Shown: positions 1 through 61,626 of the stretch, in pieces | How positions within the stretch are numbered: position 1 is the stretch's first letter | Layout of the letters: each line of letters opens with the position of its first letter | Assembly (NCBI GenBank): GCA_016212005.1 | Contig: JACRHP010000016.1 | Location: forward strand, 1-61,626 | Direction of reading: 5' to 3' | Length of the DNA stretch: 61,626 bases | Origin: Candidatus Omnitrophota bacterium | GTDB lineage: Bacteria; Omnitrophota; Gorgyraeia; Zapsychrales; Zapsychraceae | Notes under the pieces: generated by a model | Database searches by the model: none | What the model was told of the DNA's origin: nothing | What the model saw: only the letters and a program-made list of their open reading frames with translations | Translations under genes and position numbers: made by a program

Positions 1-119
1 ATGAGAATTCATGCATAAAATTGGAAAAATGTTCCAAATTTGCCCTAAAAATGGGGCACCCAACTAAAGGTTATAATTTTTATTTTCTCGACGATGACTC
101 TTTGCAAAGAATCGTTTTT

Positions 120-479
120 TCAAAAAAGTGACGAAGTCAGGGGAAAATTTACGGCACACATCCGTTCTTTGTTCTGCCGGATGTCACTTTTATGCAGCAG
201 CGGAATATTGGTAAATTTATTGGTCACCTCGGCGGCGCTGGAACCGACCTTTAGAAACACATCCCGGGAATAAGGACAATGGACGTACGCATGCTCAATG
301 ATTTTTGAAAGTTTTTGCCGTTGCGCTGTTTCGATCCGCGCGGTATCGTTGTGTTGGCTTCGGGCTAAATATTGTATGTGCCGCAGATAAGGCGAACGTT
401 CCCACAGCGCCCATAGAGGCACAGCGGTATGGCGGATCAAAGCGGCTATCAGTGCGTTTGCGGATGGTCTGTTCATCAT
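120..479 (-). pseudogene. N-terminal fragment of a PaaK/CapK-like adenylate-forming family protein
   Basis: Protein contains KLSKIIEHAYVHCPYSRDVF...IPLLHKSDIRQNKE, typical of the CapK/PaaK N-terminus, then stops at 119 aa. No continuation is visible before the window edge. Confidence 0.55.
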
Positions 480-1780
480 CGGCGTCTTTTGTTGTTTTTG
501 GGGGTGAACTTTGTCGCTGTTGCCAGATTCCCCTCATGGACATTTTGTCGCATCGCGGAAAGAAAAGCCAAAAGATAAAACAATCTTCCAAAATAAGCGC
601 CCTGCCCGAACTGGGCGGTCACGAATGACACGAAAAGCGCGATGCACAACATCCGCAGGATATTAATGGTGCTTTCTCTCTCCGGCGCATCTTCCGCGAC
701 TTTAATGAATGAATTCTTGAATCCCCCTCCTATTAATAAAAAGAAGATAGTCAGTCCTAATATGCCCATGTCTGAAGCCACCTGCATGACAATATTGTGT
801 ACACTCTTGCCTTCCTCGACCCATTTTAAATATTCCGGTGGTGTATAAGCCATGATAACGTCATTGAAGTTGCCGGCCCCCACCCCCATGAAAGGATTTT
901 CTTTAAACATATTCAAGGCGGCATAATTGGCGGCCACCCGTCCCATCGCGGAGGCGTCTTCCTGGTAGGTTTCGATGGTTTCTATGCGGCCAGTATATTT
1001 TTCGGAAAGCCGCGGGAGGATAAGACCGGTAAGCAAAAGGATAATAATAATAAATTTTGTTTTGCGTTTCTCGACCAGCAGAAGGCCGGCAATACCCGCG
1101 AAGACACCCAGCAAACCGCCCCTGGAATATGTCAGGATGACGCCGATGATGCACCAAAGAGCCGTAAAGAGTCCCAAGTACCTCGGGAATTTTTTTTTGC
1201 TCGCGTTGCCCAGCATATATGCGATGGGGAGCATGGCGGCGAGCTGACCGGCAAAACCGTTGCGGTTAACGTAAACATAATTCGGCAGGGCAATATCCAT
1301 ATAATCCGTCTTGTAGAAGTAATACGCTCTTAAAACCAGAAAAAGATGCATGCATACAAAAGTCCACAATAAGGCCCTCATATCTTTTGGGGTTCGTATC
1401 AACTGTACCACCAGGAAAAAGGTAGCGAACGTTCTTAAATTCTCATTGACCAGCGGATGTTCGAAAACGGGCGTACCGGCAAAGAAGCGTGTGCTGCAGA
1501 TAACGATAAAGTAAACGAACATTAAAGCAATGTCGCGATTGAACCTCAAGGGATATTCCCGTGAATGAAAGAGCCATGCGATCAGTGTCAGGATTATGAT
1601 GGTCTGCGGAAGATGCAGATCGTAGACGGGCTGAAACCATTCATACAGAAAGCCGTCCCGCAGGACCGTAACCAGGAATATGAGGAAAACACCTGTTTTG
1701 GGTCTGATCAGGATCGAGGCAAATCCGCCCATGATAAGAAAGATCATTAATATCCCGCGCAGGGAAATGAACTGTTCCAT
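476..1780 (-). CDS. O-antigen ligase / polymerase (Wzy_C-like) membrane protein
   Basis: 434 aa polytopic; YSRGGLLGVFAGIAGLL and ENPFMGVGAGNF...SVHNIVMQVASDMGILGL motifs of the O-antigen ligase family. Confidence 0.85.
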   Translation of the reverse strand: MEQFISLRGILMIFLIMGGFASILIRPKTGVFLIFLVTVLRDGFLYEWFQPVYDLHLPQTIIILTLIAWLFHSREYPLRFNRDIALMFVYFIVICSTRFFAGTPVFEHPLVNENLRTFATFFLVVQLIRTPKDMRALLWTFVCMHLFLVLRAYYFYKTDYMDIALPNYVYVNRNGFAGQLAAMLPIAYMLGNASKKKFPRYLGLFTALWCIIGVILTYSRGGLLGVFAGIAGLLLVEKRKTKFIIIILLLTGLILPRLSEKYTGRIETIETYQEDASAMGRVAANYAALNMFKENPFMGVGAGNFNDVIMAYTPPEYLKWVEEGKSVHNIVMQVASDMGILGLTIFFLLIGGGFKNSFIKVAEDAPERESTINILRMLCIALFVSFVTAQFGQGAYFGRLFYLLAFLSAMRQNVHEGNLATATKFTPKNNKRRR

Positions 1781-1781
1781 T

Positions 1782-2756
1782 CTATCCTTTTATTCCTTCT
1801 AAAACGTTAATCCGTTTTTTCCATTTTTTCAGAGCCCCTAAAATGTTCTGGCCCAACAGGGTCAACAAATAAAATTGTAGTGTTTGGAAGGAAAATCCGC
1901 GAAACGACAATGCCATTTTGAACTTGTCCCTGGATTGCGCGAATTGTTCTGCGTCAAATAATGTCATGCCCCAGGCGTGATAGGCGCGGCCCCACCGCTG
2001 ACGGACAATGGATCCCGCGTCGGCGTACTTTGCGCGGAATCCCGCTTCGTGTTTTTGTATGGCCAGGATCGCGGATTCGTAAGCACGCTGGATGTTTGAG
2101 CGGTTCATCCCGCCCGCTCTGACAAGGTATTCTACCAAAGGTTCATTGACGTAAAGAATCGGGAATTTTTCCGCCACGCGCAGCCACATTTCCGCGTCCT
2201 CGGAGCCCAGCACGCGCGGGTCTTCATCAAAACCGCCGACCGCATCGAAACATTTTTTGCGCGCCAGGACGCTGGAGGTGGTGACGTAGTTTCCTTTTGT
2301 CCACAGGTCCCGGTAGCTATCGTCAGAGAGTGTTTTGCCGATGCAGTCCACTGTCTGTTGGCCAGTCGATTCATTGATACGAAAACGTCCGGAACAGACC
2401 AGTCCGGCTTCCGGACGGTCGCGAAAGATTTTCATTTGCATCTTGAGCCGGCCGGGCAGCCAGCGGTCATCGGCGTCCAGAAAAGCGATGTAGTCGCCCG
2501 CGGCGTTCTTGATGCCGGTATTGCGCGCCGCAGCCGGCCCTTGGTTGGCCTGACGGATATATTTGATCCGCGGGTTTTTGTCCCCCTGTCCGGCAATCAG
2601 TTTTTGGACGACCTCCCCTGTCCCGTCATCCGACCCGTCATCGACAACGATGATCTCGTCCGGCAAAAGTTCCTGGGCCAGGACCGAGCCGACGGCTTTT
2701 CCGATGAACTCCGCTGAATTATAGGCCGGTATTATGACCGAAATCGTTTCACTCAT
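1782..2756 (-). CDS. glycosyltransferase family 2
   Basis: SVIIPAYNSAEFIGKAVGSVLAQ...DDGSDDGT...AARNTGIKNAAGDYIAFLDADD. Confidence 0.92.
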   Translation of the reverse strand: MSETISVIIPAYNSAEFIGKAVGSVLAQELLPDEIIVVDDGSDDGTGEVVQKLIAGQGDKNPRIKYIRQANQGPAAARNTGIKNAAGDYIAFLDADDRWLPGRLKMQMKIFRDRPEAGLVCSGRFRINESTGQQTVDCIGKTLSDDSYRDLWTKGNYVTTSSVLARKKCFDAVGGFDEDPRVLGSEDAEMWLRVAEKFPILYVNEPLVEYLVRAGGMNRSNIQRAYESAILAIQKHEAGFRAKYADAGSIVRQRWGRAYHAWGMTLFDAEQFAQSRDKFKMALSFRGFSFQTLQFYLLTLLGQNILGALKKWKKRINVLEGIKG

Positions 2757-2765
2757 GAGACCTCT

Positions 2766-3575
2766 TCAGTGATCTTTCCCGCGGGGCTGCTGACCTGACG
2801 ACCGTTGCAATTGCCCAAGCCATTGATCAAATAATACGATCCTGTCCCGTTGAGAAGCGTCGAATAAAAACGGGGCCACATCTTTAGCCAATGATTTCAT
2901 GTTTATTCCCTCTGTTCGTTTTTTTAGCGCGCTGATCATCTGCGCCTTATCTTTGATGCCCGCCCTCTTTTGTAAATAACCATAGTCCGGCCCGGTCATC
3001 GCCATCAGAAAAACAACATCGAAAAAATCCCGTCCCTTAGCGCTTTTTCTGTTCAGGCAGGCGAAAATTTTTTGCGAAAGAAGCAGGGCGATCGGGACGG
3101 TATTGATATACCGGAATATCCCGAACATGTTGATGAGGAATTTTTCCGGACGGTATTCATACTCCTGGGGTTCCGCGTCAATTTGTATGAGGATCCGCTG
3201 TTGTTTGTGCCCGGACAGCCCCTGCTGAAACAGCAGACCTGGAAATTTGATATAACAATGGTACGCTCCCCGGAAAACATTCTTAACATCCACGGTGTAG
3301 CCGTCCAGGGACAATTCGGCCTTGATGATCCCGGCGATCTTTGAAAAATCATTTTCGCTTAGTCCGCGATTATCAAAATCGATATCCTCGGAGAAACGAA
3401 CCCCGTTATGGATGATCCTGATCGCGCTCCCGCCGAGAAAGACCAGCCGTCCGGCGTATTGGGACCCGTAAATGATATCCAGTATCCGGTATTGAAGGTA
3501 TTCCTTGAGAATATTTTCTTTAAACCCTTGCAGGCGCGCCGGGTACCTTTTTAAAATATCTTCAAAATTTAACAT
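2766..3575 (-). CDS. AbiEii-type nucleotidyltransferase toxin-like protein
   Basis: LVFLGGSAIRIIHNGVRFSEDIDFD nucleotidyltransferase motif; 14-nt overlap with upstream AbiEi-like gene. Confidence 0.8.
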   Translation of the reverse strand: MLNFEDILKRYPARLQGFKENILKEYLQYRILDIIYGSQYAGRLVFLGGSAIRIIHNGVRFSEDIDFDNRGLSENDFSKIAGIIKAELSLDGYTVDVKNVFRGAYHCYIKFPGLLFQQGLSGHKQQRILIQIDAEPQEYEYRPEKFLINMFGIFRYINTVPIALLLSQKIFACLNRKSAKGRDFFDVVFLMAMTGPDYGYLQKRAGIKDKAQMISALKKRTEGINMKSLAKDVAPFLFDASQRDRIVLFDQWLGQLQRSSGQQPRGKDH

Positions 3576-4182
3576 CCATCGCCTCCATTAAGAGCCGGAC
3601 GGCCTTGTTTAATTTCCGGGAAGAAAATATTTTCAGGTAATTTCGCATTTTAACAACATTGACCAGGCGGCCTATTTCCTCGATATTTAATCTCATGGCT
3701 TCCAGGACTTCCTTTTTATCAGAAAAAGGAGAAAAATATAAAAAATCAAGCAATGTCTTTTCCGGGTCAGATATAAAAAAACGGTCATTTCCGGCCTCTA
3801 CCGCGTCGTAACCAAAGAAAAGAGAGTTTTTAATGGAACAATAGCGAAAATCCCCTATCTGTGTCCGGACCGTTTTATTCCGCCTTGTGGTGATGCCGAC
3901 TATTTGGAACACCGCTTCCGGAATAAAATTATAATAAGCAAGAGCCGATTCCAGGCCGATATAGGAGGGCTGATAAATCCGGCAAGCTATATTTCTTAAA
4001 ACCTGATCATTGATCGACTTGCCCGACATGATATAAAAATTGTTAATAATTTTGAGGATATATCCCTTCTTTTGCCATTCGTAGAGCCTTCTCCTGTCAA
4101 TACGGTCAAAATACGTGACAATATCCCGCGCGTCAATGACGCTGTGATTCTCAAAAATAGTTTTAAATTCCAGGAAGTTCAT
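3562..4182 (-). CDS. AbiEi-like antitoxin
   Basis: 206 aa with YEWQKKGYILKIINNFYI winged-helix-like part, YIGLESALAYYNFIPE and DPEKTLLDFLYF motifs; paired with AbiEii-like gene. Confidence 0.75.
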   Translation of the reverse strand: MNFLEFKTIFENHSVIDARDIVTYFDRIDRRRLYEWQKKGYILKIINNFYIMSGKSINDQVLRNIACRIYQPSYIGLESALAYYNFIPEAVFQIVGITTRRNKTVRTQIGDFRYCSIKNSLFFGYDAVEAGNDRFFISDPEKTLLDFLYFSPFSDKKEVLEAMRLNIEEIGRLVNVVKMRNYLKIFSSRKLNKAVRLLMEAMDVKF

Positions 4183-4252
4183 TGCTTTTTACAACACTTT
4201 TTTAGTTATTTATAACTAAAATATAACACCGAATCGAGCTTTTGTCCACACG

Positions 4253-5200
4253 TTACTCCCCGCCTCGTTTGACCTGGCGCAGAAATTTGATGATCCCCGC
4301 GGGCAGGAGCGTGACGATGATATAAAACAGCGCGTTTAGAAAATAATCCGGGTAAACGAGTGTCTGAAAGAAAAATTTTCGTGATTCTTTAAAATTCATG
4401 GCATCAAAGAGGACATATCCCAGGTTGTAGCGGTCGCGTTTAAGCTGCCCTTCAATGATCCGGCACCGGCCGGGTTCTTCCTTGTGGACCTCCAGCAGTT
4501 TTTCTCTCAAACGGATGCAGCTTTTAATATAAGTTTGTTTGTCATCCGTAATATTGCCGCCGATGCGCCGGCGCGTCACCAGCGGCCGATCGATATAATG
4601 GATCGGGTATCGGCGGGCGATCCGCAGCCATAAATCGTAATCTTCGGCAATCTGCAAATTTTCATCAAAACCGCCGACCTCCCGCAAGACATCCCGTCGC
4701 ACCAGCACGGTAGGGGTAAATATAAAATTTCCCCACAACAGATTGTCATAAATTTTACCGTTAGGCAAAGAAGGATAAGGGCGTTCATGCAAATAGGATG
4801 CATAAACGGTTCGGCCATTAACAACATGCCGCATATCGGTAAATACCAGTTTCGCGTCCGGGTTGGCATCCATCGCCTCGATGGCGGTTGCCAGTTTATC
4901 TTTGTCCCACAGATCATCCGCATCCAGAAAAGCCACAAACTCTCCCTTGGCCAGACGCAGGCCGGCGTTACGCGCCGCCGCGGGTCCATTGTTGACCTGC
5001 TCAACGTATGTGACATTGAGCGGCGGAGACATATATTTCTTGATGGCACTTTCGCTCTGGTCGGTTGAGCCGTCATTGACCACAATAACCTCATAGTCCG
5101 TGTACGTCTGGGCCGCGACCGAATCCAGCGCTTCGCCGACGGTCTTCTCGGAATTGTATACGGGTATGATAATGCTCACTCTGGATGTGGGGCCGCTCAT
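4253..5200 (-). CDS. glycosyltransferase family 2
   Basis: VSIIIPVYNSEKTVGEALDSVAAQ...DGSTDQSE...AARNAGLRLAKGEFVAFLDADDLW; likely ATG at 5200 overlaps upstream stop as ATGA. Confidence 0.92.
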   Translation of the reverse strand: MSGPTSRVSIIIPVYNSEKTVGEALDSVAAQTYTDYEVIVVNDGSTDQSESAIKKYMSPPLNVTYVEQVNNGPAAARNAGLRLAKGEFVAFLDADDLWDKDKLATAIEAMDANPDAKLVFTDMRHVVNGRTVYASYLHERPYPSLPNGKIYDNLLWGNFIFTPTVLVRRDVLREVGGFDENLQIAEDYDLWLRIARRYPIHYIDRPLVTRRRIGGNITDDKQTYIKSCIRLREKLLEVHKEEPGRCRIIEGQLKRDRYNLGYVLFDAMNFKESRKFFFQTLVYPDYFLNALFYIIVTLLPAGIIKFLRQVKRGGE

Positions 5201-6528
5201 GGATCCGTTCTTTTTTCTAAAAGCCACGACCATATCGGCCGGACCTTTATCTTAATCCGCCCGGCAGAGAGCTCGGCGCCCTGGTCATCTGTCAAGATGA
5301 GGCAATCATCTATCTTGAATTTTTCAGCGGCCGCGAGAAGAGGTGCCAGTTCCCTTTCCTTGGCCTTGTTGTCCTCTATGCGGGCCGTGGCTTGTATAAG
5401 CTGCCGCGGTTTGCCGCGTTCCGTCATAAGAAAATCTACTTCCCCGCCCGCGCCGTCTTTCCAGTAAAAAATTTCCTTTCCGCGGCGGAGTAATTCAAGA
5501 TATATCGCGTTTTCCAGATATCTCCCCTTGTTTTCTGAAAACTGGGACGCTACGGCGGTGATAAGGCCCGTATCTATGCAATATATTTTCTTTGGGTTGA
5601 CCACCCGCCTCTTTATCGAGTAATCATACAATTGGACAAATTTCACGAAATTGACGTCCTCAAGCCATGATACATACTCACATACCGTATCCTTGCCGGT
5701 CTTTTGTCCGGATGATTTCAAAAGATTGTAATAGCCCATGATCGAGAAAAGCGAAGCGAAGTTGTTGACCAGATACCTCATGAGCTCTTTCATGAGCGTA
5801 TAGTTCCTGATCTTGTGCCGCTCAACGATATCCCTGTAGAATACCAGTTCAAAATATTCCTGAAGTATCCTTATTTTTAGAGGATCTTCCTTTTCGAGGG
5901 TCTCGGGAAAACCTCCGAATTTCAGGTAATTCAAGAATTCTTTTTTTATAAGGTGCCTTTGCGGGGAGTGTTCGACGTTCGCCTGTACCTTTATGCCTTT
6001 GGATAAAAGCGCCTCATGGAAAGAAAACGGCGCCAAAAAATAGCTTATCGTCCTTCCGCGCAGCGACGTCGCTATCTCTTGAGAAAGAAGCTTTGAGGAA
6101 GAGCCGGTAAGGAATATCCTGAACTCTTTTTTCTCGGACATCCTCCTCACGAATTTATCCCAGTACGGCGCTTCTTGCGCCTCGTCTAAAAAGAGATACG
6201 TCTTTTCTCCGACGTTCTCGGGGTAAAGCTCAAAAAACGCTTCCAAAAGAATCTCCCAATCATCTTTGGAAAAAGGCAAGATCCTCTCGTCTTCGAAATT
6301 TACGTAAAGCATCCTTTGGGCCGGCACGCCTTCTTTGGCGAGCTCCAGCATCGTTTGATAAAAAAGATACGTCTTCCCGCTGCGGCGCGGCCCGTAAAGG
6401 GTTATGACCTTTTGGAGGTCCGTCGGGAGCCTGACCTCCCTGCGGACAAGCTCCGGTCTAAGGCCCCGGGATTCAACGATGATCTTTTTGAATGCCTCTT
6501 TTTTGTCCATAGGATATTCTCCTTTCAT
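5197..6528 (-). CDS. AAA-family ATP-binding protein with DUF4143-type C-terminus
   Basis: ITLYGPRRSGKTYLFYQ Walker A; YLFLDEAQEAPYWDKFVRRM; IFLTGSSSKLLSQEIATSLRGR; FYWKDGAGGEVDFLM. Confidence 0.88.
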   Translation of the reverse strand: MKGEYPMDKKEAFKKIIVESRGLRPELVRREVRLPTDLQKVITLYGPRRSGKTYLFYQTMLELAKEGVPAQRMLYVNFEDERILPFSKDDWEILLEAFFELYPENVGEKTYLFLDEAQEAPYWDKFVRRMSEKKEFRIFLTGSSSKLLSQEIATSLRGRTISYFLAPFSFHEALLSKGIKVQANVEHSPQRHLIKKEFLNYLKFGGFPETLEKEDPLKIRILQEYFELVFYRDIVERHKIRNYTLMKELMRYLVNNFASLFSIMGYYNLLKSSGQKTGKDTVCEYVSWLEDVNFVKFVQLYDYSIKRRVVNPKKIYCIDTGLITAVASQFSENKGRYLENAIYLELLRRGKEIFYWKDGAGGEVDFLMTERGKPRQLIQATARIEDNKAKERELAPLLAAAEKFKIDDCLILTDDQGAELSAGRIKIKVRPIWSWLLEKRTDP

Positions 6529-6627
6529 GCAGGGATGACTACGAGTACTTCTGTCCTTCTATGAAAGGATACTATATTTTCCCTTCCCGGTCAAGCGTCA
6601 AGGCCCCGTTAATTCAGACTGATTACT

Positions 6628-7818
6628 CTAGGCATGGTTCCATTCATGGATCAGTTTTTTTACCTCCGCTTCCAGCGCGAAGTCGGTTTCGATACGCCGG
6701 CGGCTGATCTCCCCCATCTTTTTCCGTTTATCAGTATCCAGGATCATTTTTTGCAGCGCCGCCGCTAGTTCTGTTTCATCTTTTGGCTCGACCAGATATC
6801 CATTGACATTGTCTTCGATAAGTTCGGCAACTCCGGTTACGCGGGTGGCGATGACCGGCAGGCGCGCGGCCATGGCCTCCATGATCGAGACCGACAGCCC
6901 CTCACACAGGCTTGAATTGACGTACACATTCGCCAGGGCCAGCTGGCGACGGACTTCTCCGGCTGGCTGGGCCCCGTGAAAAACGATTTCCTGTTTCATA
7001 TCCAGCTTGTCGATGAGTTCCGCGATCTTTACTCGCAGTTCGCCGTCGCCGATAATATGGCAGGTGAAGCGGTTCTCCCATTCCTTGAGCAATTTGCATG
7101 CCCGGACCAGATATTCAACCCCTTTGATCGGGTGCAGGCGGGCGATGGACAATATCCGCAACTCCGGCCCAGCTGTCCTGCCGTCCGCGGTGAACAATTC
7201 CGGACGGATGCCGCAATGGATGACGCTGATCTTTTCCGCCGGGATGTCAAATTTTTGGACCATGTAATCTTTATTATATTGTGAAACGGTAATGACCTTC
7301 TTGGCCCGTATCCCTCTTTGATGAAAATTGTGCGGCGGATATTCAAAAATGTCGTGCCAGCCGTGGGCGGTAAAGGTGTACGGGATATCCAGCAACATGC
7401 TAACCAGCATCGCGTATTCGCCGGCCAGGGAAACGAAATGAGCGTGAATGTGATCGGGTTTGTGTTTTTCGATCAACAAGGCATATGACCCGGCGATCCT
7501 GAAAAACCATAACAGTCCCCCCTTGTTGTTTCGGGCAGCAAACAAAAACATTTTGATATATCGGGATGGGGCTTTTCTCAAAAGACGCAGGTGGTCCCGG
7601 CAGCTTTGGATGAAAGTGATGTTTTTGGGGTCAGGGAAATAGACCGTCCGCCGGGCCAGACGGTCGGCTTCCTCATGCGGGATTTCGCCCGCAGGTTTTT
7701 TTCTGGAGAAAATAACGGTTTCCAGGCCAAGTTTCTCAACGGTCACGATCTCGTTGATGATGAATGTCTCCGAGACTGTCGGGAAAATGTCCAGGATGTA
7801 AGCGACTTTTTTAACCAT
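6628..7818 (-). CDS. glycosyltransferase family 4
   Basis: HAHFVSLAGEYAMLVSMLLDIPYTFTAHGWDIF-like region, SIARLHPIKGVEYLVRA, SLCEGLSVSIMEAMAARLPVIATRVTG. Confidence 0.92.
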   Translation of the reverse strand: MVKKVAYILDIFPTVSETFIINEIVTVEKLGLETVIFSRKKPAGEIPHEEADRLARRTVYFPDPKNITFIQSCRDHLRLLRKAPSRYIKMFLFAARNNKGGLLWFFRIAGSYALLIEKHKPDHIHAHFVSLAGEYAMLVSMLLDIPYTFTAHGWHDIFEYPPHNFHQRGIRAKKVITVSQYNKDYMVQKFDIPAEKISVIHCGIRPELFTADGRTAGPELRILSIARLHPIKGVEYLVRACKLLKEWENRFTCHIIGDGELRVKIAELIDKLDMKQEIVFHGAQPAGEVRRQLALANVYVNSSLCEGLSVSIMEAMAARLPVIATRVTGVAELIEDNVNGYLVEPKDETELAAALQKMILDTDKRKKMGEISRRRIETDFALEAEVKKLIHEWNHA

Positions 7819-9019
7819 TGGTGTTGTTTCTTAATATCGAACCATAAAAATCGATAGTTTTTTGTGCGGCCACTTTGTTTGTATAATGTGTGTCGATAAA
7901 TTTCTTGGCTTCTTTGCCCAAGGTATCTCTTAACCCCTTGTTTTGACATAGACGGACGATCTCATCCGCCAATGCCTGCGGCTGGTCGGGGGCGACGAGC
8001 AGGCCATTATGTTCATGGTCCACGATCTCTTTTAACCCTCCCGTCGCGGAAACGACTACAGCTTTCCCGCAGCCCATCGCTTCCAGGCAGACATACCCGA
8101 GATTCTCGTACAGCGAAGGTGCCGTAAAGATATCACAGGATTGGTAGAATCTTACGAGGTCATTCTTTTCTTTCCGATCGTGGAACGTGACGTGTCCAAG
8201 GCAGTTTTTCTGCCGCAGATATGCCTTGAGTTCTTCGCGCAGGGACGTGCGGTCTTGGCCCGAGGCAGTGTCTTCTCCAACGAAAATAAACTCACAATCA
8301 CGGAATTTTTCCAGGACGAGCGGAATAGCGTGGGCGAGGGTGACGACACCTTTGCGTTTCTCGATCCGTCCGGTGAAAAGGACGGGGACTCTCTCCCGCG
8401 GCCCTGGAGCCTCAGCAGGGCGGAACGTGTCGGTATCAAGCGGGTTTAAAAGGATCTTGACGCGCCGGGGCGAAAACCGGTAGTCGGCGGCCACCACCTC
8501 GGCCATGCTTTGGCTTGGCGAGGTCAGATAGTCCGCGCGCATAATGGCGTATTTTTCCATAAAGTTCAGCACCCGCTCATGCAGTTTTAGGCTCTTGAAG
8601 TTATATCTCTGGACGACATAGCTGGGGGTATGCAGTTTGATCACAACAGGCGGCTTTCCCCTGCCGCCGCGTGTCAAAAGATACCAGAATAATTCCGCGC
8701 GGATGTCCGGGCCTTCGATGATATCGAGGTTTTTTTCCCGTGAAATTTCCATGATCTTGTTTTTAACGGCGATACTAAAGCCGATCGTTTTTGAGGGAAT
8801 GAGTGCGTCAAAGCGCCATAATCCGGCCATCGCAATGGGGTTCACCCGGTGTACGTGTACGCCATTTTCGGTGTAATCGTACGGTTTCTTGGAGGTGAAT
8901 GTCACGACATCGACATGCTCGCCCAATGCGGCCAGCGCTTCGGCCAAATTGCGGGTATAGGAGCCGATCCCGTTGAAGGTTTCGGGCGGGTATTCATAGG
9001 AAACAAGGCAGATGTTCAT
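7811..9019 (-). CDS. glycosyltransferase family 4
   Basis: MNICLVSYEYPPETFNGIGSYTRNLAEAL; FTGRIEKRKGVVTLAHA; SLYENLGYVCLEAMGCGKAVVVSATGG. Confidence 0.92.
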   Translation of the reverse strand: MNICLVSYEYPPETFNGIGSYTRNLAEALAALGEHVDVVTFTSKKPYDYTENGVHVHRVNPIAMAGLWRFDALIPSKTIGFSIAVKNKIMEISREKNLDIIEGPDIRAELFWYLLTRGGRGKPPVVIKLHTPSYVVQRYNFKSLKLHERVLNFMEKYAIMRADYLTSPSQSMAEVVAADYRFSPRRVKILLNPLDTDTFRPAEAPGPRERVPVLFTGRIEKRKGVVTLAHAIPLVLEKFRDCEFIFVGEDTASGQDRTSLREELKAYLRQKNCLGHVTFHDRKEKNDLVRFYQSCDIFTAPSLYENLGYVCLEAMGCGKAVVVSATGGLKEIVDHEHNGLLVAPDQPQALADEIVRLCQNKGLRDTLGKEAKKFIDTHYTNKVAAQKTIDFYGSILRNNTNG

Positions 9020-9022
9020 CGT

Positions 9023-10492
9023 CTAGGCCTCCGCGCGTTTCCTCGACAGGTTTTGCTTGAATATTTCCGCCACTTCGGCGATCATGGGGAAACGATAGAG
9101 TCTATGAAAAAAGAAATACGAAAGAACGCCTATGCCGATCAGAATAACAAGCCGGAGCGCTTCGGGGACGGCTCCCGCGGTCAGAAATCGGTCGCAGGTG
9201 AAGAGGACGGCACCCATGGACAGCGAGCAAACCAAGGCTGGATGCAGTGCTTGGTAAACTGTGCGCATGTTTGTGCCGATGAGTCGTGAAATGACCAGAA
9301 ATATCAATGGTGCGCCGACCATCGCGACGATGGTCACGGCCACGGCAACGCCGGTGATGCCGAATTTAACGCCAATCATAATGGCCGCGGCCAGCGCGGC
9401 GAGGTTCAAGATGTCCGCCTTGAACTCAATGTCCGGGCGGCCTTTGGCGTAAAAGATCGAGCCCATGGTCATGCTGATGGAGTTAATCATCCCTAGGACG
9501 CACATGATCTGCATGGGTTTTACGATCGGCAGCCATTTTTCTCCTATAATGACTTTGACGAAATACGGACTTACCATCAGCAGACCGAACAAGAGCGGGA
9601 AAGTGACGATGGAAATATACGAAAGGATCTTGAGATAGTTTCTGGCCACCCGTGCGTTATCGTCCTGGATTTTCGCGAAGGTCGGGAAAGCGACACTGGT
9701 CAATATTGAGGATATTTTTCTCTGCGGCAGGGTGACGAGGTTGTAGGCCATCGTGTAGAATCCCAGAGGGACAGTCCCCAGAAAACGCCCGACGATGACA
9801 TAATCGATATTTTGTCCCAAATACGTGAGGATGTTGACGGACATGGCGTTAATGCCGAATTTAAACAGCTGACGAAATTTCTCCATTTGGAACATAAATT
9901 GCGGCCGCCAGGGTGAAGATGCCCAGGCGAGCAATGTCCCCATCCCTATCCCGAACAGCCTTCCCCACACCAGGCTCCAGACCCCCAACCCTTTGACGGC
10001 CAGCGCGATGGTCAGGATGGAATTGGACGCCATTTCCCATACCGACAGACTGGCCAGTTTCCCGAACTGCAGGTTTCTGGAAAACTGGGCGTTTTGAACG
10101 ATCCGAAGCGCCGCCAAAATGAAATTGAAGGAAAGCACGAATAATACGGGCTGCACCTCGTCGTTGCGGAAGAACCGCGCCGCCGGCCAGGAAAGAAACA
10201 TCATCATCAGGCATAGCGTGACACCGGTCACCACATTGGCCCAAAAAGCGCTGGAAAGATGTCCTTCGTCGATCTCTTTGCGTTGGATGAGCGCCGAAGA
10301 TATACCCAGATTATTGATCGTGTTGGCGAACAGGATGAAAATATTGGCGATGCCGATCACCCCGAATTCGTGCGGCGAGAGGATCCGGGCCAGGATGAGC
10401 GTCGTGACCGTCTGCATCCCCTGCTCCAGAAAGCGCCGCGTACCCGCCCAAACGACGCCGTGAAAAAAATGTTTTTTAAGGTCCTTGGTCAT
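9023..10492 (-). CDS. polysaccharide flippase (Wzx / MVF superfamily)
   Basis: 489 aa polytopic; LARILSPHEFGVIGIANIF; AYNLVTLPQRKISSILTSVAFP. Confidence 0.9.
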   Translation of the reverse strand: MTKDLKKHFFHGVVWAGTRRFLEQGMQTVTTLILARILSPHEFGVIGIANIFILFANTINNLGISSALIQRKEIDEGHLSSAFWANVVTGVTLCLMMMFLSWPAARFFRNDEVQPVLFVLSFNFILAALRIVQNAQFSRNLQFGKLASLSVWEMASNSILTIALAVKGLGVWSLVWGRLFGIGMGTLLAWASSPWRPQFMFQMEKFRQLFKFGINAMSVNILTYLGQNIDYVIVGRFLGTVPLGFYTMAYNLVTLPQRKISSILTSVAFPTFAKIQDDNARVARNYLKILSYISIVTFPLLFGLLMVSPYFVKVIIGEKWLPIVKPMQIMCVLGMINSISMTMGSIFYAKGRPDIEFKADILNLAALAAAIMIGVKFGITGVAVAVTIVAMVGAPLIFLVISRLIGTNMRTVYQALHPALVCSLSMGAVLFTCDRFLTAGAVPEALRLVILIGIGVLSYFFFHRLYRFPMIAEVAEIFKQNLSRKRAEA

Positions 10493-11862
10493 GGCGCAAT
10501 CTCCTGGGCATCGGAGACAGCGGAAAGCGGGAAGACAATTTGCTTCTGCTGGGTGGGAATCCGCACAGCCCGGACCTTCGGCAACCCCTTTATGGCATAG
10601 ATTTTTTTTAACGAATCCGCTTCGAAGTTTATGTCCGCGGCCACAAAGACATTGCCGACCAACTGCCCTTTTTCCATGGATATGAAAGGATTTTTCAATA
10701 AAAAGCGGTCCATCGCTTCAGCGGGCCGGCATATCCGAAGGATGAAGACATTGTCATGGTGGTGATTGAACTGGACGACCGGGGCCCATTTTTCCTTGTA
10801 CTTGAGGACGCCGTCATTTAAAAAAGCCCGGCTCCCCCCCACGTTAATGCGCCGCAATTTGTTTTGTTCCATGAACCGAAAATAACCCACATAAAGCGCC
10901 GAAAGAACTTCTTTTTTGAGAAGTTCAAAGTCGCCGTCGAGGATACCGATCTTGCGTGGGGAAAAAACTCCCCGATGCATATTAACAATACTTCCCGAAA
11001 CATATTTACCCGTAGACTTATCTCTAACCAGAAGCAGCCACCCTTTTTTGAAATCCTCTCTGATGGCCGCATAAGGCAGCAGCATTTTTTCATCCGGATA
11101 CCGGTTGTGTATATAGGGAACGTACATTTTTTCGTAGAAAAACTTAAGCAAGACTTCGTCTCTTGTAAACTCGTGATCATAATTGTATTTTTTGAGCGCC
11201 TGGATATCGCTGTAGACGTTGCGATTTTTGGTGCGGGCGAAGTCCGAGAAGCCGTTAAAGGAGTCGTTCACCCGGTCGACCCATTTGGGGATAATGGCTG
11301 AGGCACCGAAAGAATCCGTTTCCTTTCGGATATAACGAAACCGCACGTCCGCCACGATAAAATCCATCCCGGCTGACCGGGCGTTAAAAACGTCAAGCAA
11401 TTTTTTCCGGCGAAAGGCCGTTTCTTTCTGGAGCGTGTATCCTTGTGGATAAAGGCGTTTAAGAAACGTCGGGTCGGGCTTGTTCTTGCATATGAAAATG
11501 CCCTTTAATCCCTCGTTTTGTTTTAAGTCGTTGACAACATATATGTTCAGGAATAGTTCATCCTTCAGCCGGAGTATGTTCTGGACCAGCCGGTTAGGGA
11601 ATCCGGGCAATCCCGCAAGGACGGACTTGCTAAAACCTTTCAACATTTTGAAGATACCAAGGTTGATCGACCTTAAATCATGGTCGCGCATAAATCCGAA
11701 ATACAATAAGTATAATGCCGTCATGGCCTGTTTTTTCAGGAGGCTGATATCGCCGTTTAACAGACCCATCCTCATCGGATAAAATACGCCATCCTTCCAG
11801 CGGACGGCGACGCCGGCCCAAACAACGCCGTGGAAAAAATGTTTTTTAAAGTCCTTAGTCAT
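10489..11862 (-). CDS. chimeric protein: flippase-like N-terminal leader plus duplicated GNAT/FemAB-like acyltransferase-type domain
   Basis: First 17 aa MTKDFKKHFFHGVVWAG match the flippase N-terminus; DGVFYPMRMGLLNGDISLLKKQAMTALYLLYFGFM and RGVFSPRKIGILDGDFELLKKEVLSALYVGYFRFM are internal repeats. Confidence 0.6.
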   Translation of the reverse strand: MTKDFKKHFFHGVVWAGVAVRWKDGVFYPMRMGLLNGDISLLKKQAMTALYLLYFGFMRDHDLRSINLGIFKMLKGFSKSVLAGLPGFPNRLVQNILRLKDELFLNIYVVNDLKQNEGLKGIFICKNKPDPTFLKRLYPQGYTLQKETAFRRKKLLDVFNARSAGMDFIVADVRFRYIRKETDSFGASAIIPKWVDRVNDSFNGFSDFARTKNRNVYSDIQALKKYNYDHEFTRDEVLLKFFYEKMYVPYIHNRYPDEKMLLPYAAIREDFKKGWLLLVRDKSTGKYVSGSIVNMHRGVFSPRKIGILDGDFELLKKEVLSALYVGYFRFMEQNKLRRINVGGSRAFLNDGVLKYKEKWAPVVQFNHHHDNVFILRICRPAEAMDRFLLKNPFISMEKGQLVGNVFVAADINFEADSLKKIYAIKGLPKVRAVRIPTQQKQIVFPLSAVSDAQEIAP

Positions 11863-11887
11863 TGTCCATGCTGCTTATTTTATTCCA

Positions 11888-11912
11888 GATACTGTCACTA
11901 TATGACAGTATC
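11888..11912. promoter_or_regulatory. perfect 10-bp inverted repeat, candidate operator
   Basis: gatactgtca-ctata-tgacagtatc, about 26 bp upstream of the ATG at 11862. Confidence 0.5.
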
Positions 11913-11934
11913 AGTACCTAAAATATAATAGCTC

Positions 11935-11965
11935 CCCGGACACTCCCGGAGTGTCCGGGTTTTTT
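11935..11965 (+). terminator. intrinsic terminator-like hairpin
   Basis: CCCGGACACTCC-C-GGAGTGTCCGGG followed by TTTTTT on the + strand. Confidence 0.55.
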
Positions 11966-12180
11966 CATTCCACCTTCCTCGCCAGGCCTTTGGTCGACCA
12001 GCGCTTCACCAGTCTTCCAGCACCCGCGGCGCCAGATAAAACGGCAGGGACAGCAGTCCGAAAGATTTTCCGGCGATCCCGATATTCTCTTTTTTGAGCG
12101 GTCCGCTGTAAATCCTTGTTAACCTGGCATCCGGGACGGCCCGGGCAAAACTGAATAAAGATTTTTATATGATGATACAA
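11965..12180 (-). pseudogene. degraded remnant including the 3' end of the DUF1016N-SNase gene
   Basis: ends STKGLARKVE*, nearly identical to LVDKGLARKVE* of the gene ending at 12239; a different frame just upstream reads FSFARAVPDARLTRIYSGPLKKENIGIAGKSFGLLSLPFYLAPRVLEDW*. Confidence 0.5.
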
Positions 12181-12238
12181 TGTTTATACATACATTGTAT
12201 AAGATACATACATACTTATGTCAAGCATGTATGCGGAT

Positions 12239-13084
12239 CTATTCGACTTTTCTCGCCAGGCCTTTGTCCACCAGCACCTGGTTGAGCAGTTTGCCGTTTT
12301 CGACGATCGTTTCGGGGGATGTTTCGCCGGGAAGGTAGTAGATGTCCACCGTGTAGCGGCCGTACTGGCCGAGCTTGTAGGTCTTCACCACGACCAGCGG
12401 CCGGTCGGCCCGCGTGCCTTTGGCGGAGGGTTTTTTCACGACGCATCGGGCGAGTTCCCTCTCGACAAACCGTTTGGCTTTGCGTCCTTTAGGGGTCCCG
12501 ATTTCCGGGGCGTTGATACCGCGCAGGCGCACGCGGTGCTCCTGTTTGCTCTTGAAACCGACGTCGATCTCCAGGTCAAACGTGTCGGCGTCCAGGATTT
12601 TGAGCACTTCGGCGGCGTAGGTGTATAGCCGCTGCGGTTTGACTTTGAGCGTCTTGCTCTGGTTCGCGGCCGCGGCGTCCTCAACGGCGCCGTAATAGTC
12701 TTTCTGGATCCGTTTGGTCAGCTCGTATTTGTTCCAGCCGTGCCGGCAGGCTTCCTTGAGATAAAATTCCCGCGCTTTGGCATCGTGCACCGCCAGGACA
12801 CAGCAGATCAGGCTCCAGCCGACCACCCGGTTGCCGTACTTTTCCGGATACCCTTTGGAAAACGCTTTGTAAAACTGGGTATACCTTTGCAGGGCCCAGT
12901 CCGGGACCTCGATCTCCCGGGCGATATCTTTGAGGAGCATGCCGGTGGAGTCCTTGTACTCCGTTGCCAGCCGGCCGGCGTCCCAATAGCCGCGCACCAT
13001 GGACAACTTGTCTTCATCTTCCAGCGAGTCGTCGATGCCGGAGAGGATCTTTTTGATCTGGGCGATGACCGGAGATTGTTCCAT
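12239..13084 (-). CDS. DUF1016 N-terminal-like domain fused to SNase (thermonuclease)-like domain
   Basis: N-term VRGYWDAGRLATEYKDSTGMLLKDIAREI...FYKAF; C-term VLKILDADTFDLEIDVGFKSKQEHRVRLRGINAPEIGTPKGRKAKRFVE. Confidence 0.75.
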   Translation of the reverse strand: MEQSPVIAQIKKILSGIDDSLEDEDKLSMVRGYWDAGRLATEYKDSTGMLLKDIAREIEVPDWALQRYTQFYKAFSKGYPEKYGNRVVGWSLICCVLAVHDAKAREFYLKEACRHGWNKYELTKRIQKDYYGAVEDAAAANQSKTLKVKPQRLYTYAAEVLKILDADTFDLEIDVGFKSKQEHRVRLRGINAPEIGTPKGRKAKRFVERELARCVVKKPSAKGTRADRPLVVVKTYKLGQYGRYTVDIYYLPGETSPETIVENGKLLNQVLVDKGLARKVE

Positions 13085-13099
13085 GTCTTCCTTTCGCGA

Positions 13100-14266
13100 T
13101 CACCCCGGAGACTGCCGGTGCTGCCTGCCCGGCGCAATCGCGTCTATCAGGCTGGATAAGTTTACAAAATGAACTTTGGTCCCAAGGATGACGCGGCTGA
13201 TGGTCCTGGCCGCGTCGTGACTGACGACATATGCTTCACTTTGCGGATACTGGCGCAAAAAGGCCTCAAGATTGCGCGCGTCAAATTCCGCGCCCTTCCA
13301 TTTGCATTCCACCGCGATGCAAGGTTTTCCTTCCCGGGGAAACACGAAATCGATCTCATGCCCCCGCTTGTCCCGCCAGTAGCATATTGGACGCGTTTGC
13401 AAATGGGCATGGATTTCGTTGAGCACAAAATGTTCCCAGAGCGGCCCCATATCGTCGGGGCGGATTTCGCGCCACCCGCGGAAATAACAAAAAAATCCCG
13501 TGTCAAATCCGTAGACCTTGGGCGCGGCAACGATCTCGGTCGCCCGGCGCCGGCTGAACGGCCGGACGACATGGACAACATATGTGGCCTCTAAAATTTT
13601 GAGATAATTGTTGATGGTCGCGCGGCTGACCTCACAGGGCCCGGCGAAACGGGTGGCCTCAAAAATCCCGCCGCTTTGAGCCATCAACAGCTCAAAGAAT
13701 TTCTGGAAGGAATACCGCTTTCCCAGGCGGAATAATTCCTGAACGTCCTTCGCCCAATACGCGTCCGCCCATTCCTGGATATCCCTTTCTGGGAATTCAT
13801 CCGACATAAAAAACGGCGGCAATCCGCCGAACAAAAAACGGTGATTCCAGTCGGGCCGGCCGAAATTTCTCAAATCTTCGCTCATCATCGGAACCAGCCA
13901 AACTTCACTCTTGCGGCCGGTCAGGGTGTCCCGGAATTTTGCCGACGCCCCCAACAAAGAAGAACCGGTGGCAATAATTCCGGTTTTGGGATAGTGATCC
14001 GCGGCAATCTTGAGCAATTCAGACGGATTAGCCAAACGGTGGACCTCATCAAGGACGATGCGCTTCCCGCGCACGCTGTCCAGGAAGCCTTCGGGGTCGT
14101 CCATCAAGGCCCGCACGCGGGGCAATTCGCAGTCAAAATATTCGATATCTTTAAGGGATTGGCAGAGGCAGGTCTTCCCTGCCCGGCGCACGCCCGACAG
14201 CCAGATGACGGAGCGTTTCTTCCAGCTTGATTCAATCTTGCGGATCCAGAATTCGCGGTTTACCAT
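13100..14266 (-). CDS. AAA_14/DUF4143-type ATP-binding protein
   Basis: VIWLSGVRRAGKTCLCQSL Walker A; IVLDEVHRLANPSELLKIAADHYPKTGIIATGSSLLG; CYWRDKRGHEIDFVFP. Confidence 0.88.
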   Translation of the reverse strand: MVNREFWIRKIESSWKKRSVIWLSGVRRAGKTCLCQSLKDIEYFDCELPRVRALMDDPEGFLDSVRGKRIVLDEVHRLANPSELLKIAADHYPKTGIIATGSSLLGASAKFRDTLTGRKSEVWLVPMMSEDLRNFGRPDWNHRFLFGGLPPFFMSDEFPERDIQEWADAYWAKDVQELFRLGKRYSFQKFFELLMAQSGGIFEATRFAGPCEVSRATINNYLKILEATYVVHVVRPFSRRRATEIVAAPKVYGFDTGFFCYFRGWREIRPDDMGPLWEHFVLNEIHAHLQTRPICYWRDKRGHEIDFVFPREGKPCIAVECKWKGAEFDARNLEAFLRQYPQSEAYVVSHDAARTISRVILGTKVHFVNLSSLIDAIAPGRQHRQSPG

Positions 14267-14278
14267 ACGTAGATACTA

Positions 14279-14293
14279 TAGCACATAGTGCTA
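14279..14293. promoter_or_regulatory. inverted repeat operator candidate with upstream TATAAT (14303-14308, minus strand)
   Basis: tagcac-ata-gtgcta between a TATAAT box and the ATG of the 14266 ATPase. Confidence 0.5.
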
Positions 14294-14396
14294 CCAAACG
14301 CAATTATACATTACAGATGGAAATAATCCCTTTTGTCGGTTTGCAACTTCAAAAAGTGTTAATATTTACACCTTTCAGTGTAAGATCTGACACTTT

Positions 14397-15362
<966 letters not shown>

Positions 15363-15390
15363 AATAAAAATCCTTTCCTGAGTGTGGTTG

Positions 15391-15448
15391 CAAGGTCACA
15401 AAGTCACCAGGTCACATGTGACTGGGTGACCTTGTGTCCTGGTGACTT
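15391..15448. repeat. hairpin of degenerate 8-mer tandem repeats (class GGTCACAA)
   Basis: caaggtcacaaagtcaccaggtcacatgtgactgggtgaccttgtgtcctggtgact. Confidence 0.8.
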
Positions 15449-16232
15449 ATAAGTATCTGTAAATATACTCCGGCAAGTGGTACTCGATGTTCGTCAGGAC
15501 ATGCCCGATGACCTTGCAGTGGGACTGGTCGAGAAGTTCCGTCGCCCGCTGGACGATACCGCGCTGGGTGCGTCCGGCCTGGATGACCATCAGGACCCCG
15601 TCCGCCAGCGCGCCGATGATGCCGGAATCGGTGACGGAAACGATGGGCGGCGTGTCGAGGACGATATAGTCGAACTGGGTCTTCATCTCCGCCAAAAAGC
15701 GTTTCATGGTTTCCGATCCCAGCAGTTCCGCCGGGTTCTCCGCCACCGCGCCGGCGGCGATGAAGGCGAGGTTCTCCAGGTCGACATGGAACAGCGCTTC
15801 CGACAGCTCGGCCTTGCCGCTTAAGATCTCCGTGAGCCCGGTCTTGTGGTCGACCCCGAGATATTTCGCCACGCGGCCGCGGCGCATGTCGGCGTCGATC
15901 AGAAGGACCTTCGGCTTCTGCGTCGACTGGGCGAGGACCATGGCCAGGTTGAGCGAAGTGACGGTCTTGCCTTCCGAGTGGACCGAGCTGGTGACGACCA
16001 GCGTCTTCAAGGGGCGCTTGGCGCTCGTCGAGAGGACGTTCGTCCTCAAGATCTTGTATTGCTCGGTGATCAGGGCCTTGGGGTCGAAATACGCGACCAG
16101 GCGCGGGTCTATTGCAGAGTCCCCGATTTTCTTGATGACGAGTTCCTTGTGTTCGCGGATGCGGGTGATCTTGTCGATCCTCTCCAGCCTGTCTTCCGCT
16201 GCCTTGCGTAACGCTTCGGTGATTTTACCCAT
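15447..16232 (-). CDS. CpsD/CapB-type tyrosine-protein kinase (BY-kinase)
   Basis: LVVTSSVHSEGKTVTSLNLAMVLAQ Walker A; VLLIDADMRRGRVAKYLG; FDYIVLDTPPI. Confidence 0.9.
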   Translation of the reverse strand: MGKITEALRKAAEDRLERIDKITRIREHKELVIKKIGDSAIDPRLVAYFDPKALITEQYKILRTNVLSTSAKRPLKTLVVTSSVHSEGKTVTSLNLAMVLAQSTQKPKVLLIDADMRRGRVAKYLGVDHKTGLTEILSGKAELSEALFHVDLENLAFIAAGAVAENPAELLGSETMKRFLAEMKTQFDYIVLDTPPIVSVTDSGIIGALADGVLMVIQAGRTQRGIVQRATELLDQSHCKVIGHVLTNIEYHLPEYIYRYL

Positions 16233-16248
16233 GAGGTATCCTTTGTTA

Positions 16249-16333
16249 GGTTAATGGTTAATCGTGAATGGTGAATAGTGAATGGTGGACGGTTTTTGTT
16301 TTACCATTAACCATTTACTCTTTACCATTTACC
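16249..16333. repeat. hairpin of degenerate 7-mer repeats (class GGTGAAT/GGTTAAT)
   Basis: ggttaat ggttaat cgtgaat ggtgaat agtgaat ... taccatt aaccatt tactctt taccatt. Confidence 0.8.
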
Positions 16334-16824
16334 GCGCTCATTTCATCTAATTTCTTTACCTTGTCATTCAACGCCACAAATTTTTCCAGAAGCAGTTTGT
16401 TGTTGATCTTCAGGTCCTCGATCCTGGCCGCGGCTGATTTCAGGTTTTCCAGACCGGTCCTCATCTGTTTGAGCTCGCTTTCGAGCCGGACGACCTGTCT
16501 TTCCTGGGCCTTCTTCGCCGCTTCCTCGCGTGTCAGGCCCTCGCGGATGGCCGCCAGATCGCTTTTTTGTTCACTCATGTATTGCGCCAGGGAAAGCGAC
16601 ATGGTTTCCCGGACGTCCCTTGATTCCGTCAGGGTCTTGACGTTGATCACGATCGACGTCGCCGCGACGATGACCAGCAGTATGGACGGGATGGCGCCTC
16701 CGAGGCCTGGAGAACCGTATCTTTTCCCGGCGGCGGGCGCGGGACCAGCGGCGCTGATCACCGTCTTTGCTTGTTCTTCCCGCGCTTCCCTGACCTTGTT
16801 AAGCGCGTCTATCAGTTTGCTCAT
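16315..16824 (-). CDS. hypothetical membrane-anchored coiled-coil protein in EPS operon
   Basis: 169 aa: MSKLIDALNKVREAREEQAK, one TM (SILLVIVAATSIVINV), long coiled coil; last residues encoded in the hairpin arm. Confidence 0.7.
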   Translation of the reverse strand: MSKLIDALNKVREAREEQAKTVISAAGPAPAAGKRYGSPGLGGAIPSILLVIVAATSIVINVKTLTESRDVRETMSLSLAQYMSEQKSDLAAIREGLTREEAAKKAQERQVVRLESELKQMRTGLENLKSAAARIEDLKINNKLLLEKFVALNDKVKKLDEMSAVNGKE

Positions 16825-16833
16825 AACCTTGAT

Positions 16834-16898
16834 AATAGTTAATGGTGAATGGTTAAGGGTGTCTTTTACTATTTACCGTTCACTATTTACTATTCACC
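16834..16898. repeat. hairpin of degenerate 7-mer repeats (class GGTGAAT/GGTTAAT)
   Basis: aatagtt aatggtg aatggtt aaggg ... tttacta tttaccg ttcacta tttacta ttcacc. Confidence 0.8.
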
Positions 16899-17771
16899 TC
16901 CTGTAATTTTTTCAAATTCCTCATTAATATCAATGTCCGACTTTTTTTTGATCTCCCCCGCGATCTGGCTGGAGGGCGATTCCTGGATGACCTCTTCCAT
17001 GAGCGCGCGGTCGACGATATCTTTTTCGTAGATAAAGCCGTTCAACAGGGCGCTGTCGCAGATCTGGTTGATCACCCGCGGCACGCCTTTGGAATATTGG
17101 CAGATCAACTCCAGCGCTTCGTCCGTGAAATACTGGCGCTGCGATTTGCTGGCCACTTTCAGCCGGTGCAGGATGTACTGTCTGGCGTCTTCCTGGCTCA
17201 AGGGCGTCAGATGATAAAAGACCGAAATGCGCTGGCGTAACTGTTCCAGCCGGGGCAGGGCGAGCTTTTTTTTGAGTTCCGGCTGTCCCAGGAAGATGAT
17301 CTGGATCAACTTCTCGTTTTCGGTCTCCAGGTTCGAAAGCATGCGGATCTCCTCCAGGACCACTGGCTTGAGGTTCTGGGCTTCGTCGATGATCAGGACG
17401 ACGTTGTGACCGTTACGCAGCTGTTCGATAAGGTAGGCGTTCAACTGGGACAGGAGCTGCGCCTTGGACCCGGGCCGGTATTCGACCCCCAGGTCTTCGA
17501 GGATGGTGCACAACAGGTCCTTGCCGCCGATGTGGGTATTGGTCACCAGGGCCGTCTGCGTGCGGGCGTCGAGCTTGTTGAGGAGCGTGCGGCAGACGGT
17601 CGTTTTCCCGGAGCCGATGTCACCGGTGATGACGACAAACCCCTTGCGGGACTCGATGGCGTAGATGAGCGTGCTCAAGGCCTCGAGGTGTTTGGTGCTC
17701 TCGTAGAAAAACCGTGAGCTCGGCGTCATGTTGAACGGCGCCTCCTTAAAGCCATAGAACTTATGGTACAT
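16890..17771 (-). CDS. ExeA/XrtA-associated AAA ATPase
   Basis: MYHKFYGFKEAPFNMTPSSRFFYESTKHLEALSTLIYAIESRKGFVVITGDIGSGKTTVCRTLL; NVVLIIDEAQNLKPVVLEEIRMLSNLET; ATG at 17771 preferred over ORF start 17858. Confidence 0.9.
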   Translation of the reverse strand: MYHKFYGFKEAPFNMTPSSRFFYESTKHLEALSTLIYAIESRKGFVVITGDIGSGKTTVCRTLLNKLDARTQTALVTNTHIGGKDLLCTILEDLGVEYRPGSKAQLLSQLNAYLIEQLRNGHNVVLIIDEAQNLKPVVLEEIRMLSNLETENEKLIQIIFLGQPELKKKLALPRLEQLRQRISVFYHLTPLSQEDARQYILHRLKVASKSQRQYFTDEALELICQYSKGVPRVINQICDSALLNGFIYEKDIVDRALMEEVIQESPSSQIAGEIKKKSDIDINEEFEKITGGE

Positions 17772-17789
17772 TTTGATTGCCTCGTTTTC

Positions 17790-17863
17790 AGGTGATAGGT
17801 GGTAGGTTTTAGGTGTTAGTGGCTTTGGCCCTATCACCTTCCAACTATCACCCATCAACTATT
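17790..17863. repeat. hairpin of degenerate 7-mer repeats (class GGTGATA)
   Basis: ggtgata ggtggta ggtttta ggtgtta ... cctatca ccttcca actatca cccatca. Confidence 0.8.
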
Positions 17864-19154
17864 TTAGAAAGTTTGCCACCGCCATCACGACGATGACGAC
17901 GATCAGGCCGGCGGCGGCCGTCGTCGCGTAAAGCCAGCGCTGTTGTTCGCGTTCCTGGCGGACGCTCTCTTCCGTGTTGATCTTGGAGATGGCCCCCAGC
18001 AGCGGCACTCCGAGGAAATTTTTCGCGTCTTCCACGTCGATGAACGATTTGTCCAGGAATTCCGCGGCGATGACCAGCCCCGTGCCGCACAGCACGCCCA
18101 GGAAAAGGCCGATCAGGGCGACGAGCATCTTGTTGGGCTTGAACGGCCGCAGAGGGATCCGCGGAGGGTCCAGGACGGTGTACTGGGTCCCCTCTTTGGA
18201 GGATTGCAGCCTCTGGGTGATCTTGGCCGTCTCCAGGCGCTCGAGCAGCATGTTGTAGATCCCTTCGTTGACGCCGACGTCGCGGGCCAGGACTTTCCGC
18301 AGGTCGGTGTTCAGCTGTGTCTGGCCAGCAGGCCGGCCGCCGGCGTCCGGCGTCTGGGCCGTCACCGCGCCCGCGCCCCCGTCGACTTTGTCCAGGGCTT
18401 TTTTGATCTCTTCGATCACGGGGTTGGTGGTCTCTTTCTCGAGGTTGATATCTTCCGTGTACTCGAGGTTCTCATCGCGCAGCTCCTTTTTCTTGATCTC
18501 GATCAGGTCGCGGAATTTCCTGACCATCGGGTGCTGTTCGGTCGAGTCGATCAGCAGGTCGTCGAGCTGGTCCTGCATCTGGGCGATCTCCGCCGACTTG
18601 ATCTTCCCCTTGTAGACCTTCAGCTGCTGTTCGATGAAGCTGATGGCGTTGGACGTCTCGTTGTTCTGTATCTGGACGTTGCGGTTGATAAAGATGTCGG
18701 TGATGTTCTTGACGACCGCCTGCGTCTTCTGGGGGTTGTCCCCGACGTAGGAAAGGTTGATGATGTTCTGGCCTCTTAAACGGATGGCGATGTCGCCGCG
18801 CAGCCCCAGGACGAGCCTTTCGAACTCCATCTTGTCCTTGATGTCCTTGTCCAGGTTCAGGCGCTTGACCAGTTCCACGAGGCTGTTCCAGCCCAGGATG
18901 GACTCTTTGAGGCCGGCCATCCGCTGGCTGACGGTCGTGGAAACGGCCAGCTTGGTGAACAGCGGATTGTCGGTCTTGGCCTCCTGCACCAGGATGACGG
19001 TCTCCGAGAGATATTTTTTGGGGAGGACGAACCCGGCGCATAGCCCCAGGACCAGCCCGGCAAAAGCGGGGATGATCAGGAGCTCCTTGCGGCGGAAGAA
19101 AATTTTTAAATAGCTTAACAACGATATACTGCCTGGGTTTTCAAAGTCTTTCAT
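17859..19154 (-). CDS. chain length determinant / GumC-like (Wzz) protein
   Basis: N-terminal TM, LPKKYLSETVILVQE, coiled coils, ITQRLQSSKEGTQYTVLDPPRIPLRPFKPNK, C-terminal TM. Confidence 0.88.
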   Translation of the reverse strand: MKDFENPGSISLLSYLKIFFRRKELLIIPAFAGLVLGLCAGFVLPKKYLSETVILVQEAKTDNPLFTKLAVSTTVSQRMAGLKESILGWNSLVELVKRLNLDKDIKDKMEFERLVLGLRGDIAIRLRGQNIINLSYVGDNPQKTQAVVKNITDIFINRNVQIQNNETSNAISFIEQQLKVYKGKIKSAEIAQMQDQLDDLLIDSTEQHPMVRKFRDLIEIKKKELRDENLEYTEDINLEKETTNPVIEEIKKALDKVDGGAGAVTAQTPDAGGRPAGQTQLNTDLRKVLARDVGVNEGIYNMLLERLETAKITQRLQSSKEGTQYTVLDPPRIPLRPFKPNKMLVALIGLFLGVLCGTGLVIAAEFLDKSFIDVEDAKNFLGVPLLGAISKINTEESVRQEREQQRWLYATTAAAGLIVVIVVMAVANFLK

Positions 19155-19194
19155 GACTGGCCTTTCTTCAGTTTTTTATTTTCCCAAAGGGCGG

Positions 19195-19258
19195 GGTAAA
19201 TTCGCCCCCGCTGATTCGTTTTGCATTCGCAAAGCGAATCAAAACGGCGGGGGCTCAT
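19195..19258. terminator. long GC-rich hairpin between wza-like and wzz-like genes
   Basis: gcccccgctgattcgttttgcattcgcaaagcgaatcaaaacggcgggggc. Confidence 0.5.
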
Positions 19259-20095
19259 TTAAAACCCGGTCATTACCGTCCTGCCTGTGCCCGCGGCGGT
19301 GCCGATCGGTGCGGCAACGGGCTGGATGATGCGCATGGTTTTGGCCAGGAACGTCGGCGGCACGTAAAGGGTGTCGCCTGGCTTCATGGCCAGGTTTTCT
19401 CGCAGGTCTCCTTTGTAGAGCAATTTGTCCACGTTGACCTTGCGGATCAGGGGGGTGCCTGTCTCCGAAGGCGTGATCACGCGTCCGGCGGCCATCTTCG
19501 CGCTTAACAGCGGCAGCCCGGCCTGCACCAGCGCCTCGTGGACCGTGATCGTGTCGCCTTGCATGAAGATCTTGCCGGGGCTGGTCACTTCGCCGATCAC
19601 GTACACGACCTTGCTGTTGTAGCCGACGATCTTCACCATGATCTCCGGGCTGATAATAAAGGGAGAAAGTTTCCGGGTGAGGGCGTCCTTGACCTGGTCT
19701 TTGGTCATCCCTTCCACGCTGACGTCGCCGACAAATTCGTACTGGATGTTACCTTCGTTGTTGATGATAAATTGGCCGCTGACTTCCGGATGGCGCATCA
19801 CGGTGACTTCCAGGACGTCCGTTTTGCCCAGCGTGTAGTGGCTCATCGTTTTGATCGCTTCGGGAATTTCGGTGGTATCTGAAGATTCCTGGGTGCTTTG
19901 CTCGCCGGTCAGTACCTCTCCAGCAACGGGACTGGAAACGTCCTGGGCGGCCTGTTGTTGGACCGGCGGGTTGGCGGCCGTTTCCTGGACCGCGGTGCCG
20001 GCGAAATTCTGGCCGTGGACGACGCCGGCGGCCAGGACCAGCATCCAGGCGCCGGCAAGGCACGTGGAGCAAAGGGTGCGGTAAAAATAGTTCAT
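19259..20095 (-). CDS. polysaccharide export outer membrane protein (Wza-like, SLBB)
   Basis: signal peptide MNYFYRTLCSTCLAGAWMLVLAAG; YTLGKTDVLEVTVMRHPEVSGQFIINNEGNIQYEFVGDV; VIGEVTSPGKI; ATG at 20095 preferred. Confidence 0.88.
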   Translation of the reverse strand: MNYFYRTLCSTCLAGAWMLVLAAGVVHGQNFAGTAVQETAANPPVQQQAAQDVSSPVAGEVLTGEQSTQESSDTTEIPEAIKTMSHYTLGKTDVLEVTVMRHPEVSGQFIINNEGNIQYEFVGDVSVEGMTKDQVKDALTRKLSPFIISPEIMVKIVGYNSKVVYVIGEVTSPGKIFMQGDTITVHEALVQAGLPLLSAKMAAGRVITPSETGTPLIRKVNVDKLLYKGDLRENLAMKPGDTLYVPPTFLAKTMRIIQPVAAPIGTAAGTGRTVMTGF

Positions 20096-20132
20096 TTTCC
20101 TGATCTCCTTTAAAGGTAAACGGATTTTTGAT

Positions 20133-20318
20133 TTAAACTTCAAAGACAGCCTCGTGAAATTCCTTGATCTGTTGCACGTCGCCCGGGTCGTAAACGCGCC
20201 AGCCGCGCCAGTCCCGTTTGGGTTTGCGGATCTTGCCGTTCTTCTCCCAGCGGGCGAGCGTTTTTGAGCTGACGCCAAGCATGCTGGCCACTTCCGTGAT
20301 TGTAAGCCGTTGGTCCAC
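20133..20318 (-). CDS. small MerR/excisionase-type HTH protein
   Basis: VDQRLTITEVASMLGVSSKTLARWEKNGKIRKPKRDWRGWRVYDPGDVQQI; GTG start preceded by ggaggag. Confidence 0.75.
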   Translation of the reverse strand: MDQRLTITEVASMLGVSSKTLARWEKNGKIRKPKRDWRGWRVYDPGDVQQIKEFHEAVFEV

Positions 20319-20380
20319 CTCTTCTCCTCCTTTTCCCTGATTAAAGGTGCGTTGATCCTGACTAACCGCGAATTTGAAAA

Positions 20381-20727
20381 TCAAAATTTTGCGAACCTGT
20401 ACACTCAAGACAAGCAATAACCGTGCCAGACCGGGACTAACTCGGACACATTTTTGGAAGAGTTGCAATGGATTGTTAATTAGTGAGTTACGTAACATTA
20501 TAAAAATGAGTCGTATTTTGTCGGACGATCAGGTAAACGGTGGATGTTTAAATGATTGGACATGTATGTCCTGGACAAACCATGACAGTCGTGGAAGTTA
20601 TGAGCTGTAAACAAGTTAGTGCTGTGTTGAAAATATTGGTCAATTGAGTGTGGAGAAGAATTTGTCCCTGGGTTGGTGATTTTGCCTTTCTCTGGAGGCA
20701 GGGGTAAGAAATTTCTTGCTATTTTTG
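20381..20727. repeat. direct repeat copy 1 (~347 bp)
   Basis: tcaaaattttgcgaacctgtacactcaagac...gaaatttcttgctatttttg near-identical to 26362-26709. Confidence 0.95.
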
Positions 20728-20787
20728 GTATCTGTCCGGCAGTCACAGGGGTTCCCCGGGACGGATACCCTGGGTCCTCCCTGTTCT

Positions 20788-22191
20788 TTATTTTTTAAAA
20801 ATTCCGTAGATGATATTCCCTGTTTCATTCCTGAAAGAAATTTCGGTTTTAAAATTTTTAACGATCAAACCGATCAACTCTTCCTTGGCTTTTAAACACG
20901 CCTCCCTACCCTTCGGCACACAAAACAAAGAGCCACTATCCCAAAAAATAAAATCTGCTTCTCGGATCTTCGATTTCAAATCAAGTATTTTTTCCGCATT
21001 AACAATAGGATAGTACATCAACTGCCCGATTTTGACGTCCGATTGCGCAAACGGTGTTGGATTGGAAATCCAGATTGACCCCGTTATATTTTTGGCATTG
21101 CCTGCAAGATATTGGCGGGACGGATCACGCTGATCGTGGGGAAAACGCATTGTTATTATTCTCAAAAACTGATGCCCTATAAGCGCCGCGAGAAGCACGA
21201 TAAAAAGCCTCCTATAGACCACGGGTTTTCGTTGAATATAACGAAAACTTTGGCATACCCCATCGGCGGATAAAAGATAAAGATATGGAAGGCCCGAAAT
21301 AAAAAAGCGGGGAATATCCGTTGGGAGTCTACCGAATAACGCAAATAAAACAATCCCGAGGGCCACGATGATAAAGCGATGCTTGTTCCATTCCTGCCGG
21401 AACAATAAATAAACGCTGACCGGGACAAAAAGAAAAACAGCGCTTTCAGCTTTAAATAATATTTTCAGGCAAGAAAAGATCCCCTCGTGCCAATGAAACG
21501 GCATCTGGTTATAAATCTTCTTCCCGTCAATAAACGGAACGAATATATTGCCGTAGGTAATAAAAATGAAGACCAAAAACGGAGAGGCTAATAAAACAGA
21601 GCCTAGAATAAACTTTACCCCTTCCCGGGAAAATTTGAACCTCAATCGTTCGATAAAGTTTATTCCGCCTAACAGGGCCATTGGGATCAATTGTGTAAAT
21701 TTCGTAAAAAATGCAATGGCGCCGACGGCTCCAGAAAAAAAATGTTGGTTCTGCAGGAACAAATACACCGCGAAAACTCCTAAAAAAGACGCGGGAATAT
21801 CTGTCAGGATAGAAGTTTCCCAAAAAATACAAGTCGGAGACAAGGCAAGAAATAATGCTGCGAAAAATCCTGTCTGCGAATCATAAACTTTTTTCCCGAT
21901 TAGATAAACAAACAGAATATTTCCCATAGAAAGAACTACCCCCGCCACAGTTCCCCAAAAGACAGGGTCCGCACCACTTTTCCAAATGAGGCCTAAAAAT
22001 AAAGGCCAGGACAACGGACGGAAAGATTCAATCATTCCAATTTGCCCTGACGAAAAAAAATATTTCCCCATCAATAAATAGGCTGACGCATCCCAAACCG
22101 GCGCGTGGGGTTTGACAACGAAAGCCCTCATCAGCAAACCTATAAAAAGAACACCGCAAATTCCAATATTCTTTTTAATGAAAGATTTCAC
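20788..22191 (-). CDS. GT39/ArnT-like membrane glycosyltransferase
   Basis: 467 aa polytopic; VWDASAYLLMGKYFF; FLALSPTCIFWETSILTDIPASFLGVFAVYLF. Confidence 0.8.
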   Translation of the reverse strand: MKSFIKKNIGICGVLFIGLLMRAFVVKPHAPVWDASAYLLMGKYFFSSGQIGMIESFRPLSWPLFLGLIWKSGADPVFWGTVAGVVLSMGNILFVYLIGKKVYDSQTGFFAALFLALSPTCIFWETSILTDIPASFLGVFAVYLFLQNQHFFSGAVGAIAFFTKFTQLIPMALLGGINFIERLRFKFSREGVKFILGSVLLASPFLVFIFITYGNIFVPFIDGKKIYNQMPFHWHEGIFSCLKILFKAESAVFLFVPVSVYLLFRQEWNKHRFIIVALGIVLFALFGRLPTDIPRFFISGLPYLYLLSADGVCQSFRYIQRKPVVYRRLFIVLLAALIGHQFLRIITMRFPHDQRDPSRQYLAGNAKNITGSIWISNPTPFAQSDVKIGQLMYYPIVNAEKILDLKSKIREADFIFWDSGSLFCVPKGREACLKAKEELIGLIVKNFKTEISFRNETGNIIYGIFKK

Positions 22192-23718
22192 TTATGGCCT
22201 TTCATAAAGTTTGATAACTGGAACCCGCTGCTTTTTCCAGCCAACTTTGGAATATACGTCCCGGGAAATGATTTTCGTTAAACGGAACCCATGCTCTGCA
22301 AAATACCGATCTTCCCGCTCAGCCTTTGAAAACGGATAAAAATCCGATGGGTTAGATTCACTCCATAGATCAACTTGTAAGATAATAGGCCCTGAGATCT
22401 GGGCGATCAATTTCTCAAAATCTATTTTATATTGCGGCAACAATACTAGTTGTCCTCCGTATTGACGAAAATTGAGACCACAATAGTATCGCGTGGGCCG
22501 CAAATTACGAGAGATAACCGTCGTCTGTGGACGAACTTTTTGACGGATCCATTGCCCCGCTTCCCCCAATCCTGTGCTCGTTGTAAAACTCATTTTCAGC
22601 AGAACTTCCGTTCTGGGAAAAGTACTCCAACAAACCCCACATAATATAAATATCCCGATGATCTCTAGAACACCTCTCCGCCAGTGATTCCGACTGAGTC
22701 GTTTCAACAACTCCTCCAACCCCAAACCACAAACAATGAGCATAATCGGTAAAACCATCAAACCGTAACGCAACACTTTAACGGGAGGCAGCGAAATCGC
22801 GCTCCAAAAAACAAAGAGAGATACCAATAATAATATTTTATACCGATGGCCCATTTTAATAATAATGTAAAGACCGTAAAGAAACAATGGCAGCAAGTAA
22901 GGAAACATGAGGATGTTAAAAATCTGGCCGATATAATACCAAACAGGCTGTATTTCATGCCCCTCTCCAGTCAATGTTTCGACATTAGGGAGAAAACTTC
23001 CCAATTGAATCCGATTATTAATGAGCAACAATAAAATCACCCCAGAGACAACGACCAACGATATCCGAAGTCTCCTTATCTTTTGAGCCAAAAAATACGG
23101 CCCCGGCAAGGATAAATAATAAATAACGAGAAAGGGGATCACGATGACTCCTGACCATTTAAGTAAAACGGCTAAAGAAGCTACAGCCCCGACATAAAAA
23201 TGGTGTCTGAAATCGTCCGATTCGCCAGCTTTAATCAAAGCGATCAAAAAAAGGTTAAAAACAACCAACTGAGACACATCAATGTAAAGCTGATCGGCTT
23301 GTAATAAATAAACATAATTAAAATTGAGGAGGATGGCTGCGACAAGACCAACGAACCGACTACTGATCAGCGACCCTAGGATATAGATCGTCAAAATTCC
23401 CAATAGGCTGATGAGCAAAGCGATCATCCGATACACGACAACAGGATCAGAAAAAGCATTGCCTATCGATAAGATCAACGGGAAAAAGGGCGGATGATAT
23501 TCAATAATTTCTCTCGAAAGAATAATGGAAGGTTGATAAAAAATCCTCTGGGCACACCAGGCATAAAGCGCTTCATCCGACCCCATCATTTCGGTAAAGA
23601 GATACGGCAGACGGATGACGCACGCTATCACAACATTCAAAATGAAAATCCATCCATAAAGGCCAGGAAAGAACGTATACGTTTTTTCCTCATCCACGTT
23701 CTTCAACCGGATCTCCAT
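22192..23718 (-). CDS. GT39/ArnT-like membrane glycosyltransferase
   Basis: MGSDEALYAWCAQRIF...IIEYHPPFFPLILSIG; paralogous to next upstream gene. Confidence 0.85.
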   Translation of the reverse strand: MEIRLKNVDEEKTYTFFPGLYGWIFILNVVIACVIRLPYLFTEMMGSDEALYAWCAQRIFYQPSIILSREIIEYHPPFFPLILSIGNAFSDPVVVYRMIALLISLLGILTIYILGSLISSRFVGLVAAILLNFNYVYLLQADQLYIDVSQLVVFNLFLIALIKAGESDDFRHHFYVGAVASLAVLLKWSGVIVIPFLVIYYLSLPGPYFLAQKIRRLRISLVVVSGVILLLLINNRIQLGSFLPNVETLTGEGHEIQPVWYYIGQIFNILMFPYLLPLFLYGLYIIIKMGHRYKILLLVSLFVFWSAISLPPVKVLRYGLMVLPIMLIVCGLGLEELLKRLSRNHWRRGVLEIIGIFILCGVCWSTFPRTEVLLKMSFTTSTGLGEAGQWIRQKVRPQTTVISRNLRPTRYYCGLNFRQYGGQLVLLPQYKIDFEKLIAQISGPIILQVDLWSESNPSDFYPFSKAEREDRYFAEHGFRLTKIISRDVYSKVGWKKQRVPVIKLYERP

Positions 23719-23733
23719 TCCTTTTCATTGGGA

Positions 23734-25245
23734 TCAACGCTCAAAAATCCATAAAACCGGCAAGATCTCTTTCTTCTGATTGATCGTCAATAGTTCTTTC
23801 TTAACTTCTTTCCGGAGTTTAAAACCAAGACCTTCGAGATATTTCTGTTTTTCCTCTGTAAAAGGAAAAATCCATGGGGGCAGGGCCCAATCCCAACGTC
23901 CCAGTTCAACAAAGATCGGCTCTTTCACTTTCCCCAAAAATCCTTCAAACTCATCCTGGTTTTTCGGGAATTCCCGAAGACGGCCACCAAATTCTTTAAA
24001 ATTAATACCCGAATAATATCTAATCTCCCGTCTGGAACTGCTAATAATCCATGCGTCTTCCGAAGGGACCGCTTTGATCCACTCCGCCGCTTCTTTATAT
24101 CCACCAAACCCACTATTAAGCCCACCCTCTACCAACATGACCAGACGTGGGAATGATTGCCAATAAAAAAATAGAAATAACAAAATCGAAAACAATCTCG
24201 CCTTTTCAATTCGCAATGAACTTTTAAAAATCTTTTCAAGGAAGGTTTCAACACCAATGCCGGCAATCAAAAGACAACAGGGAAGGATCGGTAAGGCATA
24301 TCGCGATTCTTTCTCTGCTGTTAAAGATATCCCGATTAAAAAGACGGCAAACCAGGTCAACAACAAAACATCTTTTATCGCCTTCTTTTTTACGCAAATA
24401 TAGAAACCATAAACAAAGAAAGGCAATATTTGCCAAAGAATAAGAATATTATGAATTTTACCAATGTAATACCAGATCGGCTTGGGTTTACCAACCCCTT
24501 TTAAAGCGGAAATATCCGGGAGAAAGCTCCCCATCTGAACAAGATTATTAATTAATAGAAGTAGACATGTCCCTAGGATGATCGATAATGGAATTAATAA
24601 TTTTTTTGCCCTTGCGCCCCAAGATAGCTCCCGGAAAGCTAAAAGGTAGAACGAAATAATAAATGGGATGACAAGCACACCAGACCATTTTAACAAAATA
24701 ACAGCTGCCCCCATTAGCCCTACATAGCCATCGTAGCGCCTGGGATTTGTTTCAGAAATGTTCAGCAAGGCCAACGCAAGGAAACAGAAGAACACAGCCA
24801 GCGGACTGTCGATCAAAATGTACGTTGAACTGTTTAAATAGAAATAGTTAAACGACAACGACATTGTGGCAAAAAGGCCTAAAAATCGACTACTGATTCT
24901 GAGCCCCAAAAAATAAATCGCCACGATCCCGATGATGTTGATAATAACCGAAACCATATGGCATGCGAATTCCGGCGGGGAAGCAAAGAAATGTCCAATA
25001 GCTAACAAGATGGAAAACAACGGTGGGTGAAACTGGATTATCTCTTTCGAGAATGCCAGATGGAAATTTTGAAAGATCCTTAATCCTGACCAGGCATACA
25101 ACGCCTCGTCAGGCCACAATCTATCAGGACGAAGAAAATTCCATCTAACCAGCGTCGCAACGATAAGGATTAATCCAAACAGCCCATGATAGCCAAATCG
25201 AGCCCAAACATCACTCCTTTCTTGTGTTTCGTTTGGAATATTCAT
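23734..25245 (-). CDS. GT39/ArnT-like membrane glycosyltransferase
   Basis: LWPDEALYAWSGLRIFQNF...IIQFHPPLFSILLAIGHFF. Confidence 0.85.
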   Translation of the reverse strand: MNIPNETQERSDVWARFGYHGLFGLILIVATLVRWNFLRPDRLWPDEALYAWSGLRIFQNFHLAFSKEIIQFHPPLFSILLAIGHFFASPPEFACHMVSVIINIIGIVAIYFLGLRISSRFLGLFATMSLSFNYFYLNSSTYILIDSPLAVFFCFLALALLNISETNPRRYDGYVGLMGAAVILLKWSGVLVIPFIISFYLLAFRELSWGARAKKLLIPLSIILGTCLLLLINNLVQMGSFLPDISALKGVGKPKPIWYYIGKIHNILILWQILPFFVYGFYICVKKKAIKDVLLLTWFAVFLIGISLTAEKESRYALPILPCCLLIAGIGVETFLEKIFKSSLRIEKARLFSILLFLFFYWQSFPRLVMLVEGGLNSGFGGYKEAAEWIKAVPSEDAWIISSSRREIRYYSGINFKEFGGRLREFPKNQDEFEGFLGKVKEPIFVELGRWDWALPPWIFPFTEEKQKYLEGLGFKLRKEVKKELLTINQKKEILPVLWIFER

Positions 25246-25672
25246 CGCCTTTTAATTTATGAACTCTGTTTTGAAGAAGAAGTCTCTTACCCTCACGTAT
25301 TAAAAGCAATTATATCCCACGCGACTATTTGATTTGCCAGCCGATGTGCCAATGATAGCAAAGGACACTTCCCCCAGCAACCAATTTTCGATTTTTGATT
25401 ACTGTTCAGTGAAATTTTTCGATGGCTTTAAAATTAACTTGAATGCCAAAATTCTTTTGTATCCACATCCTTAATCGTCAAGCAGCCCATGTGTCCAGCG
25501 TGATTCTATGAACTTGCTGAGCTTGTATCAACAGTGCCATATCCCAAAATAATGCAGCTTTATGTGTTTCCTCAACAAAGCGATCTGAATAAAAACCAGC
25601 GTGAACAAAAGCGTTAGTCCAATTCAGTTTTCTCCTTCTGCGGGATAGTAGAACGTGGAAATTTCTTCGACG

Positions 25673-26361
25673 TTAATAACTGCCGGGTTGCCAGCGGTCG
25701 GGCAGAAGTTCGTGAAGCCGCGAGGCAGGATGAGATTGGATGCGTTGCAGAACGTCTTTCAGATACAACCAGGTGTTGATCTTGTTTTTACGACACGTGG
25801 TGCAAAAGGTCATGAGAACAACGGCCGTGTGTCCGCCCGTCTCGCTACCGACGAATAACCAGTTTTTACGGCCCAGCGAGATCGGTCGGATGGCGTTCTC
25901 CGCGAGATTGTTGTCGATCTGGATGCGGCCGTCCTGCAAATAGACGTTAAGTTCTTTCCATATCCCCAGCGAATATCCGATCGCCTGACGCATCGGTGAT
26001 TGCGGCAAATGCGCGGCCAGGCTGGCTTCCAGCCAAGGCTTGATTTTCTTCTCGATGATCGGTGCGGCGTCCCGTTGCCGTACTGTCCGTTTTATTTCCG
26101 GCGGGTCATGCTTGATCCCGGCTTCAATTTTGTAGAGCATGGCGATCAATGTCAATATCTCCATGGCCGCCCGCGGCGCCGAATCTTGCGCCTTGATAAA
26201 ATATCTGCGGGCATGCGCCCAGCAGCCCGAGTTGACAATGCCCGGCGGGCTTTTGTCGACGGGTTTGAACAGCCTGTTATACCCAGCGAACGCATCCGAA
26301 ACAAGGGTCCCGCGGTATCCTTAGAAGAATTCCTCCGGCCCGCCACTGCTGCGATCCAGTG
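25673..26361 (-). pseudogene. 5'-truncated, degraded IS66-family transposase
   Basis: SGGPEEFF*GYRGTLVSDAFAGYNRLFKPVDKSPPGIVNSGCWAHARRYFIKAQ...NNLAENAIRPISLGRKNWLFVGSETGGHTA; in-frame stop; cut at repeat boundary. Confidence 0.88.
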
Positions 26362-26709
26362 TCAAAATTTTGCGAACCTGTACACTCAAGACAAGCAATA
26401 ACCGTGCCAGACCGGGACTAACTCGGACACATTTTTGGAAGAGTTGCAATTCATTGTTAATTAGTGAGTTACGTAACATTATAAAAATGAGTCGTATTTT
26501 GTCGGACGATCAGGTAAACGGTGGATGTTTAAATGATTGGACATGTATGTCCTGGACAAACCATGACAGTCGCGGAAGTTATGAGCTGTAAACAAGTTAG
26601 TGCTGTGTTGAAAATATTGGTCAATTGAGTGTGGAGAAGAATTTGTCCCTGGGTTGGTGGTTTTGCCTTTCTCTGGAAGGCAGGGGCAAGAAATTTCTTG
26701 CTATTTTTG
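26362..26709. repeat. direct repeat copy 2 (~348 bp), upstream of rpoN
   Basis: near-identical to 20381-20727. Confidence 0.95.
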
Positions 26710-26732
26710 AATCATGTGGTATGCTTCTTGCT

Positions 26733-28124
26733 ATGTCAACGCAGCTTCTCCCCCGGCAAATCCAGAAACCCATCCTTGCTCCTGTCATGCAGCAGTCCAT
26801 CGAGGTGTTGTTGTTGAATTTGACCGAATTGAACCTCGCCATTGAGCAGGAGATGCAGAACAATCCGCTGCTGGAAATTAATGAGGAAGCGACACTCAGC
26901 CGGGAACGTTCGCTGGAGGAGATCACCGCATCGGTCAACGAACTGCTGCGCCACGCCCCCTCACCCGGCCACGCCCAGCATTTTACGGATGACGACATCC
27001 TTGAAGAAAGACCGGTCAAAACCGAGAGTAGTCTTGAAGACATTTTATTGCGGCAGCTGCGCGTCGAGTTGAATGACCCGCTGGATATCAGGATCGGCGA
27101 GTATCTGATCGGGAACCTCGATGAGGACGGCTACTTAAAGACGACCTGCGCGGAAGTCTCGTTCCTGCTGGGGGTCCAGGATGCCGGCCGTGTTGAAAAG
27201 GTCCTGTCCCTCATCCAGGGGTTCGAGCCGGCCGGTATCGCCTCACGGGACCTGCGCGAATGTCTTTTAACGCAGATCAGATCCGGTGTCCATCCCCGGA
27301 AAGAACTTCTTGTCAGGATCATCGCGGAACATCTGGAAGATCTGGGGCACAAACGTTTCCAGCAGATCGCCCGGAAGATGGCCATGCCCGTGGAGGAGAT
27401 CAAAAAACTGGCCGGTATGATCGCCGCCCTGGAACCAAAACCCGCCCGCAATTACCGGCCCGTGCGGTCTTCCATCTATATTTATCCGGACGTGGTTATC
27501 CGGGAAGACAAAGAGAACGGTTACCGCGTGGAAGTCAGCCGTGAAGGGGTCCCGCAGCTGCGGATCAACGCCTATTACCGGAACCTGTTAAAACGCGCGG
27601 ACCTCAACGACCGTGACCGTGAATTTATCCTCGAGAAATTCCGCAACGCCGTGAATTTCATCAAAAGCGTCGAACAGCGCGGCCAGACGATGCGCCGGAT
27701 CGCCGGGTATCTCCTGGAAAGACAGAAGGCATTTTTCGAAGAGGGCGGCCCCCTGGTCCCGATGATCCTCAAGGACGTCGCGCAGGCCATCGGCCGCAAC
27801 GAATCGACCGTCAGCCGTGCCATCCATAATAAATTCATCGATACCCCCCGCGGGATCTTCTCGATAAAATTTTTCTTTTCCCAGGGGATCCCGGCAACCG
27901 CCGGCAGCGATGCCGCGTCCGCGGCACCGCACGGGTTTGTCGCCTCGCGCAGCGTCAAGGACGAGATCCATAACCTCATCACCTCCGAGGACAAGCGGTC
28001 TCCTCTTTCCGACCAGGACATCCATCTGTATCTTATGCGCCGGGACATGCAGATCGCCCGCCGGACCATCAGCAAATACCGCCAGGCGTTGCGTATCCTG
28101 CCATCGAACCTCCGGAAAGTTTAG
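26733..28124 (+). CDS. rpoN: RNA polymerase sigma-54 factor
   Basis: STQLLPRQIQKPILAPVMQQSIEVLLLNLTEL...MQNNPLLE; core-binding region; DVAQAIGRNESTVSRAIHNKFIDTPRGIFSIKFFFSQ; RRTISKYRQALRI; alternative ATG at 26721. Confidence 0.95.
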   Translation: MSTQLLPRQIQKPILAPVMQQSIEVLLLNLTELNLAIEQEMQNNPLLEINEEATLSRERSLEEITASVNELLRHAPSPGHAQHFTDDDILEERPVKTESSLEDILLRQLRVELNDPLDIRIGEYLIGNLDEDGYLKTTCAEVSFLLGVQDAGRVEKVLSLIQGFEPAGIASRDLRECLLTQIRSGVHPRKELLVRIIAEHLEDLGHKRFQQIARKMAMPVEEIKKLAGMIAALEPKPARNYRPVRSSIYIYPDVVIREDKENGYRVEVSREGVPQLRINAYYRNLLKRADLNDRDREFILEKFRNAVNFIKSVEQRGQTMRRIAGYLLERQKAFFEEGGPLVPMILKDVAQAIGRNESTVSRAIHNKFIDTPRGIFSIKFFFSQGIPATAGSDAASAAPHGFVASRSVKDEIHNLITSEDKRSPLSDQDIHLYLMRRDMQIARRTISKYRQALRILPSNLRKV

Positions 28125-28133
28125 CTCACGCCT

Positions 28134-29075
28134 ATGCCGCCTAAAATCAGCGTTATCATGCCCACCTATAATTGCGCCGCGACCATCGCCGCAGCGCTCG
28201 ATTCCATCTTTAACCAGCAGTACCGCGATCTTGAGGTCATCGTCGTTGATGACGGTTCAACGGACAATACCAAAGACGTCCTTAAGGCCTACGGCGACCG
28301 GATACGGTATTTTTATAAAGATAACAGCGGGGCGGTCCGCTCCCGGCTTTTCGGCCTTCGCCAGGCCTCGGGGGAATATATCGCCTTGCTGGATGCCGAT
28401 GACCTCTGGATGCCCGACAAGCTTGGTCTTCAGGCGCTGATCCTGGACACCTGCAAAGATATTGATTTTCTATTCGCGGATTTTCAGGATTTCAACGCCA
28501 AGGAATTTTCGCCAAAGTCGTGCTTTGACGGCAGCAAGGTTTTCCGGAAAATACCCGCGCGGCCTGTTTCCCCGGAGCATCCTTATTGCAAGGTTTTCAC
28601 CAGGGACATTATGTATGATTATTTGCAGGGCAATTTCATCCTTCCCTCCACCCTGCTGATGCGAAAGACAACGTGTGTTGAACTGGGCATGTTTACGGAT
28701 GACCCCGCCATCCGCGAACAGTACGAATTTTCCTTGCGGGCGTTGCACCGGCTTAAAATGGCGTTTATTGACCGGGTGTTGGTCCACCGCCGCTTCCGCG
28801 GGAGCAACCTCACCAAAAACGCCACGCTCTGGCATGAGCGCACGGTCGTTCTCTGTCAAAAGGCCCTGCCGTATCCCTGGCTGGACCAACGCTGCAAGAA
28901 TTTTCTGACAACGCTCATGCGGCAAAGTTATTACAAGCTGGGTGCGGACCAATTTAAAAAGGGTAACGTTTTGGAAGCGAGAAAATTACTGCGGCAATCG
29001 TTAAGTAAAAATTTTAGTCAATGGCGTGCGAAACTGCTTTATCTGCTCACCTTTTTTATGCCTTCGCGGTCTTGA
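28134..29075 (+). CDS. glycosyltransferase family 2
   Basis: KISVIMPTYNCAATIAAALDSIFNQQYRDLEVIVVDDGSTDNTKDV...EYIALLDADDLW. Confidence 0.92.
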   Translation: MPPKISVIMPTYNCAATIAAALDSIFNQQYRDLEVIVVDDGSTDNTKDVLKAYGDRIRYFYKDNSGAVRSRLFGLRQASGEYIALLDADDLWMPDKLGLQALILDTCKDIDFLFADFQDFNAKEFSPKSCFDGSKVFRKIPARPVSPEHPYCKVFTRDIMYDYLQGNFILPSTLLMRKTTCVELGMFTDDPAIREQYEFSLRALHRLKMAFIDRVLVHRRFRGSNLTKNATLWHERTVVLCQKALPYPWLDQRCKNFLTTLMRQSYYKLGADQFKKGNVLEARKLLRQSLSKNFSQWRAKLLYLLTFFMPSRS

Positions 29076-29439
29076 GCCCCGCGCGGGCGTAGTCGTCTTC
29101 CAGCCGGATAATGTCTTTTTCGGAAAGCTCTCCACCATTGGCATGGACCGCCACCTCGATAAAGACCAATTTGCTCTTGCCGGTGTTGCCGATGCGGTGG
29201 ACCGCTCTTACCGGGATATCCAGGACATCCCCGGCGCCGACCTTTTTTTTCCGGCCGTTGATGACGGCCAGTCCCCGTCCGCTGACGATGTTCCATTTTT
29301 CGGAGCGATGGGCATGCTTTTGCAGGCTTAGCCGGGCCCCGGGGTTTACTTCCACCCGCTTGACCCACACGCCGGCTTCTTGAAATAATTTGATGTAATT
29401 GCCCCACGGGCGGCTGGTAAAATTGATCGTGATATCCAT
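29056..29439 (-). CDS. cupin, mannose-6-phosphate isomerase type II-like
   Basis: PWGNYIKLFQEAGVWVKRVEVNPGARLSLQKHAHRSEKWNIVSGRGLAVING...VHRIGN. Confidence 0.88.
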   Translation of the reverse strand: MDITINFTSRPWGNYIKLFQEAGVWVKRVEVNPGARLSLQKHAHRSEKWNIVSGRGLAVINGRKKKVGAGDVLDIPVRAVHRIGNTGKSKLVFIEVAVHANGGELSEKDIIRLEDDYARAGLKTAKA

Positions 29440-29454
29440 TTCTTCCTTTCTGAA

Positions 29455-29865
29455 TTATAAGTGTTTGAGGACCGCGTTGAGGACGATATGGGATTTCGTT
29501 TCATCGCCCAGGATGCCGACGCGTATCTTCAGTTTGGAGGAACGTTCGGTAAAGGCCCGGATGTCGATCGAACCTTTTTCCCCATCGTCAAATTCAAACT
29601 TGATCCTGGCCACGTGGCGGCGGATCTCGTCGGAACGTATGACGCATTTGATGTCGCGAAGCGCCCGCTGGCTGGCCTTGTGAAGGTCCGCGACGGGTTT
29701 GTCGAAATTTTGCTCGAGGCTGCCCTTGACCCAGGCCACCCCGCCCGCCCCGGCCGCGGCGCCGACTAAAAGAGCGAAACAGCCGCTGGTCGTCATCACG
29801 GCCCCCGCGAGCAACACGGCCAATCCGATGGAGGAGAATTGTTTTTTCATGCGTTTCCCTTTCAT
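29455..29865 (-). CDS. DUF3568-like lipoprotein
   Basis: lipobox-like VMTTSGCFALLVGAAAGAGGVAWVKGSLE; AL...DIKCVIRSDEIRRHVARIKFEFDDG. Confidence 0.7.
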   Translation of the reverse strand: MKGKRMKKQFSSIGLAVLLAGAVMTTSGCFALLVGAAAGAGGVAWVKGSLEQNFDKPVADLHKASQRALRDIKCVIRSDEIRRHVARIKFEFDDGEKGSIDIRAFTERSSKLKIRVGILGDETKSHIVLNAVLKHL

Positions 29866-31142
29866 GACTTAAAGAATTCTTTTAGTTCCGACGATAATTG
29901 TCCCAGATCTTTACGGGTGTGCACGCCCGAGACAAAAAAGGCTTCCAAATCCGCCGGCGGCCAGTAGATGCCTGCGTTCAAAAGATGCTGGAACAGCCGG
30001 GTGTAACGTTCGCCTCCGGCGGCGGCTTGCGCGTCGGCGTAATTAAGGACCGGTTTTTTGCGGAACCGGATGCTCATCATCGACTGGTAATGGGCGATGT
30101 GCGCCGGAATATCCTGGGCTTGAAAATAGCCGTTGATGTCTTCGGCAAACGCCGCGCAGCGGTCATTGAGCCGCTGGTAAAATGCCGCGTTCAACAGCCG
30201 CAGTCCCGCCAGCCCGGCGCGCATCACCACAGGGTTGCCCGCGAACGTTCCGGCCTGGTAAACGCCGCCCAGCGGGGCCAGGCATTGCATGATGTCTTCA
30301 CGCCCGCCGTAGGCGCCCACGGGAAAGCCCGCGCCGATGATCTTTCCCAGGCAGGTCAGGTCGGGGGTGATCCCGTAATCCGCCTGCACGCCGCCGGGGT
30401 TCGTGCGGAACCCCGTCATCACCTCGTCAAAGATTAGGACAATACCATATTGTTTGGTCAGTTCCCGCAGTCGCTTCAGGAATTCCGGCGAGGCCGGGAT
30501 AACGCCCATGTTGCCCGCGACGGGTTCGATGATGACGCACGCGACCCGGTCTTTGTGTCTGGCCAGCGTTTCTTCCAGCGTTGGCGCGTCATTATACGGC
30601 AAGCTGATGGTGTTATCGGTGTGGTTTTGCGGGATCCCCAGGCTCGAGGATCTTTTCAACTGCGCCACCCCCGATCCGGCCATGGTTAACAGGTCGTCGA
30701 AATGCCCATGGTAACAGCCGTCGAACTTGACGAGCAGGTCACGGCCCGTGAACCCGCGGGCGAGGCGGATGGCGCTCATCGTCGCCTCGGTGCCGGAATT
30801 GACGAAACGGACCAGTTCCATCGAAGGCACGCACCGCGTGATGTGTTGGGCGATCTCGATCTCTTCGCGGGTGGTCGTGCCGAAACTTGTTCCCTTTTCA
30901 ACGGTTTTCTTCGCCGCCAGAATGACGTTGGGATGGGCGTGGCCCAGGATAAGAGCCCCCCACGAGAGGCAGTAGTCCGTATAAGAATTATTGTCGTAAT
31001 CGTAAAGTTTGGCCCCGCGGCCGTATTTCATCACTAAAGGATGCCCGCCCACGCCTTTAAAGGAACGCACGGGGCTGTTGACGCCACCGACGAGGACTTT
31101 TTGGGCCTGCTGGAAATATTCTTGGGAGTGTTGAGTACGCAT
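29862..31142 (-). CDS. hemL: glutamate-1-semialdehyde 2,1-aminomutase
   Basis: VLVGGVNSPVRSFKGVGGHPLVMKYGRGAKLYDYDNNSYTDYCLSWGALILGHAHP; LLVKFDGCYHGHFDDLL; IIFDEVMTGFR-type PLP motif. Confidence 0.97.
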   Translation of the reverse strand: MRTQHSQEYFQQAQKVLVGGVNSPVRSFKGVGGHPLVMKYGRGAKLYDYDNNSYTDYCLSWGALILGHAHPNVILAAKKTVEKGTSFGTTTREEIEIAQHITRCVPSMELVRFVNSGTEATMSAIRLARGFTGRDLLVKFDGCYHGHFDDLLTMAGSGVAQLKRSSSLGIPQNHTDNTISLPYNDAPTLEETLARHKDRVACVIIEPVAGNMGVIPASPEFLKRLRELTKQYGIVLIFDEVMTGFRTNPGGVQADYGITPDLTCLGKIIGAGFPVGAYGGREDIMQCLAPLGGVYQAGTFAGNPVVMRAGLAGLRLLNAAFYQRLNDRCAAFAEDINGYFQAQDIPAHIAHYQSMMSIRFRKKPVLNYADAQAAAGGERYTRLFQHLLNAGIYWPPADLEAFFVSGVHTRKDLGQLSSELKEFFKS

Positions 31143-31146
31143 TGTT

Positions 31147-31229
31147 TCAAGTCACCATGTCACCAAGACACAATGTCACACGTAAAAGATTTTACCTGTG
31201 ACCTGGTGACTTTGTGACCTTGCGACCGC
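31147..31229. repeat. hairpin of degenerate 8-mer repeats (class GGTCACAA)
   Basis: caagtcac catgtcac caagacac aatgtcac ... cctgtgac ctggtgac tttgtgac cttgcgac. Confidence 0.8.
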
Positions 31230-31233
31230 TTGG

Positions 31234-32232
31234 TTATTTTAACCATCGTAGCGCGTCTTGCGCGTGGTAGCTGACAATGATTTTCGCCCCGGCCCGTTTG
31301 ATGGACGTGAGGGTCTCCAGGACAACCGCTTTTTCATCGACCCAGTTTTTGGCGGCGGCCGCCTTGACCATGGAATATTCGCCGCTCACGTTATAGGCGG
31401 CAACGGGGACGTTTAAACGCCGGCGCAAAAGCGCCACCACATCAAGATATGCCAGGGCGGGTTTGACCATCACGATATCCGCCCCTTCCGTCACGTCCTG
31501 TTCGGCTTCTTTCAACGCCTCGCGCTGGTTGGCCGGGTCCATCTGGTACGTCTTGCGGTCGCCGAAATTGGGCCTCGAATCCGCGGCCTCGCGGAAAGGG
31601 CCGTAATAGGCCGAGGCGTATTTGACCGCGTAGGAAAGGATGGCGACGCCGGTGAATTTGTTTTTATCGAGTCCGGCGCGGATCCTGCCGACCCGAAAGT
31701 CCATCATGTCCGACGGCGCGACGATGTCCGCTCCGGCCGCGGCGTGCGCCAGCGCCATCCTGGCCAGTAAAGGGAGCGACAGATCGTTATCAATGACACC
31801 GCCTTTGACCACACCGCAATGGCCGTGCGTCATGTAGGCGCACAGGCAGACGTCGGTGGCCACCAGAAGATCGGGGAACTCTTTTTTAATTTGCCGGATC
31901 GCTTTGGGGACGACACCGGCCGCGGCGTACGCCTGGCTGGCGGCATTGTCTTTTTTATTCGGGATGCCGAATAAAAGGCACGCCTGGCCGCCGGCTTTGC
32001 GGTAAGCCGCAACGGCCTTGAGCAGAAGGTCCGGCGAATACCGGAAGATCCCCGGCATCGAGGCGATGGGTTCCTTCTTGTTGCTCCCTTCGACGACAAA
32101 AAAAGGCTGGATGAGATCGTCGGGCGTGAGCGTTGTCTCGCGCACGAGGTTACGCAGCGTTGGTGACGCCCGCAACCGGCGGTATCTGTTTCGTCGTTCG
32201 TACTTCGTATCTCGTATCTCGTTGGGTGTCAT
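31234..32232 (-). CDS. hemB: porphobilinogen synthase
   Basis: RYRRLRASPTLRNLVRETTLTPDDLIQPFFVVEG; SDMMDFRVGRIRAGLD; MVKPALAYLDVVALLRRRLNVPVAAYNVSGEYSMVKAAA. Confidence 0.95.
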   Translation of the reverse strand: MTPNEIRDTKYERRNRYRRLRASPTLRNLVRETTLTPDDLIQPFFVVEGSNKKEPIASMPGIFRYSPDLLLKAVAAYRKAGGQACLLFGIPNKKDNAASQAYAAAGVVPKAIRQIKKEFPDLLVATDVCLCAYMTHGHCGVVKGGVIDNDLSLPLLARMALAHAAAGADIVAPSDMMDFRVGRIRAGLDKNKFTGVAILSYAVKYASAYYGPFREAADSRPNFGDRKTYQMDPANQREALKEAEQDVTEGADIVMVKPALAYLDVVALLRRRLNVPVAAYNVSGEYSMVKAAAAKNWVDEKAVVLETLTSIKRAGAKIIVSYHAQDALRWLK

Positions 32233-32402
32233 TGGGGATCCTGGCGTTTTCTTTTTAGTTCAAGCCGGATGGCTTTCACGCGTTTGCTGGATGTGCGCAG
32301 CATGAATTCATGCATTTGCTGGAGCCACTCCAGTTTCCTTTGGGGCGATATTTTCATAAACCGCCGGAGGCGCTGGTCGTGCGTTTCCCATTCAAAGATC
32401 AT
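32229..32402 (-). CDS. 57-aa small protein paired with nucleotidyltransferase (not in supplied ORF track)
   Basis: MIFEWETHDQRLRRFMKISPQRKLEWLQQMHEFMLRTSSKRVKAIRLELKRKRQDPQ*; ATGA overlaps with both neighbours. Confidence 0.65.
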   Translation of the reverse strand: MIFEWETHDQRLRRFMKISPQRKLEWLQQMHEFMLRTSSKRVKAIRLELKRKRQDPQ

Positions 32403-32899
32403 TTGTGCCGCCCCCGGAGCATTTTGATCCGCTTCAGGTCCTCAATATCCAGCTTGTCCACCGGCCGGTTGGACTTTTTTTTCATCGTGATGAGATGTTC
32501 AACCGAGATAACCGGTAATGTCAGGCGCCCGCATTTGATGGTCAAGGCCGTTTTTCGGGCCTTTTCGTAGGAAACGGGCGTTTCAATGATAATATCGACT
32601 TCTTTAAGCTCCTGATCTTTGTAGAAATTAAAGGCTTTCATATGTTTGTTTTGAACCCAGTCCCTTCGCGTTGCCTTATCGGCCATACCCATGGGATCGA
32701 CGGGTTGCTTGACTTTGTATCCGTTCTTCGTAAGAATCTTGATAACTTTTTTCAGATTTTGGTCGCTCATTTCCACCAGGACATCCATATCAGCCGTGTT
32801 TCTTAAGGATCCCAGGATGTTAAGTGCCATTCCTCCCACCAGGACGTATTTTATTTTTTGTTTCTGAAATTCCCGCAAAATTTCTTCGTAGATGATCAA
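32399..32899 (-). CDS. nucleotidyltransferase (AbiEii/DUF6036-like)
   Basis: KYVLVGGMALNILGSLRNTADMDVLVEM; TTG start overlaps upstream stop (TTGA). Confidence 0.75.
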   Translation of the reverse strand: MIIYEEILREFQKQKIKYVLVGGMALNILGSLRNTADMDVLVEMSDQNLKKVIKILTKNGYKVKQPVDPMGMADKATRRDWVQNKHMKAFNFYKDQELKEVDIIIETPVSYEKARKTALTIKCGRLTLPVISVEHLITMKKKSNRPVDKLDIEDLKRIKMLRGRHK

Positions 32900-34956
32900 T
32901 GCGCGCTCCTCAACTCTTCAAAGTCCGTATAGCCGGCCTCGCGCAAAAAAGCGCTGGTCGCGGCCCCGCGGCTTAAGATCCGCCAATGTCTGGGAATAGC
33001 CCCGTACGCGGCCAGGAAATTACGCGCCGTCGACGGACTGGTAAAGACAACCTGGTCGATCGCCGCCTCCGGGACCGGCAGCGGACGTTTTGCCGGCGGC
33101 GTGTTGTCGTAGACGGTCAATTCGTCTACCTGGGCCCCTTGCTTGGTCAGGTTGCGTTTCAGAAAAGGGTTAGGCAGCGCCGAGCGCGGGAAAAGGATTT
33201 TTTTGCTGCGTAGTTTCAGCTTCCCGGCCATTTCCTGAAAAAGTCCCTCGCTTGTTTCGACCTTGGCAACCAGCGTGGCGGAAACGCCTTCCTGCGCCAG
33301 CGCCTTGGCTGTTGCCCGCCCGATGGCGACAAATGTCTTTTGGCTTATTTTTTTTGCCGCATACCCCTTCTTGACCAGCAGTTCAAAAAAGTATTTCACC
33401 CCGAACTTGCTGGTGAAAAGGATTATATCGTAATTGACGAGATTCGTCAGCAACGTTTTTATCCGGCCGGCCGTCAGCTTCGCCGGCGTGATTTCGATCA
33501 TCGGGAAAGGGACCACCTCGCCGGCCGCGCGCAACTGCGCTGGGTCGCTGCCGGTATACAGGACGCGCGGCGCCGGGGCGGGCCGGTAAAACCGCAGCGT
33601 CTCGCCGGCAATGATCAAAACCGGCGGTTCCAGCGGTTCATCTTTCACTTTTTGCCGGATGTCCGCCAGCGTCCCTCGGACGATTTTTTCTTCAGGGCAA
33701 GTCCCTTTGGAAATGATCATAACCGGGGTTTGCGTGCTCCAGCCGGCGGTTTCAAGTGAGTGGACGATCTGTTCCAGTTTGGTCAGGCCCATTAAGAAAA
33801 CCAGCGTGCCGGCTTTGGGGATGTCTAAAAGGTTTTCTTTTGTGTCTTTTTCCCCTTGCTGGTAGCCGCTGACAAACGCGACCGAGGAAGAAACCTCGCG
33901 GGCCGTCAAAGGGATCCCTAGCCGCGAAGGGATCCCCGTGGCCGAACTGACGCCAGGGATGACTTCGACGTGAATGTGGTATTGGCGCAGATATTCGATC
34001 TCATCGGCGCCGCGGCCGAAGATCAAAGGGTCCCCGCCTTTAAGCCGTACGACTGTTTTGCCTTGCATCGCTTTCTGGCGTAAAAGGCGGTTCAGCTCAT
34101 CCTGCGGCATCGCGTGGGCGCCTTTGCGTTTGCCGGCGTAAATCTTTTCCGCTTCCGGCGCGTGCTTGAGGAGTTTTTGGGAGACCAGATAATCATAAAA
34201 AACGCAGTCGGCCGACGCCAGGGCACGGACGCCTTTGACCGTGATCAGTTGCGGGTCTCCGGGCCCGGCCCCGACGAGAATAACGCGGCCGTAGCCGGCG
34301 CGCGCGTCGATGGGCGTCAACAGCGCGCGCAGCCGGGCGTCGCCCGCGCGTCCGGTGACGGCGAGTTGTCCCTGCAGCGGTGTGGCCTCCCAGGGCAGAA
34401 TGTCCTGGATGAGATGTTCCAGCCCCAGGCGTTTGAGCGCGACCGTGGCCACAATGATCCCGTCGCAGTAGCCGTCCTTCATTGTCTGGATCCGTTCCTG
34501 GATGGTGCCGCGGATGTCGAGGGTCTGGATGTCCGGCTTCAGACGTTTGACCTGTTCCAGGCGCAAGGCGCTGCTGGTGGCCACGCGCGCGCCCGCGGGC
34601 AGCTGGTCAAAAGGAATTTTCCCGACGAACGCGTCCGTTTCATCCGGGCTTTGCGTCAGCGCGAGAACGGTTATCCCTTCCCGCATCTGTTGCGGGAGGT
34701 CCTTGGCGCTGTGGATGGCTACGTCGATCTCCCCGGACAGCAGGGCTTCGTCGAGCGCGTCGGTAAAAAAATCGTCGCCGGCGTTGGCCGTCAAGGACGT
34801 CGTCTTGTCCTGGTCGCCGCGGGTGGTGTAAGTTTTATGTTCAAGTTTGACCTGGACCCCTCGGGCGGTCAAAAGGGCCTGGACCTCTTCGACCTGGACC
34901 AGGGCCAGCCGGCTGGCGCGGGAACCAACTTTGATTATTAAAGGATTAGAAAGCAT
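32896..34956 (-). CDS. HemC(N-terminal domains)-CobA-HemD trifunctional fusion
   Basis: IKVGSRASRLALVQVEEV...DVAIHSAKDLP (HemC); GRVILVGAGPGDPQLITVKGVRALASADCVFYDYLV...VVRLKGGDPLIFGRGADE (CobA); C-terminal uroporphyrinogen-III synthase-like region. Confidence 0.9.
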   Translation of the reverse strand: MLSNPLIIKVGSRASRLALVQVEEVQALLTARGVQVKLEHKTYTTRGDQDKTTSLTANAGDDFFTDALDEALLSGEIDVAIHSAKDLPQQMREGITVLALTQSPDETDAFVGKIPFDQLPAGARVATSSALRLEQVKRLKPDIQTLDIRGTIQERIQTMKDGYCDGIIVATVALKRLGLEHLIQDILPWEATPLQGQLAVTGRAGDARLRALLTPIDARAGYGRVILVGAGPGDPQLITVKGVRALASADCVFYDYLVSQKLLKHAPEAEKIYAGKRKGAHAMPQDELNRLLRQKAMQGKTVVRLKGGDPLIFGRGADEIEYLRQYHIHVEVIPGVSSATGIPSRLGIPLTAREVSSSVAFVSGYQQGEKDTKENLLDIPKAGTLVFLMGLTKLEQIVHSLETAGWSTQTPVMIISKGTCPEEKIVRGTLADIRQKVKDEPLEPPVLIIAGETLRFYRPAPAPRVLYTGSDPAQLRAAGEVVPFPMIEITPAKLTAGRIKTLLTNLVNYDIILFTSKFGVKYFFELLVKKGYAAKKISQKTFVAIGRATAKALAQEGVSATLVAKVETSEGLFQEMAGKLKLRSKKILFPRSALPNPFLKRNLTKQGAQVDELTVYDNTPPAKRPLPVPEAAIDQVVFTSPSTARNFLAAYGAIPRHWRILSRGAATSAFLREAGYTDFEELRSAH

Positions 34957-34967
34957 GTGTTGGGAAT

Positions 34968-35402
34968 TTATTTATTCATGTGTTCCATCTCAACCTTGAG
35001 CGAGGCCAGGGTCAGGCGCACATCGAGGAAAAAGAACGCCAGCGAGGCAATGAGGCATAGCAGGCTTAACATAAAGAAGATTTTGATCAGGGCGATAAAC
35101 TGAAAGTTGAACGCCAGCGACGAAAAAAGCATGAGCATGACCGAAGCCACGAAGAACATGCTGACCGAGACCAAGGCGATGGCCGTCTGCAGAAGCCGGC
35201 CGCGCCGGTAGAGGATGTCCACCTGGGCCTTTATGAGGAGGATTTCGTCAGCGGGGGCGTGTTTTAAACTGACGCTGAAAGAACGGATGCGGTCGATGGT
35301 ACGCCCCAGGCGGTTGGTCATCGTCAAAAGGATAAGCCCCAGCCCCGAGATGAGGATACAGGGGGCGACCGCGGCCTGCAGGCTTTGGATCAGGTTTTCC
35401 AT
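34968..35402 (-). CDS. DUF2721-like membrane protein
   Basis: VAPCILISGLGLILLTMTNRLGRTIDRIR; three TM segments. Confidence 0.75.
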   Translation of the reverse strand: MENLIQSLQAAVAPCILISGLGLILLTMTNRLGRTIDRIRSFSVSLKHAPADEILLIKAQVDILYRRGRLLQTAIALVSVSMFFVASVMLMLFSSLAFNFQFIALIKIFFMLSLLCLIASLAFFFLDVRLTLASLKVEMEHMNK

Positions 35403-35404
35403 GA

Positions 35405-36031
35405 TTACTTCGCCTCCAACGCTTTCAGTTTTTTAAGGACATACAGACGTATCGTTTTTTCCGGGATTCGTCCGGCCCACCAGAGTGCTTTTTTGAAACT
35501 GAATTCCGGCGGGAAATGCAATTCCGGGAAATGCCCGAATTGTTTTTTTCTTCGGCTCGATAGGTACAAGCTGTCGATCAATGCCTTTTCCGGTTCAGCG
35601 ACAAGAAAATTTCCGTCGTCTTTATACCAGTCAAAACCGCCGAAGAATGCCGGGGCGATCTGATGGACGGAAAAAACGCCCGCTCCGGTACGAATGGTTT
35701 TCGAATGTGAAGTGGAAGCGAGGGTTATCACCTGGGGGATCTGTTCAACGATCCTGTGCAGATGCAGCGCGCTGATAAACGATACATAAACACGCTGGCG
35801 GGGGAACAGACAAGGGATGATCTCAAAGGGAGAAAACGCCTTGGGGCCGGCCTCTGCCCACACCCCGCGGGATATCCGGGTGGCGAGGCCCTGGCGCGCC
35901 AGACGGTTCAGACTTTGGACAACGGTTGATGCCGATTTGCCGGATAGCGAAACCAGGTCATGGGTTGTAAAAACTGTCTGCCCCAGCTTTTTGATAAAGA
36001 CCATGATATTTTGGGAATTATCTGTTTTCAT
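35405..36031 (-). CDS. AbiEi-like antitoxin, downstream of its toxin
   Basis: KLGQTVFTTHDLVSLSGKSASTVVQSLNRLARQGLATRISRGVWAEAG; AEPEKALIDSLYLSSR. Confidence 0.72.
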   Translation of the reverse strand: MKTDNSQNIMVFIKKLGQTVFTTHDLVSLSGKSASTVVQSLNRLARQGLATRISRGVWAEAGPKAFSPFEIIPCLFPRQRVYVSFISALHLHRIVEQIPQVITLASTSHSKTIRTGAGVFSVHQIAPAFFGGFDWYKDDGNFLVAEPEKALIDSLYLSSRRKKQFGHFPELHFPPEFSFKKALWWAGRIPEKTIRLYVLKKLKALEAK

Positions 36032-36806
36032 TTTTAAACTCTTCCAGAAAACGGACTGTCCTGAGCCTGATGCCATCCCATGCCCCGGGCGAAGAATATG
36101 CTTTTTGATCTTCATCTCCGAGATAGGCGACAACCGTGTCCCTGAATTGAGGGAAATCTACCAGGAAGACATTGTCACAGGCTGTTTTAAGGACCGTTGG
36201 GGCGGGATGAAAAGATTTGGCCGGGGCCCTGTCGCGTTGGGAACTGAGGAGAAAAAGATCGAATATATCACGGGCCTGTATAACAGACCTTTGCGCTAGC
36301 GCTTGGATTTTTTGCGCGACAGCCGAGGCCGCATCATAGTGCGGGACAAGTAACGGCGCCATTTTATAAGAGCGCAAAATCGAGCTGGATACCGGTTCGA
36401 CGAGCACGCGCCCTTTCATTCCCCGTCTTGAAAATTCTATTTTGGTGAACAGGTCTTCCCCGGCCGTCGTCAAAAGGTGGATCTTAAACCGCTGGGTGGT
36501 CTGGGTCTGCTTGGCCTTGGTGATCTCTGGAGGAACAACCCTTTCGATGCCGAAAGATTTGAGGCTGTCGGTCAACCCGCGGGCCGAGAGTATTTCCATG
36601 ACGGTTTTCTTAACCCGCTCGACCCTGACCCCGTGGATGTCGATGTCCATATCTTCCGAATAACGGATACTTTGAAAGAAAAATCTTAAGTTGGTCCCTC
36701 CTTTAAGGCAATAGCATTCCGTCTCCAGTTTTCTGCCGAACCAGCGCAGAAATTCCAGGTGAAAAACTTCTCTTGTCTGAAGCGGTGTAGAAATTTTGTT
36801 ATTCAT
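36018..36806 (-). CDS. AbiEii-type nucleotidyltransferase toxin-like protein
   Basis: YCLKGGTNLRFFFQSIRYSEDMDIDIHGV. Confidence 0.8.
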   Translation of the reverse strand: MNNKISTPLQTREVFHLEFLRWFGRKLETECYCLKGGTNLRFFFQSIRYSEDMDIDIHGVRVERVKKTVMEILSARGLTDSLKSFGIERVVPPEITKAKQTQTTQRFKIHLLTTAGEDLFTKIEFSRRGMKGRVLVEPVSSSILRSYKMAPLLVPHYDAASAVAQKIQALAQRSVIQARDIFDLFLLSSQRDRAPAKSFHPAPTVLKTACDNVFLVDFPQFRDTVVAYLGDEDQKAYSSPGAWDGIRLRTVRFLEEFKNENR

Positions 36807-36881
36807 ATTATGTAGTATATTTTATTTATAGATAAATTACAATACATAACTAGTGTTGGGTCTCTTAAACGGGGGAATGGA

Positions 36882-39008
36882 TTACTCGGCTTCCACGAGC
36901 CTTTTGATTTCCGGCAGGGCCTTGCGGGCGGCTTCCTCCCCGCGCTTGATGAGCTCTTCGACCTTGTAGAGTTCGAACCAGTTGATGCCCACCAGGTCCG
37001 GGTGGATGACGATGTCCGCCTGCTGGGCGCTTTGTTCGGCGAGGACGTGCTCGGTCGCTTGCAGGGTCCGCACGATGATATCAGAGATATTGTGCCGGAA
37101 CGGCCGCAGCAAAAAACGCAGTATGCGGACCTGCAGGAATTGCCACGGGGCGTCGCTGAAGGGTATTTGGAGCTCTTTGAGTTCGGCGGCTTTTTCCAGC
37201 GCGAAGTTCTCGCAGACATCGTGGGGAGACTGCAGGACGTTGACGGCGATGATCTTTTTGATCCGCCGGCTGGCAAGGACATTGGTCGGCAGCGGGTTAA
37301 GGACGCCTCCGTCAATGATCAGTTTGTCTTTTTCTATCACAGGTTCAATGACTCCAGGGATGGCGATGCTTTTGCGGATAGCCTCCACCAAAGACCCCGA
37401 TTCCAGGATAATTTCTTCCCGGCGGACGAGGTCGTAGGCGATAATCTTTAAGGGGACGCGGGTGTTGTAGAACGTGCGGCCGCCGAAATTCTTGCGCAGC
37501 CAGTATTTGATGAGCCGTCCGCCGATAAGCCCCGAGATGGGGACGACCGGGTCCAGGAGCGCCAGCATATTTTTTCTTTTTTCAAAATCGCGGGCCACTT
37601 TTTCGATTCCGGCGGCGTCCTTGCCGATGGCCCAGAGGCCGGCGATAACGGCCCCCATACTGCTTCCGGCGATGATATCGATGGGGATGTTTTCTTTTTC
37701 CAGAACGCGCAGTACGCCGATGTGGGCGATCCCCAGGGCCGCCCCTCCCCCCAGCGCCAGCCCGACGGACACCCCGCCGATCTCCCGCGCGATCCGGGTG
37801 ACCGTCTTGCTGTACTCGCTGTGCGCTCCGGTCTGCAGGAAAGATAAATGCGCGGAATCCTGTCTCTGGGTGAGTTCCTGGGGCTGCAGGTTCGCCAGGG
37901 CGGCATAGACATGGTAGTCCAGGTGCTTGTTGATGTCTTCGAAAGAGAGATAAATTTTGTCTTGCACCGGGCGGACGATCACACGGAGCTTTTCTTCGCG
38001 GAATTTTTCCTGGAGGGCGTTCTCCAGATGGTCGACGACCTTACGGATGGATTCAAGGTCACTCGTCCGGTCGCAGGTCACCAGGTGCACCAGGTCGGCC
38101 TGGGTTAAAGTTTCCAGCACAATATCGTCCATGTCATTGGGGAGGTCGACGACCACGTAATGGTAGTCGCCCACGAAAGTACTCACGAAAAGTCCGATCT
38201 GGCGCTTGAGGGCCGCGTCGTTGGGGGGGAAGGAAACGTTTAACAGGTCAACGGGCAGTTCTTTTTTGATGACGCGTTCCAGGATCTTTTCGTGGCCGTC
38301 GACGATCTCGTCCAGGTTGACGGGGGGCGTTTTCCAGCGGGGAGAGGTCCCGCCTTCGGCGAGGCTCATCTTTGGCGACCCGTCGCCGGCACCCGGGACA
38401 CCGGTCCCGGCGGGAGGTTGTGTCTGGTTGGCGTGGATGTTGATGAAGATGACGTTTTTCCCGGTTTCTTTGCGGATGCTCAAGGCGAGGTTGACCGCGT
38501 ACGTCGAACTGCCGGTGCCCTGGACAGGGCTGTACACGGCGATGACGGTACTCTCGAAAACGGATTTGACATCGTGTTTGCCGTGGCGGATGCGTTTGGA
38601 CAGGCTCTGGCTTAAACGTAACCCCAGCTGCGGGATGTCGGTCAAGATCGTCTGGAAGTCGTCTTTGGCGATCTTCAGGATGACCGAATCGTTGAGGGCT
38701 TCGAAGGTCATCGTGTGGCTTTCGCCGGTGAGAATCGAGACGATGCCAAAGTGCATCCCCCGGTGGATGAAATCCACATCCCCCTTCCGCCCTCCCATGC
38801 CCGTTGTATAAGCCTGTAACCGGCCGGAGATCACGCAATAAAAAAAGTCCGGCGGTTCTCCCTGCCGGCAGACGACGTCTCCTTTTTTATATTCGCCGAT
38901 GACGGATTTGCGGGCGATCTTGTGCAACTCCAGCCAGCTTAACCCGGCGAAGATCGGGATCTGCTTGACGAGATTGAAACGGTTGATGAGGGAGGAGAGA
39001 TTGCTCAT
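36882..39008 (-). CDS. cNMP-binding domain / degenerate MinD-ParA-like / patatin-like phospholipase fusion
   Basis: IFAGLSWLELHKIARKS...GDVVCRQGEPPDFFYCVISG; AVYSPVQGTGSSTYAVNLALSIRKETGKNVIFIN; GLALGGGAALGIAHIGVLRVLEKENIPIDIIAGSSMGAVIAGLWAIG. Confidence 0.88.
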   Translation of the reverse strand: MSNLSSLINRFNLVKQIPIFAGLSWLELHKIARKSVIGEYKKGDVVCRQGEPPDFFYCVISGRLQAYTTGMGGRKGDVDFIHRGMHFGIVSILTGESHTMTFEALNDSVILKIAKDDFQTILTDIPQLGLRLSQSLSKRIRHGKHDVKSVFESTVIAVYSPVQGTGSSTYAVNLALSIRKETGKNVIFINIHANQTQPPAGTGVPGAGDGSPKMSLAEGGTSPRWKTPPVNLDEIVDGHEKILERVIKKELPVDLLNVSFPPNDAALKRQIGLFVSTFVGDYHYVVVDLPNDMDDIVLETLTQADLVHLVTCDRTSDLESIRKVVDHLENALQEKFREEKLRVIVRPVQDKIYLSFEDINKHLDYHVYAALANLQPQELTQRQDSAHLSFLQTGAHSEYSKTVTRIAREIGGVSVGLALGGGAALGIAHIGVLRVLEKENIPIDIIAGSSMGAVIAGLWAIGKDAAGIEKVARDFEKRKNMLALLDPVVPISGLIGGRLIKYWLRKNFGGRTFYNTRVPLKIIAYDLVRREEIILESGSLVEAIRKSIAIPGVIEPVIEKDKLIIDGGVLNPLPTNVLASRRIKKIIAVNVLQSPHDVCENFALEKAAELKELQIPFSDAPWQFLQVRILRFLLRPFRHNISDIIVRTLQATEHVLAEQSAQQADIVIHPDLVGINWFELYKVEELIKRGEEAARKALPEIKRLVEAE

Positions 39009-39093
39009 TTTTAAAGTTGTAAGTCGCCCTTAGAAATCGCATCAGCGATTTCAAGGGTAAAGTCCCGGAAATTTCAAAGAAATTTCTCGGGAT

Positions 39094-39236
39094 AAGTAAT
39101 AAGTCGTAAGTTAAAAACTTTATGAAAATATTTTATAAAAACCATCCAATTTGTTAGTCCCTTCATAACAATCGCTCAAACATCCGGATTAAATGCTCTA
39201 ATCATTTTTTGCTTACCACTTACGACTTACGACTGT
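39094..39236. repeat. interrupted 7-mer repeat hairpin (class CGTAAGT)
   Basis: gataagt aataagt cgtaagt ... gcttacc acttacg acttacg act. Confidence 0.65.
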
Positions 39237-39237
39237 T

Positions 39238-40035
39238 TTATCTGTTCAGTTTCAGCACTTCGTTCACAACGCCGACCAGTTCCCGGACGTCCTGGTAGAT
39301 GACAAAACGTTCGATGCCGTCTTTGCCGTTTTGGGGGAGCGTTTGCCCCGCCGCTACGACTTTGTCCGGCGAGGCCTGCGTGTACAGAATGAATTTGACT
39401 GCCTGCGTCTTGGCCATCTTTTTGAGTTTTGAAATGACTATATCTCCCGGGAAATCGGGCAGCGTCAGCTTGACAAGGGCCAGATCGGGGACCGTGGCGG
39501 CGACACGGTCGATGGCCTCGGTCCCGTTGCGCACCAGGTTCACCTCGAACCCGGCCGTCAGCAACGCCGCGCCGATCGCGCCGCATGCCTCGGGGTCGTT
39601 ATCGGCGACACAGATATGCGTCGGTTGGTTCTTGTCTTTGGGTTTTGCCTCTTGAGAGGATCCTGATTTTTTCTGCAGGATGGTCTCCACCTCGGTGAGC
39701 AATTCCTCTATTTCAAAGGGCTTGGACATAAACCCGTCCGCTTCCAGTTCCTTGAACAGCTGTTCCATGTTGGCGCGGGCCGTCAAAACCAGCACGGGAT
39801 ATTTGGGCCGGCTCCATTCATCACAGGTCTTTTGGTAAAATTCGATGCCGCCCATGATGGGCATGTTCATGTCCAGGACGATCAAATCCGGTTTCAGGGA
39901 TTTGAGCATCTCCAGCGCTTCCTCGCCGTTGTCGGCGGTTTCGACGTTATAACCTTTCGACTTCAGGACCATCTTGACCAGTTGTTGCAGGTCGGCCTCA
40001 TCATCGACGACCAGGATCGTTTTTTGTTCTCCCAT
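39238..40035 (-). CDS. response regulator with two REC domains
   Basis: TILVVDDEADLQQLVKMVLKSKGYNVETADNGEEALEMLKSLKPDLIVLDMNMP; second REC-like region THICVADNDPEACGAIGAALL. Confidence 0.85.
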   Translation of the reverse strand: MGEQKTILVVDDEADLQQLVKMVLKSKGYNVETADNGEEALEMLKSLKPDLIVLDMNMPIMGGIEFYQKTCDEWSRPKYPVLVLTARANMEQLFKELEADGFMSKPFEIEELLTEVETILQKKSGSSQEAKPKDKNQPTHICVADNDPEACGAIGAALLTAGFEVNLVRNGTEAIDRVAATVPDLALVKLTLPDFPGDIVISKLKKMAKTQAVKFILYTQASPDKVVAAGQTLPQNGKDGIERFVIYQDVRELVGVVNEVLKLNR

Positions 40036-40052
40036 ATTCTTCTCCCTTATGA

Positions 40053-40115
40053 CGGTTAATGGTAAATAGCGAATGGTTATTTGACAAATTACCATTCACC
40101 ATTAACTATTTACTG
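40053..40115. repeat. hairpin of degenerate 7-mer repeats (class GGTTAAT)
   Basis: ggttaat ggtaaat agcgaat ggttatt ... aattacc attcacc attaact atttact. Confidence 0.8.
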
Positions 40116-41284
40116 GTAAAAGGCAACCGCCGCTCCTGTATGGGCAATATGAAACTGAATGTCGAGCCCTTGCCCGGGGCAGACTCGACCACCACTTTCC
40201 CCCCGTGGCGGGTGATGATCTCCTTGCAGATCGCCAGCCCCAGCCCTGTCCCGCCTTCTTCGTTTTCTTCCGGCGATTCGATCTGCTGGAATTTCTGAAA
40301 GAGTTTTGGGATATCCTCTTCGGCGATACCCTTGCCTGTATCGGTGACGCTCACGACGATGTGGTTGTTCGCCGACCTGTCCTGGCTTGTGACGGTAATA
40401 CCCCCTTCTTTGGTGAACTTGATCGCGTTGCCTAAAAGGTTGTTCAGGACCTGGATGATGCGGTCGCTGGCAAACGGGACCCTGGGGATACGCGTGTCCA
40501 GTTCAGTTTTGAGGTATAGCCCGCGGCTTTGCGCCACGTCCCGCAGACTGTCCGCGACCTCCTGGACGACGTGGTTGATGTCGTTCATCTGGAAGTTCAT
40601 TTCGAGCTTCCCGGACTCGATCTTGGTCAGGTCCAGGATATCGTCAACGAGGTGTCTTAAACGGTCGACGTTTCTTTTGGCGCGGTCCAGGACCTCTTTT
40701 TGTTCGTTGGTGACGTCACCGAGCATTTTTCGGGCGACCAGGTCGACGGCCGTTTTGATGGAGGCCAGCGGGGTGCGCAGTTCGTGAGACACCGTGGAGG
40801 TGAACTCCCGTTGCAGCTGGTACATGTCCACCAGTTTCCGGTTGGCGATCTCCAGTTCCTCGTTTTGGGCCCTCGTTTCTTCATACAGCCGCCGGTTCTC
40901 AACGACCAGGTCATAATAGGCGATGGCCTGGCGTATGGTGGCCAACAGCTCCGTCGTTTTCCAGGGCTTGCTGATGAACCGGTATACTTGCCCCAGGTTG
41001 ATGGCTTCTTCCGCCGCGGAAAAGTCGGTATAGCCCGTGAAAAGGATCCGGATGACGTCCGGATGTTTCTCCTTGGTCTCCTGCAGAAATTTCACCCCCA
41101 GCATGGCCGGCATGCGGTGGTCGCTGACCAGGACCTTGATCTTTTCGCGCTCGAGGATTTGCCGCGCCTGCCCGACGTCGGTGGTGCCTGAAATACCGTA
41201 GGGTTCCTTTATAAAAAGCCGCTGGATCCCGTCGATGATGCTTTCCTCGTCATCGACAAACAAGACCTGGATGTCCTTGTCCAT
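40106..41284 (-). CDS. REC-HisKA-HATPase hybrid histidine kinase
   Basis: VLFVDDEESIIDGIQRLF; FTSTVSHELRTPLASIKTAVDLV; GTGLGLAICKEIITRHGGKV. Confidence 0.93.
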   Translation of the reverse strand: MDKDIQVLFVDDEESIIDGIQRLFIKEPYGISGTTDVGQARQILEREKIKVLVSDHRMPAMLGVKFLQETKEKHPDVIRILFTGYTDFSAAEEAINLGQVYRFISKPWKTTELLATIRQAIAYYDLVVENRRLYEETRAQNEELEIANRKLVDMYQLQREFTSTVSHELRTPLASIKTAVDLVARKMLGDVTNEQKEVLDRAKRNVDRLRHLVDDILDLTKIESGKLEMNFQMNDINHVVQEVADSLRDVAQSRGLYLKTELDTRIPRVPFASDRIIQVLNNLLGNAIKFTKEGGITVTSQDRSANNHIVVSVTDTGKGIAEEDIPKLFQKFQQIESPEENEEGGTGLGLAICKEIITRHGGKVVVESAPGKGSTFSFILPIQERRLPFTSK

Positions 41285-41355
41285 AAAATTGTTTGCCTCC
41301 CGTTTGATGTCTTGACTTTAACCGACGGACGTTTCTTTTTTTCAGCGGGTTCAGG

Positions 41356-42585
41356 CTACAAACAAAACCAGGGTATGGCCGCAATATTTTCCGTCAACTT
41401 TTCTTTTCTCTCCCCCGTCGTGATAACATACCCTCGCCTGGCCAGGCCCTTGTAGTCGTTTAAAAAACTTTTCAGGCCTTTGAGTTCGGATAACGAAACG
41501 TGCGCTGAAGCTTTGATCTCAATGGGGATAACCTCTTCTCCCATATCCAGCACACAATCGACTTCCGCCCCCCCCGAGGTGCGCCAATAAAACACTTTGT
41601 AATTCTGGTTGAGGACTTTTATGCGCCGGATGATCTCCAGCATGACTCCATGTTCGAACAGAATACCCTTTTGAGCGTTTAACAATTTATCGGTCAAGGG
41701 CATCCGTGCGATAACATTCCTGACCCCGCTATCAAAGAAATAGTACCGGGGTGAAGACAGGATCCGTTTGCGGGCATTTTTGAGGAAGGGTTCGACTTTT
41801 TCGACAATCAGCGTGTCTTCAAGGATATGAAAAAATTCTTTGACCGCCGGCTGGCTCACCCCCGCCTCATTGGAAAGTTTCGTAAAGTTCGGATTGGTCC
41901 CCGACTCCGCCGCCGCTAATTCCAGGAACCGCGCGAACGAACCGATTTTGCGGCTCAAGGCCTCCGCGCGGATTTCTTCTTCAAGATAAATTTGCGAATA
42001 GGCGGATAAAAAGTCCCGGCGGTCTTTTAAAGGAAGCTGGACGATAGCCGGCAGCGAACCGTATATCAGGGATTCCTCCAGGGAATACCCCGTCGATTTG
42101 TTCAAATTAGGCAATTTCAGTTGTTGAATTTCGCCCGGCTTCAGGAATCCCAGTTCTCCCCACAAAAGCGGGGTTAAATAAAAGCGCTTGATACGGCCCG
42201 GCAAAAGATTCATGCTCTGTCTGCGTAATTTTCTGGCTGAAGATCCGGTCAGGATGAATTTAGCTTCTTTATTGTCCAGAAGAAGCTGCACGGCATCCAG
42301 GAGCGCGGGGACTTTTTGACATTCATCGATGAAAACATACGGGTTTTTATCCAATGCCCGGACCAGATTGATCAGCCTGGAAGGGTTGGACTCAAATTCC
42401 AGGCGCAGAGACGGATCTTGCAGGAGATAGTTTTCCTTATTTTTTACCGGCTCAAGGCCTGTTTGGACGAGAGTGGTTTTACCGACTTGACGCGGCCCCA
42501 GGATCAGGCCTGAGTAGCCGTCCTTGATTAACCGGCCCAGTGTTTCATCCAGGTATCTAAATAATTGTTTATTTTTACCTTGCAT
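41356..42585 (-). CDS. AAA/DUF4143-type ATP-binding protein
   Basis: GLILGPRQVGKTTLVQTGL; VFIDECQKVPALLDAVQLLLDNKEAKFILTGSSARKLRRQSMNLLPGR; FYWRTSGGAEVDCVLD. Confidence 0.9.
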   Translation of the reverse strand: MQGKNKQLFRYLDETLGRLIKDGYSGLILGPRQVGKTTLVQTGLEPVKNKENYLLQDPSLRLEFESNPSRLINLVRALDKNPYVFIDECQKVPALLDAVQLLLDNKEAKFILTGSSARKLRRQSMNLLPGRIKRFYLTPLLWGELGFLKPGEIQQLKLPNLNKSTGYSLEESLIYGSLPAIVQLPLKDRRDFLSAYSQIYLEEEIRAEALSRKIGSFARFLELAAAESGTNPNFTKLSNEAGVSQPAVKEFFHILEDTLIVEKVEPFLKNARKRILSSPRYYFFDSGVRNVIARMPLTDKLLNAQKGILFEHGVMLEIIRRIKVLNQNYKVFYWRTSGGAEVDCVLDMGEEVIPIEIKASAHVSLSELKGLKSFLNDYKGLARRGYVITTGERKEKLTENIAAIPWFCL

Positions 42586-42616
42586 AAAAAAAGTATATAT
42601 TATTATTTGCCATTTG

Positions 42617-45115
42617 TCAAATCTCTGTTTGCGCCTTTTTCTCCACGGGCAGCATGACCGTGAACGTCGTCCCGGCGCCCGGTTGCGATTGCACCCTGAT
42701 GTCCCCGCCGTGTTTTTTAATGATCTCGTAGCTGACGCTCAAGCCCAGTCCCGTCCCCTGGCCGACGGGTTTGGTGGTGAAGAACGGGTCGAATATCTTT
42801 TTGATGTTCTCTTCGGGGATGCCTTTGCCGGTGTCGCGGACGTCCGCGCAGACATATCCGTCCCGCAGGGAGGTCTTGATCTCGATCGTCCCTTTTTCAT
42901 CCATCGCCTGCGCGGCGTTCATCAGCAGGTTGATAAAGACCTGTCCGATCCTTTGCGGGCTGCCCAGGACAAACGGTGTGTCGGCGTAGTCTTTCTTGAG
43001 CTCGGCCTTGAACTGGATCTCGTGTTGGACGATATTGAGGACCCCTTCGATGATGTCTTCGACCTTGACCCGTTCCACGGTGTCCTTGTCGTCCCGGGAG
43101 AACGTGCGCAGGTCCATGACGATCTTGCGGATACGCTCGATGCCCGCGCGGGTGTGCCGCAACAGCTCGGGGGTGTCCTTCATAAGGTAATCCAGGTTGA
43201 TCTCGGTTTCTATTTTGGCGATTTCCTCCAGGGCTGTCTTGACCGCGGCCCAGTTTTCTTGCCGGACGGGTTCTTTCAGACCGCTGGTCGCGCGCAGGAG
43301 CCGGGTGTAGTCGTTGACGTATTGTTCCAGGATCTCGACGTTGTTGCTGACGAACCCCACGGGGTTGTTGATCTCATGCGCCACACCGGCGGCCAGCTGG
43401 CCGATGGAGGCCAGTTTCTCGGTGTGCAGGACCTGCATCTGGATCTGCTTGAGTTCCTCGTGGGCTTTTTTCAAATCGGAAAGGGTCAGGGACAGGACCC
43501 GCTCTCTTTCCATCAGGTCCCCGTTCATCGTCGCCAGGATATTTTCCATGCGGATGCGCGCGGTGATGTCGTGCGCCACGATCACATAACCATGGACTGC
43601 CGTGGCGTCTGTGCCGTCCCTGCCGGCCTCCGGCGGGACGTTTTGACGCAGCACGCTCCATGAAACGCTGACCGGGATCTCGTCCCCCGCGCTTGTTTTT
43701 AATTTTGTCTCCTGCCCGCCGGCGGGACTTTTGTTCAGCCATTGTCCCGCGGCCGTGTCTTTTTCATATATCTTTTTCATGAAAATCGAATTTACGTCCG
43801 CCCCGACGAGTTCTTCTTTTTGGTGCCGGGTAAGCGTGCACGCGGCCGCGTTGACGTTCTCAATTTTTCCCTCGTGGTCAATAACGATCAACGGGTCAAG
43901 CATGGATTCTATAATATTGTTAATGTATTCCTTGGCCGCGAGCAGGCCGTCCCTCGATTTTTTCAGGTCGGCGGTCATCTTGTTGAAGGCATCAGCGAGC
44001 TGTTCGACTTCGTCGCCCGTGCGGATCCGGATCTTTTTGGAGAGGTCCCCTTGCGCGATCAGACGGGTGCCGTCGATGAGTTTCCGGATCGGGATTTCAA
44101 AACGCCTTGACAAGAAAATGCCGGTCAGGAGGACCGGCAAGAGGATGATCAGGCCGACGGCCGCAAGCTGGCTGCGGAGTTTGGCGTTGAAGGTGGTTGT
44201 CATGTGGATGTTCAGCAGTGTCAGGACACTCCAGCCCAGACCCTTGAAATCGCCGTACCCGTTTGAACCCGCGTATCCGATGATCCATTTCTGGCCGTTC
44301 GGATCTTTCTCAGCCAGGTATCCTTTGTCTCCCTTTATAGCCAGGCGGGCGGATTCATAGTTCAGGGAAAAATAATTTTTGGTAAATTCGGACACTGTTT
44401 TTTTCCAATAGTTGGGGTCCTCCGGGTGACGCCCTTTTTCTTCAAACAAAAAGTCGGGCGCGGCAACAATGGCGCCTTTGCCGTCCAGCAGGACGGCAAA
44501 GGCGCCATTGGATTGCCCCCGCTCGGTGACCTTGATGGAATTCGTTAACCGGGAGAGTTCCTCCAGGCCGAGCAGCCCTGACAAAGAACCGATCACTTGC
44601 GTGTCATCAGAGGAGGCCTTGACGGGTATGGAAAACCTTATGCCGAAACTGCCGGTTTCCTGGTCGAACTCTATGTCGTGGATATGGTATTCTTTTGTTT
44701 CCATCGTTTCCAGATACCACGGTTCGCCGGAAACGTCGTGGCCGATGCTTCCCGGTTCGCTCGAGGCGATGATCCTGCCCTGGTTGTTGACGCAGAAAAG
44801 GCCGGTGTAGACCAGGTAATTTTTTTTCATCCGCGTCAGGAATGTTGTGATACGTCCCTGCGTGTCGTTATCGATGACATCCTGCGTCAGGTCAATGCTG
44901 GACCATAAGGCGATGTCCTCTTTTTTTAAAAACAGCAAATTGTCGATCCTGGCCATGGATTGGGACGCCAGTTCTTCAAGTTTCAACCCGAGATTTTTTT
45001 CCAGGATATCCCTGCCGTTGATAAAGGCGACCCCGGCCATAATGGCCGAAGGGATGAGCGTGAGGATTATAAACAGGCCGATGAGTTTGAACCGGATGGA
45101 CAGGTTAAAGCGCAT
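42617..45115 (-). CDS. Cache-HAMP-PAS sensor histidine kinase
   Basis: N-terminal TM and Cache-like region; [46 protein letters not shown]. Confidence 0.93.
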
Positions 45116-45518
45116 GGTCTTTGCGTTCCGGCGTCGGGGTAATTTCGCGGACCGTGGCGATGACGAGGTCTTCCTGGGCCGTCTTGAGGGGGGCGAGGCG
45201 GATGTCCACGGGGATTTTCCGGCCGTCTTTGGTCACACCGTAAAGGTCCATCCCGGTCCCCATCGGACGCGTCCTCGAATGTTCGAAAAAATGCCGGCAG
45301 TGCTGGACGTGCGGGGCCCTGAGATGTTCCGGCACGAGGACCTCGACGGGCTTGCCCAGCAGTTCCCGGCGGCTGTAGCCGAATATCTGCTCGGCCCGCG
45401 CGTTGACAAGGACGATCTCCCTTTTGCGGTCGACGACGATAATGCCGTCGGGCATCTCCTCCACGATCGCCTTGAATTTCAGCTCCGGCCCATTTTGGGG
45501 AACAGGCGCTTCGGGCAT
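45105..45518 (-). CDS. stand-alone PAS domain protein
   Basis: FKAIVEEMPDGIIVVDRKREIVLVNARAEQIFGYSRRELLGKPVEVLVPE. Confidence 0.85.
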   Translation of the reverse strand: MPEAPVPQNGPELKFKAIVEEMPDGIIVVDRKREIVLVNARAEQIFGYSRRELLGKPVEVLVPEHLRAPHVQHCRHFFEHSRTRPMGTGMDLYGVTKDGRKIPVDIRLAPLKTAQEDLVIATVREITPTPERKDHAL

Positions 45519-45558
45519 ATGCGGCTTCTCCTTTCACCTTTTGACGGAACGTCCGTCG

Positions 45559-45894
45559 CTACCTTCGCCGGAGCAATCGCTTCACGGCTTCATGCGGCTT
45601 CGGAATATGGTTCTCGATAACATCGCCGACGATATCCCAATTAACCCCGAAATAGGCATGAATGATCTTATCCCGCATTCCAGCCATGCGCTTCCAGCCA
45701 ATCTCGGGGTGAGAGTCCTTGAATTTTTCCGACAAATTTTTCACAGCCTCACCGATGATTTCCAGGCTGCGGGCACAGGCCCGTTTCGAAACTTCATTAT
45801 TCGCTAATTGACGGTTTGACAGTGGAGAAATTTCTTTTAACAAGAAACTTGTCTCATCAAGAATATGCTTAAGGAAAACGTCATCGTGTTTCAT
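45559..45894 (-). CDS. hepT: HepT-like HEPN (DUF86) RNase toxin
   Basis: RSLEIIGEAVKNLSEKFK; RDKIIHAYF (RX4HXY); 14-nt overlap with MntA-like gene. Confidence 0.85.
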   Translation of the reverse strand: MKHDDVFLKHILDETSFLLKEISPLSNRQLANNEVSKRACARSLEIIGEAVKNLSEKFKDSHPEIGWKRMAGMRDKIIHAYFGVNWDIVGDVIENHIPKPHEAVKRLLRRR

Positions 45895-46195
45895 GCCATC
45901 TCACCTCCTTGCGCACCCGTGGAAGTATATAACGGCTTAGACTTTTTTTTGTGACAAGATCGACTTTGCGGCCTAACCCTTGCTCAAGGAATTCCAGGAG
46001 CCCCATATAATTATCAAAACTTGGCTTGACGAATTCTACCAGGAAGTCGACATCGCTGGTTCCGCTCTGTTGTCCGTGAAGACAAGAACCAAAGAGACCG
46101 ATCCGTTTTACCTGATATTTGGTCAGGATATTTTTGTGCTCTTTCAGAAACTCCATGATCCCCGGGGCTGATAATGTCTTTTTCTGCAGGATCAT
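45881..46195 (-). CDS. mntA: MntA-like minimal nucleotidyltransferase antitoxin
   Basis: RIGLFGSCLHGQQSGTSDVDFLVEF (GSX10DXD). Confidence 0.85.
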   Translation of the reverse strand: MILQKKTLSAPGIMEFLKEHKNILTKYQVKRIGLFGSCLHGQQSGTSDVDFLVEFVKPSFDNYMGLLEFLEQGLGRKVDLVTKKSLSRYILPRVRKEVRWHETR

Positions 46196-47472
46196 TGCGG
46201 CACCTCCTTACGTTTTTTTTCCACGGGCAGCAGGACGGTAAACGTCGTCGTCTGCACCTGGATGTCCCCGCCGTATTTTTTGACGATTTCCCGGCTGACG
46301 CTCAAGTCCAGCCCCGTCCCCTGGCCGACGGCTTTGGCCGTGAAAAACGGGTCGAGTATTTGATCCAGGTTTTGTTTGTCGATGTCCTTGCCGGTCTCGC
46401 GGATATCGACACAGACATTTTTGTCCCGCCGGTACGTCGTCACTTCAATGACGCCGTCTTCTTCGACGGCCTGCATGGCGTTGAGGAACAGGTTGATGAA
46501 CACCTGGCCGAGTTGCTGGGGGTTGCACTGGATAAACGGGGTATCGCCGTAATTCTTTCTGAACCGGGATTTGTGTTTGATTTCTCCCTGCAGGATGGTG
46601 AGGATAGCTTCAATAATATGTTCGATTTTTATGAGTTCCAGGTCACCCCGGTCTTCGCGCGCGAAGGTGCGCAGGTTGGTTATGATCTTCCGGATGCGTT
46701 CAATGCCTTTCTGGTTGTCCGTCAGGAGGTTGTCGACGTCGCCCAGGATGTAATCGAGGTTGATCTCTTCCTCCAGCTTCGTTATTTCCCCGGCGATGGA
46801 TTTGGCCTTGGGCAGATTTTCTTCCTGCACGCTTTCCTTGAGATGGTTTGCCATCACGAGGACCTTGCCGTAATCGCTGACGTACCGGCCCAGGACGTCC
46901 ATGTTGCTGCTGATAAACCCCATAGGGTTGTTAATTTCCTGCGCCGCGCCGGCGGCCAGCTGGCCGATGGACGCCAGTTGGCGGCACTGGAAGAGGTTGA
47001 CCTCAAGTTCCGCCCAGGCGGCCAGGCCCTCGAGCATCTTTTTTTCTTCTCCGGTCAATTCCCGGGGGACCGTGTCCTGGATGCAAAACGCGCCTATCCT
47101 GAAGCCCGTGGTATTTGACAGCGGATATCCGGCATAAAAACGGATGTACGGTTTTCCGGTAACGAAGGGGTTGTCCGCGAACCTCGGGTCTTTTTTTGTG
47201 TCCGGGACAAGTAATAACCCGTCATGGACCACGGCGTGGCCGCAGAAAGAGACAGCCCGCGGTCCTCCCGTGGATTCAGTGCCGATGCGGGATTTGAACC
47301 ATACGCGGCCACCGTCGACGAGACTTAACGTAATGAACGGTACGTTGAAAATATGTTTTGCCATTCTCACGATACGGTCAAACCGTTCTTCGGCCGGCGT
47401 GTCGAGGATGTTCAGGGCCCTTAACGCGGTAAGCCGTTCGGTTTCATTTCTGGGGACAGGGGCCTCGAGCAT
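46192..47472 (-). CDS. GAF-domain histidine-kinase-like protein with degenerate catalytic motifs
   Basis: GAF N-term; [21 protein letters not shown] (H to Q); DIRETGKDIDKQNLDQILDPFF; GTGLDLSVSREIVKKYGG. Confidence 0.88.
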   Translation of the reverse strand: MLEAPVPRNETERLTALRALNILDTPAEERFDRIVRMAKHIFNVPFITLSLVDGGRVWFKSRIGTESTGGPRAVSFCGHAVVHDGLLLVPDTKKDPRFADNPFVTGKPYIRFYAGYPLSNTTGFRIGAFCIQDTVPRELTGEEKKMLEGLAAWAELEVNLFQCRQLASIGQLAAGAAQEINNPMGFISSNMDVLGRYVSDYGKVLVMANHLKESVQEENLPKAKSIAGEITKLEEEINLDYILGDVDNLLTDNQKGIERIRKIITNLRTFAREDRGDLELIKIEHIIEAILTILQGEIKHKSRFRKNYGDTPFIQCNPQQLGQVFINLFLNAMQAVEEDGVIEVTTYRRDKNVCVDIRETGKDIDKQNLDQILDPFFTAKAVGQGTGLDLSVSREIVKKYGGDIQVQTTTFTVLLPVEKKRKEVPQ

Positions 47473-47490
47473 AACTCGCTCCTTGGTATA

Positions 47491-47575
47491 GTTGTAAGTC
47501 GTAAGTGATAAGTCGTAAGCGGGATAATCTAATTTTTTAGTTCTACTTACGACTTATGACTTACCACTTACCACT
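47491..47575. repeat. hairpin of degenerate 7-mer repeats (class CGTAAGT)
   Basis: gttgtaa gtcgtaa gtgataa gtcgtaa ... ctactta cgactta tgactta ccactta. Confidence 0.8.
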
Positions 47576-47580
47576 AGAAT

Positions 47581-49428
47581 TCATGTTTTAACAATGTCAT
47601 TTTCCATCCATTCCAGTTCACACGCCAGGGCCGCCCGGGCGACCGCGATATTCTGCCGGTCGCTGTTATGCTGTTCCAGGCGCAGCAGCCGGTCGATGCG
47701 TTCGCGCGCCGTCCGGCTGTAGAGGTCGGCCAGGTCCAGGACGTGCTTGTTTTCGTTTTGGGCCAGATGATGCGCGTACGCGCAGACGGCGGCCATGACG
47801 AAAAGTTCGACACCGATGTCCACGAGGCGGTTCAAAAGCGCCTGTTTTGCTTCCATTTTTTTCTGGTAACGCAGCATCCGGTGGAAAATGGTCCGGGCCA
47901 GGCGTTGGCTGGAGTGCTGGAGGTACACCGCGTGGGCTTTCAGCCGCGGGTGGATCTGCGGCGCGGGCCCCGGCGGCAGCCACAGCTTCGGGTACCAGGT
48001 CAGATAATAACTCAACAGATGCCCAATGCTTTTTAGTTTGACGGCAGTGGAGGTTTTGCCGCTTAAAAGAGGTTTGAGCCTGGCCAGGTGCGGGTCGAGG
48101 GCCTCGCGCGCGATGAACAGGTGCATGATCTCGGAGGTCCCTTCGATGATCTGGTTGATCCGCACGTCCCGCAGCACCCGTTCCACGGGCCAGTCTTTTT
48201 CTCCCCGGGCCTTGAGCGACTGCTGCTGCTCGTAGCCCGAGCCGCCGCGGATCTGCAGGGTCTCGTCGGCGATGAGCCAGCTGTGGTACGTGCAGAAATA
48301 TTTGGCGATGGCCGCTTCCAGGCGGATGTCCTTGTTTTTATCGTCGGCCATGGCGGAGGTGAGCCAGGTGACCGCGTCCATGGCAAAGGTGTGGCTGGCG
48401 ATGTAGCCGATCTTGACGGCGACGCTCTCGTGTTCGCCGATGGCCGCGCCCCACTGCTGGCGTTCCTTCGACCACTGCCGCGCGACCCGCAGACACCATT
48501 TGGCGATTCCCGTGGAGGCCGCCGGAAGGGTGAGCCGTCCGGTATTGAGCGTCATCAGCGCCAGTTTAAGCCCTTCCCCTTCTCCCAGGATGATATTTTC
48601 CCGCGGGACCTTGACGTTATTGAAACGCAAAATTCCGTTCTGGATGCCATGCAGACCCATGAACATGCAGCGGTGGACGACTTCAAACCCCGGAGTGTTT
48701 GTCTCGACAATGAAAGCGGTGATCTGTTTGTGCTCCTTGCCGTTGACCACCTTGGGAGGGGTGACCGCCATCACGACGATCACCTGGGCGATATTTCCGT
48801 TGGTGCACCAGAGTTTCTCGCCGTTGATGAGAAAATATTTTCCGTCTTCGACGGGGGTGGCGGTGGTGGTCATCCGCCGCGGGTCGGAACCGGCCTGCGC
48901 CTCGGTCAACGCGAACGCCGAAATGGCGCCCTTGGCGAACATCGGGAGATATTTGGCTTTTTGTTCTTCGGTGCCGAATAATTTCAAAGGCTGCGGAACG
49001 CCGATACTTTGGTGAGCGGAAAGTAAAACGGCCGTCGAGCCGCAGTAGCTGGACACCAGGTGGATCGCCCTGTTGTAATTGACCTGGCTCATGCCCAGCC
49101 CGCCGTATTTTTCGGGGACCTTGATGGCGAAGGCGCCCAGGCCGGCCAGGCCCTTGATGACGTTCTCGGGGATGATCCCGGTCTGGTCGACGGCGTTGGG
49201 GTCCAGGTTGTTTTTCAGGAATGTTCCGAGTTTCTCCAGGAAGGCGTCGCCCTTGCGTTTGTCTTGCGCGGACTGGACCGGGAACGGGTGGATGAGCGGC
49301 CAGTCCACTTTGCCATGAAAGATCTCCAGGGCGAAACTGGGATATTTCCATTCGGCCTCGCGCGACTGTTCGGCGAATTCGAGCGAGGCCTTTTTTTCGG
49401 CACCGATGTTTTTATCGTACAGGCTCAT
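47581..49428 (-). CDS. acyl-CoA dehydrogenase
   Basis: FALTEAQAGSDPRRMTTTATPVEDGKYFLINGEKLWCTNGNIA; RDVRINQIIEGTSEIMHLFIAREAL. Confidence 0.95.
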   Translation of the reverse strand: MSLYDKNIGAEKKASLEFAEQSREAEWKYPSFALEIFHGKVDWPLIHPFPVQSAQDKRKGDAFLEKLGTFLKNNLDPNAVDQTGIIPENVIKGLAGLGAFAIKVPEKYGGLGMSQVNYNRAIHLVSSYCGSTAVLLSAHQSIGVPQPLKLFGTEEQKAKYLPMFAKGAISAFALTEAQAGSDPRRMTTTATPVEDGKYFLINGEKLWCTNGNIAQVIVVMAVTPPKVVNGKEHKQITAFIVETNTPGFEVVHRCMFMGLHGIQNGILRFNNVKVPRENIILGEGEGLKLALMTLNTGRLTLPAASTGIAKWCLRVARQWSKERQQWGAAIGEHESVAVKIGYIASHTFAMDAVTWLTSAMADDKNKDIRLEAAIAKYFCTYHSWLIADETLQIRGGSGYEQQQSLKARGEKDWPVERVLRDVRINQIIEGTSEIMHLFIAREALDPHLARLKPLLSGKTSTAVKLKSIGHLLSYYLTWYPKLWLPPGPAPQIHPRLKAHAVYLQHSSQRLARTIFHRMLRYQKKMEAKQALLNRLVDIGVELFVMAAVCAYAHHLAQNENKHVLDLADLYSRTARERIDRLLRLEQHNSDRQNIAVARAALACELEWMENDIVKT

Positions 49429-49457
49429 TATCCGCCCTCCCGTAAAATGTCTGCGGA

Positions 49458-49690
49458 TAACCCCGACGAGTATGGCAAAATTATCGTCCCCTGAAATCGC
49501 AAAGCGATTTCGGGGATTTAATCCCGGAGATTCTTCGAATCTCTCGGGAAAGAAAATTTTGCCATATCTTATCCCGAGAAATTTCTCAAAGAGAAATTTC
49601 CGGGACTTTACCCCTGAAATCGCTGTGCGATTTCAGGGGGCGAGTCGGGGTAAATCAGGTATCACCCCGCTTTAGCGGGGTGGAGTTCCA
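49458..49690. repeat. nested palindromic intergenic element
   Basis: multiple hairpins cccctgaaatcgc/gcgatttcgggg, cccggagattc/gaatctctcggg and inverted copies, plus accccgctttagcggggt. Confidence 0.75.
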
Positions 49691-49808
49691 TTCCGACGTG
49701 TTGTCCCCGTGAAAGTTACGTGGTTTTAGTATAAATATAATTAATATTAAAAGCAAGGGACGCGTTGATTTTTTTGGAGTGAAGGAGCGCAGGGTTCCTT
49801 AGGTTTGT

Positions 49809-50864
49809 TCAAGGAGTTAGGGCAACTAACGTCTCGATATGGCGGGTCTTGGGGAAAAAGTCGAACGGCGTAATCTTACGGATGGTCCACCCTTGCTTGA
49901 TAAATCCGGTCAGGTCTCGCGCGAGGGTTTGCGGGTTGCAGGAAAGATAAAAAAGCCGGTTAAATGTCCGGGCCTGGGTGAGGACTTCCAGCGCCCGCGG
50001 GCTCAATCCGGCGCGCGGCGGGTCGATGACGGCGACCTTTGGCGCGTCATCCGCCTCTTGGGCCAATAATGTTGGCAGGGTCTCTTCCATCCGTCCCGCG
50101 ATGATCTCGGCGTGCGTCAGGCGGTGGTAGTCCAGGTTGTAGCGCGCCAGCGTCGTGGATTGGGCGTTTTCTTCCAGGAGGAATATTTTTCGCGCCTGGT
50201 CGGTAAGCGCGATCGAAAAAAGTCCCACCCCGGCGTACAAGTCGAATAATACTGGATTTTTTTGCCAGCAGTCGAACGCCTTGATCCGTTGGAAAAGTCC
50301 CGGGAGGATCGAAAGGTTGGCCTGGAAAAATGTCTCCAGGGAATAGAATATGCGCCTGCCTTCGATTTCGGTCCACAAATAATCTTCCGGGTCCAGGCGG
50401 CAGGAACGCCGGCCGATGCCGCCCCAGCGGACGCGGCCGTCGTCGCCGGTGCGCACCACAAGGTTGGCCAGCCGGTACCGCGCCGGCGCGTTTTTTTGCA
50501 GGTGGTCGCGTAACTCCGGCAAAAAGGCCGAGATCGGCTCCCTGGCGATTGGACAGGCCTCAACGGGGATAATCCCGTTTTGGGCAGGCGTGAACCCGAT
50601 GAGGACGCGGCCGTCGCGCGCGCGGATAAATTTTAAGTCCAGCCGGTTGCGGTAATGGTAGGGCTTGGGCGAAGGGACAATGGGTGCGAAACAGTCGTCG
50701 GTAACGGCGAGTTTTTCCTGCAGAAGCTCCTTGACCAGCCGCTGTTTAAGGTCGAGTTCCCGCGCGTACGGGATGTCCTGGTAAGCGCATCCCCCGCATT
50801 GGCCGAAAACAGGGCATAACGGCTGGATAGTTGTAGTCGGCTCTGGTTGGGAAACGGATGTCAT
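49809..50864 (-). CDS. TrmA/RlmD-family RNA (uracil-C5)-methyltransferase
   Basis: CPVFGQCGGCAYQDIPYARELDLKQRLV; LFDLYAGVGLFSIALTD; VIDPPRAGLSPRALEVL; FYLSCNPQTLARDL. Confidence 0.92.
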   Translation of the reverse strand: MTSVSQPEPTTTIQPLCPVFGQCGGCAYQDIPYARELDLKQRLVKELLQEKLAVTDDCFAPIVPSPKPYHYRNRLDLKFIRARDGRVLIGFTPAQNGIIPVEACPIAREPISAFLPELRDHLQKNAPARYRLANLVVRTGDDGRVRWGGIGRRSCRLDPEDYLWTEIEGRRIFYSLETFFQANLSILPGLFQRIKAFDCWQKNPVLFDLYAGVGLFSIALTDQARKIFLLEENAQSTTLARYNLDYHRLTHAEIIAGRMEETLPTLLAQEADDAPKVAVIDPPRAGLSPRALEVLTQARTFNRLFYLSCNPQTLARDLTGFIKQGWTIRKITPFDFFPKTRHIETLVALTP

Positions 50865-50868
50865 CGTC

Positions 50869-51426
50869 TTAGCGGATACGGAATGAACCCATGATGCGTT
50901 TGGCTTCACCGAGATGTTTCGCGTAGTCCGCGGCCATCGCCGTGTAGGTGACCTGGTAAGCGGTCGTCCCCGCCAGCGTCCAGAGGCACATATATTGCAG
51001 TTTCACGTCCGGGCCTTTCCCGATGAAGATGAACTGGTGCCCGTCGCGGCCGGCGAGGAAGGCCGGTGAGGAATCGAGGATCTCCAGGTTGGTCTCAAAG
51101 ACGACCTGCATCTGGTGGATGGCCCGTTGCGAATATTCTTCCAGGGACATCGGTTTGGCCGAAATGTCCTGCACGACGACGTTGACGCTTTCCTGGAACC
51201 GGTCGAGCGCGGTATCGGGCGGCGAGTAAAAAATGGCCGCCGCCCCCCCGGTATTTTCCGCCATCGACCAGCGCGCCGGATACCTCATGCTGAACCCGTA
51301 GCGGGCGTTTTCGTAGCTCAAGGTACGGTATTGCCGGGAATAGAACCACCCGACGGCCAGGATCAGGGCAAGGCCGGTGGCCGCGGTTATGGCGGCGATG
51401 AACGTTTGTTGTTGGCGACGTTGCAT
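50869..51426 (-). CDS. PsbP-like/hypothetical membrane-anchored protein
   Basis: N-terminal TM; ENARYGFSMRYPARWSMAENTGGAAAIF; C-term SFRIR. Confidence 0.6.
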   Translation of the reverse strand: MQRRQQQTFIAAITAATGLALILAVGWFYSRQYRTLSYENARYGFSMRYPARWSMAENTGGAAAIFYSPPDTALDRFQESVNVVVQDISAKPMSLEEYSQRAIHQMQVVFETNLEILDSSPAFLAGRDGHQFIFIGKGPDVKLQYMCLWTLAGTTAYQVTYTAMAADYAKHLGEAKRIMGSFRIR

Positions 51427-51441
51427 TATTTGTTGGGGAAA

Positions 51442-51520
51442 ATCGTATCTCGTATCTCGTATTTCGTATCTCGGAAAACATTCTCCGAGATACGAGCGAC
51501 GATATACGCGATACGATCAT
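51442..51520. repeat. hairpin of degenerate 7-mer repeats (class TCTCGTA)
   Basis: aatcgta tctcgta tctcgta tttcgta tctcgga ... ccgagat acgagcg acgatat acgcgat acgatca. Confidence 0.8.
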
Positions 51521-53637
51521 TATTGATAGAATTTCTTTTTTTCATCCTGCAATTTCATCAAATATGCCGCCGGACGGAAACGTTCCGCCTGGAATTTGTC
51601 CCGCAGCCGGTTCAGTTCAGCGACGATTGGCGCGAGCCCGATGGTATCCGCGTAACGCAGCAATCCGCCGTGAAAGGCCGGGAACCCGGTACCGAAAATC
51701 ATCCCCACGTCAATGGCGCCGGGCGCGTCCACGATCCCTTCTTCCAGGCAGCGCGCCGCTTCGTTGATCATTAGATACAGCATGCGCCTTAGAGCCTCTT
51801 CGTTGTCGGAGGCGGCACCGTCACCTGGTTTTGTCCCCGCAGTGACCGCGGGGTTCGGGACATGTTGCCCCTGGTACAGATAAAATCCTTTCCCGGATTT
51901 TTTCCCGAGAAACCCCCGGGCGCAGACTTTTTCAAAAATGTCGACGGGTTTAAACCGTTCTCCCAATCCTTTCTCAAGGATGTGCAGGACCTTGCTGCCC
52001 ACATCAAGTCCGACTTCATCGGTGAGCGTGAACGGCCCCATCGGCATGCCGAAATCGGTCATGATCTTGTCAACGGCGACGATCGAAAGCCCCTCTTCCA
52101 AAAGCCGTCCGGCCTCGTTGATGTATCCGAGTAAAATACGGTTGACCACGAATCCGCAGGAATCCTTGACGACGATCGGTGTCTTGCCCAGCCGCTTGAC
52201 CAGCGTCAGAGTGCTCGCCAGTGTTTCTTTGCTGGTGTGTGCCGTTGTGATGATCTCAACGAGCGGCATCTTGTGGACGGGGTTAAAAAAATGCAGGCCG
52301 ATCACTTTCGCCGGGTCCTTCGTTTCTTTGGCCATTTCGGTAACGGATAAGGCCGAGGTATTGGTCGCCAAAATCGTTTGTGGGCCAACGGCGGCGCTCA
52401 ATTCACGAAAAACCTTACGCTTAACTTCCATATTTTCAACAACCGCCTCGATCACGATGTCGGCATTGGTAAAGCCGCTGTAATCGAGGGTCGTGGTGAT
52501 CTTGTCCATTTTGACGACCGCTTCATGCGGCTTCATGCGGCGTTTTTTCACGGCGTCACGGTAAAGTTTGGCCGCCGAGCGCACACCGAGGGCGAGCGCG
52601 TCGTAATTGATATCTTTCAAGCGTACCCAAATGTCCGAATAGCTCAACAGCTGGGCGATGCCTCCACCCATGACTCCGGCGCCGAGCACGCCGCATTTTT
52701 CGATTCTGGCGGGCGAAACACCTTCCACGGTGAGCTTGCGGCATTGTTCGGAAATGTAGAAAACGTGGATGAGATTTTTGGAGATCGCGGTCGTGGCCAG
52801 TTCGCCGAATCCCCGCGCCTCTGCCTCAAGACCTTTGGTCCGGTCCAGGTAGAAATTTTTTTTGATAACGGCAATGGCTTGGAGCGGTGCCGGATAAAAT
52901 CCTTTGGTATTTTTCAGGACGGACTGGACGGAACGCCGGAAGATGAGCCATTGGCCTAAAAAGGATGTTTCGAGGAAGGCGGGAAGACCTCTTGCTTTAC
53001 GGCGCGCGTATTTATTGGAGATGATGCGCCCCTTAAGGATATCTTCGATAAATTCATTGAGAGAACGGTCTAATCCGTTCTGTGGTGCCAGTCGGTCCAC
53101 CAAACCTAAGCGCAGCGCTTTCTTAGCGTCAACAGGTTTGCCGGTGAGGATCATTGTCATGGCCTCGGGTAGACCAATCAACCGCGGCAGCCGGTACGTC
53201 CCGCCGAACGCGGGAAAGATGCCGAGGTTGACTTCCGGTAAACCGATACGGACTTTTTCGTTGAAGGTCGCCAGGCGGTATTGGCACGCCAGCGCCAGCT
53301 CACAGCCGCCGCCGAGCGCGACCCCGTCGATCACGGCGATGGTGGGTACGGGCAAATCTTCAAGTTTATTGAGGATCCCCTGCCCGGCCTTGGCTTTTTG
53401 CCGGCCTTCTTCGGGTTGAGTGATCCCTTCGATCTCCTTGATATCCGCCCCGGCGATGAAGACGTCTTTTTTCTTGCTGGCGATCACCAGCGCTTTGAGG
53501 TGAGGTTTGCGGCGTGCTTCCTCCAGCGCGGCAGCGAGCTCCTTCAAAATTTCGGCGGAAAGAAGGTTGACCTTCGAATCTTTCTGGTCGAATTCGATGA
53601 AGCCGGTGTTGTTGTTTTCGTGATAGGTAATGGACAT
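51520..53637 (-). CDS. enoyl-CoA hydratase / 3-hydroxyacyl-CoA dehydrogenase (FadB/FadJ-like)
   Basis: DVFIAGADIKEIEGI; GVALGGGCELALACQYRLA; CGVLGAGVMGGGIAQLLSYSD; GLHFFNPVHKMPLVEII. Confidence 0.96.
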   Translation of the reverse strand: MSITYHENNNTGFIEFDQKDSKVNLLSAEILKELAAALEEARRKPHLKALVIASKKKDVFIAGADIKEIEGITQPEEGRQKAKAGQGILNKLEDLPVPTIAVIDGVALGGGCELALACQYRLATFNEKVRIGLPEVNLGIFPAFGGTYRLPRLIGLPEAMTMILTGKPVDAKKALRLGLVDRLAPQNGLDRSLNEFIEDILKGRIISNKYARRKARGLPAFLETSFLGQWLIFRRSVQSVLKNTKGFYPAPLQAIAVIKKNFYLDRTKGLEAEARGFGELATTAISKNLIHVFYISEQCRKLTVEGVSPARIEKCGVLGAGVMGGGIAQLLSYSDIWVRLKDINYDALALGVRSAAKLYRDAVKKRRMKPHEAVVKMDKITTTLDYSGFTNADIVIEAVVENMEVKRKVFRELSAAVGPQTILATNTSALSVTEMAKETKDPAKVIGLHFFNPVHKMPLVEIITTAHTSKETLASTLTLVKRLGKTPIVVKDSCGFVVNRILLGYINEAGRLLEEGLSIVAVDKIMTDFGMPMGPFTLTDEVGLDVGSKVLHILEKGLGERFKPVDIFEKVCARGFLGKKSGKGFYLYQGQHVPNPAVTAGTKPGDGAASDNEEALRRMLYLMINEAARCLEEGIVDAPGAIDVGMIFGTGFPAFHGGLLRYADTIGLAPIVAELNRLRDKFQAERFRPAAYLMKLQDEKKKFYQ

Positions 53638-53658
53638 ATGTGTAATGAACTTGGCGTG

Positions 53659-53737
53659 ATTAGTAACCAGTCACCAGTCCCCAGTTACCAGAAGCATGTT
53701 TTTTCTGGTTACTGGAGACTGGTTTCTGGTTACTACA
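53659..53737. repeat. hairpin of degenerate 7-mer repeats (class CAGTAAC)
   Basis: tagtaac cagtcac cagtccc cagttac cag ... ctggtta ctggaga ctggttt ctggtta. Confidence 0.8.
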
Positions 53738-53745
53738 TTTCTTTT

Positions 53746-55020
53746 TTATCTCTCCAGTATCACCGCTGCCCCTTGGCCACCGCCGACGCACAGCGAAATG
53801 AGTCCCGTATTGAGGTTGTGGCGATTCATGTGCTTGAGCATGGTGAGGATCAGACGCGCGCCGGTCGTCCCAACCGGGTGCCCGAGGGCAATGGCGCCTC
53901 CGTTGACGTTAAGGATGTTGCGGTCGATCGCGCCGGTGTATCCCTCATAGCCGAATTCTTTGGCGAAGGCCGCAGAGTCCAGCGCCTTGAGACAGGCCAA
54001 AACCTGGGTGGCAAACGCTTCATTGATTTCGATGGCTTGAATATCTTGAAGGCGCATGCCCGCTTTTTTTAAAACCTGCGGGATGGCGTGCGCCGGGCCG
54101 ATACCCATCCGGTGCGGTTCCACGCCGACAAAGGCGTATGCTTTGATAAAACCCAGCGGTTTTAAATTCAATTCTTTTGCTTTCTGTTCGCTGGCGATGA
54201 GCAATGCCGCGGCCCCGTCAGTAACCTGGCTGGAGTTACCCACGGTCACAGTCCCGGAACGCCGGTCGAAGTAAGGTTTTAATTTGGCCAGGGCTTCGAG
54301 CCTTTGTCCTTCGCGCGGACCGTTATCGTGCTCGACGGCCGATCTGTATTTGGGCGGCGGGATGACCGGAACGATCTCTTCGCGCAAAAGCGTTTTTCCA
54401 CGGAGGGCGCGCAAATGGCTTTCCAGCGCGAAGGCGTCCTGCTCTTCGCGGGTGATACCGAATTCTTTGGCCAAAACCTCGGCGGTCAAACCCATGATCA
54501 TTCCGCAAACGGGGTCCGTTAATCCCATTTCCAATCCGACGCGTGGTTTAAGGTAGGCCGGCCTGATTTGACTTAAGGTTTGTAATTTTTGCGGGAATGT
54601 TTTTGCCCGGGAAAGATTTGTCAGTATCTCTTTGAGCTCTTTGGAAAGGTAAAACGGGATATTGCTCATTGATTCGGTTCCCCCGGCGATGTAGCAACTC
54701 CCTTGTTCCAATTGGATCTTCATCGCGGCCTGCACCGCCGCTTCGATGCCGGAGGCGCAGTTGCGGTGCACCGTGTAGGCCGGCACGGTCTTGGGGATAC
54801 CGCTTAAAAGGGAGATCACCCGCGCGATGTTGGCGGCGTCCGCCGGCTGGCTGACGTTACCGAAAATGACTTCGTCGATTTGCCTGGGGGCAATGCCGGT
54901 GCGTTCCAAAAGTTCTCGCGTAGCAATACGACCCAGCTCCTGGGCGTCGAGATCTTTGAACTCCGTGCCCATTTTGCAGAAGGGAGTGCGGATGCCTTCT
55001 ATGATGGCAATGCGTTCCAT
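53746..55020 (-). CDS. thiolase (acetyl-CoA acyltransferase)
   Basis: VHRNCASGIEAAVQAAMKIQ; NVNGGAIALGHPVGTTGAR; SLCVGGGQGAAVILER. Confidence 0.96.
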   Translation of the reverse strand: MERIAIIEGIRTPFCKMGTEFKDLDAQELGRIATRELLERTGIAPRQIDEVIFGNVSQPADAANIARVISLLSGIPKTVPAYTVHRNCASGIEAAVQAAMKIQLEQGSCYIAGGTESMSNIPFYLSKELKEILTNLSRAKTFPQKLQTLSQIRPAYLKPRVGLEMGLTDPVCGMIMGLTAEVLAKEFGITREEQDAFALESHLRALRGKTLLREEIVPVIPPPKYRSAVEHDNGPREGQRLEALAKLKPYFDRRSGTVTVGNSSQVTDGAAALLIASEQKAKELNLKPLGFIKAYAFVGVEPHRMGIGPAHAIPQVLKKAGMRLQDIQAIEINEAFATQVLACLKALDSAAFAKEFGYEGYTGAIDRNILNVNGGAIALGHPVGTTGARLILTMLKHMNRHNLNTGLISLCVGGGQGAAVILER

Positions 55021-55044
55021 TTAAAATTCCTGAATATTCATGTT

Positions 55045-55130
55045 GGGGTCAAGTAGCAAGGGTCAGGGGTCAAGGAGGGTCAAGGTTTTTCCTTGTTCCT
55101 TGACCCATGCCCCATGCCCCTTTTTATTCT
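55045..55130. repeat. hairpin of degenerate 7-mer repeats (class GGTCAAG)
   Basis: caagggt caggggt caagga gggtcaagg ... ccttgtt ccttgac ccatgcc ccatgcc cc. Confidence 0.7.
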
Positions 55131-56608
55131 TTAGGTCTTCTATCCACGATCCTCTTCTCTTTATTCGCCGTTTCCAGTTCCAGACGTTTGACGAGTTCGG
55201 CGCGCGGGACCCAGTGGATCGCGTTAGGCGCCAGCTCCGTCGCTAGAAGTAATTTCTTGCGCAACTGGTTTTCCGCCTCCTGCTGGTCCGCGCCAGGCCG
55301 GGCGCATAGATAAATAATCACTTCGTCGACATCGAACGGGTCGTCGTTTTTCTTCTTGATCTCCACCTGCCATTCGTCGACGGTCTCGATCTCCGAAAAG
55401 ATCGTGTCAAAATGGCTAAGGTTAACAAGCGCTCCCTTGATCTTGGACAAATGCAGATTCTTGATATCCGACAAGCGCGTGATGTCGCTGGATATCCGCG
55501 GGACCGTCGAGCCGCAGTGAGGACAGGGGTCATAAGAGATACCGCCCTTTACAAAATCGCCGGTGCGGTAGCGGATAACCGCGCTGGCGCGCGCGTCGAT
55601 GGCCGTATAGACCAGCTCGCCGTCTTCGCCTTCTTTCCTGACTTCACCGGTTTTGGGATCAACGACCTCAAAGACTTCTTTGTCCGGATAAAGATGATAG
55701 CCACTGGAACCTTGCGGTCCCGCCGGGCATTCAGCCCACGCCGAGCGGGCTTCCGTGAACCCGTAGGTCCCGAAGACCGCGACGTCTTTGGCCCCCATCG
55801 CCGCCAGCAGCTCGACGACTTTTGCTTTGAACGCCGGCGTGACGCGCGCGGCGCCCAGGACCACTTTTCGGATAAAATGGAAGTCGCATTTTTTTTCAAC
55901 GGCCTCGCGCAGGACGTGATAGATATAGCTGGGGACGCCCAGCACGACGGCCGGTTTCATCTTCTGGATGACCGCGATGTTGCCTTCGGTGCCCATGACC
56001 TTGCCCCCGCCGGTACTCAAGGCCAGCCGGTGCGAGGACAAAGCGCCGAAGACCACTTGCCAGAACGCGAGGTGCGGCGCGTACGGAAAGGTGCTGACAA
56101 TGTTATCCATGGGCTTGATCCGGAAGACATCCAGCATGCGGCCGCCGGAGACGCAGAGATTCCGGATATCGTAGCTGCTGTACATAAATGGCACCGGACG
56201 ATTGGTCGTGCCGGTCGTAAAGGTCATAAAGCTGGGTTTAAATTCCGCCATAAGTTTGTCCTCAACGGCCACCTGTCCACGCAAGGCCGCGGTCAGCGCC
56301 AAAGACGCCAGTTTGACCGGCGCCCAGGCGGCGCGGATCTTTTCCTTGTCGGGCTGGAGGATGAATTCGCGGAACCGTTCCCCGTCCGGCGGACTGGCGA
56401 TGAAATCCACCTTGGAAGTGAACGGGACGCGGCGCAGGTCCGCGACGGTGCGGATATCTTTGGGGTTGATCTTGTTCTGGTCGAAGAGGCGCCGGTACCA
56501 GGGACTGAATGGATAGAGATACCGGTTAATGAAAGAATGGAGTTTTTGATCCTGCAATTCCAGGATTTTTTTTTGCGGCAAGCGCGCTATCAGTCCCCAG
56601 GGGTCCAT
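55124..56608 (-). CDS. PaaK-like phenylacetate-CoA ligase family protein
   Basis: FINRYLYPFSPWYRRLFDQNKINPKDIRTVADLRRVPFTSK; FMTFTTGTTNRPVPF; YGFTEARSAWAECP. Confidence 0.85.
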   Translation of the reverse strand: MDPWGLIARLPQKKILELQDQKLHSFINRYLYPFSPWYRRLFDQNKINPKDIRTVADLRRVPFTSKVDFIASPPDGERFREFILQPDKEKIRAAWAPVKLASLALTAALRGQVAVEDKLMAEFKPSFMTFTTGTTNRPVPFMYSSYDIRNLCVSGGRMLDVFRIKPMDNIVSTFPYAPHLAFWQVVFGALSSHRLALSTGGGKVMGTEGNIAVIQKMKPAVVLGVPSYIYHVLREAVEKKCDFHFIRKVVLGAARVTPAFKAKVVELLAAMGAKDVAVFGTYGFTEARSAWAECPAGPQGSSGYHLYPDKEVFEVVDPKTGEVRKEGEDGELVYTAIDARASAVIRYRTGDFVKGGISYDPCPHCGSTVPRISSDITRLSDIKNLHLSKIKGALVNLSHFDTIFSEIETVDEWQVEIKKKNDDPFDVDEVIIYLCARPGADQQEAENQLRKKLLLATELAPNAIHWVPRAELVKRLELETANKEKRIVDRRPKE

Positions 56609-56728
56609 AGTATTATTTTAATCGTCGGCGGGTCTTCCCGCTCGACCGACTCTTCGCGTCACCCGCCTTGCATTGTAAACGAATTATGTTCACATTATAC
56701 CTGATGGATTGTATTCGACAACGAAAAA

Positions 56729-57514
56729 TCAGGATGTTTTAAGGCAGAGCGCGTCGTCTTCCTGCAGATACGTGAGCGGCCGGGACAGTTTGCCGGCGGC
56801 TTCTTTGTCCAGGACAAAGGTCAGCCGGCCTCCGGTCGGATTGACCTGGGCGGCGGGACACGGGTAATTGTCTTCGAGGATTTTTTGGATGATACCGGCC
56901 TTGGTCACGCCCAGGACGAGGACGACCACGTTGCTCGCGCTGTTGATGACCGGCAAGGAAAGGCTGACGCGGTCGGTCTTCAGATGCGGCAGCGACACGG
57001 GCATAACCGCGATGTCGGGGTCCCGCGTCTGTTGTTCCATCCCCGGGAAAAGCGAGGCCGTATGACCATCCTCTCCTATCCCCAAGAGGATCAGGTCAAA
57101 GCGCGGTAACGGCTTATGTTGGTCGGCAAAATGGTCCATGAGGATATTTTTGTATTCCTCTGCCGCGACGGCCGCGTTTTTCCCGTTGGTCGGGACCGGG
57201 TGGACGTTTTGCGGCGGGATATGGATGTAATCCAGCAGGTTGCTTTTGATCATGCGGAAATTACTGTCTTTATCATTGGCCGGGACGAAACGTTCGTCTC
57301 CCGGGAAAAGGTGCGTCCTCTGCCACAGGCCGTAATTTTCCAGCGCGCAAAGCCGGCAGTAAAATTCAGCCGGCGTGCGCCCGCCGGAGAGCGCGACGTT
57401 AAAGAGCTGGTGGTCGACCACGGCCCACTGGGCGATCTCCTGCCATTTTTTCAGCAGGTAATTCGCCGCGGCGTACGGACTTTCGAAAATGAGGACTTTA
57501 GCTTGTGCGGCCAT
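56729..57514 (-). CDS. pgl: 6-phosphogluconolactonase
   Basis: VALSGGRTPAEFYCRL; LFPGDERFVPANDKDSNFRMIKSNLLD; LILLGIGEDGHTASLFPG. Confidence 0.93.
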   Translation of the reverse strand: MAAQAKVLIFESPYAAANYLLKKWQEIAQWAVVDHQLFNVALSGGRTPAEFYCRLCALENYGLWQRTHLFPGDERFVPANDKDSNFRMIKSNLLDYIHIPPQNVHPVPTNGKNAAVAAEEYKNILMDHFADQHKPLPRFDLILLGIGEDGHTASLFPGMEQQTRDPDIAVMPVSLPHLKTDRVSLSLPVINSASNVVVLVLGVTKAGIIQKILEDNYPCPAAQVNPTGGRLTFVLDKEAAGKLSRPLTYLQEDDALCLKTS

Positions 57515-57550
57515 AATTGTTTTCGTTGGCCAGCCCTTTCAACATAACGC

Positions 57551-58219
57551 TTATGATTTTAACTCCTTGATGATCTCGCTTCGCCATTCATCAAAGAATT
57601 TTTCCAATTCTTTAAGTTTAACCGGTTCCAGGAGTAATAACATGTCGGGAGAATCCGCGTTGAAGGTATGGATGCGTTCAAACGCCACCCCCAGCCAATA
57701 CAGATCAAAGCCGGGGTCTTTGCGGATGGCCGCTTCCATGAGCGGCTTTTTCCGGAAATGCCCTTTTTGGATCAAGAAATATACGTCAATAAAATCTCTC
57801 AGGGTCGCCCGGGCGAATAACGCCAGGAGTTTGTTTGACGCGATGTCCGTCAAGTCATCGACCTTTAAACGGGGATAATCGGGAAACTCTTTCGTGGGTT
57901 CGAAACGAAACGTTGAATCTAAAGCTAAATGGATGAGGGTGGTTTGTCCTTTAAGCGAGACAATCAATTCCACGAAGGAATGAAATGATCTCTGACGCTT
58001 GCATTCAAACCCTTGGGCGGCCAGATGCTTTTCAAGTTGATGGCTGAAAGGATCAATGATCTCCTCTACGGAAGTAAAAAAATCGAGGTCATTGCTTTGC
58101 CTGTGCTTTAAATAAAAATAGGCCAGAGCGGTGCCGCCGGTTAAATAAAGCTGGTCACTGTCTTTGACTTCACCGAAATGGCGGAGGATTTTCTCCTGGA
58201 CCGGATTAATAACTTTCAA
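57551..58219 (-). CDS. AbiEii/AbiGii-type nucleotidyltransferase
   Basis: LYLTGGTALAYFYLKHRQSNDLDFF; TTG start, 14-nt overlap with upstream 81-aa ORF. Confidence 0.8.
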   Translation of the reverse strand: MKVINPVQEKILRHFGEVKDSDQLYLTGGTALAYFYLKHRQSNDLDFFTSVEEIIDPFSHQLEKHLAAQGFECKRQRSFHSFVELIVSLKGQTTLIHLALDSTFRFEPTKEFPDYPRLKVDDLTDIASNKLLALFARATLRDFIDVYFLIQKGHFRKKPLMEAAIRKDPGFDLYWLGVAFERIHTFNADSPDMLLLLEPVKLKELEKFFDEWRSEIIKELKS

Positions 58220-58451
58220 TGAAATCCTCCCAAAATGTCCGCACTTCCCGGGGAAAGAACCGTTTGATCTTTAAAAACACTTGCCGGAACCGTTTAAAAT
58301 CAACCGCGGTTAAAAGGGCTTTGACATCTTCCATCCTTCCCCGGGTTAATACCTGCTGCACATACAGCTCCAGGTCCGCGGTATTGGCCAGATCTAAAGA
58401 AGCGTTGTCCTTAAGAAACCAAAATAATTTTTTATCAGGCAAGATATTCAT
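58206..58451 (-). CDS. 81-aa partner protein, putative antitoxin
   Basis: MNILPDKKLFWFLKDNASLDLANTADLELYVQQVLTRGRMEDVKALLTAVDFKRFRQVF; immediately upstream of AbiEii-like gene. Confidence 0.65.
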   Translation of the reverse strand: MNILPDKKLFWFLKDNASLDLANTADLELYVQQVLTRGRMEDVKALLTAVDFKRFRQVFLKIKRFFPREVRTFWEDFIESY

Positions 58452-58496
58452 TGGGTATGTTCTCCGACAGGCTATAACCCATCCATCTGCCAGCCA

Positions 58497-59609
58497 TTAC
58501 CGATTGACCAACGCAGTTGCCTTTTTTTCGATCGCATTAAGCAGCGCTTCGAAGGCGTCTTCAAAGGCCTTGACGCCGTCGCGCAAAAGGCCCTGGCAGA
58601 CCGAGTCAATGTCGATCCCCAGAGACCTTAATTGGGACAGGATTCTTGCGGCGTCGCCGGAGGCTGCCCCGAAGGCTTCCTGGACTTTTCCGTGGTCTAG
58701 AAACGCCAGCAATGTTTTCTCTGGAATCGTGTTCACCGTCGGGCGGGCGATCAGTTCCGTGACGTATTTGATGTCGCTGTATTGGGGGTTTTTGGTGCTG
58801 GTCGATCCCCACAGGACGCGTTGCATGTTCGCGCCCTGCGCGGCGAGCGCTTTGTAAACGGAAGAATTGACGAATTGGTGGTAACGCTCGAAAATGATAC
58901 GGCAATTGGCGACGGCGGCTTTCCCTTTTAAGGGTTGCAGGCTCTTGGCGTCCGCGTGTTTTTCGAGAAGATCATCGATTAACGTATCGACGCGGCTGAC
59001 AAAAACGCTGGCCACGGAATGGACTGTAGGGACACTTCCCTTTTTCTTTAGCAAACGCGTGAGGCCCGCGAAGTAAGCTTCCGCGGTGCGTTCGTATTGT
59101 TTGAGGGAGAAGATCAGCGTCGTGTTGACGTTGACGCCGTTGGCAGTGAGCTCTTCAACGACCTTGAACCCTTCCGGGGTCGCCGGGACCTTGATCATCA
59201 GATTGGGCCGGCCGACCGCTTTGAACAACCGCAGGCCTTCGGTGATCTGTTCTGCGGTTTTATGCGCGATCTTGGGATTGACCTCCAGGCTCACGTAACC
59301 ATCCAGCCCTTTGGTCGCCGCGTAGACCTGCTGGAACTGGTCCGCGGCGTCCTGGATGTCGGCAATAGTCAGCGCGTCGTAAATATCAAAAGTGGATTTT
59401 CCCTTTCCTTTGAGCTGGACGATTTTGGCATCGTAATCATTGCCGGAGCTGATCGCCTGGTTGAAGATCGACGGGTTTGAAGTCATGCCGCGCAACCCTT
59501 GCGCGATCAACTCTTTCAATTTGCCGCTTTCGAGCAATGGCCGGCTGATATAATCCAGCCACGCGCTTTGTCCGTAATCGGCCAACTGTTGAATGGTCGT
59601 TTTCTTCAT
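58497..59609 (-). CDS. tal: transaldolase
   Basis: GLRGMTSNPSIFNQAI; DGYVSLEVNP; LMIKVPATPEGFKVVEELTANGVNVNTTLIFS; ATG at 59609 preferred. Confidence 0.94.
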   Translation of the reverse strand: MKKTTIQQLADYGQSAWLDYISRPLLESGKLKELIAQGLRGMTSNPSIFNQAISSGNDYDAKIVQLKGKGKSTFDIYDALTIADIQDAADQFQQVYAATKGLDGYVSLEVNPKIAHKTAEQITEGLRLFKAVGRPNLMIKVPATPEGFKVVEELTANGVNVNTTLIFSLKQYERTAEAYFAGLTRLLKKKGSVPTVHSVASVFVSRVDTLIDDLLEKHADAKSLQPLKGKAAVANCRIIFERYHQFVNSSVYKALAAQGANMQRVLWGSTSTKNPQYSDIKYVTELIARPTVNTIPEKTLLAFLDHGKVQEAFGAASGDAARILSQLRSLGIDIDSVCQGLLRDGVKAFEDAFEALLNAIEKKATALVNR

Positions 59610-59613
59610 CAGA

Positions 59614-60561
59614 TTATTTTCGCTTTCGTTTGATCGCTTTTTTTGCCGCTTCCACGATGTCGACGTCTTTGAGATGGTAGGCTTTAAGTAATTCCTGCGG
59701 GGACCCGGATTCGCCAAAGGTGTCGCGCACCGCCACCATTTCCATTGGAACAGGGCAGTTTTTCACGAGGACTTCGGCGATGGCGCTGCCTAATCCTCCG
59801 TTAACCTGGTGCTCTTCGGCGCTGACGATGGCGCCGGTTTCTTTGGCGCAGCGGACGACCATGTCTTCATCGACGGGTTTGATGGTGTGCATGTTCACGA
59901 CCCTGGCGCTGATCTTTTCTTTTTGGAGGACCTCCGCCGCCTGCAACCCTTCTGAAACCATCGTGCCGCAGCCGATAATCGTCACATCTTTTCCTTCGCG
60001 CAGGACGTTGGCCTTTCCGATTTTAAATGGATCAGATTCTTTGGTCAAAACCGGAAGCGGCGCGCGGCTGGTGCGCAGGTACATCGGCCCCTCGGCCTCG
60101 GCGATAGCGCGGGTGGCTTTTTGCGCCTCGATGGTGTCCACCGGACAAATGACGACCATGTTGGGCAATACGCGCATGAGCGCCAGGTCTTCCAGGCATT
60201 GCGCGGACGCCCCGTCTTCGCCGACGGTCAGGCCGGCATGAGAACAGATGACTTTTACGTTGCAGTTGTTGTAGCACAGGTCCATCCGCAGCATATCATA
60301 CGCGCGGTTGGTCAAGAAAACGGCGAAGGAATTGATGAAGGGAATGAATCCCATCAGGCTTAATCCCGCGGCGGTGCCGACCATGTCCTGCTCGGCGATC
60401 CCCATCGAGAAAAAGCGGTCAGGATATGCTTTTTTGAAATATTCCGCGCGCGTGGCGTCTTCCAGGTCGGCGGAAACAACGACAATGCGCTCGTTGGTCT
60501 TGCCGAGCCTGACGAGCTCTTCGCCGAATCCATCACGCGTGGCGATCATTGTTGTGCTCAT
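59614..60561 (-). CDS. transketolase, C-terminal subunit
   Basis: RFFSMGIAEQDMVGTAAGLSLMGFIPFINSFAVFLTNRAYD; EEHQVNGGLGSAIAEVLV. Confidence 0.93.
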   Translation of the reverse strand: MSTTMIATRDGFGEELVRLGKTNERIVVVSADLEDATRAEYFKKAYPDRFFSMGIAEQDMVGTAAGLSLMGFIPFINSFAVFLTNRAYDMLRMDLCYNNCNVKVICSHAGLTVGEDGASAQCLEDLALMRVLPNMVVICPVDTIEAQKATRAIAEAEGPMYLRTSRAPLPVLTKESDPFKIGKANVLREGKDVTIIGCGTMVSEGLQAAEVLQKEKISARVVNMHTIKPVDEDMVVRCAKETGAIVSAEEHQVNGGLGSAIAEVLVKNCPVPMEMVAVRDTFGESGSPQELLKAYHLKDVDIVEAAKKAIKRKRK

Positions 60562-61379
60562 TTCAGTTCTTCCAATGCTTTGGCCAGTTGTTCCGCGTTG
60601 GGGGCCTTGCCGTGCCAGTTCCGGTCGCCTTCCATAAAGGAAACCCCTTTGCCTTTGATGGTGTGGGCGATGATGACCGAGGGTTTGTCCGGCACGCCGG
60701 TTGCTTCATCCAGCGCCTTGAAAAGTTGCTGAAAATCATGCCCGTCGACCTCGATCGCGTGCCAGCCGAAACTGCGCCATTTTTCCGCCAGCGGCTCGAG
60801 GTTCTTGATGTCTTTGACCGGCCCGTTTTCCTGGACTTTATTGTAGTCGACGATGGCGCAGACATGGTCCAGCTTGTAGTGGGCGCCGGCCATGGCGGTT
60901 TCCCAGATGGACCCTTCCTGGAGTTCCCCATCACCTAAAAGACAGTAGACTCGGAAATCTTTATTGAGCAGCCGCGCGCCGAGGGCGATGCCGTTGGCGA
61001 CCGCCAGGCCGTGCCCCAGGGATCCGGTATTGAACTCGACCCCGGGGACCTTGCTATGGACGTGGCCTTGCAAACGGCTGTTCATTTTTCGGAATGTTCG
61101 CAGTTCTTCTTTGGGGAAATATCCGCAATCCGCGAGGACCACGTAAACGCCCGGGGTAATATGTCCTTTGGAGATAATCAACCGGTCGCGGTCCTCCCAT
61201 TTCGGGTCTTGGGGCCGGTGGTTCATCTTGTAATGATAAAGGCTTAAGAGAATTTCGACCGCGGAAAGAGAACCGCCGGGATGTCCGGAGCCGGCGCGGT
61301 GAAGCGTTTCCAGGATCTCCCGGCGGACCTGCAACGCTTTGGCTTTGAGGGCTTTGATGTCGATGGTTTGGGAAGGCAT
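60558..61379 (-). CDS. transketolase, N-terminal (TPP-binding) subunit
   Basis: RAGSGHPGGSLSAVEILLSLY; GSLGHGLAVANGIALGARL; LLGDGELQEGSIWE. Confidence 0.94.
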   Translation of the reverse strand: MPSQTIDIKALKAKALQVRREILETLHRAGSGHPGGSLSAVEILLSLYHYKMNHRPQDPKWEDRDRLIISKGHITPGVYVVLADCGYFPKEELRTFRKMNSRLQGHVHSKVPGVEFNTGSLGHGLAVANGIALGARLLNKDFRVYCLLGDGELQEGSIWETAMAGAHYKLDHVCAIVDYNKVQENGPVKDIKNLEPLAEKWRSFGWHAIEVDGHDFQQLFKALDEATGVPDKPSVIIAHTIKGKGVSFMEGDRNWHGKAPNAEQLAKALEELK

Positions 61380-61626
61380 AATGTAATGAATTTACCGCGG
61401 ATAATCTTTTACGTCAAGACCATAGTTCATTATTCGTTGCGAATACCTCTGGACTTCGCAATTAAATTTTGCTATAAAACTTGGACATAAAGATATCATT
61501 TTGGGCCACCAAGGCCTGCCAGCGGCAGGCCGCAGTCCCGAGTGACTATCGGATGAAGTACTGGTCACGAGGGATAGTTCATGCGGGGCCATCCCTCGTT
61601 GCCGTATATAAACGAAGTCAACTCGG

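Follow-up and report, generated by a model that had tools for sequence, protein, structure and literature searches.

Among the signalling genes of a bacterium of the Candidatus Omnitrophota lies a sensor histidine kinase that has lost its phospho-acceptor residue and directly precedes a toxin–antitoxin (TA) pair, mntA–hepT. Is such a kinase a partner of the TA pair, or merely its neighbour? The question concerns one contig of 61,626 nucleotides (JACRHP010000016.1, assembly GCA_016212005.1), hereafter called the window. A first-pass annotation offered two answers: co-option of a sensor-like pseudokinase as a controller of the TA pair, or decay that began after TA insertion. The gene order that it described, with the kinase stop overlapping the mntA start and followed by hepT and a PAS protein, is confirmed by the minus-strand open reading frames (Table 1).

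Table 1. Features of the kinase array in the window (positions are those of the window)
Feature	Position	Strand	Basis or remark
Acyl-CoA dehydrogenase gene	47581–49428	minus	directly upstream of the GAF kinase
Pseudo-histidine kinase, GAF-HisKA-HATPase, predicted kinase-dead, 426 aa	46192–47472	minus	Pfam, conserved columns, G003 orthologue
Codon CAG, Gln178 at the phospho-acceptor His position	46939–46941	minus	the G003 orthologue has CAT
Altered ATP-lid boxes: Glu359, Asp363, Leu373, Ala379, Asp389	46306–46398	minus	conserved columns; codon model (omega about 2.9 for lid plus C-terminus)
ATGA, kinase stop/mntA start overlap	46192–46195	minus	sequence
mntA leader, Shine-Dalgarno AAGGAGG	46196–46210	minus	travels with mntA in G003; here the last kinase codons
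mntA, putative antitoxin, MNT nucleotidyltransferase, GSX10DXD (G36-S37-X10-D48-V49-D50)	45881–46195	minus	PF01909; sequence
hepT, putative toxin, HEPN RNase, RX4HXY (R74-X4-H79-X-Y81)	45559–45894	minus	PF01934; sequence
PAS-only ORF	45105–45518	minus	domain shares 50% identity with the second PAS of a 921-aa kinase in G001
Intact paralogous sensor kinase HK832, dCache-HAMP-PAS-HisKA-HATPase	42617–45115	minus	Pfam; in the tree, sister to the pseudokinase pair
DUF4143 ATPase	41356–42585	minus	after HK832 in reading order
RR-HisKA-HATPase protein	40106–41284	minus	after the DUF4143 ATPase
Response regulator	39238–40095	minus	after the RR-HisKA-HATPase protein

Catalytic lesions of the GAF kinase

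In Pfam, the GAF domain of the pseudokinase scores 50.2 bits and its HATPase_c domain 69.4 bits (cut-off 26.4; 103.2 bits in the intact neighbour); HisKA falls below threshold (24.8 bits, cut-off 26.9). The first-pass annotation had credited the protein with the whole HisKA/HATPase frame. The frame is indeed open and HATPase_c is recognizable. A 15-nt in-frame deletion near the C-terminus, which removes five residues of an S-x-P-G-x-G stretch, had been missed. The loss of the acceptor His and the altered ATP-lid boxes were correctly called. Gln178 occupies a column that holds His in all 35 reference kinase domains. The G1 box (DxGxG) is altered at Glu359 (46396–46398) and Asp363 (46384–46386), and the G2 box (GxGLGL) at Asp389 (46306–46308).

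The 35 reference kinase domains, from relatives of the same genus, family and order, share 65 columns at a conservation of 93% or more. Departures from these columns number 15 in the pseudokinase, 21 in its orthologue in the sister genome G003, and 0–6, mostly 0–2, in the other kinases. Therefore, the catalytic loss is real and beyond chance. Sequencing error was ruled out as its source, since the lesions are numerous and spread out. With the acceptor His gone and the ATP lid ruined, the data support a product of 46192–47472 that would no longer be capable of phosphotransfer. The predicted structure, made with eight sequences, has a mean pLDDT of 51, and below 50 in the lid, a quality too low for interpretation.

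A close comparison is with intact paralogues from the same locus, namely HK832 in the window, HK566 and HK929 in G003, and HK921 and HK879 in the congener G001. These share 54–60% identity with the pseudokinase over the kinase domain; in contrast to it, none has lost the acceptor His or the ATP lid. Further afield, the sole matches in a scan of genome contigs were a Vibrio GAF match and a delta-proteobacterial kinase.

Further features lie around the kinase. The PAS-only protein is probably a PAS domain stranded from a neighbouring sensor kinase, and its ORF begins with codons similar to those that open the GAF kinase gene. The DUF4143/AAA_14 ATPase, present in the window and in the congener G005 and not seen at the same place in G001 and G003, is matched by the PADLOC candidate model PDC-S01. 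A palindromic, MITE-like repeat of GTAAGTCGTAAG type lies at 47489–47576, between the acyl-CoA dehydrogenase gene and the pseudokinase; it has about 30 related places in the genome and is absent at the G003 junction.

The MntA–HepT pair and its junction with the kinase

The TA pair itself is of a familiar kind. Adjoining PF01909 and PF01934 genes encode a GSX10DXD motif in MntA and an RX4HXY motif in HepT, the motif combination that characterizes class I HEPN/MNT pairs; there, adenylylation of a HepT tyrosine by MntA silences the RNase (PMC7641770). By analogy with the studied homologues, HepT would be an RNase restrained by adenylylation of Tyr81 by MntA. The same families, an upstream mntA, both motifs and overlapping genes are found in Shewanella SO_3165/SO_3166 (PMC7641770); no difference from that system was found within the pair, and just the upstream neighbour is unusual in the window. 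A PDB sequence search gave one weak match for MNT (1wot) and none for HepT. HepT relatives are many on plasmids, every one below 60% identity, and a scan of viral contigs found one (39% identity).

The junction with the kinase is an ATGA overlap, and mntA and hepT overlap by 14 bp. Such overlaps are unremarkable. Of 49 pairs of neighbouring genes on the same strand in the window, 14 overlap, and in six, the kinase–mntA pair included, the overlap is exactly 4 bp. The final kinase codons (R-K-E-V-P-Q) are at the same time the Shine-Dalgarno leader of mntA, CGTAAGGAGGTGCCGCAATG. The overlap thus arises because the kinase frame runs through this leader. Similar leaders precede both mntA and the other MNT gene in G003, so that mntA retains its own ribosome-binding site in the window and in G003. 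Translational coupling would therefore be dispensable for mntA. The kinase–MNT junction sequence is common to the window genome and one G003 pair. As to the origin of the kinase tail, the shared CGTAAGGAGGTG..CAATGATCC junction is suggestive of a chimera with the 3′ end of a tandem, HK566-like paralogue, but the tail residues point to different paralogues.

Arrangement of kinase and MNT genes in relatives

Comparison rests on one sister genome, G003, of the same genus and 61% complete. Its kinase orthologue (84% nucleotide identity over 1085 bp) adjoins the same acyl-CoA dehydrogenase gene and keeps the acceptor His (CAT), so Gln in this position is not a shared trait. The orthologue is nevertheless broken: codon 156, in the stretch from GAF to HisKA, is TAG, and the ATP lid has been replaced by a short palindromic insert, the core of which occurs once in the G003 genome. 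Next come the intact kinase HK566 and, after it, another MNT-HEPN pair; mntA–hepT is not adjacent. In this second pair, immediately behind HK566 (contig L072, 6302–7138), the MNT gene shares its leader and first codons (ATGATCC..CAG) with mntA, and the remaining protein differs.

The mntA orthologue of G003 lies about 7.3 kb further on (L072, 11900–12214), behind the kinase HK929, with 92% nucleotide identity in an alignment that starts 15 bp upstream of the ATG. Only about 23 codons are left of the hepT beside it, and two genes follow that are AbiEi- and AbiEii-like by resemblance. The block that extends from mntA to the RR-kinase gene lies between the copies of a 37-bp direct repeat (94.6%), which mark an insertion or a local duplication. 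The segment between the repeats (11705–13803), with mntA, the hepT remnant and the AbiEi/AbiEii-like genes, sits at the junction of two signalling genes, and appears to be a case of an antitoxin retained after toxin loss. Synonymous divergence of mntA between the window and G003 is 0.23, below that of its neighbours (0.37–0.83); this agrees with movement after the split of the two lineages and is no proof of it. In G001 and G005, the interval (split over two contigs in G005) holds intact kinases only, with neither a GAF kinase nor an MNT gene. Collectively, these arrangements indicate that the histories of kinase and TA pair are separate, and the kinase is disrupted in both lineages independently of TA adjacency.

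Is the association of kinases with MNT genes nevertheless a theme? A survey of relatives gave 57 MNT/HepT loci, many of them duplicates, which reduce to about 36 distinct places. Within flanks of about 1.5 kb, a kinase is nearby in two of these, with the acceptor His intact in both and one of the kinases downstream, and no kinase lies beside any other MNT locus of the window genome. Within these flanks, a widespread association was thereby rejected. Within the array of the window genome and G003, all three MNT genes follow a kinase and junction sequence is shared, and thus the adjacency is locally recurrent. The proposed source is recombination at shared leaders and at repeated 3′ ends of kinase genes; the recurrence is the sole observation that keeps a functional kinase–TA link alive.

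These data bear on the co-option proposed by the first-pass annotation. In the form considered here, the pseudokinase would be kept by purifying selection as first gene of the MntA–HepT operon, with GAF sensing or kinase translation setting a signal-responsive supply of MntA through translational coupling or protein contact. The ATGA overlap and the recurrence of kinase–MNT adjacency within the hotspot speak for it. Nevertheless, overlaps are common in the window, mntA has a strong Shine-Dalgarno sequence of its own and a different position in G003, and other MNT–HepT pairs in relatives are not behind such kinases. The pseudokinase–mntA–hepT order, the conservation of which had been named as a check, is kept in no relative examined (G003, G001, G005 and the surveyed MNT/HepT loci), and no paper in the literature library searched combines the terms histidine kinase, toxin–antitoxin, HEPN and MNT domain. 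As the G003 kinase is also broken with no adjacent mntA–hepT, and the mntA orthologue lies elsewhere, co-option is not supported; that the pseudokinase controls the TA pair, in the operon scenario or otherwise, is very unlikely.

Selection on the kinase and the status of the pseudokinase

Between the window genome and G003, pairwise dN/dS is 0.28 for the kinase and 0.13–0.18 for four flanking genes and mntA. A codon model of nine kinase domains, run with purpose-written likelihood code, locates the difference. In the pre-lid region of the window lineage, omega is 0.12–0.16, no different from background, and omega 1 is rejected on stem plus tip (2dlnL 17); outside the lid, constraint equals that of the intact paralogues. 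In the lid and C-terminus, a partition of 73 codons only, omega is 2.9, indistinguishable from 1, versus 0.156 on other branches (2dlnL 12.0, p = 0.0005); since the G003 lid is missing, this estimate spans stem plus tip. The dN/dS comparison advised by the first-pass annotation thus finds relaxation in the lid and C-terminus and constraint in the rest of the kinase. Of the observations named there as adverse to its reading, a relative with an intact His and no adjacent TA exists, but relaxed selection is limited to the lid and C-terminus. A loss of constraint limited to the ATP site is compatible with recent death of the kinase or with its retention as a pseudokinase, and not with long neutral drift.

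This pattern is awkward for decay set off by the TA insertion, in which the cassette would have altered the 3′ end of the kinase and the remainder would drift neutrally. The last kinase codons are indeed mntA leader sequence and the lid and C-terminus evolve unconstrained, but the pre-lid region is not neutral. The G003 copy is disrupted with no adjacent TA, which weakens the TA insertion as a cause. The kinase-dead reading of the first-pass annotation is supported; plain decay set off by the insertion is very unlikely.

Constraint outside the lid in both lineages suits better a GAF-dimer protein retained, with no TA link, as a non-catalytic partner of the neighbouring kinases or response regulators. 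The frame is open, and an intact sister kinase and an RR-kinase adjoin. Moreover, DivL of Caulobacter, a sensor protein of kinase-like build that likewise has another residue at the acceptor His position, demonstrates that a kinase without this His can still act in signalling (PMC4211667). In DivL, however, the replacement (Tyr, or Ala in one homologue) is conserved over orthologues and the N, G1, F and G2 boxes are kept (PMC4211667); the window protein does not keep this set of boxes, having lost G1 and G2 and five residues by deletion, and has Gln in one of two known orthologues, the other retaining His. The premature stop and destroyed lid in G003 also argue against retention. A non-catalytic signalling role is possible, and a DivL-like partner of this kind is rather unlikely.

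Probably, then, the locus combines a duplicated, catalytically dead GAF kinase with an ordinary mobile MntA–HepT cassette, neighbours through recombination and not partners. A duplicated GAF sensor kinase would have lost its phosphotransfer capacity within an often-recombining kinase array, between the acyl-CoA dehydrogenase gene and the response-regulator/kinase gene. A standard cassette with its own ribosome-binding leader would have been brought to the kinase 3′ end, by insertion or recombination, and the ATGA overlap would have been created as the kinase frame read through the mntA leader. The kinase would be inactive or marginal in the cell, and the TA pair would work without it. Against this explanation stand the open kinase frame and the purifying selection outside the lid, neither expected to last under plain decay, the local recurrence of the kinase–MNT order with its shared junction, and a sample of one incomplete sister genome.

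The case is mostly one of ordinary genome turnover. It provides a clean example of how TA cassettes that land beside signalling genes by recombination can look co-opted. As catalytic loss is limited to the ATP lid and acceptor site and the rest is constrained, such kinases could serve to ask how frequently kinases of bacteria go through a pseudokinase phase.
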